From: an uncultured Alcanivorax sp.
GTDB taxonomy: Bacteria; Pseudomonadota; Gammaproteobacteria; Pseudomonadales; Alcanivoracaceae
Direction of reading: 5' to 3'
Assembly: GCA_913055795.1 (NCBI GenBank)
Contig: CAJXLA010000007.1
Span: forward strand, 1 to 50,479
Length of the DNA stretch: 50,479 nucleotides
Positions 1 to 50,479 of this stretch are shown piece after piece (within the stretch, counting starts at the first letter, position 1; the number at the start of each line of letters is the position of its first letter). A program made the translations under genes and the position numbers. The notes under the pieces were generated by a model that was not told the DNA's origin, ran no database searches, and was given only the letters and a program-made list of their open reading frames with translations.

Positions 1-95
1 GGAGACCCCCATGACAAAGACGACCGAAAGGGCCATCACCACAGAGGGTTCCAGTTTAACGGTAATGGCCAGGGCGGCACCGCGGACCAGCGGAA
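1..95. other. unassigned sequence left of the trpF breakpoint
   Basis: On the minus strand, a frame different from trpF reads as a strongly hydrophobic stretch (LAITVKLEPSVVMALSVVF and on), like a transmembrane helix of an unidentified protein that would continue off the left edge. I cannot name the family. It does not look like trpF continuation and probably comes from a different locus. Confidence 0.3.
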
Positions 96-515
96 GGTGC
101 GGCCGGTGCCGCCAGGCTGCCCCGGCACGTAGGCATCCAGAAGCAGCCGGTGGGCGCCGTAGCGCTCGCCGGCCGCCGCCGGGTCGCTGCCCTCGCCCAT
201 GCGTACCGCCTTGAGAAAACGGCGCCCGAACCCATTGCAGAGTTCCGGCGACTCATCGCCATGGAACTGCAGGATATCCAGCGGGCAGCCGTCCAGAACC
301 TGCGCCACCTGATCCCGTTCGGGGTCCACGAACAGGCCCACGGCGGTCACGAAAGGGGGCAGCGCGGCGCAAACGGCGTTGGCCGTCGCCACCGACACCG
401 CCCGCGGGCTATCCGGGTGGAACACCAGTCCGATGGCGTCCACCCCCGCCGCGGCGGCCATCCGACCATCTTCGGGCGAGGTAATGCCACAGATTTTGAT
501 GCGCGTCCGGCTCAC
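36..515 (-). pseudogene. trpF: phosphoribosylanthranilate isomerase, 3'-truncated fragment
   Basis: The protein starts at a GTG (513-515) with VSRTRIKICGIT and carries the TrpF features: the KICGIT N-terminus, DAIGLVFHPDSPR, LQFHGDE and a C-terminal GGTGRTF. TrpF converts phosphoribosylanthranilate to CdRP in tryptophan synthesis. Homology stops after GRTFRW at about position 100. The frame then runs through unrelated residues to a stop at 36, so about one third of a usual 200-residue TrpF (the last beta/alpha units and phosphate site) is missing. The fragment lies 32 bases downstream of a truA 3' end, the truA-trpF order known from Pseudomonas. The lost end coincides with a sharp change of sequence, so it is either a chimeric join or a real deletion. 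It should not make a functional TIM barrel. Confidence 0.8.
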
Positions 516-547
516 GTGGTCTCTCACTAGACCCCCAGTGATGGCGC

Positions 548-814
548 TCAGAACACCGCCGGGTCCAGCCCTCCGGGACCCAGGCGCGGCGGCCCGGGCG
601 CCCCCGCGGCGCGGGGATAGTGCACAGCGGCGAAATACAGGCCCTCGGCCCGGGCAGTGGGCCCGGCCCGCTCGCGGTCTCGAGAGTCGAGAGCGGTCTT
701 GATCCATGCGGGATCCTGGCGGGCCAGGCCGACCTCAAGCAGGGATCCCACCATAATCCGCACCATATTATACAGGAAAGCGGTGGCCCGCACCGCCACC
801 CGCCCGGAGGCCAT
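548..814 (-). pseudogene. truA: tRNA pseudouridine synthase A, 5'-truncated fragment
   Basis: Only the C-terminal third of TruA is present: [34 protein letters not shown] and [10 protein letters not shown], the canonical tail of the enzyme that makes pseudouridine 38-40 in tRNA anticodon arms. The catalytic Asp domain is absent. Homology begins near 800-814, exactly where purM sequence on the opposite strand also begins, so both genes are cut at one breakpoint. The apparent ATG at 812-814 is an accident of the junction. The 3' end and its 32-base spacing to trpF are intact. Confidence 0.8.
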
Positions 815-1724
815 GGGCGGACTGGGCGGTTTCGGCGCTTTGTGCCGCCTGCCGGCGGGCTACCGCAATCCCGTGCTGGTCGCCGGTACCGACGGCGTCG
901 GGACCAAGCTGCGTCTGGCGCTGGAACATGACCGCCATGACACCGTGGGCATCGATCTGGTGGCCATGTGCGTCAATGACCTGGTCGTGGGTGGCGCGGA
1001 ACCGCTGTTCTTTCTGGACTACTACGCGACCGGTGAGCTGAACGTGGACACCGCCGAGCGCGTGGTTACCGGCATCGCGGAGGGCTGTCGCCAGGCCGGC
1101 TGCGCGCTGAGCGGCGGCGAAACCGCCGAGATGCCGGGGATGTATAGCGACGGTGACTATGACCTGGCCGGCTTCTGCGTGGGCGTGGTGGAAGAGGACA
1201 GCATTATCGACGGCCGCGATGTCCAGTCCGGCGACCGGGTTCTGGCACTCGCTTCTTCCGGGCCCCATTCCAACGGCTATTCGCTCATCCGGCGCATTCT
1301 CGAGCGTGCCCGCCCGGACGAGGAAACACTGGAAACCCTGCTGGCGCCCACCCGGATCTATGTGCCCGCCCTGCTGGCGCTGGCACGGGCGGTGCCCGTG
1401 CGGGCCATGGCGCATATCACCGGCGGCGGCCTCCCGGAGAATCTGCCCCGGGTGCTGCCCGACGGTGTCCAGGCGCGCCTGGACGGCAACAGCTGGCAGT
1501 GGCCGCACGTCTTCCGCTGGCTCCAGGACTCCGGAAACGTGGCCACCGACGAAATGCTGCGCACCTTCAACTGCGGCGTGGGCATGGCCGTGGTGGTCCC
1601 CGAGGCCCATGCCGAGCGGGCCCTGGAAGAACTGGCCGCCGCCGGCGAACAGGCCTGGATCCTGGGCCGCATCGAGGCCGGCTCCGGCGAAGCTTGCGTG
1701 GTCTGGGAGGGAGAGACCGCATGA
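813..1724 (+). CDS. purM: phosphoribosylformylglycinamidine cyclo-ligase (AIR synthetase), 5' end missing
   Basis: PurM closes FGAM to AIR with ATP, step five of purine synthesis. The sequence aligns with E. coli PurM from [11 protein letters not shown] (residue 39 there) to the end: [50 protein letters not shown]-type [10 protein letters not shown] and FNCGVGM. The first roughly 38 residues (the YKDAGVDIDAGN segment that contributes to the dimer and ATP site) are replaced by sequence antisense to truA. The frame stays open upstream to an ATG at 657, but that extension is unrelated to PurM. I give the first in-family Met (813) as start. The stop overlaps the purN start (ATGA at 1721-1724). 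As assembled the protein is probably inactive. Confidence 0.85.
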
Positions 1725-2374
1725 GCCACCGGATCGTGGTCCTGATCAGCGGCGGCGGCACCAATCTGCAGGCCATTCTGGATGCCGCCACCGACGGCCG
1801 GCTGCCTGCCGAGGTGGCCCTGGTGGTGTCCAATCGCGCCGATGCCGGCGGCCTGGACCGTGCCCGGGCCGCGGGCGTGGCCACGGCCGTGGTGGATCAC
1901 CGGAGCTATCCGGACCGGGACAGCTTCGACCAGGCCCTGATCGACACCATCGACCCGGCGGAGCCGGACACCGTGGCGCTGGCCGGTTTCATGCGCATCC
2001 TCACACCGGCGTTCGTGGCCCATTACCGGGGCCGGCTGCTGAATATTCACCCCTCGCTGCTACCCCGTCACCGGGGGTTGCACACGCACGCCCGGGCTCT
2101 GGAGGAAGGCGACACGGAACACGGCTGCTCCGTGCACTTCGTGACCGAGGAGCTCGACGGCGGCCCCCTGGTGGCACAAGCAGCCGTGCCCGTCCATGCG
2201 AACGATACCGAGGCAGACCTGTCGAAACGTGTGGGCGAACGCGAGCACCAGCTCTACCCGCGCGTGCTGCGCTGGCGCGCCGAGGGTCGCCTTCGGCTGA
2301 CGGAAGCCGGCGCGGAGCTGGATGGCAAGCGCCTCGATCCCCGGGGGGTGCAGATAAGCGTGGACAGCCTCTGA
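1721..2374 (+). CDS. purN: phosphoribosylglycinamide formyltransferase
   Basis: PurN transfers a formyl group from 10-formyl-THF to GAR, step three of purine synthesis. The 217-residue protein has the family N-terminus [13 protein letters not shown], the LAGFMRIL core, the catalytic [16 protein letters not shown] segment (Asn, His) and [12 protein letters not shown] with the catalytic Asp. The ATG overlaps the purM stop by four bases, indicating translational coupling. The length is normal and the C-terminus complete. Confidence 0.96.
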
Positions 2375-2424
2375 CCGGGCGCGCTGGCGCGTACGACCCG
2401 GGAACACAAGGACCCATAGAGCTC

Positions 2425-3231
2425 ATGTGGACAAGGCGAACACCAAACAATAATGGCCCGGAACAAGCGGGCCCAAGAAGGTCCGCCCCCGGGCTCCGAT
2501 GGGGGTCTGCGCTTTTGATGGCCGGGCTGGTGGTACTGGCCGCGGGAAGAGTCGGCGCCGAAACACTGCAACCCTTCGAGGCCCGCTACCGCATCAGCGT
2601 CAGCAAGATTCCCACGCCCGTGCATGCCACCATGTCCCTCCAGCCGCTGGAAAAATACCAGGGCATGTACCGCATGAAACTGGTCATCGATTCCTGGCTG
2701 CTCAGCAACCGCGAGGAAAGTGTCTTCGCCTGGCGCGATTGCAAGCCGCGCACGGATCACTACATTCACGAATTCGAGGGGCTGGGGCGACACCGCTGGC
2801 ACCACATGAACTTCTTCCGTCATCCGCCCCGCGTGGTCAACGAATCCGAGGAAGAGAGCACCGAATACGAAATCGAGGAAGACACCCTGGATGAGTTGAC
2901 GCTCCTACTCCACGCCGGCTGTGCCCTGGAAAACGGAGCGAAGAGCTACAAGGGCAAGGCTGCCTACGGCGATGAAGTCAATGAACATCACATCAAGGTG
3001 ACCGACCGGGAAACCCTCGACACGCCCGCGGGCCGGCTGGAGACCCTGGTGGTGAAAAAACAGCGCGACAAGGACAGCAAGCGCCGCACCCTCTTCTGGG
3101 TGGCACCGGCACTGGATTACATGGTGGTGCGCGCCAAGCACATCGAGAACCCGGCGCTGTTCGGCGAGCTGATCATGACCGAATACGAGGGGCCGGGCGC
3201 GAAAAAGACCCAGCAGGCATCGGCCGAATAG
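2425..3231 (+). CDS. DUF3108 domain-containing periplasmic protein
   Basis: The 268-residue protein has a long basic N-terminus, a hydrophobic signal or anchor segment (about residues 29-42, WGSALLMAGLVVLAAG) and a mature part beginning TLQPFEARYRISVSK. This matches the DUF3108 family, which often follows purN in proteobacteria. Family function is unknown; it is predicted to be a periplasmic beta-rich protein. Fifty bases separate it from purN, so it may share that transcript. The region around the ATG at 2425 has no strong ribosome site; a shorter start near 2518 would still keep the signal segment. Confidence 0.75.
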   Translation: MWTRRTPNNNGPEQAGPRRSAPGLRWGSALLMAGLVVLAAGRVGAETLQPFEARYRISVSKIPTPVHATMSLQPLEKYQGMYRMKLVIDSWLLSNREESVFAWRDCKPRTDHYIHEFEGLGRHRWHHMNFFRHPPRVVNESEEESTEYEIEEDTLDELTLLLHAGCALENGAKSYKGKAAYGDEVNEHHIKVTDRETLDTPAGRLETLVVKKQRDKDSKRRTLFWVAPALDYMVVRAKHIENPALFGELIMTEYEGPGAKKTQQASAE

Positions 3232-3275
3232 ATCAACAGCCTGCCTCGTTTTGCTTATAACGCCATCAGGCGTGC

Positions 3276-3845
3276 CTATGCGCGCGGCAATGTTACGCCG
3301 CGCTGGCCCTGGTACTTGCCGCCCCGGTCCTTGTAGGAAATCTCACAGGTTTCGTCGGATTCCAGGAACAGCATCTGAGCCACACCCTCGTTGGCGTAAA
3401 TCTTGGCGGGCAGATTGGTGGTATTGGAAAACTCCAGGGTTACATGGCCTTCCCACTCCGGCTCCAGCGGCGTGACATTGACGATAATGCCGCAGCGTGC
3501 GTAGGTGCTCTTGCCCAGACAGATGGTGAGTACATTGCGCGGAATGCGGAAATATTCCTTGGTCGTGGCCAGCGCGAAGGAGTTGGGGGGAATGATGCAG
3601 TGATCGCCCCGGATGTCGACGAAGCTGTCCTCGTCGAAATGCTTGGGATCCACGGTGGCGGAGTAGATATTGGTAAAGACCTTGAAATCCTCGGAACAGC
3701 GCACGTCATAGCCGTAGCTCGACACGCCGTAGGAGATGATCTTGTCTCCGTGCTCGTTCGCGCGTACCTGGCCCGGTTCGAAGGGCTCGATCATGCCCTC
3801 GTTCTGAGCCATACGGCGAATCCAGTGATCCGGTTTGACGCTCAT
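3276..3845 (-). CDS. dcd: dCTP deaminase
   Basis: Dcd deaminates dCTP to dUTP, the main dUMP source in gammaproteobacteria. The 189-residue protein has the characteristic [34 protein letters not shown] (nucleotide-binding Ser/Arg) and TLEFSN (with the catalytic Glu) motifs, and a QGQRGVTLP tail. It is convergent with the DUF3108 gene and lies 77 bases downstream of apbC on the same strand; apbC and dcd are commonly linked in this class. Confidence 0.97.
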
Positions 3846-3922
3846 GGCGACCCTCGATCAACCGTGAAAACGCGGCATAGTAGCACCCGGAAGCCGTCGG
3901 GGGAACGGCGACCAACAGGGTT

Positions 3923-5011
3923 TCAGGCCTCTGTGACCACTCGGGGAAACTCGCGTTCGCCGACGGGCCGTAGCGACAGCCGGCCCGCCAGATGCCGGGC
4001 GACATCGCGATAGAGACCGGCTTCGGAACTCTCGGGGGCGGCCGCGACCGTGGGTTCCCCGCCATCCGCCTGCTCCCGGATCGATAACGACAGCGGCAGA
4101 CTGCCCAGCAGGGGCGCATCATAATCGCCGGCAATGCGCTCGCCGCCGCCCGTGCCAAAAATGTGCTCGGTGTGGCCGCAGTTCGAGCACACATGGACAG
4201 CCATGTTTTCCACGATGCCCAGCACACTGACATCCACCTTGTGAAACATCTCGATCCCCTTGCGCGCGTCCTGGAGCGCGATGTCCTGGGGCGTGGTGAC
4301 GATCACCGCCCCGGCCAGGGGGACACGCTGGGCCAGGGTGAGCTGAATATCGCCCGTGCCCGGCGGCAGATCCACGATCAGGTAATCCAGCTGGTTCCAC
4401 AGCGTCTGGTTCACCAGCTGCTGCAACCCCCCGCTGGCCTTGGGGCCGCGCCAGACCACGGGCGAGCGCTCATCCACCAGAAAGCCCATGGACATGGTAT
4501 CCAGCCCATGGGCCTCGACCGGCACGAAGAACTGCTCCTCCCGGATTTCCGGGCGCGTGCCCGCGGGAGCGCCCAGCATAGTGGGCACGCTGGGCCCGAA
4601 AACGTCCGCGTCCAGTACGCCCACGCGCGCGCCCTGATCGCGCAGGGCCAGCGCGAGATTCACCGCCGTGGTGGACTTGCCCACACCCCCCTTGCCGGAA
4701 GCGACCGCTATAACATTGCTGACGCGATCCAGGGCTTTCATGCCGTTTTGCGGCTGGTGCGGCACGACCGAGCCGGTCACCTTGAGAATCAGTTCGCGTT
4801 CGCCGATCACCGGCGCCAGCGCCTCACGCAGCCGGTGCTCGAGTTGTGCCTGCATACCCGCCACGGGGAACCCGAAAGACAGTTCCAGCACCACCCGCTC
4901 ATCCAGCACATGCAGCGCTTCCACGGCACCCGCGGTGACCGGATCACAGCCCAGTTCGGGCAACACCAGCTGCCCCAGTTCTTGTTCAATAGCTGCTTGC
5001 GCGTCGGACAT
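3923..5011 (-). CDS. apbC: iron-sulfur cluster carrier protein ApbC (Mrp/NBP35 family P-loop ATPase)
   Basis: A 362-residue Mrp-type scaffold that binds and transfers [4Fe-4S] clusters. Residues 1-80 form the N-terminal MIP18/DUF59 domain. A deviant Walker A GKGGVGKST lies at 106-114, followed by DADVFGPSVP and DLPPGTGD. The cluster-binding CSNC pair is C275 and C278, which bridges clusters in dimers. The start at 5011 gives the standard N-terminus MSDAQAAIEQEL; the frame is open far upstream but that part overlaps the divergent lipoprotein gene. metG, often its neighbour, is 21 kb away here. Confidence 0.95.
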   Translation of the reverse strand: MSDAQAAIEQELGQLVLPELGCDPVTAGAVEALHVLDERVVLELSFGFPVAGMQAQLEHRLREALAPVIGERELILKVTGSVVPHQPQNGMKALDRVSNVIAVASGKGGVGKSTTAVNLALALRDQGARVGVLDADVFGPSVPTMLGAPAGTRPEIREEQFFVPVEAHGLDTMSMGFLVDERSPVVWRGPKASGGLQQLVNQTLWNQLDYLIVDLPPGTGDIQLTLAQRVPLAGAVIVTTPQDIALQDARKGIEMFHKVDVSVLGIVENMAVHVCSNCGHTEHIFGTGGGERIAGDYDAPLLGSLPLSLSIREQADGGEPTVAAAPESSEAGLYRDVARHLAGRLSLRPVGEREFPRVVTEA

Positions 5012-5164
5012 GAGCACTCCTCGCCGGACTTCGGGCCATCTACCTGCATCATGATAGGCTGCCGCGTGCGCTTCGCAAAATTCGGCGCGCGCCGGCCCGG
5101 GGTGGCGCCCCGGAGCCGGTTCGCGAACAACCGGGTTTTGCACTGAAAAACCGGAGAGTCCGCG

Positions 5165-5884
5165 ATGGCACGCCTGATACCCCGCATGCTGATTATGGCC
5201 GCTTTGGGCCTGGCCGGATGCAGCGACGAGCACAACCAGCAGCACCTCTACACGGATGATGACGGGGGTGGCGCAAAGCCCTATGTGGAAGTAACCGGTA
5301 CGGGCGAACAAGAGCTGGTGCCCGACCGCTTCCGCGTGCGGGCCCGCGCGCGCCGCAAGGGTGACGCCATTCCCGAACTGACCGACGCGGTCAACCAGGA
5401 AGTGGACACAATCCTGAGCCTGGCAAGTGAGCTGAATATCGCTGATCAGGCGATCACGGCGTCGTCGCTGCGCGTCCATCCGCTTCGCGATCACCAGCGC
5501 GAAGGCGGCATCACGGGCTACCGCGTGGAGCGGCCCGTGGAGATCGAAACACAGAGCATGGAAACCCAGGCCCGCTTGCTGACGGCATTGGCACGCGCGG
5601 GCGTGCGGGCCATCCAGCCGCTTGAAGCCCGGTCCAGCGGATACGCCCAGGCCGAACGCAACGCCCTTGCGGCCGCGGTGGCCGATGCCCGCTCCCGGGC
5701 CCATGCGCTGCTGGCGGATACGGACACCCGGGCCGGCGCCATTCTGCGCGTTACGGAACGCGGCGGCAGCGGGCCGCGTCCCTTGACGTCGTCGAGTGCC
5801 CGCGCCCAGGCGGACGGGGCCAACTGGCATCCCGGCACGCAGCAGCTACGCCGTCAGGTCAGGGTGCGGTTCCGGTTGCGTTGA
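5165..5884 (+). CDS. SIMPL (DUF541) domain lipoprotein
   Basis: The 239-residue protein begins with a lipoprotein signal ending LGLAGC, placing the lipidated Cys at residue 19. The mature part carries YVEVTGTGEQELVPDRFRVRARA and ends in RQVRVRFRL, typical of SIMPL/DUF541 domains (periplasmic or outer-membrane lipoproteins with an oligomerising fold and unclear role). It is divergent from apbC with 153 bases between. No partner gene is evident; the next gene downstream is 175 bases away. Confidence 0.8.
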   Translation: MARLIPRMLIMAALGLAGCSDEHNQQHLYTDDDGGGAKPYVEVTGTGEQELVPDRFRVRARARRKGDAIPELTDAVNQEVDTILSLASELNIADQAITASSLRVHPLRDHQREGGITGYRVERPVEIETQSMETQARLLTALARAGVRAIQPLEARSSGYAQAERNALAAAVADARSRAHALLADTDTRAGAILRVTERGGSGPRPLTSSSARAQADGANWHPGTQQLRRQVRVRFRLR

Positions 5885-6059
5885 GTCTTGCCCCACGCGC
5901 TCGCCCGCTTGGGCCGACGTCGTATGCCATGCTTTCGCCGTATAATGGATCGACGCAATAGCCGGATTGTCCGACAATTGCAGCATGAAAAACCCATCAC
6001 ACCGCTACCCTGCTAGTATTCCGTGATGATTCGGCATGGCCGAGCAGTCAGGAGCCGTC

Positions 6060-7535
6060 ATGAAGCGCAGCCTGCGTTCCCTGGACAAAGACATTCAACG
6101 AGCGCAGACCTACGAGGAGTGGTTCTCGGCTTGCCGTGAACATGATCGCCTGTCGGGTGCGGACAAATGGAAAACGGTGGACCGGTCGCCGAACTACGAC
6201 TACGAACTGATCCGCAGCCGCCTGGCGCGCATCCAGCGCGCACGCCAGCGCCGTGACGTAAACCAGCTGGTCTTTCACATGCACGAGGGGCTGCACGGCA
6301 ACCTGGGCAATATCTCCAACCCCCGGCTCTATCAGCATTCCCTGACCGGCACCAAGAACCTGATCGAGAACTATCTCGGCGAAGTACAGTCCGCGCTGGA
6401 ATACCTGTGTGATCACGAGTTCGAGCAGTTTCCCCTCAAGCAGAAACTGGACTTCTTCCAGACCACGGGCCAGGCCTTCGGCCAGAGCGCGCTGATGCTC
6501 TCCGGCGGCGGTTCACTGGGGCTGTTTCATATCGGCGTGGTCAAGGCGCTGTGGGAGCAGAATCTGCTGCCGCCGGTCATCTCGGGCTCGAGCGCCGGCT
6601 CCATTATCGCCGCCGTAGTGGGCTCGCACACGGACGCCGAGCTGCTTGAGCGCCTGGAACCGGAAAACCTCTATCTGGAAGCGTTCAAATACGTGGGCTG
6701 GACCGGACTCTTCAAGGGCAAACCCGTGCTGGACGGCGACCACCTGGAAGCCTGTCTGGAGGAGAACATACCGGATATGACCTTCGAGGAGGCCTACCGC
6801 AAGACCGGTCGCGAAATCAATATCACCGTCAGCCCCTATGACCGGCACCAGGAAAGTCGCCTGCTGAACTGGCGAACCTCGCCGCATGTTCTGATTCGCA
6901 AGGCCACCCTGGCCTCCTGCGCCATTCCGGGCATTTACCCGCCGGTGCAGCTTTGGGGCAAGAACATCGACGGCGAGCATGTCCCCTACATCCCCGGGCG
7001 CAAATTCGTGGACGGCTCCATCAAGGATGACCTGCCGGTGCGCCGTCTGTCGCGCCTGTACGGGGTCAACCACTCTATCGTCAGCCAGACCAATCCCCAT
7101 GTGGTGCCCTTTCTGTCGCGGGAGCTGGAACAACGGGGGCTGAGCTGGGTGTTCAGCGACTGGGCCCTGCGCAACGTCACCATGAACCTGCGCTACGCGC
7201 TGACCCTGACCCAGCGTTATGTGGAATCCAACGACACCGGTCTCATGCTGGACAAGCTCCAGTCCATTGTCCGGCAGAAGTATCTGGGCGATATCAATAT
7301 CGTGCCGCCCCGCCAGCCCTTGAGTGTCCTGAAGACGCTGCGCAACCCCACGCTGGCGGATGTGCGCGAGTACATCCGGCTGGGCGAGCGCGCCACCTGG
7401 CCCCGGATCGAGATGGTGCAGAACACCACGGCGATCAGCCGGGTCTTCCGGGATTGCATGGCACGGCTGGACGATCTGGAAGCGCAGCGTCTGGGCGACG
7501 ATATCTCGGCTCCCGCCCAATCAAACGCGAGCTGA
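6060..7535 (+). CDS. patatin-like phospholipase with DUF3336 N-terminal domain
   Basis: An N-terminal DUF3336 region (about residues 1-135) precedes a patatin domain with the oxyanion motif SGGGSLG, the nucleophile elbow GSSAG (Ser178) and the catalytic DG dyad in KFVDGSIKDD. The bacterial and yeast DUF3336-patatin proteins are lipid acyl hydrolases, often linked to triacylglycerol or membrane lipid turnover. An AGGAG site at 6050-6054 fits the ATG at 6060 better than the in-frame ATG at 6036. The length (491) is usual. It stands alone, and a 197-base gap follows in which I see nothing specific. Confidence 0.88.
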   Translation: MKRSLRSLDKDIQRAQTYEEWFSACREHDRLSGADKWKTVDRSPNYDYELIRSRLARIQRARQRRDVNQLVFHMHEGLHGNLGNISNPRLYQHSLTGTKNLIENYLGEVQSALEYLCDHEFEQFPLKQKLDFFQTTGQAFGQSALMLSGGGSLGLFHIGVVKALWEQNLLPPVISGSSAGSIIAAVVGSHTDAELLERLEPENLYLEAFKYVGWTGLFKGKPVLDGDHLEACLEENIPDMTFEEAYRKTGREINITVSPYDRHQESRLLNWRTSPHVLIRKATLASCAIPGIYPPVQLWGKNIDGEHVPYIPGRKFVDGSIKDDLPVRRLSRLYGVNHSIVSQTNPHVVPFLSRELEQRGLSWVFSDWALRNVTMNLRYALTLTQRYVESNDTGLMLDKLQSIVRQKYLGDINIVPPRQPLSVLKTLRNPTLADVREYIRLGERATWPRIEMVQNTTAISRVFRDCMARLDDLEAQRLGDDISAPAQSNAS

Positions 7536-7732
7536 TTGCCTCGGCCCTGACCCGGGCTTACCATGGAATACGGCATGCACAAGGCATCACGAAGGACGTC
7601 TGGACGACCCCGTGGCGCCCGCCTGCCGGCACGACGGAAGCAGTGCTGTCTCCGTCCCGCTACCATCACGCATGGACAGGTGCATAGTGTGGACGTTTTT
7701 CCTCAACCCGGCTCACTGAACGGATCGCAAAC

Positions 7733-10045
7733 ATGATCCGGCGGGTATTGCGGTATCGCAACGAAAACCCCCTGGCGTTCCGCCTGATGGGGGCTATCAT
7801 CCTCGTCAGCTCAGTGATCACGCTGCTCGCCGTTTTGTTGCTGCTCGCGCGCGAGTTCGACGAGGGCATTACCGCCATGGAGCGGGATCTGGAACAGGTC
7901 GAACTCACCGCCCTGCCCGGTATTACCCGCAGCCTCTGGAATTTCGACGAGGAACAGCTCGAAGTTCAGCTGAGCGCCCTGTTACGCCTGCCGGAAGTCA
8001 CCGGAGCCGAAGTGGTCTGGGAAGACTGGACAGGCGAACCCAACTCGCTAAGCGTGGGCGAGGTGCCGGCGGAAAGCTCGGCCGGGCGTACCCACAGCTA
8101 CCCCGTGATCCACACCCGCCAGGACGGTACCCGGGAGGATCTGGGCAAACTCCGCGTCTTCGTCACCCGCGCACCCATTTACCAGCGCGTAGGCGAACAT
8201 GCGCTGTTCATCGTGGGGTTTCAGACCGTCAAGACACTGATCATCGCCCTGATCATCATAGCCCTGGTGCGCGCGCTGCTGGGCCGCCACCTGCGCAAGA
8301 TCGCCGGCTATGCACGCGGCATCTCGTTGAACAATCTGGACGAACCGCTGGAGCTGGACCGTCGCTCGGACAGCCGCGACGAACTTCAGGATATCGTCCA
8401 TGCGATCAACCAGATGCGCACCACCTTGCAGCAGGATATCGGCGAGCGCGAGGCCACGGAAGAAGCATTGCGGGCCGAACGCGAGCTCAGTCACCGAGAC
8501 CGGGAAGAACGTGCGCGCGCGGAAAGTGCGAATCAGGCCAAGAGCGAATTCCTGGCCACCATGAGTCACGAGATCCGCACGCCCATGAACGGCATTATCG
8601 GTGTACTCGATTTGCTGGAGCATTCGGATCTGGAAGAAAGCCAACGCCACTATGTTGAGCTCATGCAGCACTCCAGTGAAAACCTGCTGACGGTACTCAA
8701 CGACATCCTGGATTTCTCCAAGATGGAGGCCGGCCAGCTTAAACTGGAAATGGCCCCCATGGACCTGCGCTCGCTGGTGGAAGAATCGGTCACCGCGTTT
8801 GCCGGCGTGGCCCACCAGCAGAACCTGGCACTGATTCTGGACGTGCAGCTGCACACCCTTCGGCGGGTCGAAGCCGATGCCGTACGCATCCGCCAGATCC
8901 TGCTCAATCTGATCAACAATGCGCTGAAATTCACCGGCCAGGGCCATGTGCTTGTACGCGCTCGCGAAGAGGACGACGCTCGGGTCTGTTTCGAGGTGGA
9001 AGACACCGGCAGTGGCATTGAACCGGGCAAACTGGCAGACGTCTTCCAGGCCTTCGCGCAGGAAAACCAGGGTGACAATCGCAGCCATGACGGCACGGGG
9101 CTGGGCCTGACCGTGTGCAAGCGGCTCACTGGTCTCATGGGCGGAGAGATCACGGCGAACAGCACGCCGGGGCAGGGCTCATGCTTTCGGTTCAGCCTGC
9201 CGCTGCACGCTGCCGGAGACAGCGAGCCGGAACCAACCGCACCGCTGCAGCGTCAGAAAGTGCTGGTCCTGTGCCAGCGAGAAACCACGAGTAGCGCTGT
9301 GCGTGGCATGCTGGAATTCATGGGCGCCGAAGTCGTTACCGGCGGCGACCTTTCCCACCTGGCCATGGGCGGTTATTACCACTGGATTCTGGTGGATGAC
9401 GCCCTGCCCGGCAGTCGGGGCGACCGGCGCTCCGGCAACCGCCTGAATCAATGGCAAGACCGGCTCATCATGCTCACCTCCATTGATCAACCCGAAGGCG
9501 GCGGGGACACCATGCACAAGCCCGTGACCGCCACGGCCCTGAAGCAGGCCCTGCAGCCGGGCGAAGCGCCGCAATCCAGTGAGCCATCCGGGGCATACAA
9601 CCGCTTTGACCACCTCAACGTGCTCGTCGCCGAGGACAACGAGGTCAACCGGGATGTGATCCACGCCATTCTGGCCTCACTCGGTATCCAGCCCGTGGTC
9701 TGCCGTAACGGCGAAGAAGCCGTAGCCGCTTACCGTGCCGCCGGGGGCGCCTTCGATGTCGTCTTCATGGATGTCGAAATGCCCATCATGAATGGCCTGG
9801 AAGCATCCCGTGAGATCCGCAACATCGAGGAAGAAGCCGGACTGGCACGAGTGCCGCTGGTGGCGCTCACTGCCCATGTCCTTCAGGAACAGCGTCACAA
9901 CATCACCGCAGCCGGTGTGGATCAGCTGCTCAGCAAACCCGTGCGCAAGGAAGCCGTGCAGAGGCTGCTGCTGGAGCTGGGCCTGGGCCGGAATCTTCGC
10001 GTGGTCTGGTCCAATGATCAGCCCACCTCGGGGCATTCCGACTGA
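7733..10045 (+). CDS. membrane hybrid sensor histidine kinase with pseudo-receiver and receiver domains
   Basis: A 770-residue protein. A transmembrane helix at about 18-40 and a second at about 160-185 bracket a periplasmic sensor region I cannot assign. HAMP, a short coiled coil, HisKA (SHEIRTP, phospho-His H279) and HATPase (N box [25 protein letters not shown]) follow. Residues about 500-605 look like a degenerate receiver ([21 protein letters not shown], and no clear conserved Lys Thr pair). A canonical receiver ends the protein ([17 protein letters not shown] with Asp680, LTAH, SKPV). No response regulator or HPt gene is adjacent, so it is an orphan that likely works through a separate phosphotransfer protein. 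Confidence 0.92.
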
Positions 10046-10058
10046 CAGGCTTTGTCCG

Positions 10059-10130
10059 CGAGGCATCCCTGCCTCGACTGTTCTCGAGGCCGTGGAACGG
10101 AATCGTGGCAAGGATGCCGCTCCCACGGCG
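10059..10130. repeat. REP-like palindromic intergenic sequence
   Basis: Between the kinase stop and the next gene there is a 7-bp perfect hairpin (10059-10065 with 10070-10076, loop TCCC). It is followed by a segment that, read on the minus strand, resembles a GTGGGAGCGGCATCC-type REP core. This could be a REP remnant or a weak terminator. The REP family assignment is tentative. Confidence 0.35.
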
Positions 10131-10151
10131 CCTTTCTGCCAGCATCTTGTA

Positions 10152-10520
10152 TCAGTCCTGCCGGTACATTCGCACAGGTGCCCCCATCCCGACCGTTTCA
10201 AGCCGGGTGACATCGTCCGCGGTATCCGCAAAGACATTGACGGGGGCCGCCAGCCGGATTTCGTCGCCCTGACTCGCCGGCGTGGTTCCAAAACCGATGG
10301 CGATATAGCCGCCCTCGGGCCAGAACGCCAGCTCACCGGCACTGACCACCTCCCGGGCATCCGCTTCCAGCTCCACCTCTGCCCGAGCGGGAAAGAACAG
10401 CTCGCGCCCCCAGGTGGACACCTTCGCCTCAATCGGCAGCAGCTCCGCAAGGGCCCGGGCCGTAGGCGTACCCCGCAATTCCGCCCGCAGCGCCAGCCCA
10501 CCGAAATCCAGAACAATCAT
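10152..10520 (-). CDS. cyclophilin-like fold protein (TM1367/DUF369-type)
   Basis: A small protein with the pattern of the cyclophilin-like family: PTARALAELLPIEAKVSTWG, LAFWPEGGYIAIGFG, TPASQGDEIRLAAPVNVF. Structures of this family resemble cyclophilin without proven peptidyl-prolyl isomerase activity. I chose the ATG at 10518-10520, giving 122 residues beginning MIVLDFGGL; the frame is open to 10589 but the extra residues do not resemble the family. It is convergent with the kinase gene and lies upstream, on the opposite strand, of tRNA-Gly. Confidence 0.65.
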   Translation of the reverse strand: MIVLDFGGLALRAELRGTPTARALAELLPIEAKVSTWGRELFFPARAEVELEADAREVVSAGELAFWPEGGYIAIGFGTTPASQGDEIRLAAPVNVFADTADDVTRLETVGMGAPVRMYRQD

Positions 10521-10603
10521 GGTTCCCCGTCGCATCCCGTCACAAACCCCGTCATTCCAAACGCTGGACATCAGTTCCGCAACCCCCATAATGGGCGCCC
10601 TGT

Positions 10604-10677
10604 GCGGGTGTAGTTCAACGGTAGAACGTCAGCCTCCCACGCTGATAATGTGGGTTCGATTCCCATCACCCGCTCCA
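10604..10677 (+). tRNA. tRNA-Gly (CCC)
   Basis: A complete cloverleaf with encoded CCA. Acceptor GCGGGTG (10604-10610) pairs with CACCCGC (10667-10673), discriminator T, CCA at 10675-10677. The anticodon stem TCAGC/GCTGA encloses loop CTCCCAC, giving anticodon CCC. The T arm is GTGGG-TTCGATT-CCCAT. It is single, with the 3' end directly entering a long hairpin. Confidence 0.96.
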
Positions 10678-10717
10678 TTTTCCCCGGGGACCTCGCAGAG
10701 GTTCCCGGGGAAAATGG
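10675..10717 (+). terminator. 20-bp hairpin starting at the tRNA-Gly CCA
   Basis: Arms 10675-10694 and 10698-10717 pair over 20 positions with one G-T wobble and a GCA loop. No T-run follows the hairpin on the plus strand, but each arm holds a TTTT/AAAA end. The right arm, together with 10718-10725, is an inverted copy of the tRNA 3' end plus trailer (25 of 28 positions match 10667-10694), so the structure arose by inverted duplication of the tRNA tail. Confidence 0.7.
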
Positions 10718-10850
10718 ATGGGGTGGTGGCCCTGAATCAAAACCCATCGTTCGACGCCGGAGCACGGCTCTGGCGAACGTTAGCCGCAAGGCTGACGGTT
10801 CTTCGCCGCAGGCGAATAATGCGCAAGCACAACTCCCATCACCCGCTCCC
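10698..10850. repeat. tRNA-Gly 3'-end repeat unit
   Basis: On the minus strand this reads as an imperfect hairpin (CCAGAGC/GCTCCGG, near 10756-10775), then GTCGAAC (10755-10749), then ATGGGTT, then an inverted, slightly decayed copy of the tRNA-Gly 3' end (10725-10698). On the plus strand a direct 16-base copy of the tRNA tail, TCCCATCACCCGCTCC, lies at 10834-10849 (original at 10661-10676). Between them are short hairpins such as AGCC-GCAA-GGCT and TTCGCC-GCA-GGCGAA. No protein gene is supported between 10590 and 10900. Confidence 0.6.
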
Positions 10851-10900
10851 TTGCGAACGCTATCTCGTTCCAGCGGCGTACGAGCCAGGCGGGATCACGT

Positions 10901-11866
10901 CTATGAGCGCCGTGCCCGATAAACGCGGTACCTATTGCTCTCGCGCAGAATCCGCCAGGTGCTGAAGCTTTCCTCCAGCAAGCGTGGATAAGGCAGCTCG
11001 CGGTTGGCCACCAGGGTCAGGGTGCCACCCTTGTTGAGATAACGGGGCGCCTGCCGGATCAGGGCTTCGCTCACTTCCAGGGTCCGCCGGAGGCCCTGAT
11101 GAAAAGGCGGGTTGGTCCAGATGGCGTCAAAACGCCCGAGCCCGGTGTAGCCATCGCCACACTCCACGGTGGCGTGCAACTGATTCGCCGCCAGGGTGGC
11201 ACGGGTGGCCGCCACGGCTGTACTGGAATTATCGACGGCGGTCACCTCCCGACCTGCCCGCGCAAGCGCGGCACTCAGCACACCCGACCCGCATCCGGGA
11301 TCCAGTACCGAACCGCGGTGCTCTTGCGTGTCCATAACGGCCAGAAGTTCGCGCGTGCCTTCGTCCAGCCGGCCGTGACTGAAAACGCCCGGATAACTGA
11401 TGATCTTCAACCCTTGATACACAAAAGAGGCGGCGAAATCGTCCAGCCCGGCAGGGCGATCCGGAAGCAGGCGCGCCCGATAGAGTTTGCAGTGCCGGGC
11501 ACTGTCCAGCGCTTGCACCCATTCGGCCCGTTGTTCCAGCCGCGTCAGACCACTGCGGATGCCTTCCCGGGTGGGGCCCACCAGCCAGAGCTCCAGCGCG
11601 CTCCGACACTGACCCGCCAGGACAGCGAGGAGCATCTCCAGCCGTTCCATGGATTTGGGCAGGATCACCACCACGCGGTGCGTATCCGCGTCGATGCGCG
11701 GCAGCGGTTCCGTTGCCCAGCCGCCCGTAGCATCCATTCGATCGGAATGAAGGCGAGCCCGGGGGGCTAGCCGGGCAAGCTCGGGATCGGACGCCTCGGC
11801 AATCAATGTCTCCGGCGTGTCGATTTGATCGGTATGGCGCTGCAGCAGGCGTGTAGTATTGTCCAT
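10901..11866 (-). CDS. rsmC: 16S rRNA (guanine-1207-N2)-methyltransferase RsmC
   Basis: A 321-residue two-domain protein: a degenerate N-terminal methyltransferase-fold domain (about 1-160, with VVVILPKSMERLEMLLA) and a catalytic C-terminal domain with SAM motif VLDPGCGSGVLSAALA and the base-flipping motif NPPFHQG. The combination of duplicated domains and NPPFHQG is characteristic of RsmC, which methylates G1207 of 16S rRNA. The size is close to the E. coli enzyme (343). The start abuts the divergent acyltransferase, leaving only about 50 bases for both promoters. Confidence 0.87.
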   Translation of the reverse strand: MDNTTRLLQRHTDQIDTPETLIAEASDPELARLAPRARLHSDRMDATGGWATEPLPRIDADTHRVVVILPKSMERLEMLLAVLAGQCRSALELWLVGPTREGIRSGLTRLEQRAEWVQALDSARHCKLYRARLLPDRPAGLDDFAASFVYQGLKIISYPGVFSHGRLDEGTRELLAVMDTQEHRGSVLDPGCGSGVLSAALARAGREVTAVDNSSTAVAATRATLAANQLHATVECGDGYTGLGRFDAIWTNPPFHQGLRRTLEVSEALIRQAPRYLNKGGTLTLVANRELPYPRLLEESFSTWRILRESNRYRVYRARRS

Positions 11867-11915
11867 GCGGGGGCAGTATACAGATGCACATACCCTTTTT
11901 CGGTCCCGGAGCCCT

Positions 11916-12602
11916 GTGAATTATCTACGCAGTCTTGTCGCCTTTGTTGTGCCGGCCATGGCCGGCATCGCCATCCTGCTGACGGGTCCGTTGTGGAACC
12001 GCAACCGGGCCCGCAACCTCGCCACCCGGGTCATCGGCCGCTGGGGTACGTCCCTGGCCGGCATTGAACCCATGATCTCGGATCCGGCGAGCGCCGCCCG
12101 CCACAGGCCCGCGGTCGTGGTATTCAATCATCAAAGCGGCGTGGATCCGGTGCTGTTATGCGCGCTCCTGCGCGCCAATGTTGTGGGTGTGTCCAAGGAC
12201 AGCCTGCGTCGGCACCCGGTGCTGGGCCCGTTAATGATGCTCGCCGATACGGTCTTCGTGGATCGCTCGGCCGGCGTCGGTCCGGGAGCTCTCGCCCCTG
12301 CGCGCCAGGCACTGGAACGAGGCCTGGCCGTAGCCATTGCCCCGGAAGGGCACCGGCAACACCGGCTGGGGTCATTCCGCGAAGGCGCGGTCCAGCTGGC
12401 GCGCCAGGCGAATGTGGAACTCGTGCCCGTGATCATTCACAACAGCGCGAAGATCCTCCCGCCGGGCGCAAGCGTCATGCGTCCGGGCCGGGTCTACATC
12501 AGTGTGCTGGAGCCACAGGATCCGTTCCAAACGTCCACCCGGGAGCTGGAGCAGCTTTATCATGCGCATCTTGCTGATCATCGTGGTGATGCTGAGCTGT
12601 GA
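11916..12602 (+). CDS. PlsC-family 1-acyl-glycerol-3-phosphate acyltransferase-like protein
   Basis: The protein has an N-terminal membrane segment (YLRSLVAFVVPAMAGIAILL) and PlsC-type motifs: NHQSGVD (N71-D77, the HX4D catalytic pair) and a substrate motif PEGHR (143-147) where the family usually has PEGTR. The general reaction is acylation of lysophosphatidic acid to phosphatidic acid at the inner membrane. I chose the GTG at 11916, which follows a GGAG and avoids overlap with divergent rsmC; an ATG at 11859 would overlap rsmC. The 3' end overlaps the START-domain gene by 41 bases. Confidence 0.8.
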   Translation: MNYLRSLVAFVVPAMAGIAILLTGPLWNRNRARNLATRVIGRWGTSLAGIEPMISDPASAARHRPAVVVFNHQSGVDPVLLCALLRANVVGVSKDSLRRHPVLGPLMMLADTVFVDRSAGVGPGALAPARQALERGLAVAIAPEGHRQHRLGSFREGAVQLARQANVELVPVIIHNSAKILPPGASVMRPGRVYISVLEPQDPFQTSTRELEQLYHAHLADHRGDAEL

Positions 12603-13182
12603 ACCCCTTGGCGCCGACCCTGTCCGGGTTCAACGTGAAGCACTGGACGGGCCGGATCGGGTTCACGGCGAAGTCACGATTGAAGCCCCTGTCCCTGTAA
12701 TTCTGGCGGCTCTGCAGACCCCTTGTGCCGTTCAAGCCTGGATGCCGGGCGCGGATGCAATCCGCGTGCTTGAGCGCCGGGACTCGGTCACCGAGGTGCG
12801 CATGCGCAGCAACCTGCCCTGGCCCTGGCGCGATCGTGTGGCGCGGCTCATCTTTGAACGCCGGCGCGACGGTAGCCAAACCGTGATCCGGATGACCAAC
12901 GCGGACACGCAAAGCGAAGACGGTGCCGTCGTGGTGCCCTTTTCCCGCGCCCGCTGGACGCTTACACCAGAAGAAGAGGGCGTCCACGTCGCACTGAGCC
13001 AACGCTTCACACCGGGCGGAACTGTGCCACAATGGCTCGCTGATCAAATGGCTGAAAGCCGGGTGGCGGATGCACTGGACAATCTTGAAAGCCTGGTGGA
13101 GAACCGGCGCAATCTGGATGATTGCCACTGGTTGCCTCCTCCCCGCGAGCGCGGCCGCGATCAACCCGCTGGAGTGCCGTGA
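12562..13182 (+). CDS. secreted START/SRPBCC-fold protein
   Basis: A 206-residue protein with an N-terminal signal (MRILLIIVVMLSCEPLGA) and a START-like lipid-binding domain, recognised from GEVTIEAPVPVILAAL, W-M-P-G-A and the VPFSRARWTL/GTVPQWLADQMAE segment near the C-terminal helix. Such proteins bind hydrophobic ligands in the periplasm; the ligand is unknown. The ATG follows GGAGCAG inside the acyltransferase gene (41-base overlap). The last 25 or so residues (proline and arginine rich) lie in the overlap with the next gene and do not look domain-like. Confidence 0.7.
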   Translation: MRILLIIVVMLSCEPLGADPVRVQREALDGPDRVHGEVTIEAPVPVILAALQTPCAVQAWMPGADAIRVLERRDSVTEVRMRSNLPWPWRDRVARLIFERRRDGSQTVIRMTNADTQSEDGAVVVPFSRARWTLTPEEEGVHVALSQRFTPGGTVPQWLADQMAESRVADALDNLESLVENRRNLDDCHWLPPPRERGRDQPAGVP

Positions 13183-14497
13183 ATGGTTCGAAGACGCGGA
13201 GCAGGCTGTGCGCAAAGCCGGCATCCGCGATGCCGGCGCCCGCCGCATCGAGCACTACCCCCATCTGCGTGCCACGCGCCGGCTGGCCGCTATCCGTCCG
13301 GCCTCCAGCCGCGAAGCAGCCGGTCAACGCTGGCTGGAATTGCTGGCCGAAGAGGCGCTAAGCGGCTGGCGCAGTGAACTGCTGCGACTGCCCGAATCGG
13401 CCCCGCTGACCCCCAGGGGGCGCACTAGCCGCGTCGAACGCATGGAAGCCTGCGTGCAGCGCCTGGTAGAAGTATCCACCGCAGCGGGTGTGCCCGAGCT
13501 GGAAATACCTGACGCCTATGCGAACTGGATGCGCGCACTGGGCCTGTACCCGGTTACCCGCTGGCTGGCCCAACCCTCGGTTCACGGCTATCGCGCGGAC
13601 ATGGCCGCCCGTCTCGAGGCGGAACCACCGGAACAGCGCATGCTGTTTACCCCGCCGGAACTCAAGGGCAATCCACCCTATCCGGCAGCGCTGCCGGACA
13701 ATGCGCTGAAGATTCCCCTGCCCGGCTCGGGGGCACGGGAAGCCATGCTCACCTATTATGCGCCGGTGGTGGCAGTCGCCCGGACCAATCCGGCCAATCT
13801 ACCCGGTACGGTAGGGCTTTCGAACGGTCGAGCCGAAGTCCTCACCCGCACAACCACAGCCTACCAGTGGGTTTCCTGGACGCGGTTTCAGGGCGAGTAT
13901 CTGCTGCAACTGAATTACCAGTTCTGGTTCAGTGAACGCCCGGAACAAAAGCTGGTGGATCCCTATGCCGGTCGGCTGGATGGTCTGATCTGGCGCGTCA
14001 CCCTGCAACCCAACGGCCATGTCCTCGCCTACGACAGCATTCACCCCTGTGGCTGCTACCACAAGGTCTATCCAGTCAGTTCGGAACTGCGTCCGCTCCA
14101 CCCGGACAAGGCAGGGCAGCCGGTATTCTATCCGGAGCGCGTCCCCGATGCGCGCAGTGAACGTGTCCAGCTTACGCTGGAACCGGATACCCATTACATT
14201 GTGGACGTGGACAGCGTCACGAAAAACGATCTGCCCACCCGGCAGTACCGCATGCGCGACGCGGACCTTCTGCGCCACCTGCCGGACGGGCGCGGCTATG
14301 GCAGTCTTTATGACCGCCACGGCTTTGTGCCCGGCACCCGGCGCGGCGAACGCTGGTTCCTCTGGCCGCTGGGCGTGCCCTCCGCCGGCGCCATGCGACA
14401 ACCGGGTCACCATGCCATAGCCTTTATCGGCAAGCGGCATTTCGATGACCCGGCTGTGCTGGAAGACGTGCTCGAACCACGACCTTTCCTGCGCTAG
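13070..14497 (+). CDS. conserved-looking exported protein of unknown function
   Basis: A 475-residue protein I do not recognise. It has a signal peptide ending near CLLPASAAA (residue 30) and a long soluble region with many Trp, Tyr and Pro, including TYYAPVVAV, YQWVSWTRFQGEYLLQLNYQFWF and SIHPCGCYHKV. It has no transmembrane helix after the signal. The ATG at 13070 gives a 113-base overlap with the START gene; starts at 13085 (TTG) or 13118 (ATG) would shorten this, but the latter leaves no basic residue in the signal. The tight overlap implies co-expression with the START and PlsC-like genes, suggesting a lipid or envelope role (inference). Confidence 0.7.
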   Translation: MHWTILKAWWRTGAIWMIATGCLLPASAAAINPLECREWFEDAEQAVRKAGIRDAGARRIEHYPHLRATRRLAAIRPASSREAAGQRWLELLAEEALSGWRSELLRLPESAPLTPRGRTSRVERMEACVQRLVEVSTAAGVPELEIPDAYANWMRALGLYPVTRWLAQPSVHGYRADMAARLEAEPPEQRMLFTPPELKGNPPYPAALPDNALKIPLPGSGAREAMLTYYAPVVAVARTNPANLPGTVGLSNGRAEVLTRTTTAYQWVSWTRFQGEYLLQLNYQFWFSERPEQKLVDPYAGRLDGLIWRVTLQPNGHVLAYDSIHPCGCYHKVYPVSSELRPLHPDKAGQPVFYPERVPDARSERVQLTLEPDTHYIVDVDSVTKNDLPTRQYRMRDADLLRHLPDGRGYGSLYDRHGFVPGTRRGERWFLWPLGVPSAGAMRQPGHHAIAFIGKRHFDDPAVLEDVLEPRPFLR

Positions 14498-14638
14498 CAG
14501 GCCATTTTTCGACGGCCGCTCCGCCTTGGCAGGCTGTAACGAACTGGAACGATCGTTGGCCGGATTTTTTTAACCAGACCGCAGACAGGACTACGAAAAC
14601 TGCCCTATGCTGACTGCTGGCATCATGAGGCAAAGCGC

Positions 14639-16618
14639 ATGGCAGCGATTTCACCACAACAAAAACTTCGTCTGCTGTTCGTTTGTGCGGCTCTTCTGCT
14701 GTGGAACCCGGTCGTTTGGGGTCAGCAAATGGAGCCTTTCGAGCAGGCCCTGGCCGCAGCCCGTGCGCAGCAATGGGAACGTCTGGAGCAGCTGGAAGGA
14801 GAGCTGGCCGATGAGGCCCCCGTGCGGGCGGATCTGGATTTCCATCGCATCCTGGCGAAGTTGCCCGACACGCAACCGGAACGGGTAAAGGACTATGCCC
14901 GCCGGTACCCCCATACCCCCCTGGCGGACAAGCTGCGCCGACGCGCGCTGGCGCGCTATGGCGAGACCGAACGCTGGTCGGCCATCCGCGCCCTGGCCGA
15001 TTCGCCGCCGCGCGGTTCGGCGCTGCAATGCTATTATCACCGCGCCTGGCTGGATCAACGACCGGAGGCGACAAAGCAGGCGGGACAGGATCTCTGGCGC
15101 TCCGGTTATTCCCGGCCGGATGCCTGCACCCCCCTGTTCGAGGCTCTGGCAAGCCGGGGTGCACTCAGCGATGACCTGATCTGGCAACGGTTGCTGCTGG
15201 CCTTCCGGGCCGGCAATCCGGGTCTGATGCGTTATCTGGCGGACCGCCTCGACAGCGAGTCCGTCCCCCACTCCGAGCTGCAACGTCTCTATGAACAGCC
15301 GGCGCTGATCATCGATCGGGATCCGGCGCCGACACTGTCCACCGAACGCCGACAGGCGCTGGCGGCGGCCACGGTTCACCGGCTGGCCCATCGGAACCCG
15401 TCGGCCGCGCGGGCCCTGCTGGAAAGCACCCGCGCTCGGGCACTGGGGCTACGGGATCCATCCGTGCGCACCGAACTGGAACAACGCATTGTCTGGTTCA
15501 TGACCATTCGGGGGCTGGACAAGAACCGGGCCTGGCGGGATCAATGGCTGCGTGATCACGGTTCCGCCGATCTGCTGGAACAGCGGGCCCGGCTGGCGGT
15601 ACGCCAACGTGACTGGCAGGGCCTGCCGGCCTGGCTGGCTCGGCTGGACGGCGAAGACAAGCAATCAGCGCGCTGGCAGTACTGGCTGGGCCGCGCGCGC
15701 CATCAACAGGCCCGTCCCGAGGCGGGCAACGCGGCGCTGAAACGCGCCGCGGAACAACGCAGGTTTTATGGTTTCCTCGCCGCCCGGCGCCTGAACCAGC
15801 CCTATGCGTTCAACCAGCGCCAGCCCGAATCGGTGTCCACGGACGCCTTCGCAGACGATCCGGTGCTGCAGCGCATCACCTGGCTGCGTTCCGCCGGCGA
15901 ACATGAGCGTGCTGTGGAAGAATGGCGCCACAACCTGTATCGGAGTCCGCGTGGACAACACCCGGCCCTGGCGCAGTTGGCCGCCCAACGGGACTGGCCC
16001 GAGCTGGCCATTATTACCGCTCTGCACAGCGGCGCCCGGGACGTGCTGGACTGGCGTTTCCCGACCGCGTTCGCGGACAACTTCCGGAACACGGCCCGCA
16101 AATTCGGTCTGGAACCCTGGCTGCTCATGGCCGTGGCTCGCCGGGAAAGCGGCTTTCAGCCCGCCGCGCGCTCTTCGGCGGGCGCGCGCGGGCTGATGCA
16201 GCTGATGCCGGCCACCGCCCGTCGCACGGCACGGCAACTGGACGTCCCGGCGCCCACGAATCGAGCCCTGCTCCAGGCGGATACCAGTATTCGGCTGGGC
16301 GCCGCTCATCTGGCGGAGCTGCTGCAGCGGTATAACGGTCATCGACTCAAGGCACTGGCGGCCTATAACGCGGGCGCGCACCATCTGGAACGCTGGCTGC
16401 CGGAACAAGCTCTCCCCTTTGATGTGTGGATCGAATCGATCTCCTTCCACGAAACCCGCAACTATGTTCAGGCGGTGCTGGCCTATCGCCTGATCCTGAA
16501 GTCCTTGCACGGTGATACAACCGGCGGGCCCACCCTGGCGCTGTTGAGCCCGGGCGAAAAGGACCGGATTCAGCAGCCCGCAGCGTCCGGTGACCGCCGC
16601 CAGCTCACCCGGCGATAA
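14639..16618 (+). CDS. slt: soluble lytic murein transglycosylase (Slt70-type)
   Basis: A 659-residue periplasmic enzyme with a signal segment (residues about 11-27), a long alpha-helical U-domain (about 30-460, rich in RALAR-type helical repeats) and a C-terminal SLT domain: VARRESGFQPAARS with catalytic Glu503, GARGLMQLMPATA, LGAAHLAELL and ALAAYNAGAHHLERW. It cleaves the MurNAc-GlcNAc bond to give 1,6-anhydro products. The length matches Slt70 of E. coli (645). A 141-base gap precedes it; I see no clear promoter there. Confidence 0.93.
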   Translation: MAAISPQQKLRLLFVCAALLLWNPVVWGQQMEPFEQALAAARAQQWERLEQLEGELADEAPVRADLDFHRILAKLPDTQPERVKDYARRYPHTPLADKLRRRALARYGETERWSAIRALADSPPRGSALQCYYHRAWLDQRPEATKQAGQDLWRSGYSRPDACTPLFEALASRGALSDDLIWQRLLLAFRAGNPGLMRYLADRLDSESVPHSELQRLYEQPALIIDRDPAPTLSTERRQALAAATVHRLAHRNPSAARALLESTRARALGLRDPSVRTELEQRIVWFMTIRGLDKNRAWRDQWLRDHGSADLLEQRARLAVRQRDWQGLPAWLARLDGEDKQSARWQYWLGRARHQQARPEAGNAALKRAAEQRRFYGFLAARRLNQPYAFNQRQPESVSTDAFADDPVLQRITWLRSAGEHERAVEEWRHNLYRSPRGQHPALAQLAAQRDWPELAIITALHSGARDVLDWRFPTAFADNFRNTARKFGLEPWLLMAVARRESGFQPAARSSAGARGLMQLMPATARRTARQLDVPAPTNRALLQADTSIRLGAAHLAELLQRYNGHRLKALAAYNAGAHHLERWLPEQALPFDVWIESISFHETRNYVQAVLAYRLILKSLHGDTTGGPTLALLSPGEKDRIQQPAASGDRRQLTRR

Positions 16619-16624
16619 GCCGGT

Positions 16625-17368
16625 TCAGCGGAAGGCCCGCATGACCAGCGCGTCCGGCACCAGCGGTGCCACGCGACGCACCAGCGCCCAGGGCCAGGCG
16701 GGCACGGTGACATCCTTCTTGCCCCGCAGCAGCGCCTGGACCATGATGCGCGCGCCCTTGTCCGCCGAAATCACGAAAGGGTACTTCTCCATCCCCGGTG
16801 CCAGCTCCGTTTTGATAAAACCGGGATGGGCCGTGGTGATATGGATATTGTGCTTGCCCAGTTCCATACCCACAGTATGCAGATAGCGCGTAAAGCCGGC
16901 CTTGGAGGCGGAATACGCCGCGCTGCCCGGAATGCCCAGAAAGGCGGCAATGGACGACACGCCCAGGATCCGGCCACCGCCGCGCTCGCGGAAGATACGC
17001 GCGGCGGCATCCACCGTGGCCATGCCACCAAGCAGGTTCACGGCCGTCACCTGCTCGTCGCGGGCGGGATCCCCGGCACCGGTACGGTTGACCGCGGTCA
17101 GGCCCGCATTGGCCATGACGGTGTCCAGATCCCCCAGTTCCGCGCGCACGGCTTCCAGCGCCGGCGCCAAAGCCGTGCGTTCGGTAACGTCCAGACTGCG
17201 CGTGCTAAAGCGCTGATCCGGATACTGTTGGCGCAGCTCCCCCGCCAGCGCTTCCAGACGATCCGCCCGGCGTGCGAGCAAGGCCACACTGGCACCGCGC
17301 CGGGCGCATTCACGAGCCAGGGCCTCGCCGATACCCGACGAGGCCCCGGTGATCGCAACCGCTTTCAT
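16625..17368 (-). CDS. short-chain dehydrogenase/reductase
   Basis: A 247-residue classical SDR: nucleotide motif TGASSGIGEALA at the N-terminus, NAG in VMANAGL, catalytic Ser in GVSSIAAF and YSASK (Tyr, Lys). The substrate is unknown; similar proteins act on lipid or steroid-like ketones. It is convergent with slt (six bases apart) and 16 bases downstream of the gene at 17385 on the same strand, so the two likely share a transcript. Confidence 0.87.
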   Translation of the reverse strand: MKAVAITGASSGIGEALARECARRGASVALLARRADRLEALAGELRQQYPDQRFSTRSLDVTERTALAPALEAVRAELGDLDTVMANAGLTAVNRTGAGDPARDEQVTAVNLLGGMATVDAAARIFRERGGGRILGVSSIAAFLGIPGSAAYSASKAGFTRYLHTVGMELGKHNIHITTAHPGFIKTELAPGMEKYPFVISADKGARIMVQALLRGKKDVTVPAWPWALVRRVAPLVPDALVMRAFR

Positions 17369-17384
17369 GAAATCCTCCTCGCGG

Positions 17385-18053
17385 TTAACGACCCCGCATC
17401 ATGTTTCCCATGTCCTGCACCTTGGTGCCTGCGGGCAGTTCGTAATAGTCCGACCCCTTGCTGTCGTTGGACACCGATTTGACGCGCATGTCATCACTTA
17501 GACGCAGCATGCCTCCATGGTTGCTGATATCGCTCTCCGAAAGCAGATTTTCCTCCATCTGCTCATTCATGGCCCCCATTTGTTGGGTCATTTTGCCGGC
17601 AAACTCCATCCAGGCCTGGCTCAGGGCGATAATATCCTCGTGGTCACTCAACACGACTTCCTGGGTTTCGTCGTTCGACGTAACCTCATAAACACTGCCC
17701 TCATAACCGGCGATGGTTTCCGTGCGTCCGGTATCGCGGAACTGCACATCGCCGCTGCCCTGCTCAACCTGAGCCGGGCTCTGTTGACCGCTTTGCTGGC
17801 GCATCTGCTGCATCATCTGCCCCATGGCCGCCATATCCATGGCCACCCATTGGCCGTTCTGCTGACGCACCATATAGGTCTTGTCGCCGTTGACCAGCAT
17901 GAACTGGCCACCGGGCATGCTCATGCGCATATGATCGCCGTCCTTGTAACTCAGCTCCATGGTCTGGCCACCCTCGATTTCGTAAACACCGCTGACTTCA
18001 GCCCACAGCGAAAGGGGCAGCAAGGCCAGCACAACCGTCATCACATACCGCAT
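17385..18053 (-). CDS. periplasmic DUF4412-like protein, Met/Gln-rich
   Basis: A 222-residue exported protein (signal MRYVMTVVLALLPLSLWA). The mature part starts VSGVYEIEGGQTMELSYKDGDHMRMSMPGG and contains a Met/Gln stretch (AAMGQMMQQMRQQSGQQ). The pattern of short beta strands resembles DUF4412-type periplasmic proteins, but this is a weak resemblance. The Met-rich segment might bind metal (inference only). Confidence 0.6.
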   Translation of the reverse strand: MRYVMTVVLALLPLSLWAEVSGVYEIEGGQTMELSYKDGDHMRMSMPGGQFMLVNGDKTYMVRQQNGQWVAMDMAAMGQMMQQMRQQSGQQSPAQVEQGSGDVQFRDTGRTETIAGYEGSVYEVTSNDETQEVVLSDHEDIIALSQAWMEFAGKMTQQMGAMNEQMEENLLSESDISNHGGMLRLSDDMRVKSVSNDSKGSDYYELPAGTKVQDMGNMMRGR

Positions 18054-18128
18054 ATCGAACCCTCCTTGTCAGGTTCTGAAAAGAAACCGGAATCGGGTTT
18101 GAGGCTAACACACACAAAATGAAAGCAC

Positions 18129-18875
18129 TCAAAACAGGCGCCGGATACCATAGTGGAGCCGCCCCTTGTTGAGCGCCCGGTCGAGCTCCGGCCGGGAACG
18201 CACCCGTGCGCGCAAGTCGCGGCTGCTCGCGTCCCGGTGCAGCCAGGCAATGACGGCATTGTGGCAGTCCGGCGTGGACAGCCGGAAACCACGGCGCCAC
18301 CCCTTGCGGGCCGACGTTGAAGCCGCCCAGCTGTGACGGTATTCACGCCAGTCGCCGAAATTCATCACCAGGGTGCCACCGGGCGCCACCAGCTTGTTCA
18401 GGGACCGGCACCAGCTGCGATCAGCGGGCAGTACCCGGGACACCGTCTCGCTGGAGGGGGCGAACAGATCCTCGATCACCAGATCAAAGGGCTCGCCCTG
18501 CCAGTTCCCCACCCAGTCACGGGCATGGGCCAGCTCGGTCTGGACGCCGAAATCGCCCACGCCGAAAAACGATTCGGCCACTTCCAGATGGGCCGGATCA
18601 TTGTCCACGCCCACAAAGGTCTCGGGCTGAACCAGGCCGGCCAGTGGCGGCACCAGACTGCCGCCCCCCAGGCCCAGAACCAGGATGCGTCGGTAGTGCT
18701 CCGGCTCGTGGAAAAGTGCCGGCAGCCACAGCAGATCCCAGACACTGCCGGTCACCCAACGGTCCGGATGAAACTCGGAATGCTGTACCCCGTTGGCAAT
18801 CAGCGACAGGGTGCGTCCCCGGCGCCGCAGCTGGTACAGGACACCATCACGTTCCTGACGCCAGATTTCACGCAA
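18129..18875 (-). CDS. spermidine-synthase-like protein (class I methyltransferase fold)
   Basis: A 248-residue protein with the spermidine synthase-like SAM-fold core: ILVLGLGGGSLVPPL, VGVDNDPAHLEVAESFFG, HARDWV and FDLVIEDLFAPS. The residues that bind putrescine in true SpeE (a DSTDP-type loop) are replaced by EDLFAPSSE, so polyamine synthesis is unlikely; such fused or stand-alone SpeE-like proteins are of unknown function. I chose TTG at 18873-18875 because a GGGGAG lies eight bases upstream; a GTG at 18884 is possible. It lies 35 bases downstream of the thioesterase-like gene. Confidence 0.65.
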   Translation of the reverse strand: MREIWRQERDGVLYQLRRRGRTLSLIANGVQHSEFHPDRWVTGSVWDLLWLPALFHEPEHYRRILVLGLGGGSLVPPLAGLVQPETFVGVDNDPAHLEVAESFFGVGDFGVQTELAHARDWVGNWQGEPFDLVIEDLFAPSSETVSRVLPADRSWCRSLNKLVAPGGTLVMNFGDWREYRHSWAASTSARKGWRRGFRLSTPDCHNAVIAWLHRDASSRDLRARVRSRPELDRALNKGRLHYGIRRLF

Positions 18876-18910
18876 GGGACACACTCCCCAGGCACAGGTA
18901 ATCGCGGGGG

Positions 18911-19723
18911 CTATGCACCGGAATATTCCGGATTCGCCTGGGTGGTCTGCAGGACATGACCGATTTCTCCCCGGGTATCGTAGAAGCGCGAATGCACCAG
19001 CCCCAGGCCATTGTCGCGCATGATGGCCTCGCCGGCGATACAGATCCACTCGGAGGCTGGATAGGCCGACAGGGCCAGGGTGATGTCGGCATTGATACTG
19101 CCCGTATGGTTGCCCAGATTCAGCTGGCCGGCCCCATTGCCCATATCCGCCAGCAGGGCTGCCTGCATGAAAGGCGTCAGGGGCTCACCGGCCACGATGT
19201 CCACGGGAATCCGCACCCAGGACGTGCAACGTCCGCGCTCATCCCAGGGGGTGATCTCGCGCAACAGCACATGGGAATGGAGTCCGTGTGGCAGATCCAG
19301 TCCCTTGGCATCCAGCATGGCCTGGACACTGGAATCGGTCAGACCTTCCGGTCCCGGCGGCGGTGCCGCGGGCCGGGGCGCGTAATCCGGCAGGCTCGCG
19401 CCCGGACCACGCTGCGCCAGCGCCCGGGCCTGGCACACCAGCCGCTCACCCGCCCATAGATTCACGTTCAGTATCTTGAGCCGGCCGCCGTCCCGGACCA
19501 GCTCGCATGCCGCGTGCAGCGGCATGCGCGGCACCGGCCGCAACAGGTCCAGTGTCAGACGCTGGACCATGAAACCGTCCCATTGATCCAGCCATTGCTG
19601 CACTACGCGCCCCAGCAAACCGGACACCGAGCCACCGTGCAGGATCTCGGGATGCCAGGGACTGCCGGCCGCCTCCGTGGGCATGAACGCCTCGCCCCGG
19701 CGCTCGAACAGGGCCACCGTCAT
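18911..19723 (-). CDS. acyl-CoA thioesterase-like protein (double hotdog)
   Basis: A 270-residue protein with the layout of TesB-like double hotdog enzymes: HGGSVSGLLGRVV in the first hotdog, RLTLDLLRPVP, and a second hotdog beginning near PFMQAALLADMGNGAG and ending GEAIMRDNGLGLVHSRFYD. These usually hydrolyse acyl-CoA. The ATG at 19721-19723 follows AAGGAGCAGCT, a good ribosome site. It is divergent from the second hotdog gene with about 119 bases between them, so the two may be co-regulated. Confidence 0.75.
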   Translation of the reverse strand: MTVALFERRGEAFMPTEAAGSPWHPEILHGGSVSGLLGRVVQQWLDQWDGFMVQRLTLDLLRPVPRMPLHAACELVRDGGRLKILNVNLWAGERLVCQARALAQRGPGASLPDYAPRPAAPPPGPEGLTDSSVQAMLDAKGLDLPHGLHSHVLLREITPWDERGRCTSWVRIPVDIVAGEPLTPFMQAALLADMGNGAGQLNLGNHTGSINADITLALSAYPASEWICIAGEAIMRDNGLGLVHSRFYDTRGEIGHVLQTTQANPEYSGA

Positions 19724-19842
19724 CAGCTGCTCCTTCCGAAGAAAGTCGGTAATTATACCGAGGCAACACCGCCAGAAAAGCGGGGCTTTCGCGGCCGTGT
19801 CCCTGCGGCCACAATACGCGGACATTTCACAAGGGGGCCGCC

Positions 19843-20319
19843 ATGAGTGAATCGGACAATTACCTGCTCCGGCTGTACCGGAAAACCACCCGCCTGCCCG
19901 GGGGCAAACACCTTTTCTCGCGGGTCTTTGCGCGCCAGGCCCCCTATTTCGGCACCATCCGCCCGCTCATTCATGAGTTGCGCCCCGACTTTTGTGAGGT
20001 GCGCTTCAGCAAGCGCCGCGCGGTGGAAAACCACATCGGCACGGTTCACGTCATTGCCATCTGCAACGCCCTGGAAGCGGCCATGGGCGCCATGGCCGAA
20101 GCCTCGGTGCCCAAACATATGCGCTGGATCCCCAAGGGCATGGACGTGAGCTATCCGGCCAAGGCGGACACCGATATCCGGGCCACCGCCGAGGTGGAAC
20201 CCGGCGCCTGGGAAAACGGCCCGGCGGTGCCCGTAACGGTCAAGGCCTTGCGTGACGACGACACGGTGGTGGTCGAAGGGGTCATTCATCTGTGGGTTAC
20301 GGAAAAACCTTCCTCCTGA
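19843..20319 (+). CDS. hotdog-fold DUF4442 protein
   Basis: A 158-residue single hotdog protein: FARQAPYFGTIRPLIHELRPDFCEVRF, then NHIGTVHVIAICNALEAAMG, the central helix typical of DUF4442/YiiD-C-like proteins. The family is thioesterase-related; activity is unproven. The divergent neighbour is another hotdog enzyme. Confidence 0.8.
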   Translation: MSESDNYLLRLYRKTTRLPGGKHLFSRVFARQAPYFGTIRPLIHELRPDFCEVRFSKRRAVENHIGTVHVIAICNALEAAMGAMAEASVPKHMRWIPKGMDVSYPAKADTDIRATAEVEPGAWENGPAVPVTVKALRDDDTVVVEGVIHLWVTEKPSS

Positions 20320-20351
20320 TCCCGGGCCTCGGGGGTCACGCGTTCCTCCCC

Positions 20352-20378
20352 CTTGAAACCCGACGCTTCACCCCTATG
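20352..20378 (+). promoter_or_regulatory. sigma-32 type heat-shock promoter
   Basis: CTTGAAA at 20352-20358 and CCCCTATG at 20371-20378 are separated by 12 bases, close to the sigma-32 consensus (CTTGAAA, 13-17 bases, CCCCATNT). It lies 49 bases before the hsp20 start, which is the expected target. The spacing is one base short of the usual range. Confidence 0.75.
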
Positions 20379-20426
20379 TTTCGGGGCAGCCAGGGTAATC
20401 GAGGAACAGGAAGGAGGTGATGAACC

Positions 20427-20945
20427 ATGGCACTGCGTAATAGGACACCCTTTGTGTGGTTCCGGAATCAGGAAGGGCGCAATCCCGCACCGGCCCAACA
20501 ATCCGGCAGCGTGGACTCGCTCGCGGACCTGCACAACCAGATCAACAGTCTCTTCAATGATGCCTTGACCGGCGGTGGTTTTCCCGAATTGTTCGGTGCG
20601 GGCACGGAACGCGGTCTGTTCAAGCCCCATCTGGATATCCGGGAAAGCGAAAAGGAATACACCGTCACGCTGGAGATGCCCGGTGTCAGCAAGGATGATG
20701 TGGACGTGGAAGTGCGCGGTGACGCGCTCATTGTGCGCGGCGAGAAGAAAAACGAGGAAAGCCGCGAGGAAGGCCAGTATCAATACACCGAGCGCAACTA
20801 TGGCAGCTTCCAGCGTGCCCTGACACTGCCGGAGGACGCCGACAGCAAAAACATCAAGGCGAACTTCGACCACGGCGTGCTGAAGATCGCGCTGCCGCGC
20901 CAGGAAATCGGCGGCGGCGAACGCAAGAAGGTGGAAGTGAACTAA
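20427..20945 (+). CDS. Hsp20/alpha-crystallin small heat-shock protein
   Basis: A 172-residue chaperone. The alpha-crystallin domain spans about 65-160 with LDIRESEKEYTVTLEMPGV, RNYGSFQRALTLP and GVLKIALPR. The N-terminal region (1-60) is variable as usual. A very strong ribosome site, GGAAGGAGGTGATG, precedes the ATG. The 5' leader is short after a sigma-32-like promoter. It holds unfolding proteins for refolding by DnaK/ClpB. Confidence 0.96.
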   Translation: MALRNRTPFVWFRNQEGRNPAPAQQSGSVDSLADLHNQINSLFNDALTGGGFPELFGAGTERGLFKPHLDIRESEKEYTVTLEMPGVSKDDVDVEVRGDALIVRGEKKNEESREEGQYQYTERNYGSFQRALTLPEDADSKNIKANFDHGVLKIALPRQEIGGGERKKVEVN

Positions 20946-20964
20946 ATTTGCGCTTCCGGACCGG

Positions 20965-20996
20965 AACAAGCCCGCGCGCGAGGCGGGCTTGTTATT
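20965..20996. terminator. bidirectional terminator between hsp20 and the alpha/beta hydrolase
   Basis: A perfect 11-bp stem (20965-20975 with 20983-20993, AACAAGCCCGC) and a seven-base loop, followed on the plus strand by TTATTG. It lies between the convergent hsp20 and hydrolase genes; the right arm overlaps the hydrolase stop at 20992. Confidence 0.8.
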
Positions 20997-21612
20997 GCTT
21001 GCCTGCCATCATCCAGGCGACAACAGCCCGGGACGCGTCCTCCAGATTCTGTTCATGCGTGTATCCACTCTTCTTGCGCGGTTTGAGGTCATGATCACCG
21101 TCGGCTAACCAATGCAGTTGCACGCTCGCCGGCAGATCATACCCGGCCACTTCCGAGCGATTGCCGAGTGGGTCGCGCTCGCCCTGACAAATCAGCATGG
21201 GCGCGCGTAGATCCGGCAGATGCGCCAGGCGGGTACGCTCGGGGTTGCCCGGCGGATGGAAGGGATAGCCCAGACAGACCACCCCCGCTACACGCTCCTC
21301 GGTGGCGAGCATGGACGCCATGCGTCCGCCCAGGGATTTGCCGCCAATAAATACCGACTCCGGATTCCCCAGCGCCTCAAGTTCTTCGCGGAAGCGCTCC
21401 AGCAGCACCGGCGCACGGTCCGGCGGGGACTTTTTGCCCGTCTGTCGCCGGCGAGCCATATAGGGAAATTCGAACCGCATCACGGCCAGACCCCGGTTAC
21501 ATAGACGGGCCGCCATATCCGCCATGAAATCACTGTCCATGGGTGCGCCGGCGCCGTGAGCCAGCACCAGCGTGGCCCGCGTTTTTTCCGGTCGATTCCA
21601 GAGTGTTTCCAT
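20992..21612 (-). CDS. alpha/beta-fold hydrolase (KANL3/Tex30-like, DLH-type)
   Basis: A 206-residue hydrolase: LVLAHGAGAPMDS near the N-terminus, nucleophile elbow GGKSLGG, acid in CQGERDPLG and the catalytic His in DGDHDLKP. This arrangement matches the KANL3/Tex30 group of uncharacterised alpha/beta hydrolases. It lies 15 bases downstream of the radical SAM gene, so it may be part of the LexA-controlled transcript. Confidence 0.85.
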   Translation of the reverse strand: METLWNRPEKTRATLVLAHGAGAPMDSDFMADMAARLCNRGLAVMRFEFPYMARRRQTGKKSPPDRAPVLLERFREELEALGNPESVFIGGKSLGGRMASMLATEERVAGVVCLGYPFHPPGNPERTRLAHLPDLRAPMLICQGERDPLGNRSEVAGYDLPASVQLHWLADGDHDLKPRKKSGYTHEQNLEDASRAVVAWMMAGKQ

Positions 21613-21627
21613 CGCGTTCCCCGACTG

Positions 21628-22671
21628 TCAGACCAAAGGCAACTGTACGCCACTACCGGGTACGGCAAACAAATCCGTGCGCAGCTCCGAGCCGCGTTCG
21701 GTATCCAGTTCCGCCTTGCGCGCCGCCACCTCGAAACGCCGGGCGATAAGCTCCGCCCATTGGCCTTGGCCCCGCTGACGTTCATGAAAGCGACTGCGGT
21801 AATCCCGCCCTCCGTGCAGCGACTGGACCACCTGCATGACCCGCTCGGCCCGATCGGGATAATGCTCCGCCAGCCATTCACGCCACAGCGGGCCCACCTC
21901 ATGCGGCAGACGCAGGACGACATAGCCCGCAGCCCGGGCGCCGGCCTCGGCACTTTGTTCCACAATGGCTTCCAGTTCATGATCATTGATAAAGGGAATC
22001 ACGGGCGCGGCCAGCACCGTCACGGGCACGCCTTCGCCGGCGAGCCGGCGGATCGTGTCCAGGCGGCGGCTACCTGCACTGGCGCGCGGTTCCAGTTGAG
22101 CCTTGATCCGGTTGTCCAGGGTGGTCACGGAGACCGCCACCGAGGCCAGGCCCTGGCGCGCCATGGGGCCGAGGATATCCAGATCCCGGAGAATCAGCGA
22201 ACTCTTGGTGATGATGCTCACCGGATGACCGAAGCGGGCCAGCACCTGCAGCAGGCGCCGAGTCAGCTGCTGCTCGCGTTCGGCCGGCTGGTAGGGATCC
22301 GTGGCCGTACCCAGCGCAATGGGCTCGCAGACATAGTTCTCGCGGGACAGCTCACGCTCGAGCACGTCCTCGGCCCCCTGCTTGAAAAAGATCCGGCTTT
22401 CGAAATCCGCCCCCGGGGACAATTCCAGATAGCTATGGGTAGGCCGGGCGAAACAGTAGACACAACCATGTTCGCAACCTCGATAGGGATTGATGCTGCG
22501 CGTAAAGGGCACATCCGGCGACTGATTGTGCGTGATCAGGCTCCGGCAGGGCTGGCCGGCCAGCTCGGTTTCCGGCGCCGGCCCGGATTCGTCCGGCTCG
22601 CTCCAGGTGGTGGCCAAACGCCCGGCCGGATTGGAACGGATCCCCCGTGCCCGGTAGAGGTCTTGCGACAT
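21628..22671 (-). CDS. PA0069-family radical SAM protein
   Basis: A 347-residue radical SAM enzyme with the cluster motif in NPYRGCEHGCVYCFARPTH (CX3CX2C), then ESRIFFKQGAEDVL, ALGTATDPYQPAE and ITKSSLILRD. It resembles the PA0069 family (SplB-related repair-like radical SAM proteins). From memory, PA0069 itself is listed in the P. aeruginosa LexA regulon. The start (22669-22671) is 22 bases from a LexA box, supporting a DNA-damage role (inference). Confidence 0.9.
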   Translation of the reverse strand: MSQDLYRARGIRSNPAGRLATTWSEPDESGPAPETELAGQPCRSLITHNQSPDVPFTRSINPYRGCEHGCVYCFARPTHSYLELSPGADFESRIFFKQGAEDVLERELSRENYVCEPIALGTATDPYQPAEREQQLTRRLLQVLARFGHPVSIITKSSLILRDLDILGPMARQGLASVAVSVTTLDNRIKAQLEPRASAGSRRLDTIRRLAGEGVPVTVLAAPVIPFINDHELEAIVEQSAEAGARAAGYVVLRLPHEVGPLWREWLAEHYPDRAERVMQVVQSLHGGRDYRSRFHERQRGQGQWAELIARRFEVAARKAELDTERGSELRTDLFAVPGSGVQLPLV

Positions 22672-22692
22672 GATGCACCGACGATGGTTTGA

Positions 22693-22708
22693 CTGTACAA
22701 ACGTACAG
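22693..22708 (-). promoter_or_regulatory. LexA (SOS) box
   Basis: CTGT-N8-ACAG (CTGTACAAACGTACAG) is embedded in a seven-base perfect inverted repeat ACTGTAC/GTACAGT. A TATAAT -10 element on the minus strand lies at 22717-22712, so the box sits at the likely transcription start of the radical SAM gene, as expected for repression by LexA. Confidence 0.85.
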
Positions 22709-22740
22709 TACATTATAACGATCAAGCACACAACTACCGG

Positions 22741-22917
22741 GGTCCCGCACCGGGCAGGATCATGCGCCAGCGTGCTCCGCAAGTGGCGCACTGGGTGGAA
22801 CGCATGGAAACCGGCGACTGGGTAGCCTACGACCGGATGCCGGATACCCTGCTGCCGATCCTGGCGCGATTGTTCCGGGAACAGGGTCCGGTGCTACGGG
22901 ACACCTTCCGGGTGAAC
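22741..22917 (+). pseudogene. remnant of a glutathione S-transferase C-terminal domain
   Basis: The plus strand reads GRIMRQRAPQVAHWVERMETG and on to PDTLLPILARLFREQGPVLRDT, which resembles the C-terminal part of a GST-family protein. No N-terminal thioredoxin domain precedes it (the LexA promoter is there), and it stops being GST-like where the DUF2288 stop begins. The open frame continues only because it is antisense to DUF2288. I read it as a remnant left by deletion. Confidence 0.55.
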
Positions 22918-22920
22918 CAA

Positions 22921-23214
22921 TCAGGCGGGCTGGACCAGCACCCAGGGTTTAACCACCAGGGCCCACATGTCCGCATCCCGTTCAATCCAGTCCCGGGCCT
23001 GGTCCGCCGTCACTTGCCCCACCCGGTTGTCCTTCATCCAGGCCTGCACCTGCGCGGAGTCGTCATCGACAAAGGTGCGGGCTACCCGGATCAGATCCAG
23101 TCCGGGTGCCACATAGATCGTCTGCCCCTTCGCGAAAAAGGGTTGCAGCTCCTGCCAGCTGATACGCCCGGTTTCCAGATTGAGCTGTGCTTCCAGCTCT
23201 TCGGAACTTGCCAT
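22921..23214 (-). CDS. DUF2288 family protein
   Basis: A 97-residue protein: LNLETGRISWQELQPFFAKG, VAPGLDLIRVARTFVDDD, WMKDNRVGQVTADQARDW and a C-terminal ALVVKPWVLVQP. This matches DUF2288, a small soluble family of unknown role in proteobacteria. The start at 23212-23214 has GGAGG about eight bases upstream (minus strand). It stands alone. Confidence 0.8.
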   Translation of the reverse strand: MASSEELEAQLNLETGRISWQELQPFFAKGQTIYVAPGLDLIRVARTFVDDDSAQVQAWMKDNRVGQVTADQARDWIERDADMWALVVKPWVLVQPA

Positions 23215-23307
23215 GAGACCTCCCGTGAAACGAGGCAATTGTACAGACACGGAACGGGGCGGGGCAGGCGTTAGCAACAACAAGGCAGGCGAGATGGTGC
23301 GAAAAGA

Positions 23308-23343
23308 AAGGCCCGGCCCTTCCCGGGCCGGGCCTTGATCCGG
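23308..23343 (-). terminator. GC-rich terminator-like hairpin
   Basis: A perfect 12-bp stem (23308-23319 with 23325-23336, loop TTCCC). On the minus strand the stem is followed by TCTTTTC, so it fits a terminator for leftward transcription. The rest of 23215-23495 holds no gene I can support. Confidence 0.6.
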
Positions 23344-23495
23344 TTGGCCCGCTCCCTGCGAGCCTGCGTACCTGCAAGGAAGCCTCTTCCGTGACGCCGC
23401 GCCTCCATGCGTGATACCAGTCTAGGCAGAGCCGCCGGCCGAATCCTTAAGAGATAACGTCTTTCAGGGTAAGCAATTTCTTACACAGGCAGAGA

Positions 23496-23511
23496 TGTGA
23501 CAAAGGTCACA
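23496..23511. promoter_or_regulatory. CRP/FNR-superfamily binding site
   Basis: TGTGA-CAAAGG-TCACA is a perfect match to the CRP palindrome (TGTGA-N6-TCACA). It lies 103 bases upstream of the amidase pseudogene start, so it probably once controlled that gene. It might also be read leftward, but the DUF2288 start is 280 bases away beyond a hairpin. Confidence 0.7.
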
Positions 23512-23613
23512 AAAATAACGTTAGCAAGATAGGCTCCCGGGTTCGTGTTCGTTGCAATAGTCCAGTCACACCACTGGTAAACCAACGGGTGTCCTGTTTC
23601 AGACCGGGGCCGC

Positions 23614-24126
23614 ATGGTGCTGAGTCGAACCGAATACCGCAATCTGGATGCCACGGGTCTGGCGGAGCTGATCCGCAATGGCGAAGTTTGCGCCCGGGAA
23701 GCCATGGACGCGGCCCTGACCGAAATCGGTAAACAAAACCCCAACTGAATGCACTCACCTGGCAGGATCACGAACAGGCGCGCCGACGGGCGGACGTCAT
23801 GCCCATGGATCGCCCTTTCGCCGGTGCCACCAGCGGCGGCCGTGGCCAGCGGCATGGTTCCCCTGGCTACGGGCAGTGACGGCGGCGGTTCCATACGGAT
23901 ACCCGCAGCCTATTGCGGGCTCCCGGGACTCAAGCCTCGTGTCCCGTCGAAAAAGGGCAACGATGAGTGCGGGCCGACCCTGTCAGTGCCCATGGACTGG
24001 ACCGAAGAGAACCGGCTGCCCTGTGGCGTTCAGTTCACGGGGCTGCGCGGTGAAGAGGCCTTGCTGCTCCAGCTGGCCATGCAACTGGAGCAGGCGGCTC
24101 CCTGGACCGGGCTCACGGACGCCTGA
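23614..24126 (+). pseudogene. decayed amidase (amidase signature family)
   Basis: Three pieces of one amidase remain. The N-terminus (23614-23748) reads YRNLDATGLAELIRNGEV and ends in a stop. A second piece in the +2 frame (from about 23742) reads [17 protein letters not shown] then DRPFAG. A third piece, back in the first frame, holds [20 protein letters not shown] (the amidase signature with the catalytic Ser region) and a C-terminal [20 protein letters not shown]. At least two frameshifts and two large internal deletions reduce the usual 450-500 residues to about 170. The catalytic Lys segment is gone. Confidence 0.85.
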
Positions 24127-24138
24127 AAACAGCCGCGA

Positions 24139-26307
24139 TTATTCATCGTCTTCGGTGTCGCTATCGTCGCCCCGGGCGTCGGCCTGCCCCAGCAGACGGG
24201 CACAAGTGGACAGCAGCTTGCCCACCCGCACCGGCTTACCGATAAAGGCATCACAGCCGGCATCCAGACAATCGCGGCGGTTGTCGCTCATCACATTCGC
24301 CGTCAGGGCCAGAATGGGTACTTCCATGCCACGCTCGCGCAGCACTGAGGCGGTCTGAAACCCGTCCATGATCGGCATCTGCATATCCAGCACCACCAGA
24401 TCCGGCGGCCCGTCGCGCTCGACCAGGCTCAGGGCCTGTTCACCATGCACTGCTTCCGTGACGGTCATGCCCGCGCTTTCCAGAACCTGTTTGACAAAGA
24501 GGCGGTTCACGGCATTGTCTTCCACCACCAGGGCCGTGCCTGTCAGATCCCGGGTGTCCACGGGCCCCGCCGGAGTCGTGTCCGCCTCCGGATCGGGCGC
24601 GAGGAACCGACTTTCTGGCGCGGCGACCACCCGAACCCACAAATGAAACTCGCTGCCTTGACTGGTCTCACTGTGGGCAGCTACATCCCCGCCCAGCGAG
24701 CGCGCCAGTTCCCGGGCAATGGCCAGCCCCAGCCCGGACCCTCCGAAGCGCCGGGTGTGCGAACCATCTTCCTGAGCGAACGGCTGAAAGATGGATTCCA
24801 GGGTATCCGCGACGATGCCCACACCGGTATCGCGAACCCGGATATGCAGAAAGGGCTGGACACCGTCTTCCCAGCCGGCTTCCACTTCGACCCGGCCGGC
24901 GTCGGTGAACTTCACCGCATTACCCACCAGATTGATGAGGATCTGGCGCAGCCGCAGGGGATCGGTAATCACACGATCCGGCACGCGGGTTGCGTAGTGC
25001 AACGTAAAGGTCAGGCCCTTTTCCCGTGCGCGCAACGCATGCGTGGCCATGACCTCGGACAGCAGTCCGGGCAAGTCGAAATGGCGGTGCTCGACCTGGA
25101 TCTCGCCCGCCTCAATACGCGAGAGATCCAGCACATCATTGATCAGGGCCAGCAGCACATCCCCGTTTTCCTGGATAATGTCCAGATAGCGCCGGTGCTG
25201 CTCGGCGACGCCGTCCTCGCGCCGCATGAGATCGGTATAGCCCAGCACCGCCGTCATGGGGGTTCGGATCTCGTGACTGATGTTGGCCAGAAACAGGCTC
25301 TTCGCCCGGCTGGCGCTTTCCGCGTTCTCGCGCTCGCGCGCGAGCTCATCCCGCGCGGCACGAATATTGTCCACCATCCGGTTGAAATCATCCGCCAGCT
25401 CACTGAGCTCGTCCCGACCCCCCAGTTCCACATGCCGCGAGAGGTCACCGCCGCGGGCGAGCGCGCGCACGGTACCGTGAAGCCGGTCCAGACGCCGGAA
25501 TACCAAACGCCGCAACACCCACCAGACGACCAAGGCAATGGAAAGAGCCACCACCAGCAAGAGCAGAGCCGTCCAGAACATGGTCTGCACGCCCCGTCCA
25601 TAGAGCGGATGGGAAAGCGTCACCCGGCCCCGCATCAGCACGTCACCGTCATAGCCTTCCAGCGGAAAACTGCCGCGGGCCCGTCCCTGCCCCAGACGTT
25701 CCACCTGAATATGGCGGGCCTGCTCGCTATGCCCCCCAGCCACGGGTACCAGCTCAACCGGCAACCCGGTGATGCCTTCCAGTTCACTCGCCACCTGATC
25801 ATCGAGCGACACGGCGAAAAACAGCGCGTTACAACCCGAACCCACCGGCTCCATGGCGAACATGGCTGGGCCGTCATTCATGCGCGTCACGCCCCACAGA
25901 GAGTAGCAATCACGTGCCCGAAAACGCCGGTGCAGACGCTCGAGGGGTTGCTGATCGATGCCGCCACGCAGCCATTGCCCCTGACCGTCGCGACGGATCA
26001 CGCCCGCGTGATCGAGTTCCAGCGCCCCCATGCGGTTGTCCGGCAAGCGCGGGTCGCCGGCCTCGGTTGCGCCGTTCACCCAGGTCCGAATGTCCGGCCG
26101 CGAGGACCAGTCCCGCGCACGGACGTGGAGGCCGGTGAGCATCTGCACCAGGGCATTTTCCACCGTTTCCACATCACCGCGCACCACCTCTTCCTCGTAG
26201 GCGAAAAAACGCGGCATGATCAACAAGTAGAAGGCAAACATCCCGACCACCACGGCGGCCACGGCACTGCCGAACAGAAAGATCGCCAGACGTTTACTCA
26301 GGCGCAT
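24139..26307 (-). CDS. CHASE4-like hybrid sensor histidine kinase
   Basis: A 722-residue membrane kinase. One helix at about 7-30, then a periplasmic region beginning YEEEVVRGDVETVENALVQML, which looks like a CHASE4 domain, then a second helix at about 243-267. HAMP, HisKA (ISHEIRTP, phospho-His H345), HATPase (NLVGNAVKF, DTGVGI, GGSGLGL) and a receiver (VVEDNAVN, LVVLDMQMP with Asp641, LTAN, GKPV) follow. An acidic tail ends the protein. No regulator gene is beside it. It is unrelated in sensor region to the kinase at 7733. Confidence 0.92.
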   Translation of the reverse strand: MRLSKRLAIFLFGSAVAAVVVGMFAFYLLIMPRFFAYEEEVVRGDVETVENALVQMLTGLHVRARDWSSRPDIRTWVNGATEAGDPRLPDNRMGALELDHAGVIRRDGQGQWLRGGIDQQPLERLHRRFRARDCYSLWGVTRMNDGPAMFAMEPVGSGCNALFFAVSLDDQVASELEGITGLPVELVPVAGGHSEQARHIQVERLGQGRARGSFPLEGYDGDVLMRGRVTLSHPLYGRGVQTMFWTALLLLVVALSIALVVWWVLRRLVFRRLDRLHGTVRALARGGDLSRHVELGGRDELSELADDFNRMVDNIRAARDELARERENAESASRAKSLFLANISHEIRTPMTAVLGYTDLMRREDGVAEQHRRYLDIIQENGDVLLALINDVLDLSRIEAGEIQVEHRHFDLPGLLSEVMATHALRAREKGLTFTLHYATRVPDRVITDPLRLRQILINLVGNAVKFTDAGRVEVEAGWEDGVQPFLHIRVRDTGVGIVADTLESIFQPFAQEDGSHTRRFGGSGLGLAIARELARSLGGDVAAHSETSQGSEFHLWVRVVAAPESRFLAPDPEADTTPAGPVDTRDLTGTALVVEDNAVNRLFVKQVLESAGMTVTEAVHGEQALSLVERDGPPDLVVLDMQMPIMDGFQTASVLRERGMEVPILALTANVMSDNRRDCLDAGCDAFIGKPVRVGKLLSTCARLLGQADARGDDSDTEDDE

Positions 26308-26523
26308 GCCCTTCTCCCTTTCCCCGGCGGTCCTGGCGGGTTATGGATACCCCTCACTCAGGGCAGCCCCAGTGCCTGAGCAAGCAACAGGCCTTCAACA
26401 GCCTGCCAGCCTAGAACATATTCTCCCGTGCATAAATGCCGCTCCACCATTGCATTCCCATGGTGAAAATCCCCGACGCCGTCCGTATCATGGTGGCCAC
26501 GCAAAAACGGACCCGGATTGCCC

Positions 26524-28539
26524 ATGCCTGATTCAACACGTCGCATGCTGGTCACCAGCGCCTTGCCCTATGCCAATGGACCCGTTCACCTGGGCCATTT
26601 GCTGGAATACATCCAGACCGATATCTGGGTGCGCTTTCAGAAGATGCGCAACACGGACTGTGTCTATGTCTGTGCCGATGACGCGCATGGTACGGCCATC
26701 ATGCTCAAGGCCGAAGAACATGGCATTACGCCGGAAGACCAGATCGCGCGGGTACGCGCTGATCACGAGCGCGACTTCGCCGATTTCCTGATTGCTTTCG
26801 ACGAATACTACACCACCCATAGCGAGGAAAACCGGGAACTCGCGGAGGTGATTTATACCCGCAATCGCGACAGCGGTTATATCTCGCAGAAGACCATCAC
26901 CCAGCTCTATGATCCCCAGCGCGGCATGTTCCTCGCCGACCGCTTCGTTCAGGGCAGCTGCCCCAAATGCGGCGCGGAAGATCAATACGGTGATAACTGC
27001 GAAGCCTGCGGCGCCACCTACACGCCCGGCGAGCTGATCAATCCGCGCTCGGCGCTGAGCGGGGCCCCGCCCGAGGAGCGCGAAACCACCCAACTGTTTT
27101 TCGATCTGCCGCAATTCGAAGGCATGCTACGCGATTGGCTGGCCTCCGGCGCCATTCGCGAAAGCGTGGCCAACAAACTCGGTGAATGGCTGGAAGAAGG
27201 CCTGCAGCCCTGGGATATCAGCCGCGAGGCGCCCTATTTCGGTTTCGAGATCCCCGGCTGGCCAAACAAGTATTTCTATGTCTGGATGGATGCCCCCGTG
27301 GGCTACATGGCCGCGCTCAAGCACTATTGCGACCGGGTGGGGCGCGATTTTGCCCCCTACTGGGATCCGGACAGCGACTATGAAGTCCACCATTTCATCG
27401 GCAAGGACATCATCAACTTCCACGGCCTGTTCTGGCCCGCCATGCTGGACGGCGCGAATTTCCGCAAGCCCACCGCCCTGCATGCACACGGTTTCGTTAC
27501 CGTCAACGGCGCCAAGATGTCCAAGTCGCGCGGTACCTTCATTACCGCGCGGCATTATCTCGAGCACCTGGATCCGGAATACCTTCGCTATTACTTTGCC
27601 GCCAAGATGGTGCCGGGCGTGGAGGACTTCGATCTCAACCTGGACGATTTCGTTCAGCGGGTGAACTCCGATCTCGTGGGCAAGGTGATCAACATCGCCA
27701 GCCGCACGGCCAACTTCATCCGCAAGGGTGGCGGCTCCCTGGGCTCGGAACTGGACAACCCGGCTTTGGTCGATGAAGCACGCAACGCGGCCGATGAGAT
27801 CGCCGAGCTCTACGAAACGCGCGAATTCGGCAAGGCCATGCGCACCATCATGGCCCTGGCGGATCAGGCCAATGCCTATATCAATGAACGCGAACCCTGG
27901 AAACTGGCGAAGGAAGAAGGCCGCGAGGACAAGGTACGGGCTATCTGTACAACGGCACTCAATATCTTCCGGATTCTGGTGGTCTATCTAAAACCGGTTC
28001 TGCCCGTCCTGGCGGAAAAATCGGAGAAATTTCTGGCCATTGATCCGCTGCAGTGGGGGGATGAGCAGACCCTGTTGCTGGATCACGCCATCAACAAGTT
28101 CAAGCCGCTGATGCAGCGGGTAGGCTCGGAACAGGTAGAAGCCCTGCTGCAGGCTTCAGCGGGCACCACCCATGAGGCCGAGGACAATGCCGTGACGGAA
28201 GAAGACGGCAATCAAATCACCATCGATGATTTTGCCCAGCTGGATCTGCGCGTGGCGCGGATTGCCCACGCCCAATCCGTGGAAGGCGCCGACAAGCTCC
28301 TGCAGCTGACCCTGGATGTGGGCGAACTGGGCGAACGCACGGTTTTTGCCGGCATCAAGACACGCTATGCGCCCGAGGAGCTGCAGGATCGGTTGGTCGC
28401 CTATGTGGCCAACCTCAAGCCGCGCAAGATGAAGTTCGGCACCTCCGAGGGTATGGTGCTCGCCGCCGGTCCCGGCGGTGACGATCTTCATGTGCTGAGC
28501 CCGGATAACGGAGCGCGGCCGGGCATGCGGATTCAGTAG
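26524..28539 (+). CDS. metG: methionyl-tRNA synthetase with C-terminal tRNA-binding domain
   Basis: A 671-residue class I synthetase. The HIGH-type motif is HLGH (in [10 protein letters not shown]), the zinc knuckle is CPKC plus CEAC, and the KMSKS loop is intact (KMSKSRGTF). A C-terminal EMAP-II/Arc1p-like OB domain (about 575-671, [12 protein letters not shown]) supports dimerisation and tRNA binding. The ATG at 26524 gives [20 protein letters not shown], the normal N-terminus. The preceding 216 bases show no riboswitch or T-box that I can recognise. Confidence 0.97.
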
Positions 28540-28545
28540 GCGTCC

Positions 28546-29607
28546 ATGCGCTCACCCGCACTCCAGGTGATTGCTGGCCCCGGGGCCCGTGCCCATATCG
28601 AGCGTAACGGCCTGCGCCAGGAAGACATTCATGTGATGGCCGGTGCCAGCGGCGGCCCCAAATGGCTCTGTCTGGCGGCGCTGGATGAATACCTGTTCGG
28701 CGAGTTCTTTGCGCACCGGCAACAGCCCCTGGATCTGCTGGGCTCGTCCAGCGGAGCCTGGCGCTTCGCCTGTTTCGCCCAGTGCGATCCCGTGGCCGCC
28801 TCCCGACGCTTCCGCGACGCCTATCATTATCTGCGCTTCCCCGATGGCGCCGGCCGCGACGAGATCACGCGCATTTCCCGTTCCATGCTGGACGCGGCCT
28901 TTCCCGAACCGGAACAGGAACAAGAGGTTATCGACAATGAAGTCATCCGGCTGAACCTGATCGTAAACCGTGCCCGGGGACTGGCCGCCGGTCGGCACCC
29001 CTGGACTCAGGCGGCGGGTATGGGCCTGGCGGCACTGGCCAATGCCTTCAGTCGCCGCGCGCTGAGCGGTTTTTTCCGGCGGGTGCTGTTCCACACGCCC
29101 CGTGGCCGGCCGCCTTTTTACGACCTGAATGATCTGCCCACCGGACAGGTGCCGCTGACCACTGACAATCTGCGCGACGCCCTCATGGCCTCGGGCTCCA
29201 TTCCCCTGGTGCTGCATCCGGTGGAGGAGATTGCCGGCGCCGGCACCGGCCCCTTCTACGACGGCGGGATCACGGATTATCACTTCGATATTCCCTTCTC
29301 GAAGCAGGGCCTGGTGCTCTATCCGCACTTCTATCCGCACATTACGCCCGGGTGGTTCGACAAGAAGTTGCCGTGGCGCCACCCCCACGCCCGACATTAC
29401 GACAATGTGGTCATGCTCTGCCCGAGCGCGGACTGGGTGGCATCGCTGCCTCATGGACGCATTCCGGACCGGCGGGATTTTCAACGGTTATCCGATGGGG
29501 AGCGCGAACGGGTCTGGGGCGAGGCCATTGGCCGCTCGCGGGAACTGGTGGACGACTTCCGGCGCTTTTTGGACGGCGATCTTTCTTTCCTCGAATCCGG
29601 AAAGTGA
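28546..29607 (+). CDS. patatin-like phospholipase family protein
   Basis: A 353-residue protein of a second patatin subgroup: GASGGPKWL (oxyanion region), GSSSGAW as nucleophile elbow and YDGGITDYHFD with the catalytic Asp. It shares little with the DUF3336 patatin at 6060. It has no signal peptide. Six bases separate it from the metG stop, so it may be co-transcribed. Substrate unknown. Confidence 0.8.
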   Translation: MRSPALQVIAGPGARAHIERNGLRQEDIHVMAGASGGPKWLCLAALDEYLFGEFFAHRQQPLDLLGSSSGAWRFACFAQCDPVAASRRFRDAYHYLRFPDGAGRDEITRISRSMLDAAFPEPEQEQEVIDNEVIRLNLIVNRARGLAAGRHPWTQAAGMGLAALANAFSRRALSGFFRRVLFHTPRGRPPFYDLNDLPTGQVPLTTDNLRDALMASGSIPLVLHPVEEIAGAGTGPFYDGGITDYHFDIPFSKQGLVLYPHFYPHITPGWFDKKLPWRHPHARHYDNVVMLCPSADWVASLPHGRIPDRRDFQRLSDGERERVWGEAIGRSRELVDDFRRFLDGDLSFLESGK

Positions 29608-29614
29608 GAGCACA

Positions 29615-29875
29615 GGAACCTCGACCCCCTTCCCGGGCAGGATCTGCCATCGCAATTTTTCGTCTGGATCAAGGCGCGCCGACGCCGCCGTACTGCCTGT
29701 ACGGGTAGGAGACGCAACGCAGAGCCAGGCGAAAAAGGGTATGGCCGGAGGGTTGGGCGCAAAACCGGCATGCTGACTGCGCGTCGACAAGAACAACAGG
29801 ATGAGCATGCCTTTACGTTTTAGATCCGCAGTTTTGGGCCCAACAAAGCCTGGCCGGGAAGGGGGTCGAGGTTCC
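29615..29875. repeat. 261-bp palindromic element with nested stems
   Basis: Terminal 22-bp perfect inverted repeats (29615-29636 and 29854-29875). Inside, one stem-loop is formed by 29656-29667 and 29725-29736 (12 bp, one G-T), with an apical hairpin CCGTAC-TGCCT-GTACGG (29688-29704). A second is formed by 29752-29765 and 29831-29844 (13 of 14) and 29767-29774 with 29804-29811 (8 of 8). The whole would fold as a three-way junction. It contains no protein frame. It may be a MITE or a structured RNA; no target duplication is obvious. Confidence 0.7.
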
Positions 29876-29878
29876 CCC

Positions 29879-31177
29879 TTAACCCACAAAGCTCAGCAGG
29901 ATACCGGCGGATACAGCCGAACCGATCACGCCCGCCACATTCGGCCCCATGGCGTGCATGAGCAGGAAGTTCTGGTTATTCGCTTCCAGCCCCACCCGGT
30001 TGGATACGCGCGCGGCCATGGGCACAGCCGACACACCGGCACCGCCGATAATGGGATTGATGGGCATGCGCGAGAGCTTGTTCATGAGCCGGCCCATGAG
30101 CACGCCGGTCATGGTGCCGATCATGAAGGCCGCCAGCCCCAGCGCAAGAATGCCCAGGGTCTCCCAGACGAGGAACTGCTCGGCGGAGAGCTTCGAGCCT
30201 ACGGCCAGGCCCAGCATGATGGTCACGGTATTGATCAGGGCGTTGGTGGTGGTATCGGTCAGCCGCGCTACCACGCCGGATTCCTTCATGAGATTGCCGA
30301 AACAGAACATGCCCAGCAACGGCGCGGCATCGGGCAGCAGCAGCGCCACCAGAATGAGCAACAGCACGGGGAAGAGGATCTTTTCCAGCCGCGTGACAGG
30401 GCGCAGCTGTTCCATCTTGATCTCGCGTTCCGCCCGGGTGGTGAACGCACGGATGATGGGTGGCTGAATCACGGGCACCAGCGCCATATAGGAATAGGCC
30501 GCCACGGCAATGGCGCCCAGCAGCTCCGGCGCCAGTTTGGCCGTGACATAGATGGAGGTGGGCCCGTCGGCGCCGCCGATGATGCCAATGGCGGCCGCGT
30601 CGGGCAGCGAGAAATCCAGGCCCAGATGATTGAGCGCCAGCGCCCCCAGCAGTGCGGCAAAGATACCGAATTGCGCCGCCGCGCCCAGAAGCAGGGTGCG
30701 CGGATTGGCCAGCAGCGGGCCGAAATCCGTCATGGCGCCCACGCCCATGAAAATCAGCAGCGGGAACACGCCCGTGGTCAGGCCCGCTTCATAGATGAGA
30801 TAGAGCAGTCCGTCGGTATAGTTGGCCTCGACCGCGACCTGGTGAACACGCTCCTGCACGGCCGGCATGGCGTTGTGGTAGGCCTTCTGCAGCGCCTGGA
30901 CGCCCGCTTCCGGGTCCACCTTGAGGATATCGGCCAGGGCGGCCAGCAGTTCGGGGCCGCCCAGGCTCAGCGCCTGGGACACGGCCGACTCGGCCAGACC
31001 GGCCACGGGGATATTCGCCAGAATGCCGCCGAAGCCAATGGGAATGAGCAGCAACGGCTCGAACTGTTTGCGGATGGCCAGAAACAGCAGGCCCAGCCCC
31101 ACCAGGATCATGACAAACTGCCCGGGCGCCATCTGCGACAGGCCGGTGCTGAGCCACAGGGTTTCCAGATTCTCCAT
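29879..31177 (-). CDS. oadB: sodium-pumping oxaloacetate decarboxylase, beta subunit
   Basis: A 432-residue polytopic membrane protein. Family landmarks: [31 protein letters not shown] (the Na+-binding region with the key Asp), [11 protein letters not shown] and [13 protein letters not shown], with [21 protein letters not shown] near the C-terminus. The beta subunit decarboxylates carboxybiotin and couples this to Na+ export. It is the last gene of oadGAB, 17 bases after oadA. Its stop is four bases from the palindromic element. Confidence 0.95.
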
Positions 31178-31194
31178 CAGACGCTCCCGCAGGC

Positions 31195-32967
31195 TCAGGT
31201 AAGGGTGACCAGGGTCTGGCCCAGGGTGACGGCATCGCCCTCGCTGACGCGGACCTCACCAATGGTGCCGCCGCGCGGAGCGGATACATCCGTTTCCATC
31301 TTCATGGCTTCCAGCACCATGATCTTTTCCCCCTCGCTGACCACCTGCCCCGGTTTGACCAGAACGCGGAAAATATTGCCCGCCAGGGGCGCGGTCACCG
31401 GCTCACCGTCGCCGGCGGGCGCCGCGCTCGCGCCGCCCCCGCCCGTCACCGGCTGGATCGCGGTCACATCGCCACCCTCGGACACGGTAACCGTATAGGA
31501 CTGCCCTTCCACCTCGACCGTGTAGATCTCTTCGCCGGCCTCGGTGGTAGGCACGCTCACTGCGCGACCGGTGGGGGCGGGTTCAAAGGCATCCGGATCG
31601 TCACGGTGCTGCAGAAACTTCAGACCGATTTCGGGGAAGAGCGCGTAGGTCAGCACATCGTCGACTTCGCGCTCACCCTCCGCCAGCCGGATGCCCTTGT
31701 CCCTGGCCTGGGTGCGCAGCTTGTCCGTGAGCGCGTCCATTTCGTTGTCCAGGCGATCCGCCGGCCGGCAGGTAATGGGCTCATCCCCGTCCAGGGCGCG
31801 TTGCTGCAGTTCCTGACTGAAAGGCGCCGGCGCCGCCCCGTACTCGCCACGCAACACGCCCCGGGTTTCCTTCGACAGGGCCTTGTAGCGCGCGCCGGCG
31901 AGCACATTCATGACGGCCTGGGTGCCCACGATCTGGGAGGTGGGCGTCACCAGCGGAATATAGCCCAGATCCTCGCGCACCCGGGGAATCTCGGCGAGCA
32001 CTTCGTCGAACCTGTCCTCGGCATCCTGCTCACGCAGCTGGTTTTCCATGTTGGTCAGCATGCCGCCAGGCACCTGGGCGATCAGGATGCGCGAATCCAC
32101 GCCGCGCAGACTGCCCTCGAATTGCGCATATTTCTTGCGCACTTCACGGAACCAGGCGGCGATTTCCTCCAGCAGTTGAATATCCAGGCCGGTGGCGCGG
32201 TCACTGCCTTCCAGCATGGCCACCACGGACTCGGTGGGACTGTGCCCATAGGTCATGGACATGGACGAAACCGCGGAATCCACATTGTCGATGCCCGCCT
32301 CGGCCGCTTTGAGCGCCGTCGCCGTGGACAGCCCCGTGGTAGCGTGGCACTGCATGTGCACCGGAATGGACAGGCTTTCCTTGAGCTTGCTGACCAGTTC
32401 GTACGCCACATAGGGACGCAGCAGGCCGGCCATGTCCTTGATGGCAATGGAGTGCGCGCCCATGTCCTCGATCCGGCGCGCCTGATCCAGCCACATCTGC
32501 GTGGTATGCACCGGGCTGACGGTATAGGCAATGGTGCCCTGGGCGTGCTTGCCCTGCTCCACCACGGCCTGGATGGCGCGCTCGATATTGCGCATGTCGT
32601 TCATGGCATCAAAGACGCGGAAGACATCCACGCCATTGACCGCCGCGCGCTCAACGAACTTGTCCACCACATCATCGGCATAATGGCGATAACCCAGCAG
32701 GTTCTGACCTCGCAACAGCATCTGCTGGGGCGTATTGGGCATCGCCTCCTTGAGCCGACGGATACGTTCCCAGGGATCCTCGCCCAGATAGCGGATGCAG
32801 GCATCAAAAGTAGCTCCGCCCCAGGACTCCAGGGACCAGAAGCCCACCCGGTCGAGTTTCTCCGCGATAGGCAGCATGTCGTCGATACGCATGCGGGTCG
32901 CGAACAGGGACTGGTGCGCATCGCGCAGCACCACATCCGTAATTCCCAGGGGCTTAGGCTCGGTCAT
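31195..32967 (-). CDS. oadA: sodium-pumping oxaloacetate decarboxylase, alpha subunit
   Basis: A 590-residue protein with an N-terminal carboxyltransferase domain ([15 protein letters not shown], metal-binding MQCHATTG), the conserved carboxylase region and a C-terminal biotinyl domain with VLEAMKMET, biotin on Lys556. It moves CO2 from oxaloacetate to biotin; the beta subunit then releases it with Na+ export. An Ala/Pro/Gly-rich linker precedes the biotin domain. Pyruvate carboxylase subunit B is a close relative, but oadB and oadG on either side decide the assignment. Confidence 0.95.
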
Positions 32968-32987
32968 GATGATTCCTCGGCGAACAA

Positions 32988-33239
32988 TCAGCGGCCGCGA
33001 CGGGCCCGGTGCTTTGCAATGGCTTCATGGATAATGGCTTCGGTGCGCGACGAGACGGCCTCTCCGGGCACGGGCACCACCGGCTCCGCAGCCGCCGCCG
33101 GCTCGTCCGCTTCCGGGAAGAAACGGTTGACCAGACGGGACATGACAGTGGTGGTTACCACCAGCGCGATCAGAAAACCGAAGACCACGCCCATGCCCAG
33201 CAACATCAGTTCCACGCCCTGCGCGAACAACGCATTCAT
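32988..33239 (-). CDS. oadG: sodium-pumping oxaloacetate decarboxylase, gamma subunit
   Basis: An 83-residue protein with one N-terminal transmembrane helix (about 10-32, [19 protein letters not shown]) and an Ala/Pro/Val-rich linker, typical of OadG, which joins the alpha subunit to the membrane and helps assembly. It is the first gene of the operon. The region upstream (33240-33400) has no clear promoter to my eye. Confidence 0.88.
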
Positions 33240-33527
33240 GGCGATCTACCCCCTGCCCAATAGCGCCGCCAGCCAGGCAGCGACAGCATAGTGGAACGGA
33301 CGCAAGGCCCGGGCCCACGGGAGGCGCAATGTACCGGGATTGTTGACAATTGGCAATGACGAACGCGGCCATTTTTTTTATACATTCAGGGAAATCAGGG
33401 AGTTGGAATGATACTCGGCGGTCATCAAGAACCCGGATGGGGAGCGATTGCGTTGCGGAGCATGGAGATCGGAACTGATGGGTTGGTCCCGTCCGGATCC
33501 GGATTGTGGCGCGGTTGCGCTTGCGAA

Positions 33528-34337
33528 CTCGCTGGTACACCCGATACTTACAAAAGAGGAGTCTTCGGAAGTTCAGTCATTGCGTTGTTTATCGGTGTCG
33601 TAGGGTGCGCTGTGCGCACCGTTCCAGCTCGGTGGAGTAGTTATCCGCCACACGAAGGTCCGGTCTTTGGCGGTTCCACCCGGCATTGAGCCGGGCGGAA
33701 CCGCGGGAGGATTACTCGGCCGCTAACGCGGCCTCGCCCTTCGGGCTGCCTAGCCTCGCGAGGCAATGCTGCGCGCCCGGGCGGGCGCTTGTGGCTCGCT
33801 AGCTGCGGCAGCTTCGCCGCCACCGCCCAATGCGTACATTGGGCGGTGGTCGAACGAGGGGTCTCCTTCGAACTCCCCGGTGCATCAGATATCCACAAGA
33901 AGGGAGCCTGTGGAGGTTCAGTCCCTTAAACTGCCGTGCGGTGCCGCAGGATGCGCCGTGCGCACCATTCCACTTTGGAGGTAAACCACCGCCGTCCAGA
34001 GTCGGACTTTGGCGGTTCCGCCCGGCATTGAGCCAGGCGGAACTGCGGGAGGATTGGCTCGTGGCCTATGGCCCCTCGCCGCCACCGCCCAATGCGGAAA
34101 TTGGGCGGTGGTCGAACGGGGGTTCTGCTTAGTAACGCCCCGGTGCACCAGATACCCACAAAAAAAGGGCCTGGCAGTGCGTCTTGCGCAGGTTTGGAGG
34201 CTGGGAACGCGGGAGGATTGACTCGCTGCCTGCGGCAGCTTCGTCGCCACCGCCCAATGCGTAAATTGGGCGGTGGTCGAACGAGGGGTTCTGCTTAACA
34301 GCTCCCCGGTGCACCAGATACCCACAAAAAAAGGGCC
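33528..34337 (+). repeat. array of tRNA-Arg 3'-end/terminator copies
   Basis: Four plus-strand copies of the tRNA-Arg tail plus terminator half-stem start at 33528 (heavily diverged), 33873 (a handful of changes), 34136 (one change in 36) and 34302 (identical to the tRNA tail read on the minus strand). Spacings are 345, 263 and 166 bases. The last three copies are preceded by a hairpin CCGCCCAAT-nnn-ATTGGGCGG and a GTCGAACG-GGGG box. Also repeated are GCGC/GCGC palindromes (33600-33626, 33946-33972) and a GCGGAAC-GCGGGAGGATT module (near 33690 and 34030). Short frames inside are not real genes. Confidence 0.8.
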
Positions 34338-34377
34338 TGGTGGCCCTTTTTTTGTGGGTATCTGGTGCACCGGGGAG
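34302..34377 (-). terminator. 36-bp perfect palindrome at the tRNA-Arg 3' end
   Basis: Arms 34302-34337 and 34342-34377 are perfectly complementary over 36 bases with a TGGT loop. The inner part (GGGCC plus a run of seven A/T) works as a terminator for the minus-strand tRNA-Arg and for plus-strand readthrough. The outer part is the tRNA acceptor end and CCA, present once in the gene and once inverted. Confidence 0.85.
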
Positions 34378-34439
34378 GATTCGAACCCCCGACCTTCTGG
34401 TTCGTAGCCAGATGCTCTATCCAACTGAGCTACCGGTGC
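34363..34439 (-). tRNA. tRNA-Arg (ACG)
   Basis: A complete cloverleaf on the minus strand: acceptor GCACCGG (from 34439) pairs with CCGGTGC, discriminator A and encoded CCA ending at 34363. Anticodon stem TCTGG/CCAGA with loop CTACGAA gives anticodon ACG (read as ICG). T arm GGGGGTTCGAATCCTCC. Confidence 0.97.
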
Positions 34440-34510
34440 TTGCTCGGCTTCGCCACTGGCGGCGAGAAGATGCGCATTATTCCGAACGGCCTCCGGGGAG
34501 TCAAGCCGAC

Positions 34511-34990
34511 TTATTCGCCCGTTTCTTCCATCTGCTTTTGCAGGTAGTTCTCCAGGCCCACCCTGTCGATCAGGCCGAGCTGGGTTTCCAGCCAGTCGAT
34601 ATGCTCTTCCTCGGACTGGAGGATGCGATCCAGCAGGTCCCGGGAGACGTAGTCGCGCACGGATTCGCAGTACTCGATCCCGTTGCGCAGGGTGGGCAAC
34701 GCCTGGTGTTCCAGCTTGAGGTCACACTCGAGCATCTCTTTGGTGTTCTCACCCACCAGCAGCTTGCCCAGATCCTGAAGATTGGGCACGCCCTCAAGGA
34801 AGAGGATACGTTCGATCAGCCAGTCAGCGTGGCGCATCTCGTCGATGGATTCGTTGTATTCGTGCTGGCCCAGCGCGGTCAGGCCCCAATCCTTGTACAT
34901 GCGTGCATGCAGAAAATACTGATTGATCGCGACCAGTTCATTGCCCAGCGCTTCATTGAGATACTGGGTTACCTTTTCATCACCGCGCAT
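34511..34990 (-). CDS. bfr: bacterioferritin
   Basis: A 159-residue 24-mer iron storage protein. Ferroxidase ligands are in place (Glu in [10 protein letters not shown], Glu and His in DEMRHADW, Glu in LKLEHQAL, Glu and His in EEEHIDW), and the haem-ligand Met is in DEMRHAD. The N-terminus is [16 protein letters not shown] Fur-like box lies about 100 bases upstream. bfd, its ferredoxin partner for iron release, is 1.2 kb away with one gene between. Confidence 0.97.
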
Positions 34991-35090
34991 GAGCGCCTCC
35001 GTATCGCGTTAACCGTTCAATGCTGCTCATTGTCTTCCCCAGCCATCGTGGAATGCAACCACGAAAACGATTCCCGCACTGCAACCGCAT

Positions 35091-35105
35091 TGAAAATGAT
35101 TATTA
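35091..35105. promoter_or_regulatory. Fur-like box upstream of bfr
   Basis: The segment TGAAAATGATTATTA matches the 7-1-7 Fur palindrome TGATAATNATTATCA at 12 of 14 defined positions. It lies in the 154-base gap between bfr and the outer-membrane protein gene, about 100 bases before the bfr start. Confidence 0.55.
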
Positions 35106-35144
35106 CGTTGTTTCCCGCTTGCCCGCCATCTCAGTCAACGCCGG

Positions 35145-35999
35145 CTAGAAATGGTAATAGTACTGCAGCGCCACCTGGTTCAGACGGTCCTCAAAGCCGA
35201 TCAGATCTGTTTCGGAATCGCGGATAATGGTACGGGTCATGACGCGCAACAGATGATGGCTACGCACGAGAGGCACTTCCATGTACAGGTGGGCCCTGCT
35301 GCGTCGATATTCCTTGTTGCCGTAACTGTGTGCACCTTCGTAATGATCCAGATTCAGACCGAACTCGGTGGCCGTGGGCAGGGTGATGGTGTTGTACCAG
35401 CGCCCGAAATAGCCGCAGCCGTTGCGGTTCAGTTGTTCTTCGCCGATGGATTGTGCGATGCGGGGGCGGTCATCGTCCTTTTCTTCCTCGTTGCAGGCCA
35501 GGGCCGCACCCAGACGCAGGTCCCAGGTGGTGCCGCGGCCCAGGCGCTTGTCCAGACCCGCGCCCACCGCACCCATGAACTCCCGTTCTTCCAGCTGCTG
35601 GTGATTCTCGCCCCCTTCCAGCCAGCCCCAGCCGGATAGCAGCCAGGGCCTGTCGTGACCACTTAGCGGACGTAGCGGATGAACACCGTCGACGAACCAC
35701 TGAACATGTTCGCTATAACGCTGCTCATCGTTTCTTTCCGCTTCCTGTTCATAGGTATGGCTGATCTGCGCATGCAGCTCCGGCCGGCCGACACGGGCGC
35801 GCTCGCCCGTCCAGCGGTTATGCCAGCCCAGCCGTACGGTGCGTCCGCGCGCATAGGAGTTGTGATCCGCGTCCGCATAGCCTTCCACGCCCAGGCCCAG
35901 TCCCAGGTAGAGCGGAAGCCTCGTTTCGTCCGTCTCTACCGCCTGCAGGGCAGTGCTCGACAGCAGTAGCAAGAGGCTCGTCACCCATACGGGTTTCAT
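35145..35999 (-). CDS. putative outer-membrane beta-barrel protein
   Basis: A 284-residue exported protein (signal ending STALQA, about residue 20). The mature part shows alternating aromatic/polar strands, Tyr/Trp-rich turns and the C-terminal signature VALQYYYHF ending in Phe, typical of outer-membrane barrels recognised by the BAM complex. I do not recognise the family. Its place between bfr and bfd, in a segment with two Fur-like boxes, raises the possibility of an iron-linked role (inference). Confidence 0.65.
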   Translation of the reverse strand: MKPVWVTSLLLLLSSTALQAVETDETRLPLYLGLGLGVEGYADADHNSYARGRTVRLGWHNRWTGERARVGRPELHAQISHTYEQEAERNDEQRYSEHVQWFVDGVHPLRPLSGHDRPWLLSGWGWLEGGENHQQLEEREFMGAVGAGLDKRLGRGTTWDLRLGAALACNEEEKDDDRPRIAQSIGEEQLNRNGCGYFGRWYNTITLPTATEFGLNLDHYEGAHSYGNKEYRRSRAHLYMEVPLVRSHHLLRVMTRTIIRDSETDLIGFEDRLNQVALQYYYHF

Positions 36000-36176
36000 G
36001 ACCTTCTCCTCCCGACCAATTAAGGAGCGCTCCGTGGGAGCGCCGGGCGGGCATTGTGCCAGTCAGGAAGGTTGCGTGCCCGATCATGGGCACGGGAAAG
36101 AACCGTAAAGAGCCGATCAGGCCTGTGATTGGGCATCACAGGGAAGGGGGTAAAAACGCGCAAGGCATCCGGGTGA

Positions 36177-36410
36177 TCAGGCGGACTGAGGCACCCACTG
36201 CTGAACGCCGGGCTGCTCCACCAGGCGTCGGGTATCGGCCTGACCCTCGAGCAGCGCCTCCCGCAACACCTCGCGGGCCTGGCGGGAACACTTCGAGCAC
36301 TGACTGGCGACGCCCAGCTCGCGGTTGAGCGCACGCACGCTCACAGCCCCGTTCCGGGCGGCCGCGCGGATCTGATGATCGGTTATGCCCTTGCAGATAC
36401 AGACGTACAT
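36177..36410 (-). CDS. bfd: bacterioferritin-associated ferredoxin
   Basis: A 77-residue [2Fe-2S] protein with Cys4, Cys6, Cys38 and Cys41 (CIC and CSKC), the Bfd arrangement. Bfd reduces the Bfr haem so that stored iron can be released when iron is short. The C-terminal extension (about residues 55-77) is a little longer than the E. coli protein. A perfect Fur box lies 39 bases upstream of the start. Confidence 0.95.
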   Translation of the reverse strand: MYVCICKGITDHQIRAAARNGAVSVRALNRELGVASQCSKCSRQAREVLREALLEGQADTRRLVEQPGVQQWVPQSA

Positions 36411-36448
36411 GGCTTTTCACCTCCCTATGGTGGCAATACTAATGCGGT

Positions 36449-36463
36449 TGATAATGATTATCA
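36449..36463. promoter_or_regulatory. Fur box between bfd and the diguanylate cyclase gene
   Basis: TGATAATGATTATCA is a perfect 7-1-7 Fur palindrome. It lies 39 bases before bfd (minus strand), the expected target. The divergent cyclase start is 217 bases to the right, so control of that gene is possible but less likely. Confidence 0.88.
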
Positions 36464-36679
36464 ACCCTTATTCGACTCCGATTGGTCCGTTGGCCTGGTT
36501 CGGGGAACGGACCCGACCCTTGCCACCAGCGGGATTGACGTCCAGCGCCGACCCCCGTTGCCTCGCCGTCACTCCGACATCATGGTAAAAATGCATAGTG
36601 GACCACGATGTCGCGAACAGGGCCGCGCAACGCGGCAGGGTGTATGAATGAAGGGCGGCATGCTCGGAGAACGCAGCGC

Positions 36680-38566
36680 ATGAGTCCGACGCGCCTCGTC
36701 TTCCCGGCCCGTCATCAGGGCCGGCTGTACGGGCTGCTGACTGCCTGGCTCATCCTTCTGGTGCTCGCGCCGGCCCACGCTCGGGAAGAAGGGCCGCTGA
36801 TTCTCGATGACGCCGCCGGACAACCCCCGTCCGGCCACCTCGAACGGCTCAATGCCGGTCCGGGGGGCAAACTCACCATTCAGGACGTCATGGCCCGGCA
36901 AAAGGGCTGGGAGCCGGCCTCCGATCACGTCAACCTGGGCCTGAGCCCGGATCACTGGTGGTTCCGTCTGCCCGTGCGCAACGCGACCCGGGAACCGGCC
37001 CAGCGGTTGCTGGAAGTCGGTTATCCCTCCCTGGATCGGGTGGACATCTACGCCGTGGACGACGGGGAAGTCGTCTCGTCTTTCAAAATGGGCGACCACC
37101 AGCCCTTCTCCGAGCGGCCCGTCAGTCACCGCTTCTTCGTCGCGCCCCTGGAATGGCCGGCGAACACCACCCGCACATTCTATATTCATGTGCACAGCAC
37201 GGGCCCCCTGCAGGTGCCCGTGGAGCTGTGGACCTACGATGCGTTCTTTACGCATTCCCTGCTGCAACAGACCGTGGCCGCACTCTTCTTCGGGGCCATG
37301 CTCATCATGGGCCTGTACAACTTCTTTATTTTCCTGGGCATCCGCGAGCGCGCTCACGGTTATTATGTACTCCACCTGCTCACCCTGGTGATGTTCGTGC
37401 TCTCGGTTACCGGCTACGGGTTTCAGTATTTCTGGCCGGACGCGGTTGAGTGGAACGAGCGCAGCATCGGGGTTTTCCTGACCCTGGCCGTGGTCTTCGG
37501 CATGCTGTTTACCCGGGACTTTCTGCATCTCGGCACCCGGCACCACACACGCCTGGTGCAACTGGGCCTGTACGGGCTTTATGCCCTGCTCATACTCATG
37601 GTCCTGGCCATGCTGCTGGCTCCCTACACCCTGATGCTGATCACGGTCGTGGCCGGAGCCAATTTCGCCTGTGTTGCCGCCTTTGGCGCCGGGATCTATA
37701 CTTGGTGGCGGGGCGAACAATCGGCGCGCTTTTATCTGCTGGCCTGGGGCGCCCTGCTGGCGGGCGGTCTGGTGCTTGCCGCCAGCCGTTTTTCCATTCT
37801 GCCGCGCAATCTCTTCACCGAGAACGCCGTCCAGATCGGCGCTACCCTGCTGGTTTCTCTGCTGTCGCTGGCCATGGCCGAACGCATTAACGAGGAAAGG
37901 CGCCGCCGCGCGCACGCCCAGCGCCAGGCGCTGGACCAGGAACGCGCCGCGCGCCTGGCCCGGGAAGAAGCTCTGGAGACCCAGCGTCAGGCCAACGCCA
38001 TGCTGGAACAGCGTGTCGAGGAGCGTACCCGGGAACTGGCGGAGGCCAACCGTCAGCTCGAAACCATGAGCCTGACCGACGCACTCACCCAGCTGCACAA
38101 CCGGCGCAGCTTCGACGAAATCATGGCGGTGGAGTACAACCGCTGCTACCGCTACCAGCACGCGCTGTCCCTGATTTTCGTCGACATCGACCACTTCAAG
38201 GACTTCAACGACCGTCATGGCCATCAGGTAGGCGATACCTGCCTGCAAGGGGTGGGCCGCGTGATCGCGCGGAGCGCCTGCCGGGACGCGGACGTGACGG
38301 CGCGCTATGGCGGCGAGGAATTCTGCGTCCTGCTGCCGGAAACGGACCGGGACGGCGCCCGGGAGGTGGCCGAACGAGTACGGCGGAATGTGGAACAGGA
38401 GCGCTTTCTCGTGGGCGGCCGGCAGGAGCCGGTCACGGTGAGCCTGGGCGTGGCCTGCCATTATCCGGATACGCCCGAGGGAGCACACCAGCTGCTTCAG
38501 GAGGCCGATCGCGCGCTCTACGAATCCAAGCAGAACGGGCGCAATCAGGTCACCTGTACCGCCTGA
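36680..38566 (+). CDS. 7TM-DISM diguanylate cyclase
   Basis: A 628-residue membrane protein. Signal or first helix (about 14-34), an extracytoplasmic 7TMR-DISMED2 domain (HWWFRLPVRNATREPAQRLLEVG), seven helices (7TMR-DISM), a coiled coil (about 400-470) and a GGDEF domain. The active site is GGEEF (544-548) and an inhibitory I-site RDAD (535-538) sits five residues before it, so it should make c-di-GMP with product inhibition. The start at 36680 follows GGAGA; upstream in-frame ATGs add unlikely residues. The 3' end overlaps the convergent TetR gene by 22 bases. Confidence 0.9.
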   Translation: MSPTRLVFPARHQGRLYGLLTAWLILLVLAPAHAREEGPLILDDAAGQPPSGHLERLNAGPGGKLTIQDVMARQKGWEPASDHVNLGLSPDHWWFRLPVRNATREPAQRLLEVGYPSLDRVDIYAVDDGEVVSSFKMGDHQPFSERPVSHRFFVAPLEWPANTTRTFYIHVHSTGPLQVPVELWTYDAFFTHSLLQQTVAALFFGAMLIMGLYNFFIFLGIRERAHGYYVLHLLTLVMFVLSVTGYGFQYFWPDAVEWNERSIGVFLTLAVVFGMLFTRDFLHLGTRHHTRLVQLGLYGLYALLILMVLAMLLAPYTLMLITVVAGANFACVAAFGAGIYTWWRGEQSARFYLLAWGALLAGGLVLAASRFSILPRNLFTENAVQIGATLLVSLLSLAMAERINEERRRRAHAQRQALDQERAARLAREEALETQRQANAMLEQRVEERTRELAEANRQLETMSLTDALTQLHNRRSFDEIMAVEYNRCYRYQHALSLIFVDIDHFKDFNDRHGHQVGDTCLQGVGRVIARSACRDADVTARYGGEEFCVLLPETDRDGAREVAERVRRNVEQERFLVGGRQEPVTVSLGVACHYPDTPEGAHQLLQEADRALYESKQNGRNQVTCTA

Positions 38567-39177
38567 TCAACGGTCTCCGCCGTGCTGTCCGCGGAAATCG
38601 CCGCCCAGAGCATATCGAACAGCACCGGCGCCTGCTCGGCCAGGGGCCGGGTTTCGTGGCGCAGCAGATGCATCTGGTTCACGCGCAGAAGCAGACCATA
38701 GAAGACATCAAGCAGGACCATGGAATCCACCCGGTTGGTCAGCACGCCGGAATCCTGCCCCTCTTCCAGCACGGCCAGGAACAGACCGGTCAGACGGTGC
38801 TGGGCCGGAGTCATGTCATCGCCCCAGCGCCCCGGATAGACTGAGTGAATCATCATCCAGCCCACGCGCGGGTTGCGATCGAAGAAATCCAGCACCACCC
38901 AGAACACCTTGCGCAGCCGGTCCTTGTAAGTCTCGATGCCGGCGAGATGATCCAGCATGCGCTCGGCCAGCTCGCCCAGCCACCGGTGCAGGCAGGCGTT
39001 GAGCAATGCCTCCTTGCCGCCGTAATAACGATACAGGGTCTGCAACGAGGCCCCGGCTTCCCGGGCGATATCCGCCAGCGCTACCCGGTGGAACTCGGTT
39101 TCCGAGAACACGCGCAGGGCGGCGTCCTCGACGCGCTGGCGCACGGCCTCCTGCCGGTCGGACGCTGCTTCAGCCAT
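38545..39177 (-). CDS. TetR/AcrR family regulator
   Basis: A 210-residue repressor-type protein with an N-terminal helix-turn-helix (VALADIAREAGASLQTLYRYYGGKEALL) and a ligand-binding C-terminal part. The ATG at 39175-39177 follows TAAGGAGG, a much better site than an in-frame ATG at 39216. It is divergent from fadI-fadE, so acyl-CoA or fatty acid sensing is likely (inference, by analogy with PsrA/FadP-type TetR proteins). Confidence 0.88.
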   Translation of the reverse strand: MAEAASDRQEAVRQRVEDAALRVFSETEFHRVALADIAREAGASLQTLYRYYGGKEALLNACLHRWLGELAERMLDHLAGIETYKDRLRKVFWVVLDFFDRNPRVGWMMIHSVYPGRWGDDMTPAQHRLTGLFLAVLEEGQDSGVLTNRVDSMVLLDVFYGLLLRVNQMHLLRHETRPLAEQAPVLFDMLWAAISADSTAETVDQAVQVT

Positions 39178-39205
39178 CGCTGTAATCCTCCTTACACTGT
39201 AAATC

Positions 39206-39216
39206 TTGTCTGACAA
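39206..39216. promoter_or_regulatory. candidate TetR operator near the regulator start
   Basis: TTGTC-T-GACAA is a perfect inverted repeat 28 bases before the TetR start, flanked by imperfectly matching TGTAAATC and ATATACAG. It is a plausible autoregulatory operator. Confidence 0.45.
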
Positions 39217-39290
39217 TATACAGGAATGCCCGTTGACCGCCGATGTAGCCTTGAATAGCCTCCAAGGCCGGATTCAGCACGGGTCACAGT

Positions 39291-39304
39291 GTAATTGATA
39301 TTAC
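39291..39304. promoter_or_regulatory. candidate operator upstream of fadI
   Basis: GTAAT-TGAT-ATTAC is a perfect five-base inverted repeat 39 bases before the fadI start. It may be the operator of the divergent TetR protein, though it does not share sequence with the repeat at 39206. Confidence 0.35.
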
Positions 39305-39343
39305 GGCCCGGGAGTGAACCGGGCCATCAAAGGAGAAGGTGCA

Positions 39344-40648
39344 ATGGCGGACGAACGTATTCAACTGAGCGGTCCCGGCGGCCGGGTGGCCGTGGTGGAC
39401 GCGCTGCGCACCCCTTTTGCGCGCATAGGCACCCACCTGCGCGATTTTAGCGCCATTGAACTGGGCGAGTTCGTGGTCAACGAGCTAATCGGTCGCAATG
39501 AACTCGACCCGCGGGAGCTCGACCAGCTCGTGTTCGGCATGACCATCATGATCCCCGAGGCCCCCTTTATCGCCCGGGAAATCGCCCTGGCCTGCGGCCT
39601 GGACCGCGTCGACGCCTATTCGCTCACGCGCGCCTGTGCCACCAGCTTCCAGACCGCCGCCAGCGGCGCCGAAGCCATTCTGCTGGGCCACGCGGATACG
39701 GTCATCACCGGGGGCACCGATTCGTGCAGCGACGTGCGGATTCCGCTGACCCGACGCCTGTCCGCCGCGCTGCGCGATCTCAGTTTCGCCCGAACCAACC
39801 GCGAACGGATCCGGATCCTGGCCGGACTCAAGCTCCGGGATATCGTGCCCGCCCGGCCCAGCATCACGGAATATTCCACCGGCGAGACCATGGGCGAGAG
39901 CTGCGAGAAGATGGTCAAGAAATGGGATGTCCCCCGTGCCGAGCAGGACGACATTGCCCATGCGTCCCATGCCAACGCCGCCCGGGCCTGGCAGGAAGGT
40001 CGCATGGACGATCAGGTCATGCCCGTCACCTTGCCGGATGGTTCACGTCTGCACGAGGACAATCTGGTGCGCAAGAACTCGGATCGTGCGGGCTATGACA
40101 AGCTCAGGCCCGTCTATGACAGGGACAGCGGCAGTGTTACCGCGGGCAACGCCAGTCCCCTGACCGATGGCGCCGCCGGATTGCTGCTAATGAGCGAACA
40201 CAAGGCCCGGGCGCTGGGGTACAATCCGCTGGGCTATATCCGTTCCTGGGCCTTCGAGGCCAAGACCCCGGCGGAGGATCTGCTGATGGGGCCGGTACTG
40301 GCCGCGCCGCGGGCCCTGGCCCGGGCCGGGCTGACACTCGGGGATCTGGATCTGGTGGACATGCACGAGGCCTTCGCCGGCCAGATCGCCTGCAACCTGC
40401 GGGGGCTGGCCAGCGACGCCTACATTCGCGAGATGACGGGCCGCCACCAGGCCCCGGGCGAGGTAGACCGCACCCGGCTCAATGTCAACGGCGGTTCCAT
40501 TGCCTACGGCCATCCCTTTGGCGCCACCGGCGCCCGGGTAATCGGTCAGACCCTGCACGAACTGCAGCAACGGGGTGGCGGTCAGGCGCTGACCACGGCC
40601 TGCGCGGCCGGCGGCATTGGTGCCGCCATGATCGTCGAGTCCGAGTAA
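39344..40648 (+). CDS. fadI: acetyl-CoA C-acyltransferase (3-ketoacyl-CoA thiolase, FadI type)
   Basis: A 434-residue thiolase: nucleophile Cys in SLTRACATSFQTA, NVNGGSIAYGHPFGATGAR with the catalytic His, and a second Cys in TACAAGGIGAA. It cleaves 3-ketoacyl-CoA in the last step of beta-oxidation. The length (about 436 in E. coli FadI) and VDALRTPFARIGTHLRD N-terminus favour FadI over FadA. The ATG at 39344 follows AAAGGAGA. fadE follows after 58 bases; the FadJ-type partner is not in the window. Confidence 0.88.
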   Translation: MADERIQLSGPGGRVAVVDALRTPFARIGTHLRDFSAIELGEFVVNELIGRNELDPRELDQLVFGMTIMIPEAPFIAREIALACGLDRVDAYSLTRACATSFQTAASGAEAILLGHADTVITGGTDSCSDVRIPLTRRLSAALRDLSFARTNRERIRILAGLKLRDIVPARPSITEYSTGETMGESCEKMVKKWDVPRAEQDDIAHASHANAARAWQEGRMDDQVMPVTLPDGSRLHEDNLVRKNSDRAGYDKLRPVYDRDSGSVTAGNASPLTDGAAGLLLMSEHKARALGYNPLGYIRSWAFEAKTPAEDLLMGPVLAAPRALARAGLTLGDLDLVDMHEAFAGQIACNLRGLASDAYIREMTGRHQAPGEVDRTRLNVNGGSIAYGHPFGATGARVIGQTLHELQQRGGGQALTTACAAGGIGAAMIVESE

Positions 40649-40706
40649 GCGCGGTCTCGCAAGAGCAAACCCGCCGGCAAACACCGGCGCAACCGGAGAG
40701 CACGCA

Positions 40707-43001
40707 ATGTTTGGCATGCTGATGAAGTGGATGCGGGACAACAAGATCCTGCCGCAAATTTCCGATACCGAGCGCCAGGCGCTCGAAGCCGGCCACGTCT
40801 GGGTCGAAGGTGACTTCTTCAAGGGGAATCCGGATTTCGACAAACTGTTGTCCGAAGCCTACGACCAGCTGCCGCAGAAGGAACAAGAGTTCCTCGACGG
40901 CCCCGTCGAAGAGCTGCTGTCCATGGTGGACGGCTACAAGACCGCCCGTACCCGGGAACTCGACGACAAGGTCATGCAATTCCTCAAGGACAATGGCTTC
41001 TTCTCGCTGCAGATCCCCGAGGAATATGGCGGCAACCCCATGTCCACCGTGGGCAAGTCGGCCGTCATGGCCAAGATTTCGCCGGTCAACGGCATCCTCA
41101 GTTCCCTGGTGGTCATTCCCAATTCCCTGGGGGCAGCGGAACTGCTCACGCACTACGGTACGGACGAGCAGAAGAACCACTACCTGCCCAAGCTGGCGAA
41201 AGGCGAATACATTCCCTGCTTCGGCCTGACCGAGCCCACCGCCGGTTCGGATGCCGCGTCCATGGAAGCCGAAGGCGAGGTCTTCAAGGACAGCAGCGGC
41301 GAGATCAAGTTCAAGCTGAACTTCCGCAAGCGCTACATCACGCTCGCACCCATCGCCAATCTCATTTCCCTGGCTTGCCGCCTGCACGATCCGCAGAACC
41401 TGCTGGGCCACGGGGAAGACGCCGGCATCACCGTGCTGCTGTTGCACAAGGGGATTGACGGGCTTTATATCGGCGATTACCACGAGCCCATCGGCGATAC
41501 CTTCTACAACGGCCCCATTGTGGGCCGGGATGTAATCGCATCACCCGGTGATGTGCTGGGCGGCGAGCAGTACATCGGCCTGGGCTGGAAGATGCTCATG
41601 GAATCGCTGGCGGGCGGCCGCATGGTGTCTCTGCCCGCGGGTGCCATTGGCGGGCTGCGCGGGGCCTCGGCGGCCGTGGGCGCCTATTCCATGGTGCGCA
41701 CCCAGTTCGGCATGCCTGTCGGCAAGATGGAAGGTGTGGAAGCCAAGGTGGGCCATGCCGCGGGCATGAACTACATGTTCGAGGGCGGCCGCATTTTCGG
41801 CTGCTCGGCGCTGGATCACGGCATTCAACCGCCGGTGGCCTCGGCCATCATGAAGGCCTATTCCACCGAAACCGCGCGGGAAGTGGGTACCGACGCCATG
41901 GATGTGTTCGCCGGTGCCGGCGTCATGCAGGGCCCGAACAACGTCGTGGGCGGCGGCTACACCTCGGCGCCCGTGGGCGTCACGGTGGAAGGTGCCAACA
42001 TCATGACGCGCACGCTGATGATCTTCGGTCAGGGTGCGACGCGCTGCCATCCGCACGCCTATCCGGTGGTTCAGGCGGTGGAGAACGAAGATACCACCGG
42101 GTTCCGCAAGCATCTCATGGGCTGGATGGGCCAGTTCTTCATGGGCATGCTCATGACCCTGGTGCGCGGCCTGACGCGCGGCTGGTTCACGGTCAAGACG
42201 CCCAAATCCGCGGATCCGAAAACCCATACCTGGTACCGCCGCATGGGCTGGGCCGCTACCCGGTTCGGGCTCATGACCAACCTGGCCATGTTCGTCATTG
42301 GTGGCAAGTTGAAAACCCGCGGCAACCTCACCGGCCGTTATGCGGACGTGCTCGCCTGGATGTACATGGCACTGTCCACGCTGCGCCGTTACGAGGCGGA
42401 AGGCCGCCGCAGCGAGGATCTGCCACTGGTGGAGTACAGCTGCCAGTACGCCATGTATCAGGTGCAGAAGGGCTTTGAAGGCATCTATGACAACTTCGGC
42501 GGCCCCCTGGGCTTCTTCCTGCGCACCGTCGGCCGGCTGGGATTGAACATCAATCCCATCGCCCGGCCGCCCGTGGATGATCAGACCAGCAAGGCCGCAG
42601 CCATTCTGCAGCAGTACAACGAGCAGTATCAGCGGCTCACGGAAGGCCTTTATGTGGGCGCCGACGACACCCAGGGGCTGGGCCGTCTGCTCAAGGCCTT
42701 CCGTCTGACCACCGAGGCCGAGCCCGTGCGCCACAAGATCCGCGCCGCACAGAAGGCACGCAAGCTGAACCGCGGCGAGCCGGAGCAGGTCCTCGATGCC
42801 GCGCTGGAACAGGGTGTGATCAGCGCGCAGGACGCGGATCTGCTCAAGCGCGCTCATCAGGCCTGCCTGGATGCCGTGGAAGTGGACGTCTTCACCGAAG
42901 ACGAGTTCTACGGCAAGGGCATGGTCCAGGGCGAAACGGCTACCGGCGACGGCGGCCAGGATCAGGATCCGCAACAGGAGAAGGTCGCCAAGGCGAGCTG
43001 A
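40707..43001 (+). CDS. fadE: acyl-CoA dehydrogenase (FadE type)
   Basis: A 764-residue flavoenzyme of the long FadE class, which oxidises acyl-CoA to 2-enoyl-CoA. Visible landmarks: IPEEYGGNPMSTVGKS, CFGLTEPTAGSDA (flavin/substrate region), GRMVSLPAGAIGG and QFGMPVGKMEGVE, and a C-terminal FadE-specific domain after about residue 480 with helical repeats. It is somewhat shorter than E. coli FadE (814), as it lacks most of the N-terminal membrane extension. Same strand and likely same operon as fadI; a strong terminator follows. Confidence 0.92.
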   Translation: MFGMLMKWMRDNKILPQISDTERQALEAGHVWVEGDFFKGNPDFDKLLSEAYDQLPQKEQEFLDGPVEELLSMVDGYKTARTRELDDKVMQFLKDNGFFSLQIPEEYGGNPMSTVGKSAVMAKISPVNGILSSLVVIPNSLGAAELLTHYGTDEQKNHYLPKLAKGEYIPCFGLTEPTAGSDAASMEAEGEVFKDSSGEIKFKLNFRKRYITLAPIANLISLACRLHDPQNLLGHGEDAGITVLLLHKGIDGLYIGDYHEPIGDTFYNGPIVGRDVIASPGDVLGGEQYIGLGWKMLMESLAGGRMVSLPAGAIGGLRGASAAVGAYSMVRTQFGMPVGKMEGVEAKVGHAAGMNYMFEGGRIFGCSALDHGIQPPVASAIMKAYSTETAREVGTDAMDVFAGAGVMQGPNNVVGGGYTSAPVGVTVEGANIMTRTLMIFGQGATRCHPHAYPVVQAVENEDTTGFRKHLMGWMGQFFMGMLMTLVRGLTRGWFTVKTPKSADPKTHTWYRRMGWAATRFGLMTNLAMFVIGGKLKTRGNLTGRYADVLAWMYMALSTLRRYEAEGRRSEDLPLVEYSCQYAMYQVQKGFEGIYDNFGGPLGFFLRTVGRLGLNINPIARPPVDDQTSKAAAILQQYNEQYQRLTEGLYVGADDTQGLGRLLKAFRLTTEAEPVRHKIRAAQKARKLNRGEPEQVLDAALEQGVISAQDADLLKRAHQACLDAVEVDVFTEDEFYGKGMVQGETATGDGGQDQDPQQEKVAKAS

Positions 43002-43024
43002 TCCGGGCGACTCTGTCCGTACGG

Positions 43025-43054
43025 AAAGGGGCCCGATTTCGGGCCCCTTTTTTT
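43025..43054 (+). terminator. rho-independent terminator after fadE
   Basis: An 11-bp stem (43025-43035 with 43040-43050, AAAGGGGCCCG) with loop ATTT and a run of seven T ending at 43054. A second small hairpin (GCCCGGC/GCCGGGC, 43057-43075) follows. Confidence 0.93.
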
Positions 43055-43198
43055 ATGCCCGGCAAAGCGCCGGGCTCGCTCCCGCCCCATGGAATCAGAC
43101 GGCACGCATCATTATCCTGCCCGGGAACTTGTTCGCCCGTTTCAATGTCTGCCGAATTGAATCCTCGCGGACCAAGGAGACAACAACAACCATGCCTG

Positions 43199-43463
43199 GC
43201 AGGCTGTTAAAAAACCCCTTGCGTGCTCAGCGTGGCCCGAAGAGTGCAGCTTGTGTCCTTTGTTGCGAAGTACAGTATGACTCCCTTTTCGAGTGGCAAA
43301 GTGCAGCAGGTAGGCGCTTCAGGCCACGCCCTGCAGGGCTTTCAGGCTGGTCCGCACTCATCGTTGCCCTTTTTCGACGGGTGGACACCCGCCTTCAAAA
43401 GGGCGCCTTGATTGCGGACCAGCCTGAAAGCCTGAGTACGCAAGGGGTTTTGCAACAGCCTGC
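43199..43463. mobile_element. MITE-like element with 26-bp terminal inverted repeats
   Basis: Terminal arms 43199-43224 and 43438-43463 match at 24 of 26 positions; the outer GCAGGCTGTT resembles ends seen in several IS families. Inside are two stem-loops: 43231-43237 with 43322-43328 (7 bp) and 43337-43355 with 43414-43432 (19 bp perfect). It has no transposase. No clear target duplication is visible. It sits directly after an AAGGAG and ATG (43192), as if inserted at a gene start. The rest of 43055-43598 holds no gene I can support. Confidence 0.72.
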
Positions 43464-43598
43464 TAATCGAACACGGATTGAACGGCCCGGATTACTCCCT
43501 CGCTACCATCAAACATCACCGCCCGAACCCCCTGGCTGACTCCCCCGGAGTTGGCGATCCATTCTCTTTGCCCTTTTCCGGATACAGGAGACTGAAGA

Positions 43599-44513
43599 AT
43601 GATTCAGGTGGACCACCTGACGCGTCGTTATGGCCCCACAACGGCCGTCAACGACGTCAGCTTTCGCATTGATCGCGGCGAGGTGGTGGGCCTGCTGGGC
43701 CACAACGCCGCGGGCAAGACCACCATCATGAAAATGATCTCGGGCTATCTGGAGCCCACCGCCGGCACCATCCGCGTGGGCGATCTGGAGATGGGCCCGG
43801 ACACCCGGGCGATTCAGGCCCGGCTGGGCTATCTGCCGGAAAACTGTCCCGTCTGGCCGGAAATGACGGTCATCGACTATCTCGACTATCAGGCCAGCCT
43901 CCACGGCGTGCCCGAAGACCAGCGCGACCGGGCCGTGGCGAACGCCATCCGCCGTACCGAACTCAAGGACAAGGCGGCGGACACCATCGAGACGCTGTCG
44001 CGCGGCTATCGCCAGCGCGTGGGCGTGGCCCAGGCCCTGCTTCATGACCCGGATGTCATCATCCTGGACGAACCCACCAATGGCCTGGACCCCAATCAGA
44101 TCCGGCACATGCGCGCTCTGATTCGGGAGCTGGCGCAGACCGCCACCGTGGTGGTGTCCACCCATATCCTTCAGGAAGTCCAGGCCGTATGCGAACGCGT
44201 GCTCATCCTGCGCGCGGGTGAGCTGGTCGTGGACGCCCGCCTGGATGAACTGCAGCAAGCCAGCGGCCTCTGGGTACGCGTCGACGGCGAAGCCGCGGAC
44301 ACCCTGGGCCGGATCGAAGGCGTCACCCGCGTCGAGGATCAGGGGGTCGAGGACGGCCAGCGCCTCTATCTTCTGGAGACGAAGCCGGAAACGGCACCCG
44401 CGGTGGCCGAAGCCGTCGCCGCCGCCGGCCTGAAACTCTATGCCCTGCAACCACGTCGCCGGGATCTGGAAACCCTGTTCGCCGAAATCAACGAGGAGGT
44501 CGCTCATGGCTGA
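43599..44513 (+). CDS. ABC transporter ATP-binding protein (GldA-like)
   Basis: A 304-residue ATPase: Walker A GHNAAGKT (34-41), signature LSRGYRQRVGVAQAL, Walker B VIILDEPTNGLDP and the switch His in VSTHIL. The C-terminal extension after about residue 215 is typical of the ABC-2/GldA group. It energises the permease encoded next (8-base overlap). Walker A has HNA where most proteins have PNG, a mild deviation. Confidence 0.92.
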   Translation: MIQVDHLTRRYGPTTAVNDVSFRIDRGEVVGLLGHNAAGKTTIMKMISGYLEPTAGTIRVGDLEMGPDTRAIQARLGYLPENCPVWPEMTVIDYLDYQASLHGVPEDQRDRAVANAIRRTELKDKAADTIETLSRGYRQRVGVAQALLHDPDVIILDEPTNGLDPNQIRHMRALIRELAQTATVVVSTHILQEVQAVCERVLILRAGELVVDARLDELQQASGLWVRVDGEAADTLGRIEGVTRVEDQGVEDGQRLYLLETKPETAPAVAEAVAAAGLKLYALQPRRRDLETLFAEINEEVAHG

Positions 44514-47436
44514 GATCATGCGTATCGCCCGCAAGGAATTCCGCGTTTTCTTTGCCTCGCCGGCGGCCTGGCTCTTCCTGGGCGCATTCCTGGTGGTCAC
44601 CCTCTTCGTGTTCTTCTGGGTGGAAACCTTCTTCGCCCGCAATCTGGCCGATCTGCAGCCGCTGTTCCAGTGGATGCCGGTTTTGCTGATCTTTCTGGTC
44701 GCCGCGCTGACCATGCGGGCCTGGTCCGAGGAACGGCGCTCGGGCACGCTCGAAAGCCTGCTGACCGCACCCGTGCGGCCTCTGGATCTGGTGCTGGGGA
44801 AATTCCTGGCCGCACTCGGATTGGTCGCACTCGCGCTGGCACTAACCCTGCCACTACCCGTCACTATCTCGTTCCTCGGTCCGCTGGACTGGGGGCCGGT
44901 GATCGGCGGCTATGTGGCCAGTCTCTTCCTGGCCGCCGCCTATATCGCCATTGGCTTGTACACCAGCAGCCGCACGGACAATCCGGTGGTCGCGCTCATT
45001 CTCACCGCCGTGGTGGGCGGCGTCTTTTATGTCGTGGGCATGGACGCGCTGACCAACCTCTTCGGCCGCGATGTCGGTACCGTGCTGGCTCAGCTGGGCA
45101 CGGGCACGCACTTCGAGTCCATTACCCGGGGCGTACTGGATCTGCGCGATCTCTATTACTACCTCTCCATTGTCGCGGTCTTCCTTACCCTGAACCTGCA
45201 TCAGCTGGAACGGCTGCGCTGGTGGGGCAATCCGGGCTCGCGCCGGCACCGGCTGTACGGCTGGGTGACGGCACTCGTCGTGGTCAACGTCATCGCCGCC
45301 AACTTCTGGCTCGCACCTTTGCATCAGGTGCGCGCGGACATGACCGAAAACAATATCTATTCGCTTTCGGATGCCACGCGCGAACAGCTGGGCCAGTTGC
45401 GTGAACCCCTGGTGATCAAGGGCTACTTTTCGGACAAGACCCATCCCCTGCTCGCGCCCCTGGTGCCGCGCGTCAAGGATCTGTTGAAGGAATACGCCGT
45501 GACCGCCGGCGATCGTGCCCGGGTGGAATTCATCGACCCGACCCGGGATCAACAAGCCGCGGAGTCGGCGGCGGCGCAATACGGCGTCAAACCGGTGCCC
45601 TTGCAAACGGACAGCCGCTATCAATCGTCCGTGGTTAACGCCTACTTCAATGTGGTGGTGGCCTATGGCAACGAGCACCAGACGCTGAACTTCCGCGATC
45701 TGATTCAGATCAAGGGCTCGCGCGGCCAGAATGTCCGGGTTAATCTCAAGAATCCGGAATACCAGATCACGCGAGCGGTCCGGAAGACCATCAACACCTA
45801 CCAGTCCGCGGGCAATCCCTTTGCCACCCTGGACCAGAAGGTCACCTTCAAGGGCTATATGTCGCCGCGCGAACAACTGCCGGAGAAACTCACCAGCCTC
45901 CGCTCGGAATTGCAGTCGGTGCTCGACGAACTCAAGCAGCAGTCCGGGGGCCAGTTCCGGACCGAATTCGCCGACCCCGGCGCCGACGACGAACTGGCGA
46001 AGCGCCTGGAACGCGAGTTCGGCTTCGGGCCCCAGGTAGCGAGCCTGCTGAATCCGCAGCAATTCTGGTTCTACATGGTGCTGGAAAGCGGCGGCGATAC
46101 CCTCCAGGTGGCGCTGCCCGAATCACCGGACAAAAAGGCGCTCAGACAAGCCATCAAGGACGGCCTGCAACGGCTCACCTCGGATTATCTCAAGACCATT
46201 GCCCTGGTGAAGCCGCAACAGCAAGCGCGCAATCCCATGGCGCGGCGGATGCGTGGCCCCCAGGGACATTCCTGGAGCCGGCTCAAGAAAAAGCTGCGCG
46301 AAGGCGCGCGCATCCAGGAAACCGATCTGTCCAGCGGCCAGGCGCCGTCCGAGGCGGACATCCTGCTGGTCATGGCCCCGAAAAAGCTCGACGAAAAACA
46401 GCGTTTCGCCATCGACCAGTTCCTGATGCGTGGTGGCAGTGTCGTCATGGCCACCTCGCCCTACGATGTAAAGCTGCGTCGCGGCCTGTCGGCGTCCCGC
46501 CACCAGTCGGGGCTCAAGTCCTGGCTTGAGCACCACGGGCTCACCGTTCAGGAGCAACTGGTGCTGGATCCGAAGAACGCGGAACTGCCCCTGCCGGACC
46601 GGCGGCAGGTCGGCGGCGTGTCCGTGCGTCAGGTGCGCATGGCCCCGTATCCGTTTTTCCCGGATGTACGCGGCGATGGCCTGAACCGGCAGCATCCGAT
46701 TACCTCGTCGCTGAGCCAGCTCACGCTGAACTGGGTTTCGCCCATCAGCGTGGACGGCAAGAAGAACGACAACCGCACCGTCACCAGGCTGGTACAAAGC
46801 TCCAGCGGAAGCTGGACGTCGGACCAACTGCAGATGATGCCGAACACCGAACAGTATCCGAACCATGGCTTCCCCGTGGGCGACAAGCGCCAATCGCGTA
46901 CCCTGGCGGTCGCTGTGGAAGGTCGCTTCGAGTCCTTCTTCAAGGGCAAAGAATCGCCCTTGCTGGAAAAGGACAACGACAAGGCCAGTCAGTCCGGCCG
47001 GGGCCCCAGGCCCGGGAGCATGCCCGGCCAGAGCAAGGGCCAGGCCAGCCAGGAACAAGAGTCGTCCACCCCCATCACGGGCGTGATTGAACATTCACCG
47101 CAATCAGCGCGCCTGGTGCTGGTGGGCAGCAACACCTTTGCCAGCGACATGGCCCTGAAACTTACCTCCCGCGGCATGGACACGCGCTATACCCGGCCCC
47201 TGGCGTTTATTCAGAACGCCATCGGATGGTCGCTGGGCAATCCGGGCCTGCTCGAGTTGCGCGGTCAGACCCGACTCACGCGCACGCTCAACCCGCTGGA
47301 GGCCAGCGAGCAGCGCTTCTGGGAGTACCTCAACTATGGTCTCGCCCTGGCCGGCCTGTTGCTGGTCTGGATCTGGCGGCGGCGCGTGGCCGCTCGTGAC
47401 CATCGGCGTTATCAACGGATTCTCGGGGAGGTGTAA
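44506..47436 (+). CDS. GldF-GldG fusion: ABC-2 permease with Gldg-type auxiliary domain
   Basis: A 976-residue protein. Residues 1-240 are an ABC-2 permease with six membrane helices (AWLFLGAFLVVTLFVFF, SEERRSGTLESLLTAP). A further helix near 260 leads into a long periplasmic-side GldG/ABC_transp_aux region (about 290-930: ADMTENNIYSLS, LLKEYAV, ADILLVMAPKKLDEKQRFAIDQFLMRGG split over the domain). A C-terminal helix (about 945-965) ends it. In Bacteroidetes the two parts are separate GldF and GldG; in proteobacteria fused forms of unknown substrate occur. Start ATG at 44506 follows GAGGAGG. Confidence 0.88.
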   Translation: MAEIMRIARKEFRVFFASPAAWLFLGAFLVVTLFVFFWVETFFARNLADLQPLFQWMPVLLIFLVAALTMRAWSEERRSGTLESLLTAPVRPLDLVLGKFLAALGLVALALALTLPLPVTISFLGPLDWGPVIGGYVASLFLAAAYIAIGLYTSSRTDNPVVALILTAVVGGVFYVVGMDALTNLFGRDVGTVLAQLGTGTHFESITRGVLDLRDLYYYLSIVAVFLTLNLHQLERLRWWGNPGSRRHRLYGWVTALVVVNVIAANFWLAPLHQVRADMTENNIYSLSDATREQLGQLREPLVIKGYFSDKTHPLLAPLVPRVKDLLKEYAVTAGDRARVEFIDPTRDQQAAESAAAQYGVKPVPLQTDSRYQSSVVNAYFNVVVAYGNEHQTLNFRDLIQIKGSRGQNVRVNLKNPEYQITRAVRKTINTYQSAGNPFATLDQKVTFKGYMSPREQLPEKLTSLRSELQSVLDELKQQSGGQFRTEFADPGADDELAKRLEREFGFGPQVASLLNPQQFWFYMVLESGGDTLQVALPESPDKKALRQAIKDGLQRLTSDYLKTIALVKPQQQARNPMARRMRGPQGHSWSRLKKKLREGARIQETDLSSGQAPSEADILLVMAPKKLDEKQRFAIDQFLMRGGSVVMATSPYDVKLRRGLSASRHQSGLKSWLEHHGLTVQEQLVLDPKNAELPLPDRRQVGGVSVRQVRMAPYPFFPDVRGDGLNRQHPITSSLSQLTLNWVSPISVDGKKNDNRTVTRLVQSSSGSWTSDQLQMMPNTEQYPNHGFPVGDKRQSRTLAVAVEGRFESFFKGKESPLLEKDNDKASQSGRGPRPGSMPGQSKGQASQEQESSTPITGVIEHSPQSARLVLVGSNTFASDMALKLTSRGMDTRYTRPLAFIQNAIGWSLGNPGLLELRGQTRLTRTLNPLEASEQRFWEYLNYGLALAGLLLVWIWRRRVAARDHRRYQRILGEV

Positions 47437-47438
47437 CC

Positions 47439-48479
47439 ATGGAAAAGACCATCCGCATTCTCGCGCTGGTACTGGCCGTGCAAGTCGTACTGGCGGTGGG
47501 CCTGCAATTCAGCGGGCCCACCCTGAGCCCGGCCACCGAGGCCGAGCCTTTGGTGTCCAAGTCCTCGGACCAGGTGAGCAAGATCACCATTGCCGATGCC
47601 GAAGACCAGCAGGTCAAGCTGAAGCGCACAGACAGCGGCTGGACGCTGACCGACAGCGGCTTCCCGGCCGATCCGGACAAGGTCAGCCAGCTGCTGAAGC
47701 AGCTGACCGGCCTGAGCGAAGGGGAAGTGGTCGCGCAGACCGAAAGCGCGCGCGAGCGCTTCAAGGTGGCTGGCGAGAACTTCAAACGCCGGATTACGCT
47801 GCACACCGGCGGCCAGGATCCGGTCCGCCTTTATCTGGGCACCTCTCCGGGCAAGGACCGCGTCCATGCGCGGGTCGAGGGGAGAAACCCCATCCAGGTG
47901 GTGCAATTCGGCACCTATGATGCGCCGGTCAAGGTCGCCGACTGGCAGGACCAGGGTGTGCTGCAGATCCCGAGCGATCGCATCGCCGGGCTCGAGCTCA
48001 ACGGACTCAAGCTGCAACGCAAGGAGAGCAAGCAAGGCGCGGACAAGGACGGCCAGACCGGTCAGCCCGCCGGGTGGCAAGCGTCGAAAACGCCCGAGGG
48101 CAAGGTGCTGCAACCATCGGCCATGCGGCAACTGACGCAACAACTGGCCACGTTTCGCTTTGACTCAGTCCTGGGCGCGGAGCAACCGGGCGGCTACGAC
48201 TGGGATCAACCCGTGCTGGAACTGACCGTTCAGCGTGGCAAGGAGGATCCGGTGCAGTACCGACTGGCGAAGAAGAGCGTGAAAGAGGATCAGACGAAGT
48301 ATGCGCTCAAAAGCTCCACCCACAAGGAGTACTTCAGCCTGGCCACCCCCACCGCCACACAGCTAATCGAGGCGGCGAGCGCCAAGGCCTTGCTCGGGCC
48401 GGAAGCAGAGAAAGAATCGCCGGATCAATCCGGCGAGCAAGACAAAGGCCGGGATCAAGCGCCTTCGTCCGGCTCCTGA
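47439..48479 (+). CDS. DUF4340 domain-containing protein
   Basis: A 346-residue protein with an N-terminal helix (IRILALVLAVQVVLAVGLQF) and a repeated beta-rich DUF4340 region (SKITIADAEDQQVKLKRTDSGWTL, then KRRITLHTGG, LYLGTSPGK). DUF4340 genes often follow GldA/GldFG genes, so this is likely a third, periplasmic subunit or partner. A Gln/Lys/Asp-rich tail ends it. The start is two bases after the preceding stop. Confidence 0.85.
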   Translation: MEKTIRILALVLAVQVVLAVGLQFSGPTLSPATEAEPLVSKSSDQVSKITIADAEDQQVKLKRTDSGWTLTDSGFPADPDKVSQLLKQLTGLSEGEVVAQTESARERFKVAGENFKRRITLHTGGQDPVRLYLGTSPGKDRVHARVEGRNPIQVVQFGTYDAPVKVADWQDQGVLQIPSDRIAGLELNGLKLQRKESKQGADKDGQTGQPAGWQASKTPEGKVLQPSAMRQLTQQLATFRFDSVLGAEQPGGYDWDQPVLELTVQRGKEDPVQYRLAKKSVKEDQTKYALKSSTHKEYFSLATPTATQLIEAASAKALLGPEAEKESPDQSGEQDKGRDQAPSSGS

Positions 48480-48509
48480 CCCCCCGGGGTTCAGAAAGGG
48501 CCTACCGCC

Positions 48510-48537
48510 AAGCCCCCGGCATGGCCGGGGGCTTTTC
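48510..48537 (+). terminator. terminator between the ABC operon and cbpM
   Basis: An 11-bp perfect stem (48510-48520 with 48524-48534, AAGCCCCCGGC) with loop ATG and TTTT overlapping the end. It separates the convergent ABC operon and cbpA-cbpM. Confidence 0.88.
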
Positions 48538-48567
48538 CATGCCGGAGCACGAGAAAGCGAAGGGCAA

Positions 48568-48882
48568 TCAATCTTCGAGCTGGCGCAGGCGCGCGCGCAA
48601 CTGGTTCAACTCTTCCAGCAGATCCAGAGCCAGCGCCGCCCCGGCATTATTCACGCCCAGATCCTGCCGGAACTGCACGGCTCGCCGGACCCGCCAGACG
48701 CTGACCGAGTGAAACCGCCATTGGGTGCGCCCTTCCCGTTCGGGCTCCACCACCCCTTCTTCTACCAGCTCAATGATTTCGTCCGCGTTGACCCCGCAGA
48801 TCCGACAGACCTCGGCCAGGGTCACGCCCCGGTCCTCGCCCAGCAATTCGCCCGCGAGGGCGTCTTCCATTTCGTTCGCCAT
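48568..48882 (-). CDS. cbpM: chaperone modulator CbpM
   Basis: A 104-residue MerR-like protein: TLAEVCRICGVNADEIIELVEEGVVEP helix-turn-helix-like region, RFHSVSVWRVRRAVQFRQDLGVNNAGAALALDLLEEL helical part. CbpM binds the J-domain of CbpA and inhibits its action with DnaK. It follows cbpA by six bases. Confidence 0.92.
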   Translation of the reverse strand: MANEMEDALAGELLGEDRGVTLAEVCRICGVNADEIIELVEEGVVEPEREGRTQWRFHSVSVWRVRRAVQFRQDLGVNNAGAALALDLLEELNQLRARLRQLED

Positions 48883-48888
48883 GGCCGC

Positions 48889-49848
48889 TCAGACTCCCAG
48901 ATTCGCCCGTGGATTGAATTCGGACTTGCTTTCCAGTTCACGCCAGAGTTTCTCCTCTTCCTCACTATCGGCCTTCGGGACATGGACTTGCAAGACCACA
49001 TAGAGATCCCCGGCCGGTTTGCCCGGTATCCCGCGCTCCTTGAGCCGCAACTTGCGGCCACTGTGCACGCCCGCCGGCACCGTCAGCGAAACCTTGCCGT
49101 CGGGGGTCGGTACCTGAACTTTGGAGCCCAGGGCGGCTTCCCAGGGCGCAACCGGCAAGTCCAGATAGAGATCCCGCCCGTCCACGCGATAAAGGGGGTG
49201 GGAGCGGAACTCGATCTCCAGATAGAGATCGCCTTGCTCACCCTGCCCGATGCCGGGATCCCCCTGTCCGGCCAGCCGGATTTGCTGGCCCTGCCTGATG
49301 CCCTTGGGGATATTCACGTTCAGGGTGCGCTCTTTCACCTGAGGCCGTCCGTCGGCGCCCATCTCCGTGTTGCGCAGCGTGATGGGCCGGGTAGCGCCGT
49401 TGAACGCATCCTCGACATCCACCTGCACGCGCGCATGAGCGTCCTGCCCCCGGGCCTGAAAGCCGCCGCCACCCCGGCCGCGACCGCCCCGGAAGCCACC
49501 AAAGCCGCCCTGTCCGAACAGGGATTCGAAGAAATCGCTGAAGGCTTCCTCATCGGCGCCGGTAAAACCGCCGCCATGGAATTCAAAGCCCTGATCCCAG
49601 TCCGGGGGCGGATCAAACTGTTGCCCCTGCTGCCAGTTGGCGCCCAGCTGGTCATAGGCCGCGCGCTTCTCCGGATCCTTGAGCACCTCATAGGCCTCGC
49701 CGAGCTCCTTGAACTTCTGCTCGGCGTCGGCCTCGTCGCTCACATCCGGATGATACTTGCGCGCAAGCTTGCGATACGCCTTCTTGATCTCGTCCTGGCT
49801 GGCGTCGCGACTAACGCCCAGGATCTGGTAGTAATCCTTGTATTCCAC
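48889..49848 (-). CDS. cbpA: DnaJ-family co-chaperone CbpA
   Basis: A 319-residue curved-DNA-binding type J protein. J-domain 1-70 ([15 protein letters not shown] in KYHPDVSD), a Gly/Phe-rich linker (about 115-140, [17 protein letters not shown]) and two C-terminal substrate-binding domains ([36 protein letters not shown]). It lacks a zinc domain, unlike DnaJ. The start is GTG (49846-49848), preceded by AGGAGG; a longer reading adds residues unlike the family. Confidence 0.94.
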
Positions 49849-49914
49849 CGAGTACGGCCTCCTGATACCGGATCCATGTCTGCAAATCCACACATGGAAA
49901 ATGGCTTTCCCCTA

Positions 49915-49942
49915 ATGTAAGGGTGTGGGTGGATTTTCCAAG
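49915..49942 (-). promoter_or_regulatory. weak sigma-32-like promoter before cbpA
   Basis: On the minus strand, CTTGGAAA (49942-49935) and CCCTTACAT (49923-49915) are 11 bases apart. This is a poor match to sigma-32 with short spacing, offered only because cbpA is a heat or stress chaperone. Confidence 0.3.
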
Positions 49943-49992
49943 GGTGAAGCCTGTATGGCGGAACGGGAAGCCGGATTGCGAACCTTCCACTG

Positions 49993-50479
49993 TAGACATA
50001 AAAAAACCCGGCCAGGCGGGTTTTTTTTGTAGGGTGCGCCCGTGCGCACCTTTCCAGAGCCTTGGTGATCGATCAGCATGGAGGAATTGCCGGGTCTTGC
50101 CCCAATTCTGCGTTTTCCCGGGGCAAGTGATGGGGATTGCGAAGTCCATCTATGGACTTCGCCCTTCGGGCTGCGCCGGCTCGCGCCGGCTACGCGCCAA
50201 TTTGCTCCCGGCAAATGGGTCGAACAGAGGGTTCGAACCAAATACTCCCTCTCCGCCAGACATAAAAAAACCCGGGCTTGCCGGGTTTTTGTAGGGTGCG
50301 CCCGTGCGCACCTTTCCAAAGCCTTGGTGATCGATCGGTGGGGAGGGATTGCGCGCTCCTTCCCTGGAGCGCGTCCCTTCGGGACCCGCGCTTCGCGCGG
50401 TCCCAATTTGCTCCCGGCAAATGGGTCGAACAGAGGGTTCGAACCAAATACTCCCTCTCCGCCAGACATAAAAAAACCC
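49993..50479 (+). repeat. array of tRNA-Ser-like 3'-end/terminator copies, running off the right edge
   Basis: GACATAAAAAAACCC occurs at 49995, 50259 and 50465. The second and third copies are preceded by CTCTCCGCCA, which looks like the acceptor end of a tRNA-Ser; the first is decayed. Bases 50197-50273 and 50403-50479 are identical (77 bases). Each unit also has a GTAGGGTGCGC/GCGCACC palindrome (50029, 50291), short hairpins differing between units, an ATTTGC/GCAAAT hairpin and GGTCGAACAGAGGGTTC. No protein gene is supported in 49849-50479. Confidence 0.75.

Follow-up and report, generated by a model that had tools for sequence, protein, structure and literature searches.

The window (the whole stretch of 50,479 nucleotides from an uncultured Alcanivorax sp.) carries an intact tRNA-Gly(ccc) gene, which is followed by a long hairpin, a row of smaller hairpins and a direct copy of the tRNA 3' end (Table 1). 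The two arms of the long hairpin are complementary at 28/32 positions with a loop of 3 nt; the stem makes up most of this inverted repeat, and 12/15 positions are matched in the part within the tRNA (10663-10677). A sequence-only reading of the window had counted 25 of 28 matches for an inverted copy of the tRNA tail; the inverted repeat stands, whereas the figure mixes the stem with the tRNA tail. The same reading had held that the hairpin is no ordinary terminator, and we agree: the stem starts with TTTT and ends with AAAA, AAAATGG stands after it on both strands, and, when an intrinsic terminator was looked for, no U-run was found after the stem on either strand; therefore, the hairpin is not a canonical terminator. 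After the long hairpin and before the hairpin row (plus-strand reading), AACCCATCGTTCGAC is located at 10741-10755. The order of hairpin, GTCGAACGATGGGTT and tail copy that had been described for the minus strand is present there, and its GTCGAAC is the GTTCGAC joint of the unit on the plus strand.

The direct copy, reported earlier as 16 bases lying 173 bases downstream, was recovered exactly (t58-73 of the tRNA, 16/16 identical; start-to-start distance, 173). In 400 nt, the expected number of occurrences of a given 16-mer is about 1e-7, and the copy is far beyond chance. The downstream sequences were also compared with the tail of their own tRNA and with the tails of the other tRNAs (31 tRNA rows, each followed by 300 nt or more; 20,000 permutations). 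The own-tail means, for inverted and direct copies, exceeded 20,000/20,000 permutations, and the direct copy of tRNA-Gly ranked 1/31 (score 16; maximum of the other pairs, 11). The inverted copy of tRNA-Gly by itself was not above shuffles (19 vs 22) and was outside the best 16 of the 31 own-tail rows; its case thus rests on the shared architecture and position. The array region (10731-10856) folds with z = -2.6. The feature is best explained as a copied 3' part of the tRNA-Gly gene, with a structured hairpin array in its T-loop. This split of the direct tail copy, and the presence of the same parts in Escherichia coli tyrT, go beyond the sequence-only reading.

For the detection of units, a covariance model (R1) was built from 17 units of other genomes (alignment A2; 17/34 units, picked for alignability, with this genome and E. 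coli excluded). R1 found five units in the window (three Arg and two Ser-type). The Gly unit, which is single and not tandem, was matched at 10749-10822 with 16.4 bits, only in a focused, unfiltered search of 301 nt; by the R1 score it is a diverged member with a weak array match. The Ser-type units (50134-50479, minus strand) reach the end of the contig, and their tRNA (the inverted tail fits tRNA-Ser) is absent from the contig; contigs of relatives likewise stop at such places (G034:C4 and G039:C7).

Table 1. Coordinates of the tRNA genes, tail copies and hairpin arrays in the window
Feature	Position	Strand	Evidence
Intact tRNA-Gly(ccc)	10604..10677	+	ARAGORN; RF00005 72.4 bits
Long hairpin, from tRNA tail through stem into inverted tail copy	10663..10729	.	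Arms 10663-10694 / 10698-10729
GTTCGAC joint, where the T-loop of the split direct copy starts	10749..10755	+	Sequence; first model position of R1 match
Hairpin array of Gly unit, three clear stems and a short one	10755..10833	+	Fold; R1 alignment
Direct copy of tRNA-Gly 3' end (T-stem 3' strand + acceptor 3' strand)	10834..10852	+	18/19 (95%)
Third, longer Arg unit	33709..33855	-	R1 33.9 bits, E 4e-7
Second, tandem Arg unit	34051..34117	-	R1 27.9 bits, E 1.6e-5; inverted tail t65-77 at D213-225
First Arg unit (GTTCGA-array-AATCC)	34215..34282	-	R1 26.1 bits, E 5e-5
Intact tRNA-Arg(acg)	34363..34439	-	ARAGORN
Second Ser-type unit, tandem	50134..50225	-	R1 37.1 bits, E 6e-8
Ser-type unit, tRNA lost beyond contig end	50346..50431	-	R1 46.4 bits, E 2e-10; preceded by inverted tail GGCGGAGAGGGAG

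Split tRNA copies in the genome and its relatives

The unit consists of the inverted tRNA tail, GTTCGA, an array of about four hairpins, and ATCC leading into the direct tRNA tail. Its relation to the tRNA is most complete upstream of the intact tRNA-Ser(gga) gene on contig C132, where a near-complete second copy was found (t1-22 and t25-72 100% identical, with t72-83 next), with arrays in the D-loop after GGTCGA and in the T-loop after GGTTCGA. A copy of tRNA-Ser(cga) on contig C23 likewise has arrays in the D-loop and the T-loop. In another genome (locus L319), a copy of tRNA-Arg(cct) is split at the T-loop alone: it is identical through GGTTCGA, continues with an array and then with ATCCTGTCCGG, and is shortly followed by the intact gene. 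Because the near-complete Ser copies carry the arrays in their loops, the direct tails elsewhere are best read as tRNA tails split at the T-loop. An inverted duplication of the tRNA gene was rejected, as the minus-strand copy has neither the anticodon nor the D parts. Downstream of tRNA-Asn in L227, a degenerate tRNA-Asn copy appears, by eye, to have hairpins also in the anticodon and variable loops.

The genome has 34 tRNA genes by RF00005 and 34 rows by ARAGORN, in which the Trp gene appears twice (33 distinct). Units matching R1 adjoin eight intact tRNAs (Ser gga, cga and tga, Arg acg and ccg, Phe, Glu, and Tyr), and no unit above the R1 threshold was found beside the remaining tRNAs of the 33 distinct ones searched. 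Within 300 nt 3' of the tRNAs, the order of the parts is the same for Ser(gga), Ser(cga), Ser(tga), Arg(acg) and Arg(ccg), and variants are seen for Tyr, Glu and Phe, the Phe array being oriented the opposite way. Thus, the architecture that the sequence-only reading saw in common at tRNA-Gly and tRNA-Arg recurs at eight tRNAs besides the weak Gly unit; the likeness among the 3' flanks is not confined to the terminator, and its view of a recurring mechanism, not chance, is supported by a model trained on other genomes. A further R1 match was located 791 nt behind Leu(tag), within an rve transposase gene (L033:2376-2456, minus strand), where the array is not in one frame. A partial 5' copy of tRNA-Met (t1-35, 91%) was also noticed 133-99 nt upstream of tRNA-Met in L025, and the same was seen in G045 (97%).

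The units are present in some relatives and absent from others. Behind the tRNA-Gly(ccc) genes of five relatives (L038, L039, L042, L044 and L211), no unit was found within 120 nt or, for four of them, within 300 nt. Glu and Gly(gcc) are separated by 1 nt in G034, whereas in this genome their spacer holds a unit and measures 236 nt; by the tail test, G034 has units at 2/42 tRNAs (Ser gct and Ser gga). Local tandem growth was observed in G039, where Met, Thr and Pro have tandem, near-identical units. The repeats of G039 start with a tRNA 5' piece when upstream of the gene and end with a 3' piece when downstream; those upstream (L212, L256, L258 and L269) consist of a leader, the tRNA 5' piece and hairpins (Met t1-31 twice, Arg t1-19, and Ser t1-22 twice). 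The 5' pieces upstream of tRNAs in G039 and in this genome stop at various positions (t19, t22, t31 and t35). No insertion polymorphism was seen inside one species.

Conserved fold and distribution of the arrays

The four stems of the arrays are kept by compensating changes. In the alignment of 11 Ser-type arrays of this genome (A1; its Arg, Glu, Tyr, Phe and Gly arrays were left out), 13/27 pairs were changed on both sides, and 0/500 shuffles were as high. In A2, 19/25 pairs were changed on both sides, with 81 double vs 3 single changes (0/500 shuffles). In a count of 697 stem pairs, 29 were G-T; the rarity of wobble changes in A2 and of G-T pairs was counted for a constraint at the DNA level. 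GGA was found in 21/112 loops of the 34 units on one strand (the array plus strand) and in 0/112 on the other, and this bias may point to a role as RNA or to one that depends on the strand. The GGA loops resemble CsrA/RsmA sites; a CsrA sponge as the general role was rejected, as no GGA loops were found in the units of E. coli and several Alcanivoracaceae.

R1 matches all four repeats of E. coli (E 5e-7 to 6e-6). A search pattern derived from arrays of E. coli and Alcanivoracaceae (CCCGAAGGG, GAG, the length of a hairpin, and AATCC) matched 25/185 Gammaproteobacteria, with 0/185 for the reversed control, and 17/140 of a phylum sample (control, 0/140); the pattern demands AATCC on the right, so the conservation of the right flank in these matches is built in. 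Among the 30 Gammaproteobacteria loci fetched, 21 had an intact tRNA (Ser, Arg, Glu or Gln) at -500 to +600 nt, and the other 9/30 included some at contig ends and some that were chance- or coding-like. In the phylum sample, 9/19 loci were linked to a tRNA, several of them from family f219, outside Gammaproteobacteria. As judged from these matches, the units are found across Pseudomonadota, E. coli included. The exact motif CGAACCNNNCGTTCGAC, found in 8/46 genomes of the family, was rejected as too narrow a probe; when the order was searched with it and the related GAACCCNNCGTTCGAC (390 genomes), no tRNA was present at the 11 loci read from other families, which were coding-like.

The arrays also occur outside tRNA genes. 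A unit lies behind the tmRNA gene in G039 (L190:993-1546); a similar unit in L168 (G041) follows what looks like the 3' end of a tmRNA, though Rfam made no call there. Insertion inside open frames without destroying them was observed at two loci. In L338 (1452-1536), 75 nt of array between GGTTTGA and ATCCC add 25 residues, in frame and free of stops, to an hsdS gene (Methylase_S, E 1.5e-29), and in L318 an in-frame array of 72 nt lies in a reading frame with a weak match to a ParB-type helix-turn-helix (E 0.002, below cut-off). The hsdS site resembles a T-loop in a non-tRNA gene, so insertion is favoured over tRNA decay. In f219, R1 matched in 12/16 genomes, with up to 44 matches per genome. 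Of 42 R1 matches, 34 were inspected (four repeats of the same places and four further matches in L368 were left out): a tRNA lay within -700 to +900 nt for 14/34 and not for 20/34. All 7/7 flank-less matches, four of them tandem, have CA on the left instead of TTCGA, and therefore TTCGA is a preference and not a rule. Dispersed intergenic hairpin arrays with CCCCGAAGGGGTGAG and no tRNA nearby were noticed in G005 (loci in L167-L191), mostly below the R1 threshold, which 1/7 of the loci given reaches (E 0.04); an array restricted to tRNAs in all genera was rejected on account of these similar hairpins.

Known systems and origin of the units

The repeats at E. coli tyrT have been known for decades. 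In E. coli K-12, three of them lie behind tyrV and one between the tyrT and tyrV genes, and the Rfam model RtT (RF00391, RttR) finds all four. After the intact tRNA come the inverted tail (t56-77, 86%), AAGGTTCGA, which leads into hairpins (CCCGAAGGG among them), and last the direct tail (t67-85, 100%); the array thus lies between GGTTCGA and ATCC, and the repeats are tandem at 178 bp. The same succession, in which GGTTCGA and ATCC flank an array and the inverted tail precedes the direct one, was found here, the model match of the Gly array being weak, and the tandem units that mark RtT were found at Arg (34215, 34051 and 33709). In its architecture the finding thus belongs with RtT, though RF00391 gave no match to the Gly and Arg loci (L011 and L014) at E <= 5; its gathering score was reached by E. 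coli, L345 and L316. RtT is filed for one tRNA; the present units adjoin eight or more tRNAs within a single genome, extend to many isoacceptors and to tmRNA, and are also seen in D-loops and in protein genes. AaHKsRNA22 (RF02902, Aggregatibacter sRNA 22) matches the L168 array above the cut-off (44.8 vs 39.8), with L319 just below (35.8); it is named as an sRNA, and the name shows no link to tRNA copies. Matches of the sX4, miRNA and plastid families of Rfam were discarded as below cut-off and as effects of the long hairpins. Integron attC sites were rejected, as their core letters do not fit. The literature that was searched, largely outside subscription journals, held no description of hairpin inserts in T-loops.

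The accessible text on REP elements and TnpAREP describes cleavage at CA or CT beside the hairpin (PMC8266576). The present units share with REP the short palindromes, the stable stems, the dispersal, and the CA on the left of the flank-less copies. They differ from REP/TnpAREP (REPtrons) in the ordered four-hairpin cassette, in the apparent lack of a fixed GTAG tag (GTAG precedes some stems, e.g. in C132, but not most), in the preference for tRNA loops, and in the absence of the Y1 gene from two carriers. The Rickettsia palindromic elements, according to the accessible part of their description, are palindromic repeats of 100-150 bp inside frames that are not destroyed (PMC3767692), as is the hsdS insertion here; their sequences and hosts differ, and tRNA-loop targeting is not stated in that part of PMC3767692.

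The split copies, the T-loop-like target in hsdS, the dispersed copies, the covariation, the gain at Glu-Gly and the phylum-wide occurrence argue for insertion. The probable origin is thus, in our view, a widespread palindromic insertion element with a preference for tRNA and tmRNA T-loops, whose copies increase in number locally through tandem duplication. The element would be a small palindromic array of about 65-80 bp without a gene of its own, present across Pseudomonadota. In tRNA and tmRNA genes its entry point in the T-loop would follow GGTTCGA, and in D-loops GGTCGA or GGACGA; no duplication of the target is visible. It would at times use other sites as well, and even lie in frame within protein genes. 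Where an intact tRNA copy remains, the insertions would persist, and would then be multiplied as tandem units of 120-190 bp that stay matched to their own tRNA. We infer active mobility and a dedicated enzyme that would act on folded DNA. The inverted tail and the 5' pieces with their varying ends are not explained by simple insertion at one site, and the inverted tail may derive from template switching or from a second insertion end. Against an insertion element, no linked transposase was found, and PF01797 (Y1_Tnp), present in 36/45 genomes of the family, had 0 matches in this genome (G000, 86.7% complete), G045 and G039 (99% complete); G039 carries units nonetheless. More tentatively, and at somewhat less than even chances, the units may be phylum-wide cassettes without genes, recognised in folded, multi-hairpin form (probably as single-stranded DNA) and placed 3' of GGTTCGA in tRNA and tmRNA T-loops by a putative enzyme, with E. 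coli tyrT RtT as one fossil member.

The main rival to the insertion element is a role as processed RNA, which we regard as rather unlikely: the trailer would encode a structured RNA of the RtT/RttR type that is cut from tRNA transcripts, with its fold under selection and its GGA loops possibly titrating a protein, for instance CsrA/RsmA. The strong covariation of the stems, the restriction of GGA loops to one strand, the name small RNA RttR given to the repeat in the E. coli annotation, and the position of units inside likely tRNA operons here (Glu-Gly(gcc) and Tyr-Gly(tcc)) agree with such a role. However, a strong hairpin (A7-stem-T7) separates the tRNA from the unit at the Ser and Arg loci, arrays also lie in hsdS, in the ParB-like frame and in a transposase gene, and one-sided changes and G-T pairs are rare; in addition, the GGA loops are absent from the units named above. 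Still less probable is a by-product of replication with no element, in which template switching at the hairpins of tRNAs or terminators would produce the inverted tails and the hairpins, whose number would then rise by slippage. The extended palindrome (tail-stem-stem-tail) and the near-identical tandem units of G039 would fit it, but the letters and order of the array (CCCGAAGGG, YGAG, and the closing pair) are common to arrays across the phylum, a model trained elsewhere recovers the arrays, and the same array is found in genes. The T-loop is a known integrase position in tRNA genes, and the direct tail copies begin there; an origin as att repeats, left at tRNA 3' ends when a phage or an island integrated, is nevertheless very improbable, as no integrase gene lies between the repeats, for which the units of 100-190 bp are too small, the tail copy is interrupted, and inverted tails and D-loop inserts would be unexpected.

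The finding makes the curiosity at E. coli tyrT an instance of an object that recurs in genomes, in which at least two Rfam families filed separately (RtT and AaHKsRNA22) are united. The object accounts for odd partial tRNA copies and for contig breaks near tRNA genes, and the structural model is able to find further units and makes their origin testable.

Follow-up and report, generated by a model that had tools for sequence, protein, structure and literature searches.

Why should the 3' end of a tRNA gene be copied, again and again, into the DNA just behind it, and what keeps those copies faithful to the gene? The question is raised by a locus in the window, the whole 50,479-nt stretch of DNA analysed here, which is one contig (C7) of an Alcanivorax metagenome-assembled genome (MAG) with 169 contigs. 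E. coli rtT has been a poorly understood curiosity since 1991, and the array in the window is a variant of this known but unexplained kind. We put at roughly 55% the probability of our main reading, in which an rtT-type, tRNA-anchored array, a divergent relative of RtT, would be kept mainly by the copying of tRNA tails at the level of DNA and would give rise to conditional trailer RNAs at most. The main value of the comparison is not so much the single array of the window as the shared architecture and the breadth of distribution that it brought to light. It turns rtT from an E. coli oddity into a family with one architecture (a T-loop split between nt 57 and 58, a 19-nt direct tail and an inverted tail), and the purpose of rtT is now open to comparative and experimental testing. 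Repeat ends that are rewritten to match the adjoining gene are a rare case of concerted evolution, here linking a functional RNA gene with the repeats next to it.

The tRNA-Arg(ACG) gene and the tails that face it

The source of the copies is a tRNA-Arg(ACG) gene on the minus strand at 34363 to 34439, found by ARAGORN and by the Rfam tRNA model (71.2 bits). Its intrinsic terminator, A7-GGGCC-ACCA-GGCCC-T7, lies on the same strand at 34326 to 34353, where both the sequence and the palindrome mark it; being symmetric, it is predicted to be able to act on either strand. Our first-pass annotation placed four copies of the tRNA-Arg tail plus terminator opposite the gene, and a repeat search recovers all four tails on the plus strand. 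The innermost (34302 to 34337) comprises the 3' strand of the T-stem, the acceptor, CCA, the trailer and half of the terminator. The second (34138 to 34171) matches the complement of the gene side perfectly over 34 nt and the third (33873 to 33908) at 83% over 36 nt, while the fourth (33528 to 33557) is an outer remnant of the array. This last copy is real but decayed, since it is the 66% member of a direct family of four found by the same search at 33511 (66%), 33856 (68%), 34119 (the reference) and 34285 (93%). What does not extend to all four copies is the terminator: the complete hairpin occurs only at the inverted copy that touches the gene, and on the plus strand the others carry an A-run and no T-run.

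This difference bears directly on a second proposal of that annotation, namely that an independent plus-strand array faces the tRNA gene and produces RNAs whose 3' part is a tRNA-like CCA tail plus a terminator. Every copy does read ..CTCCCCGGTGCACCA and then the trailer on the plus strand, but A-runs stand in place of T-runs in three of the four copies, and the annotation of the homologous units in E. coli puts their expression on the tRNA strand. We consider such a plus-strand array very improbable.

Together with the gene, the innermost copy forms the perfect 36-bp palindrome that was originally described: 34302 to 34337 and 34342 to 34377 are 100% complementary over 36 nt (repeat search) and enclose a 4-nt loop. 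We rejected an intrinsic terminator or a REP palindrome as the sole explanation; the palindrome reaches into the tRNA gene, 24 bp past the terminator, and in relatives it covaries with that gene. The pattern of repeats stands far above chance, because the terminator accounts only for the innermost GGGCC/GGCCC stem and the A7/T7 tracts, and the other 24 bp enter the trailer and the 3' half of the tRNA. The linkers share a hairpin plus GGTCGAACG-GGGG, as had also been seen, in three 71-nt copies at 33792, 34054 and 34219. Spacings along the array are 345, 263 and 166 (repeat search), in agreement with the tandem units of ~180 bp that characterize RtT, and the units of the window and of its relatives lie, as RtT does, immediately 3' of a tRNA gene. 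An Rfam scan of the locus found only the tRNA; matches to eukaryotic miRNA and plastid families lay far below their cut-offs and were set aside as artefacts of the palindrome or the tRNA.

Could the array simply have been created by assembly? The source is, after all, a MAG in 169 pieces, and a second array in the window ends exactly at the contig break. Related arrays, however, occupy the same tRNA-Arg/bacterioferritin (bfr) locus in 13 Alloalcanivorax genomes, G014 and G065 of which are single-contig assemblies, and this argues that the window array is no artefact. The architecture is shared by the orthologous locus in isolate genomes, complete ones included, and by E. coli K-12, and we regard misassembly as exceedingly improbable. 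The closest relatives with the tRNA-Arg/bfr locus all belong to one family, Alcanivoracaceae. Alloalcanivorax mobilis (G029) has three units of 178 bp that are 98 to 100% alike, plus one partial unit; three genomes (G024, G010 and G014) have two units and nine (G021, G018, G003, G066, G034, G064, G065, G032 and G027) have one. The Alcanivorax species examined have no array at their tRNA-Arg locus and only an ordinary terminator. A search of relatives for similar arrays at this locus had been named at the outset as a check, and the finding survived it. The pairing is kept in every relative although the trailer differs among species, so both arms of the palindrome change together. As a separate observation, a long run of a 7-bp repeat (GCCGGAC), with its inverse 300 bp away, lies just past the A. 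mobilis array (L016, 2025 to 2345).

Homology to E. coli rtT and a second array in the window

E. coli rtT/RttR (RF00391) consists of 178-bp repeats downstream of tyrT-tyrV, and like the window array it is tandem and directly 3' of a tRNA. The RF00391 model itself finds no match at E<=1 in positions 33000 to 34700 of the window and does not reach its gathering score of 45 bits there; it does match several loci of the same type, and at two of these it exceeds that score (51.4 bits at L122 and 48.4 bits at L182). Because the window fails to match RF00391, we built a further covariance model. R1 derives from 20 units, including two window copies. The 42 matches behind R2 come from Pseudomonadales families other than Alcanivoracaceae, and the model holds no window or E. 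coli sequence, with the caveat that its input sequences were gathered and aligned with R1, which did hold the two window copies. With R2, every one of the four rtT units of E. coli K-12 is recovered (E 1.2e-11 to 5.2e-9), as are the five units of the window, three at tRNA-Arg (E 6.7e-7 to 3.4e-5) and two in the second array (1.3e-9 and 1.7e-8). In 54.8 kb and up to E 10, every match of R2 falls at an element locus, and the loci of relatives that lack the element give no match below E 0.1. Judged by these covariance models, the window units and E. coli rtT are homologous by way of intermediates, and the parallel with tyrT/rtT, at first drawn only as a likeness, has come out stronger than claimed. 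The window array is nonetheless a divergent rtT relative and no formal member of RF00391, since the RF00391 score failed and the full 19-nt tail is missing.

All three tRNA-Arg units lie on the minus strand. Unit 1 (34209 to 34310) scores 27.5 bits with R2 (E 1.5e-5) and 51.5 bits with R1, and its 3' end is a short direct copy of the tail, AATCCTCCC, at 34219 to 34211. Unit 2 (34045 to 34144) scores 32.4 bits with R2 (E 6.7e-7) and 52.6 bits with R1 and carries the same direct remnant at 34055 to 34047. Unit 3 (33703 to 33882) has a degenerate core, with 26.1 bits under R2 (E 3.4e-5) and 30.8 bits under R1 at 33782 to 33882. These eroded direct tails, which the first-pass annotation had overlooked together with the second array, undo the contrast that it drew between direct rtT copies and inverted copies here. 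An E. coli unit runs GGGGAAGGAT (inverted), AAGGTTCG, core and AATCCTTCCCCCACCACCA (19 nt, direct), and so it too has an inverted tail. The order common to E. coli and the window type is inverted tail, GGTTCGAC, hairpin core and the last 19 nt of the tRNA in direct orientation. The two differ in the tRNA concerned (Arg and Ser in the window, Tyr in E. coli), in the strong terminator that separates gene from array in the window, and in the state of the tails. In the window the inverted tail is near-perfect and reaches through CCA, trailer and terminator, whereas the direct tail is eroded: AATCCTCCC, 9 of its 19 nt, survives in units 1 and 2, and nothing of it in unit 3.

The second array, at 49994 to 50479, belongs to a tRNA-Ser beyond the contig end and neighbours a DnaJ-like gene. 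Its unit A (50340 to 50479, minus strand; 42.4 bits and E 1.3e-9 with R2) joins an inverted tRNA-Ser tail, CCCTCTCCGCCAGACATAAAAAAACCC on the plus strand, to an rtT-like core. Unit B follows at 50128 to 50273 (minus strand; 38.3 bits, E 1.7e-8), and an outermost terminator with a tail remnant, assigned by repeat family, lies on the minus strand at 49994 to 50026. The 77 nt at 50197 to 50273 in unit B are identical to 50403 to 50479 in unit A. A close version of this locus is present on another contig of the MAG (C132, L355), with tRNA-Ser(GGA), one unit and the DnaJ-like gene, whose leader is the same in both. The number of units differs between these versions, being one in C132 and two plus a remnant in the window. 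Both come from a single MAG, which may mix strains, and they may reflect a strain mixture or a duplication. Contig C23 of the MAG holds yet another array, at tRNA-Ser(CGA).

Two further Rfam families touch these loci. AaHKsRNA22 (RF02902, Aggregatibacter sRNA 22) stands in Rfam as a separate sRNA family; its model has no match in the window and does match a sister element at tRNA-Arg(TCG) (L131; 44.2 bits, cut-off 39.8). RtT and AaHKsRNA22 resemble one superfamily, and the families may need merging or revision. Matches to sX4 (RF02223) span tRNA-Ser and its terminator in element loci.

One architecture behind many tRNAs

Read along the tRNA strand, a unit consists of the inverted tail, tRNA nt ~49 to 57 (GGTTCG), AC, the hairpin core, GAATC and tRNA nt 58 to 76. 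We drew 72 loci with an exact direct copy ending in CCA from 191 tRNA loci with a T-loop motif downstream, and in 53 of the 72 the direct copy is exactly 19 nt long. That complete tail, an RtT hallmark, is present in those 53 loci of relatives and absent from the units of the window. The inverted tail is closer to its own tRNA than to other tRNAs in 130 of 160 loci and the direct tail in 135 of 160, both lower bounds because the compared set includes some loci without a unit. T-stem variants of the tRNA (CCCGC, CCCAC, CCCTC and TCCTGCCC) recur in the units next to it. These comparisons show that each unit is built from the 3' part of the adjoining tRNA and that its copies track the sequence of that tRNA.

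The cores contain motifs other than tRNA that are conserved across orders (GATGAGAA, GGACG, CCCCGAAGGGGTGAG and GAATCAATCC), and they share a consistent multi-hairpin fold with compensatory changes. With the A. mobilis unit as query, further cores were found in Alloalcanivorax and in genus g4, directly behind tRNA-Ser (GGA, GCT and TGA), each with an inverted copy of its own tRNA tail and a direct copy of the 3' half of its T-arm. Within Alloalcanivorax, core likeness is 0.773 for the same tRNA across species, 0.725 for different tRNAs within a genome and 0.713 for neither. Copying between loci appears to be rare, because same-tRNA cores across species are more alike than cores within one genome, and the cores at a given tRNA are, as far as these likenesses indicate, mostly inherited vertically. 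Frequent transposition between tRNAs is unsupported; same-locus cores are the most alike.

How far does this architecture reach? With R1, 52 of 392 Pseudomonadales genomes (29 of 143 genera) are seen to carry the element, and nearly all of its loci with checkable flanks lie 3' of tRNA-Ser, tRNA-Arg or tRNA-Gly. At E<=1e-4, R2 finds it in 126 of 369 gammaproteobacterial genomes (100 of 272 genera) and, across the phylum, in 65 of 398 genomes, one family outside the class included; 45 of the 53 best R2 loci are directly behind tRNA-Ser or tRNA-Arg. RF00391 alone detects 50 of 274 genomes and, among 14 control genomes, E. coli only. When 84,980 species genomes were scanned for the exact motif, 62 motifs turned up, in genera that include Rheinheimera, Rhodanobacter, Dyella, Pseudidiomarina, Salinicola and Pseudohongiella. 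Forty-nine of the motifs lie within 700 bp 3' of a tRNA, which is Ser in 38 cases, Arg in 6, His and Cys in 2 each and Gln in 1. The hosts overall are tRNA-Ser, Arg, Tyr, Gln, Gly, His and Cys and tmRNA, with two loci (L219 and L347) where rtT-like units immediately follow complete tmRNA (ssrA) genes. Units or the signature motif also occur under labels of distant taxa, namely Marivirga aurantiaca (L258), a Rickettsiales MAG (L238, L242, L246 and L270) and an Oscillospiraceae MAG (L256), through contamination or transfer. BIMEs and REPs are likewise intergenic hairpin clusters, and a similarity between rtT-like sequences and BIMEs has been reported (PMC2965389); unlike them, the units here stand behind tRNA or tmRNA genes and have ends specific to the host tRNA. 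A genome-wide interspersed REP or MITE was rejected, the core being unscattered and nearly every match lying 3' of a tRNA. Our literature search did not find the architecture described outside the RtT papers cited here.

A more sweeping generalization can be offered only tentatively, and we hold it rather doubtful: rtT-type units could be widespread, minimal, gene-less elements of Proteobacteria that set themselves precisely between nt 57 and 58 of tRNA and tmRNA 3' ends, adopt the host tail as inverted and direct copies, and stack as tandem cassettes, with E. coli rtT as the tRNA-Tyr case.

Proposed explanations: tail copying, trailer RNAs and recombination sites

Under our main reading, of repeats templated by tRNA tails, the inverted and direct copies would pair or recombine with the gene and so stay matched to it. 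Template switching or hairpin-mediated correction would keep the palindrome perfect, and unequal recombination between direct repeats would change the number of units. Because the tails would be matched in this way, even a functionless trailer would be mirrored in the inverted copy. The near-identical 178-bp units of A. mobilis and the versions of the tRNA-Ser locus that differ in unit number support such changes in copy number, and they agree with an E. coli strain that has lost one tRNA-Tyr gene and rtT (PMC12584984). A transcript that passed the tRNA terminator could fold its inverted tail onto the direct tail, forming a helix like that of acceptor and T-stem and ending in CCA, and this helix could let tRNA-processing enzymes free the units, as for E. 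coli rtT, whose release by such enzymes is reported in work that PMC4986893 cites. Against this reading, conserved core motifs without a tRNA origin across orders suggest selection on something specific and not neutral copying, and the apparent rarity of copying between loci weighs on the same side.

An alternative view is that read-through transcripts of the tRNA undergo tRNA 3' and 5' maturation to yield rtT-like small RNAs acting in trans, for example in the stringent response or as sponges. The annotation of rttR in E. coli starts immediately downstream of tyrV and reaches the CCACCA of the first unit, and RtT homologues beside tRNA-Asn and tRNA-Lys in Actinobacillus pleuropneumoniae give Northern signals (PMC4986893). 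Covariation supports an RtT structure with a tandem G-A motif (PMC7657543, PMC8250186), and the consistent fold of our cores, with its compensatory changes, fits the same picture. However, a strong tRNA terminator precedes the unit in the window and at most Pseudomonadales loci, and some units have a second terminator. The core stems show no excess of G.U over A.C either, at 34:61 against 41:70 in shuffled stems, but this weighs little: the tRNA control gives no signal (24:41), and a T-run biases the counts for terminators. On this evidence we think it unlikely that trans-acting RNAs are what the arrays are for.

The sharp boundary between nt 57 and 58 in many different tRNAs invites another account, in which the unit is the remnant of a minimal integrative element or an attB decoy, its core lying between nt 57 and 58 and its 19-nt copy being a displaced att core that shields the tRNA or lets elements stack. 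Direct repeats of the tRNA 3' end flank the element, as in tRNA-integrated elements, in those relatives with a complete direct tail (L131, L132 and L190, for example, some with a second copy of the terminator). The att sites of genomic islands that integrate into tRNA genes likewise repeat the tRNA 3' end directly, from the T-loop on, and tRNA-Ser, tRNA-Arg and tmRNA are common island sites. Several units have just the orphan tail of a tRNA in front of them and unrelated DNA before that, the arrangement seen at the distal end of an island (L121, L127, L133, L191 and L257), and at tRNA-Ser(GGA) a unit is present in Alcanivorax hongdengensis and in none of five congeners. On the other side, the units carry no gene, neither integrase nor cargo; they measure only ~160 to 190 bp; and they have an additional inverted tail foreign to normal att sites. 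No ORF lies within the units, and the only candidate for a linked recombinase is a 61-aa ORF just past the direct tail at L070 (825 to 1010), which by eye resembles the C-terminus of a tyrosine recombinase but lacks a Pfam match. The mostly vertical descent of cores at a given tRNA also tells against this account, and among 2.9 million viral contigs scanned for the motif there was one match. Phage carriage was rejected, that sole match being on a contig sized exactly like a Rheinheimera genome contig. In our judgement a recombination-site element of this kind is improbable. Integron sites of the attC kind were considered, with no feature in their support.

Further units stand behind only the last part of a tRNA with unrelated DNA ahead of them (L176, L259, L275 and L278), again as would be expected where a genomic island inserted in the tRNA comes to its distal end. 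Within the arrays of the window, an interspersed hairpin repeat, GTAGGGTGCGC..GCGCACC, occurs at 33599 to 33635, 33939 to 33981, 50024 to 50102 and 50286 to 50364, and it recurs elsewhere in the source genome, on eight further contigs or more.
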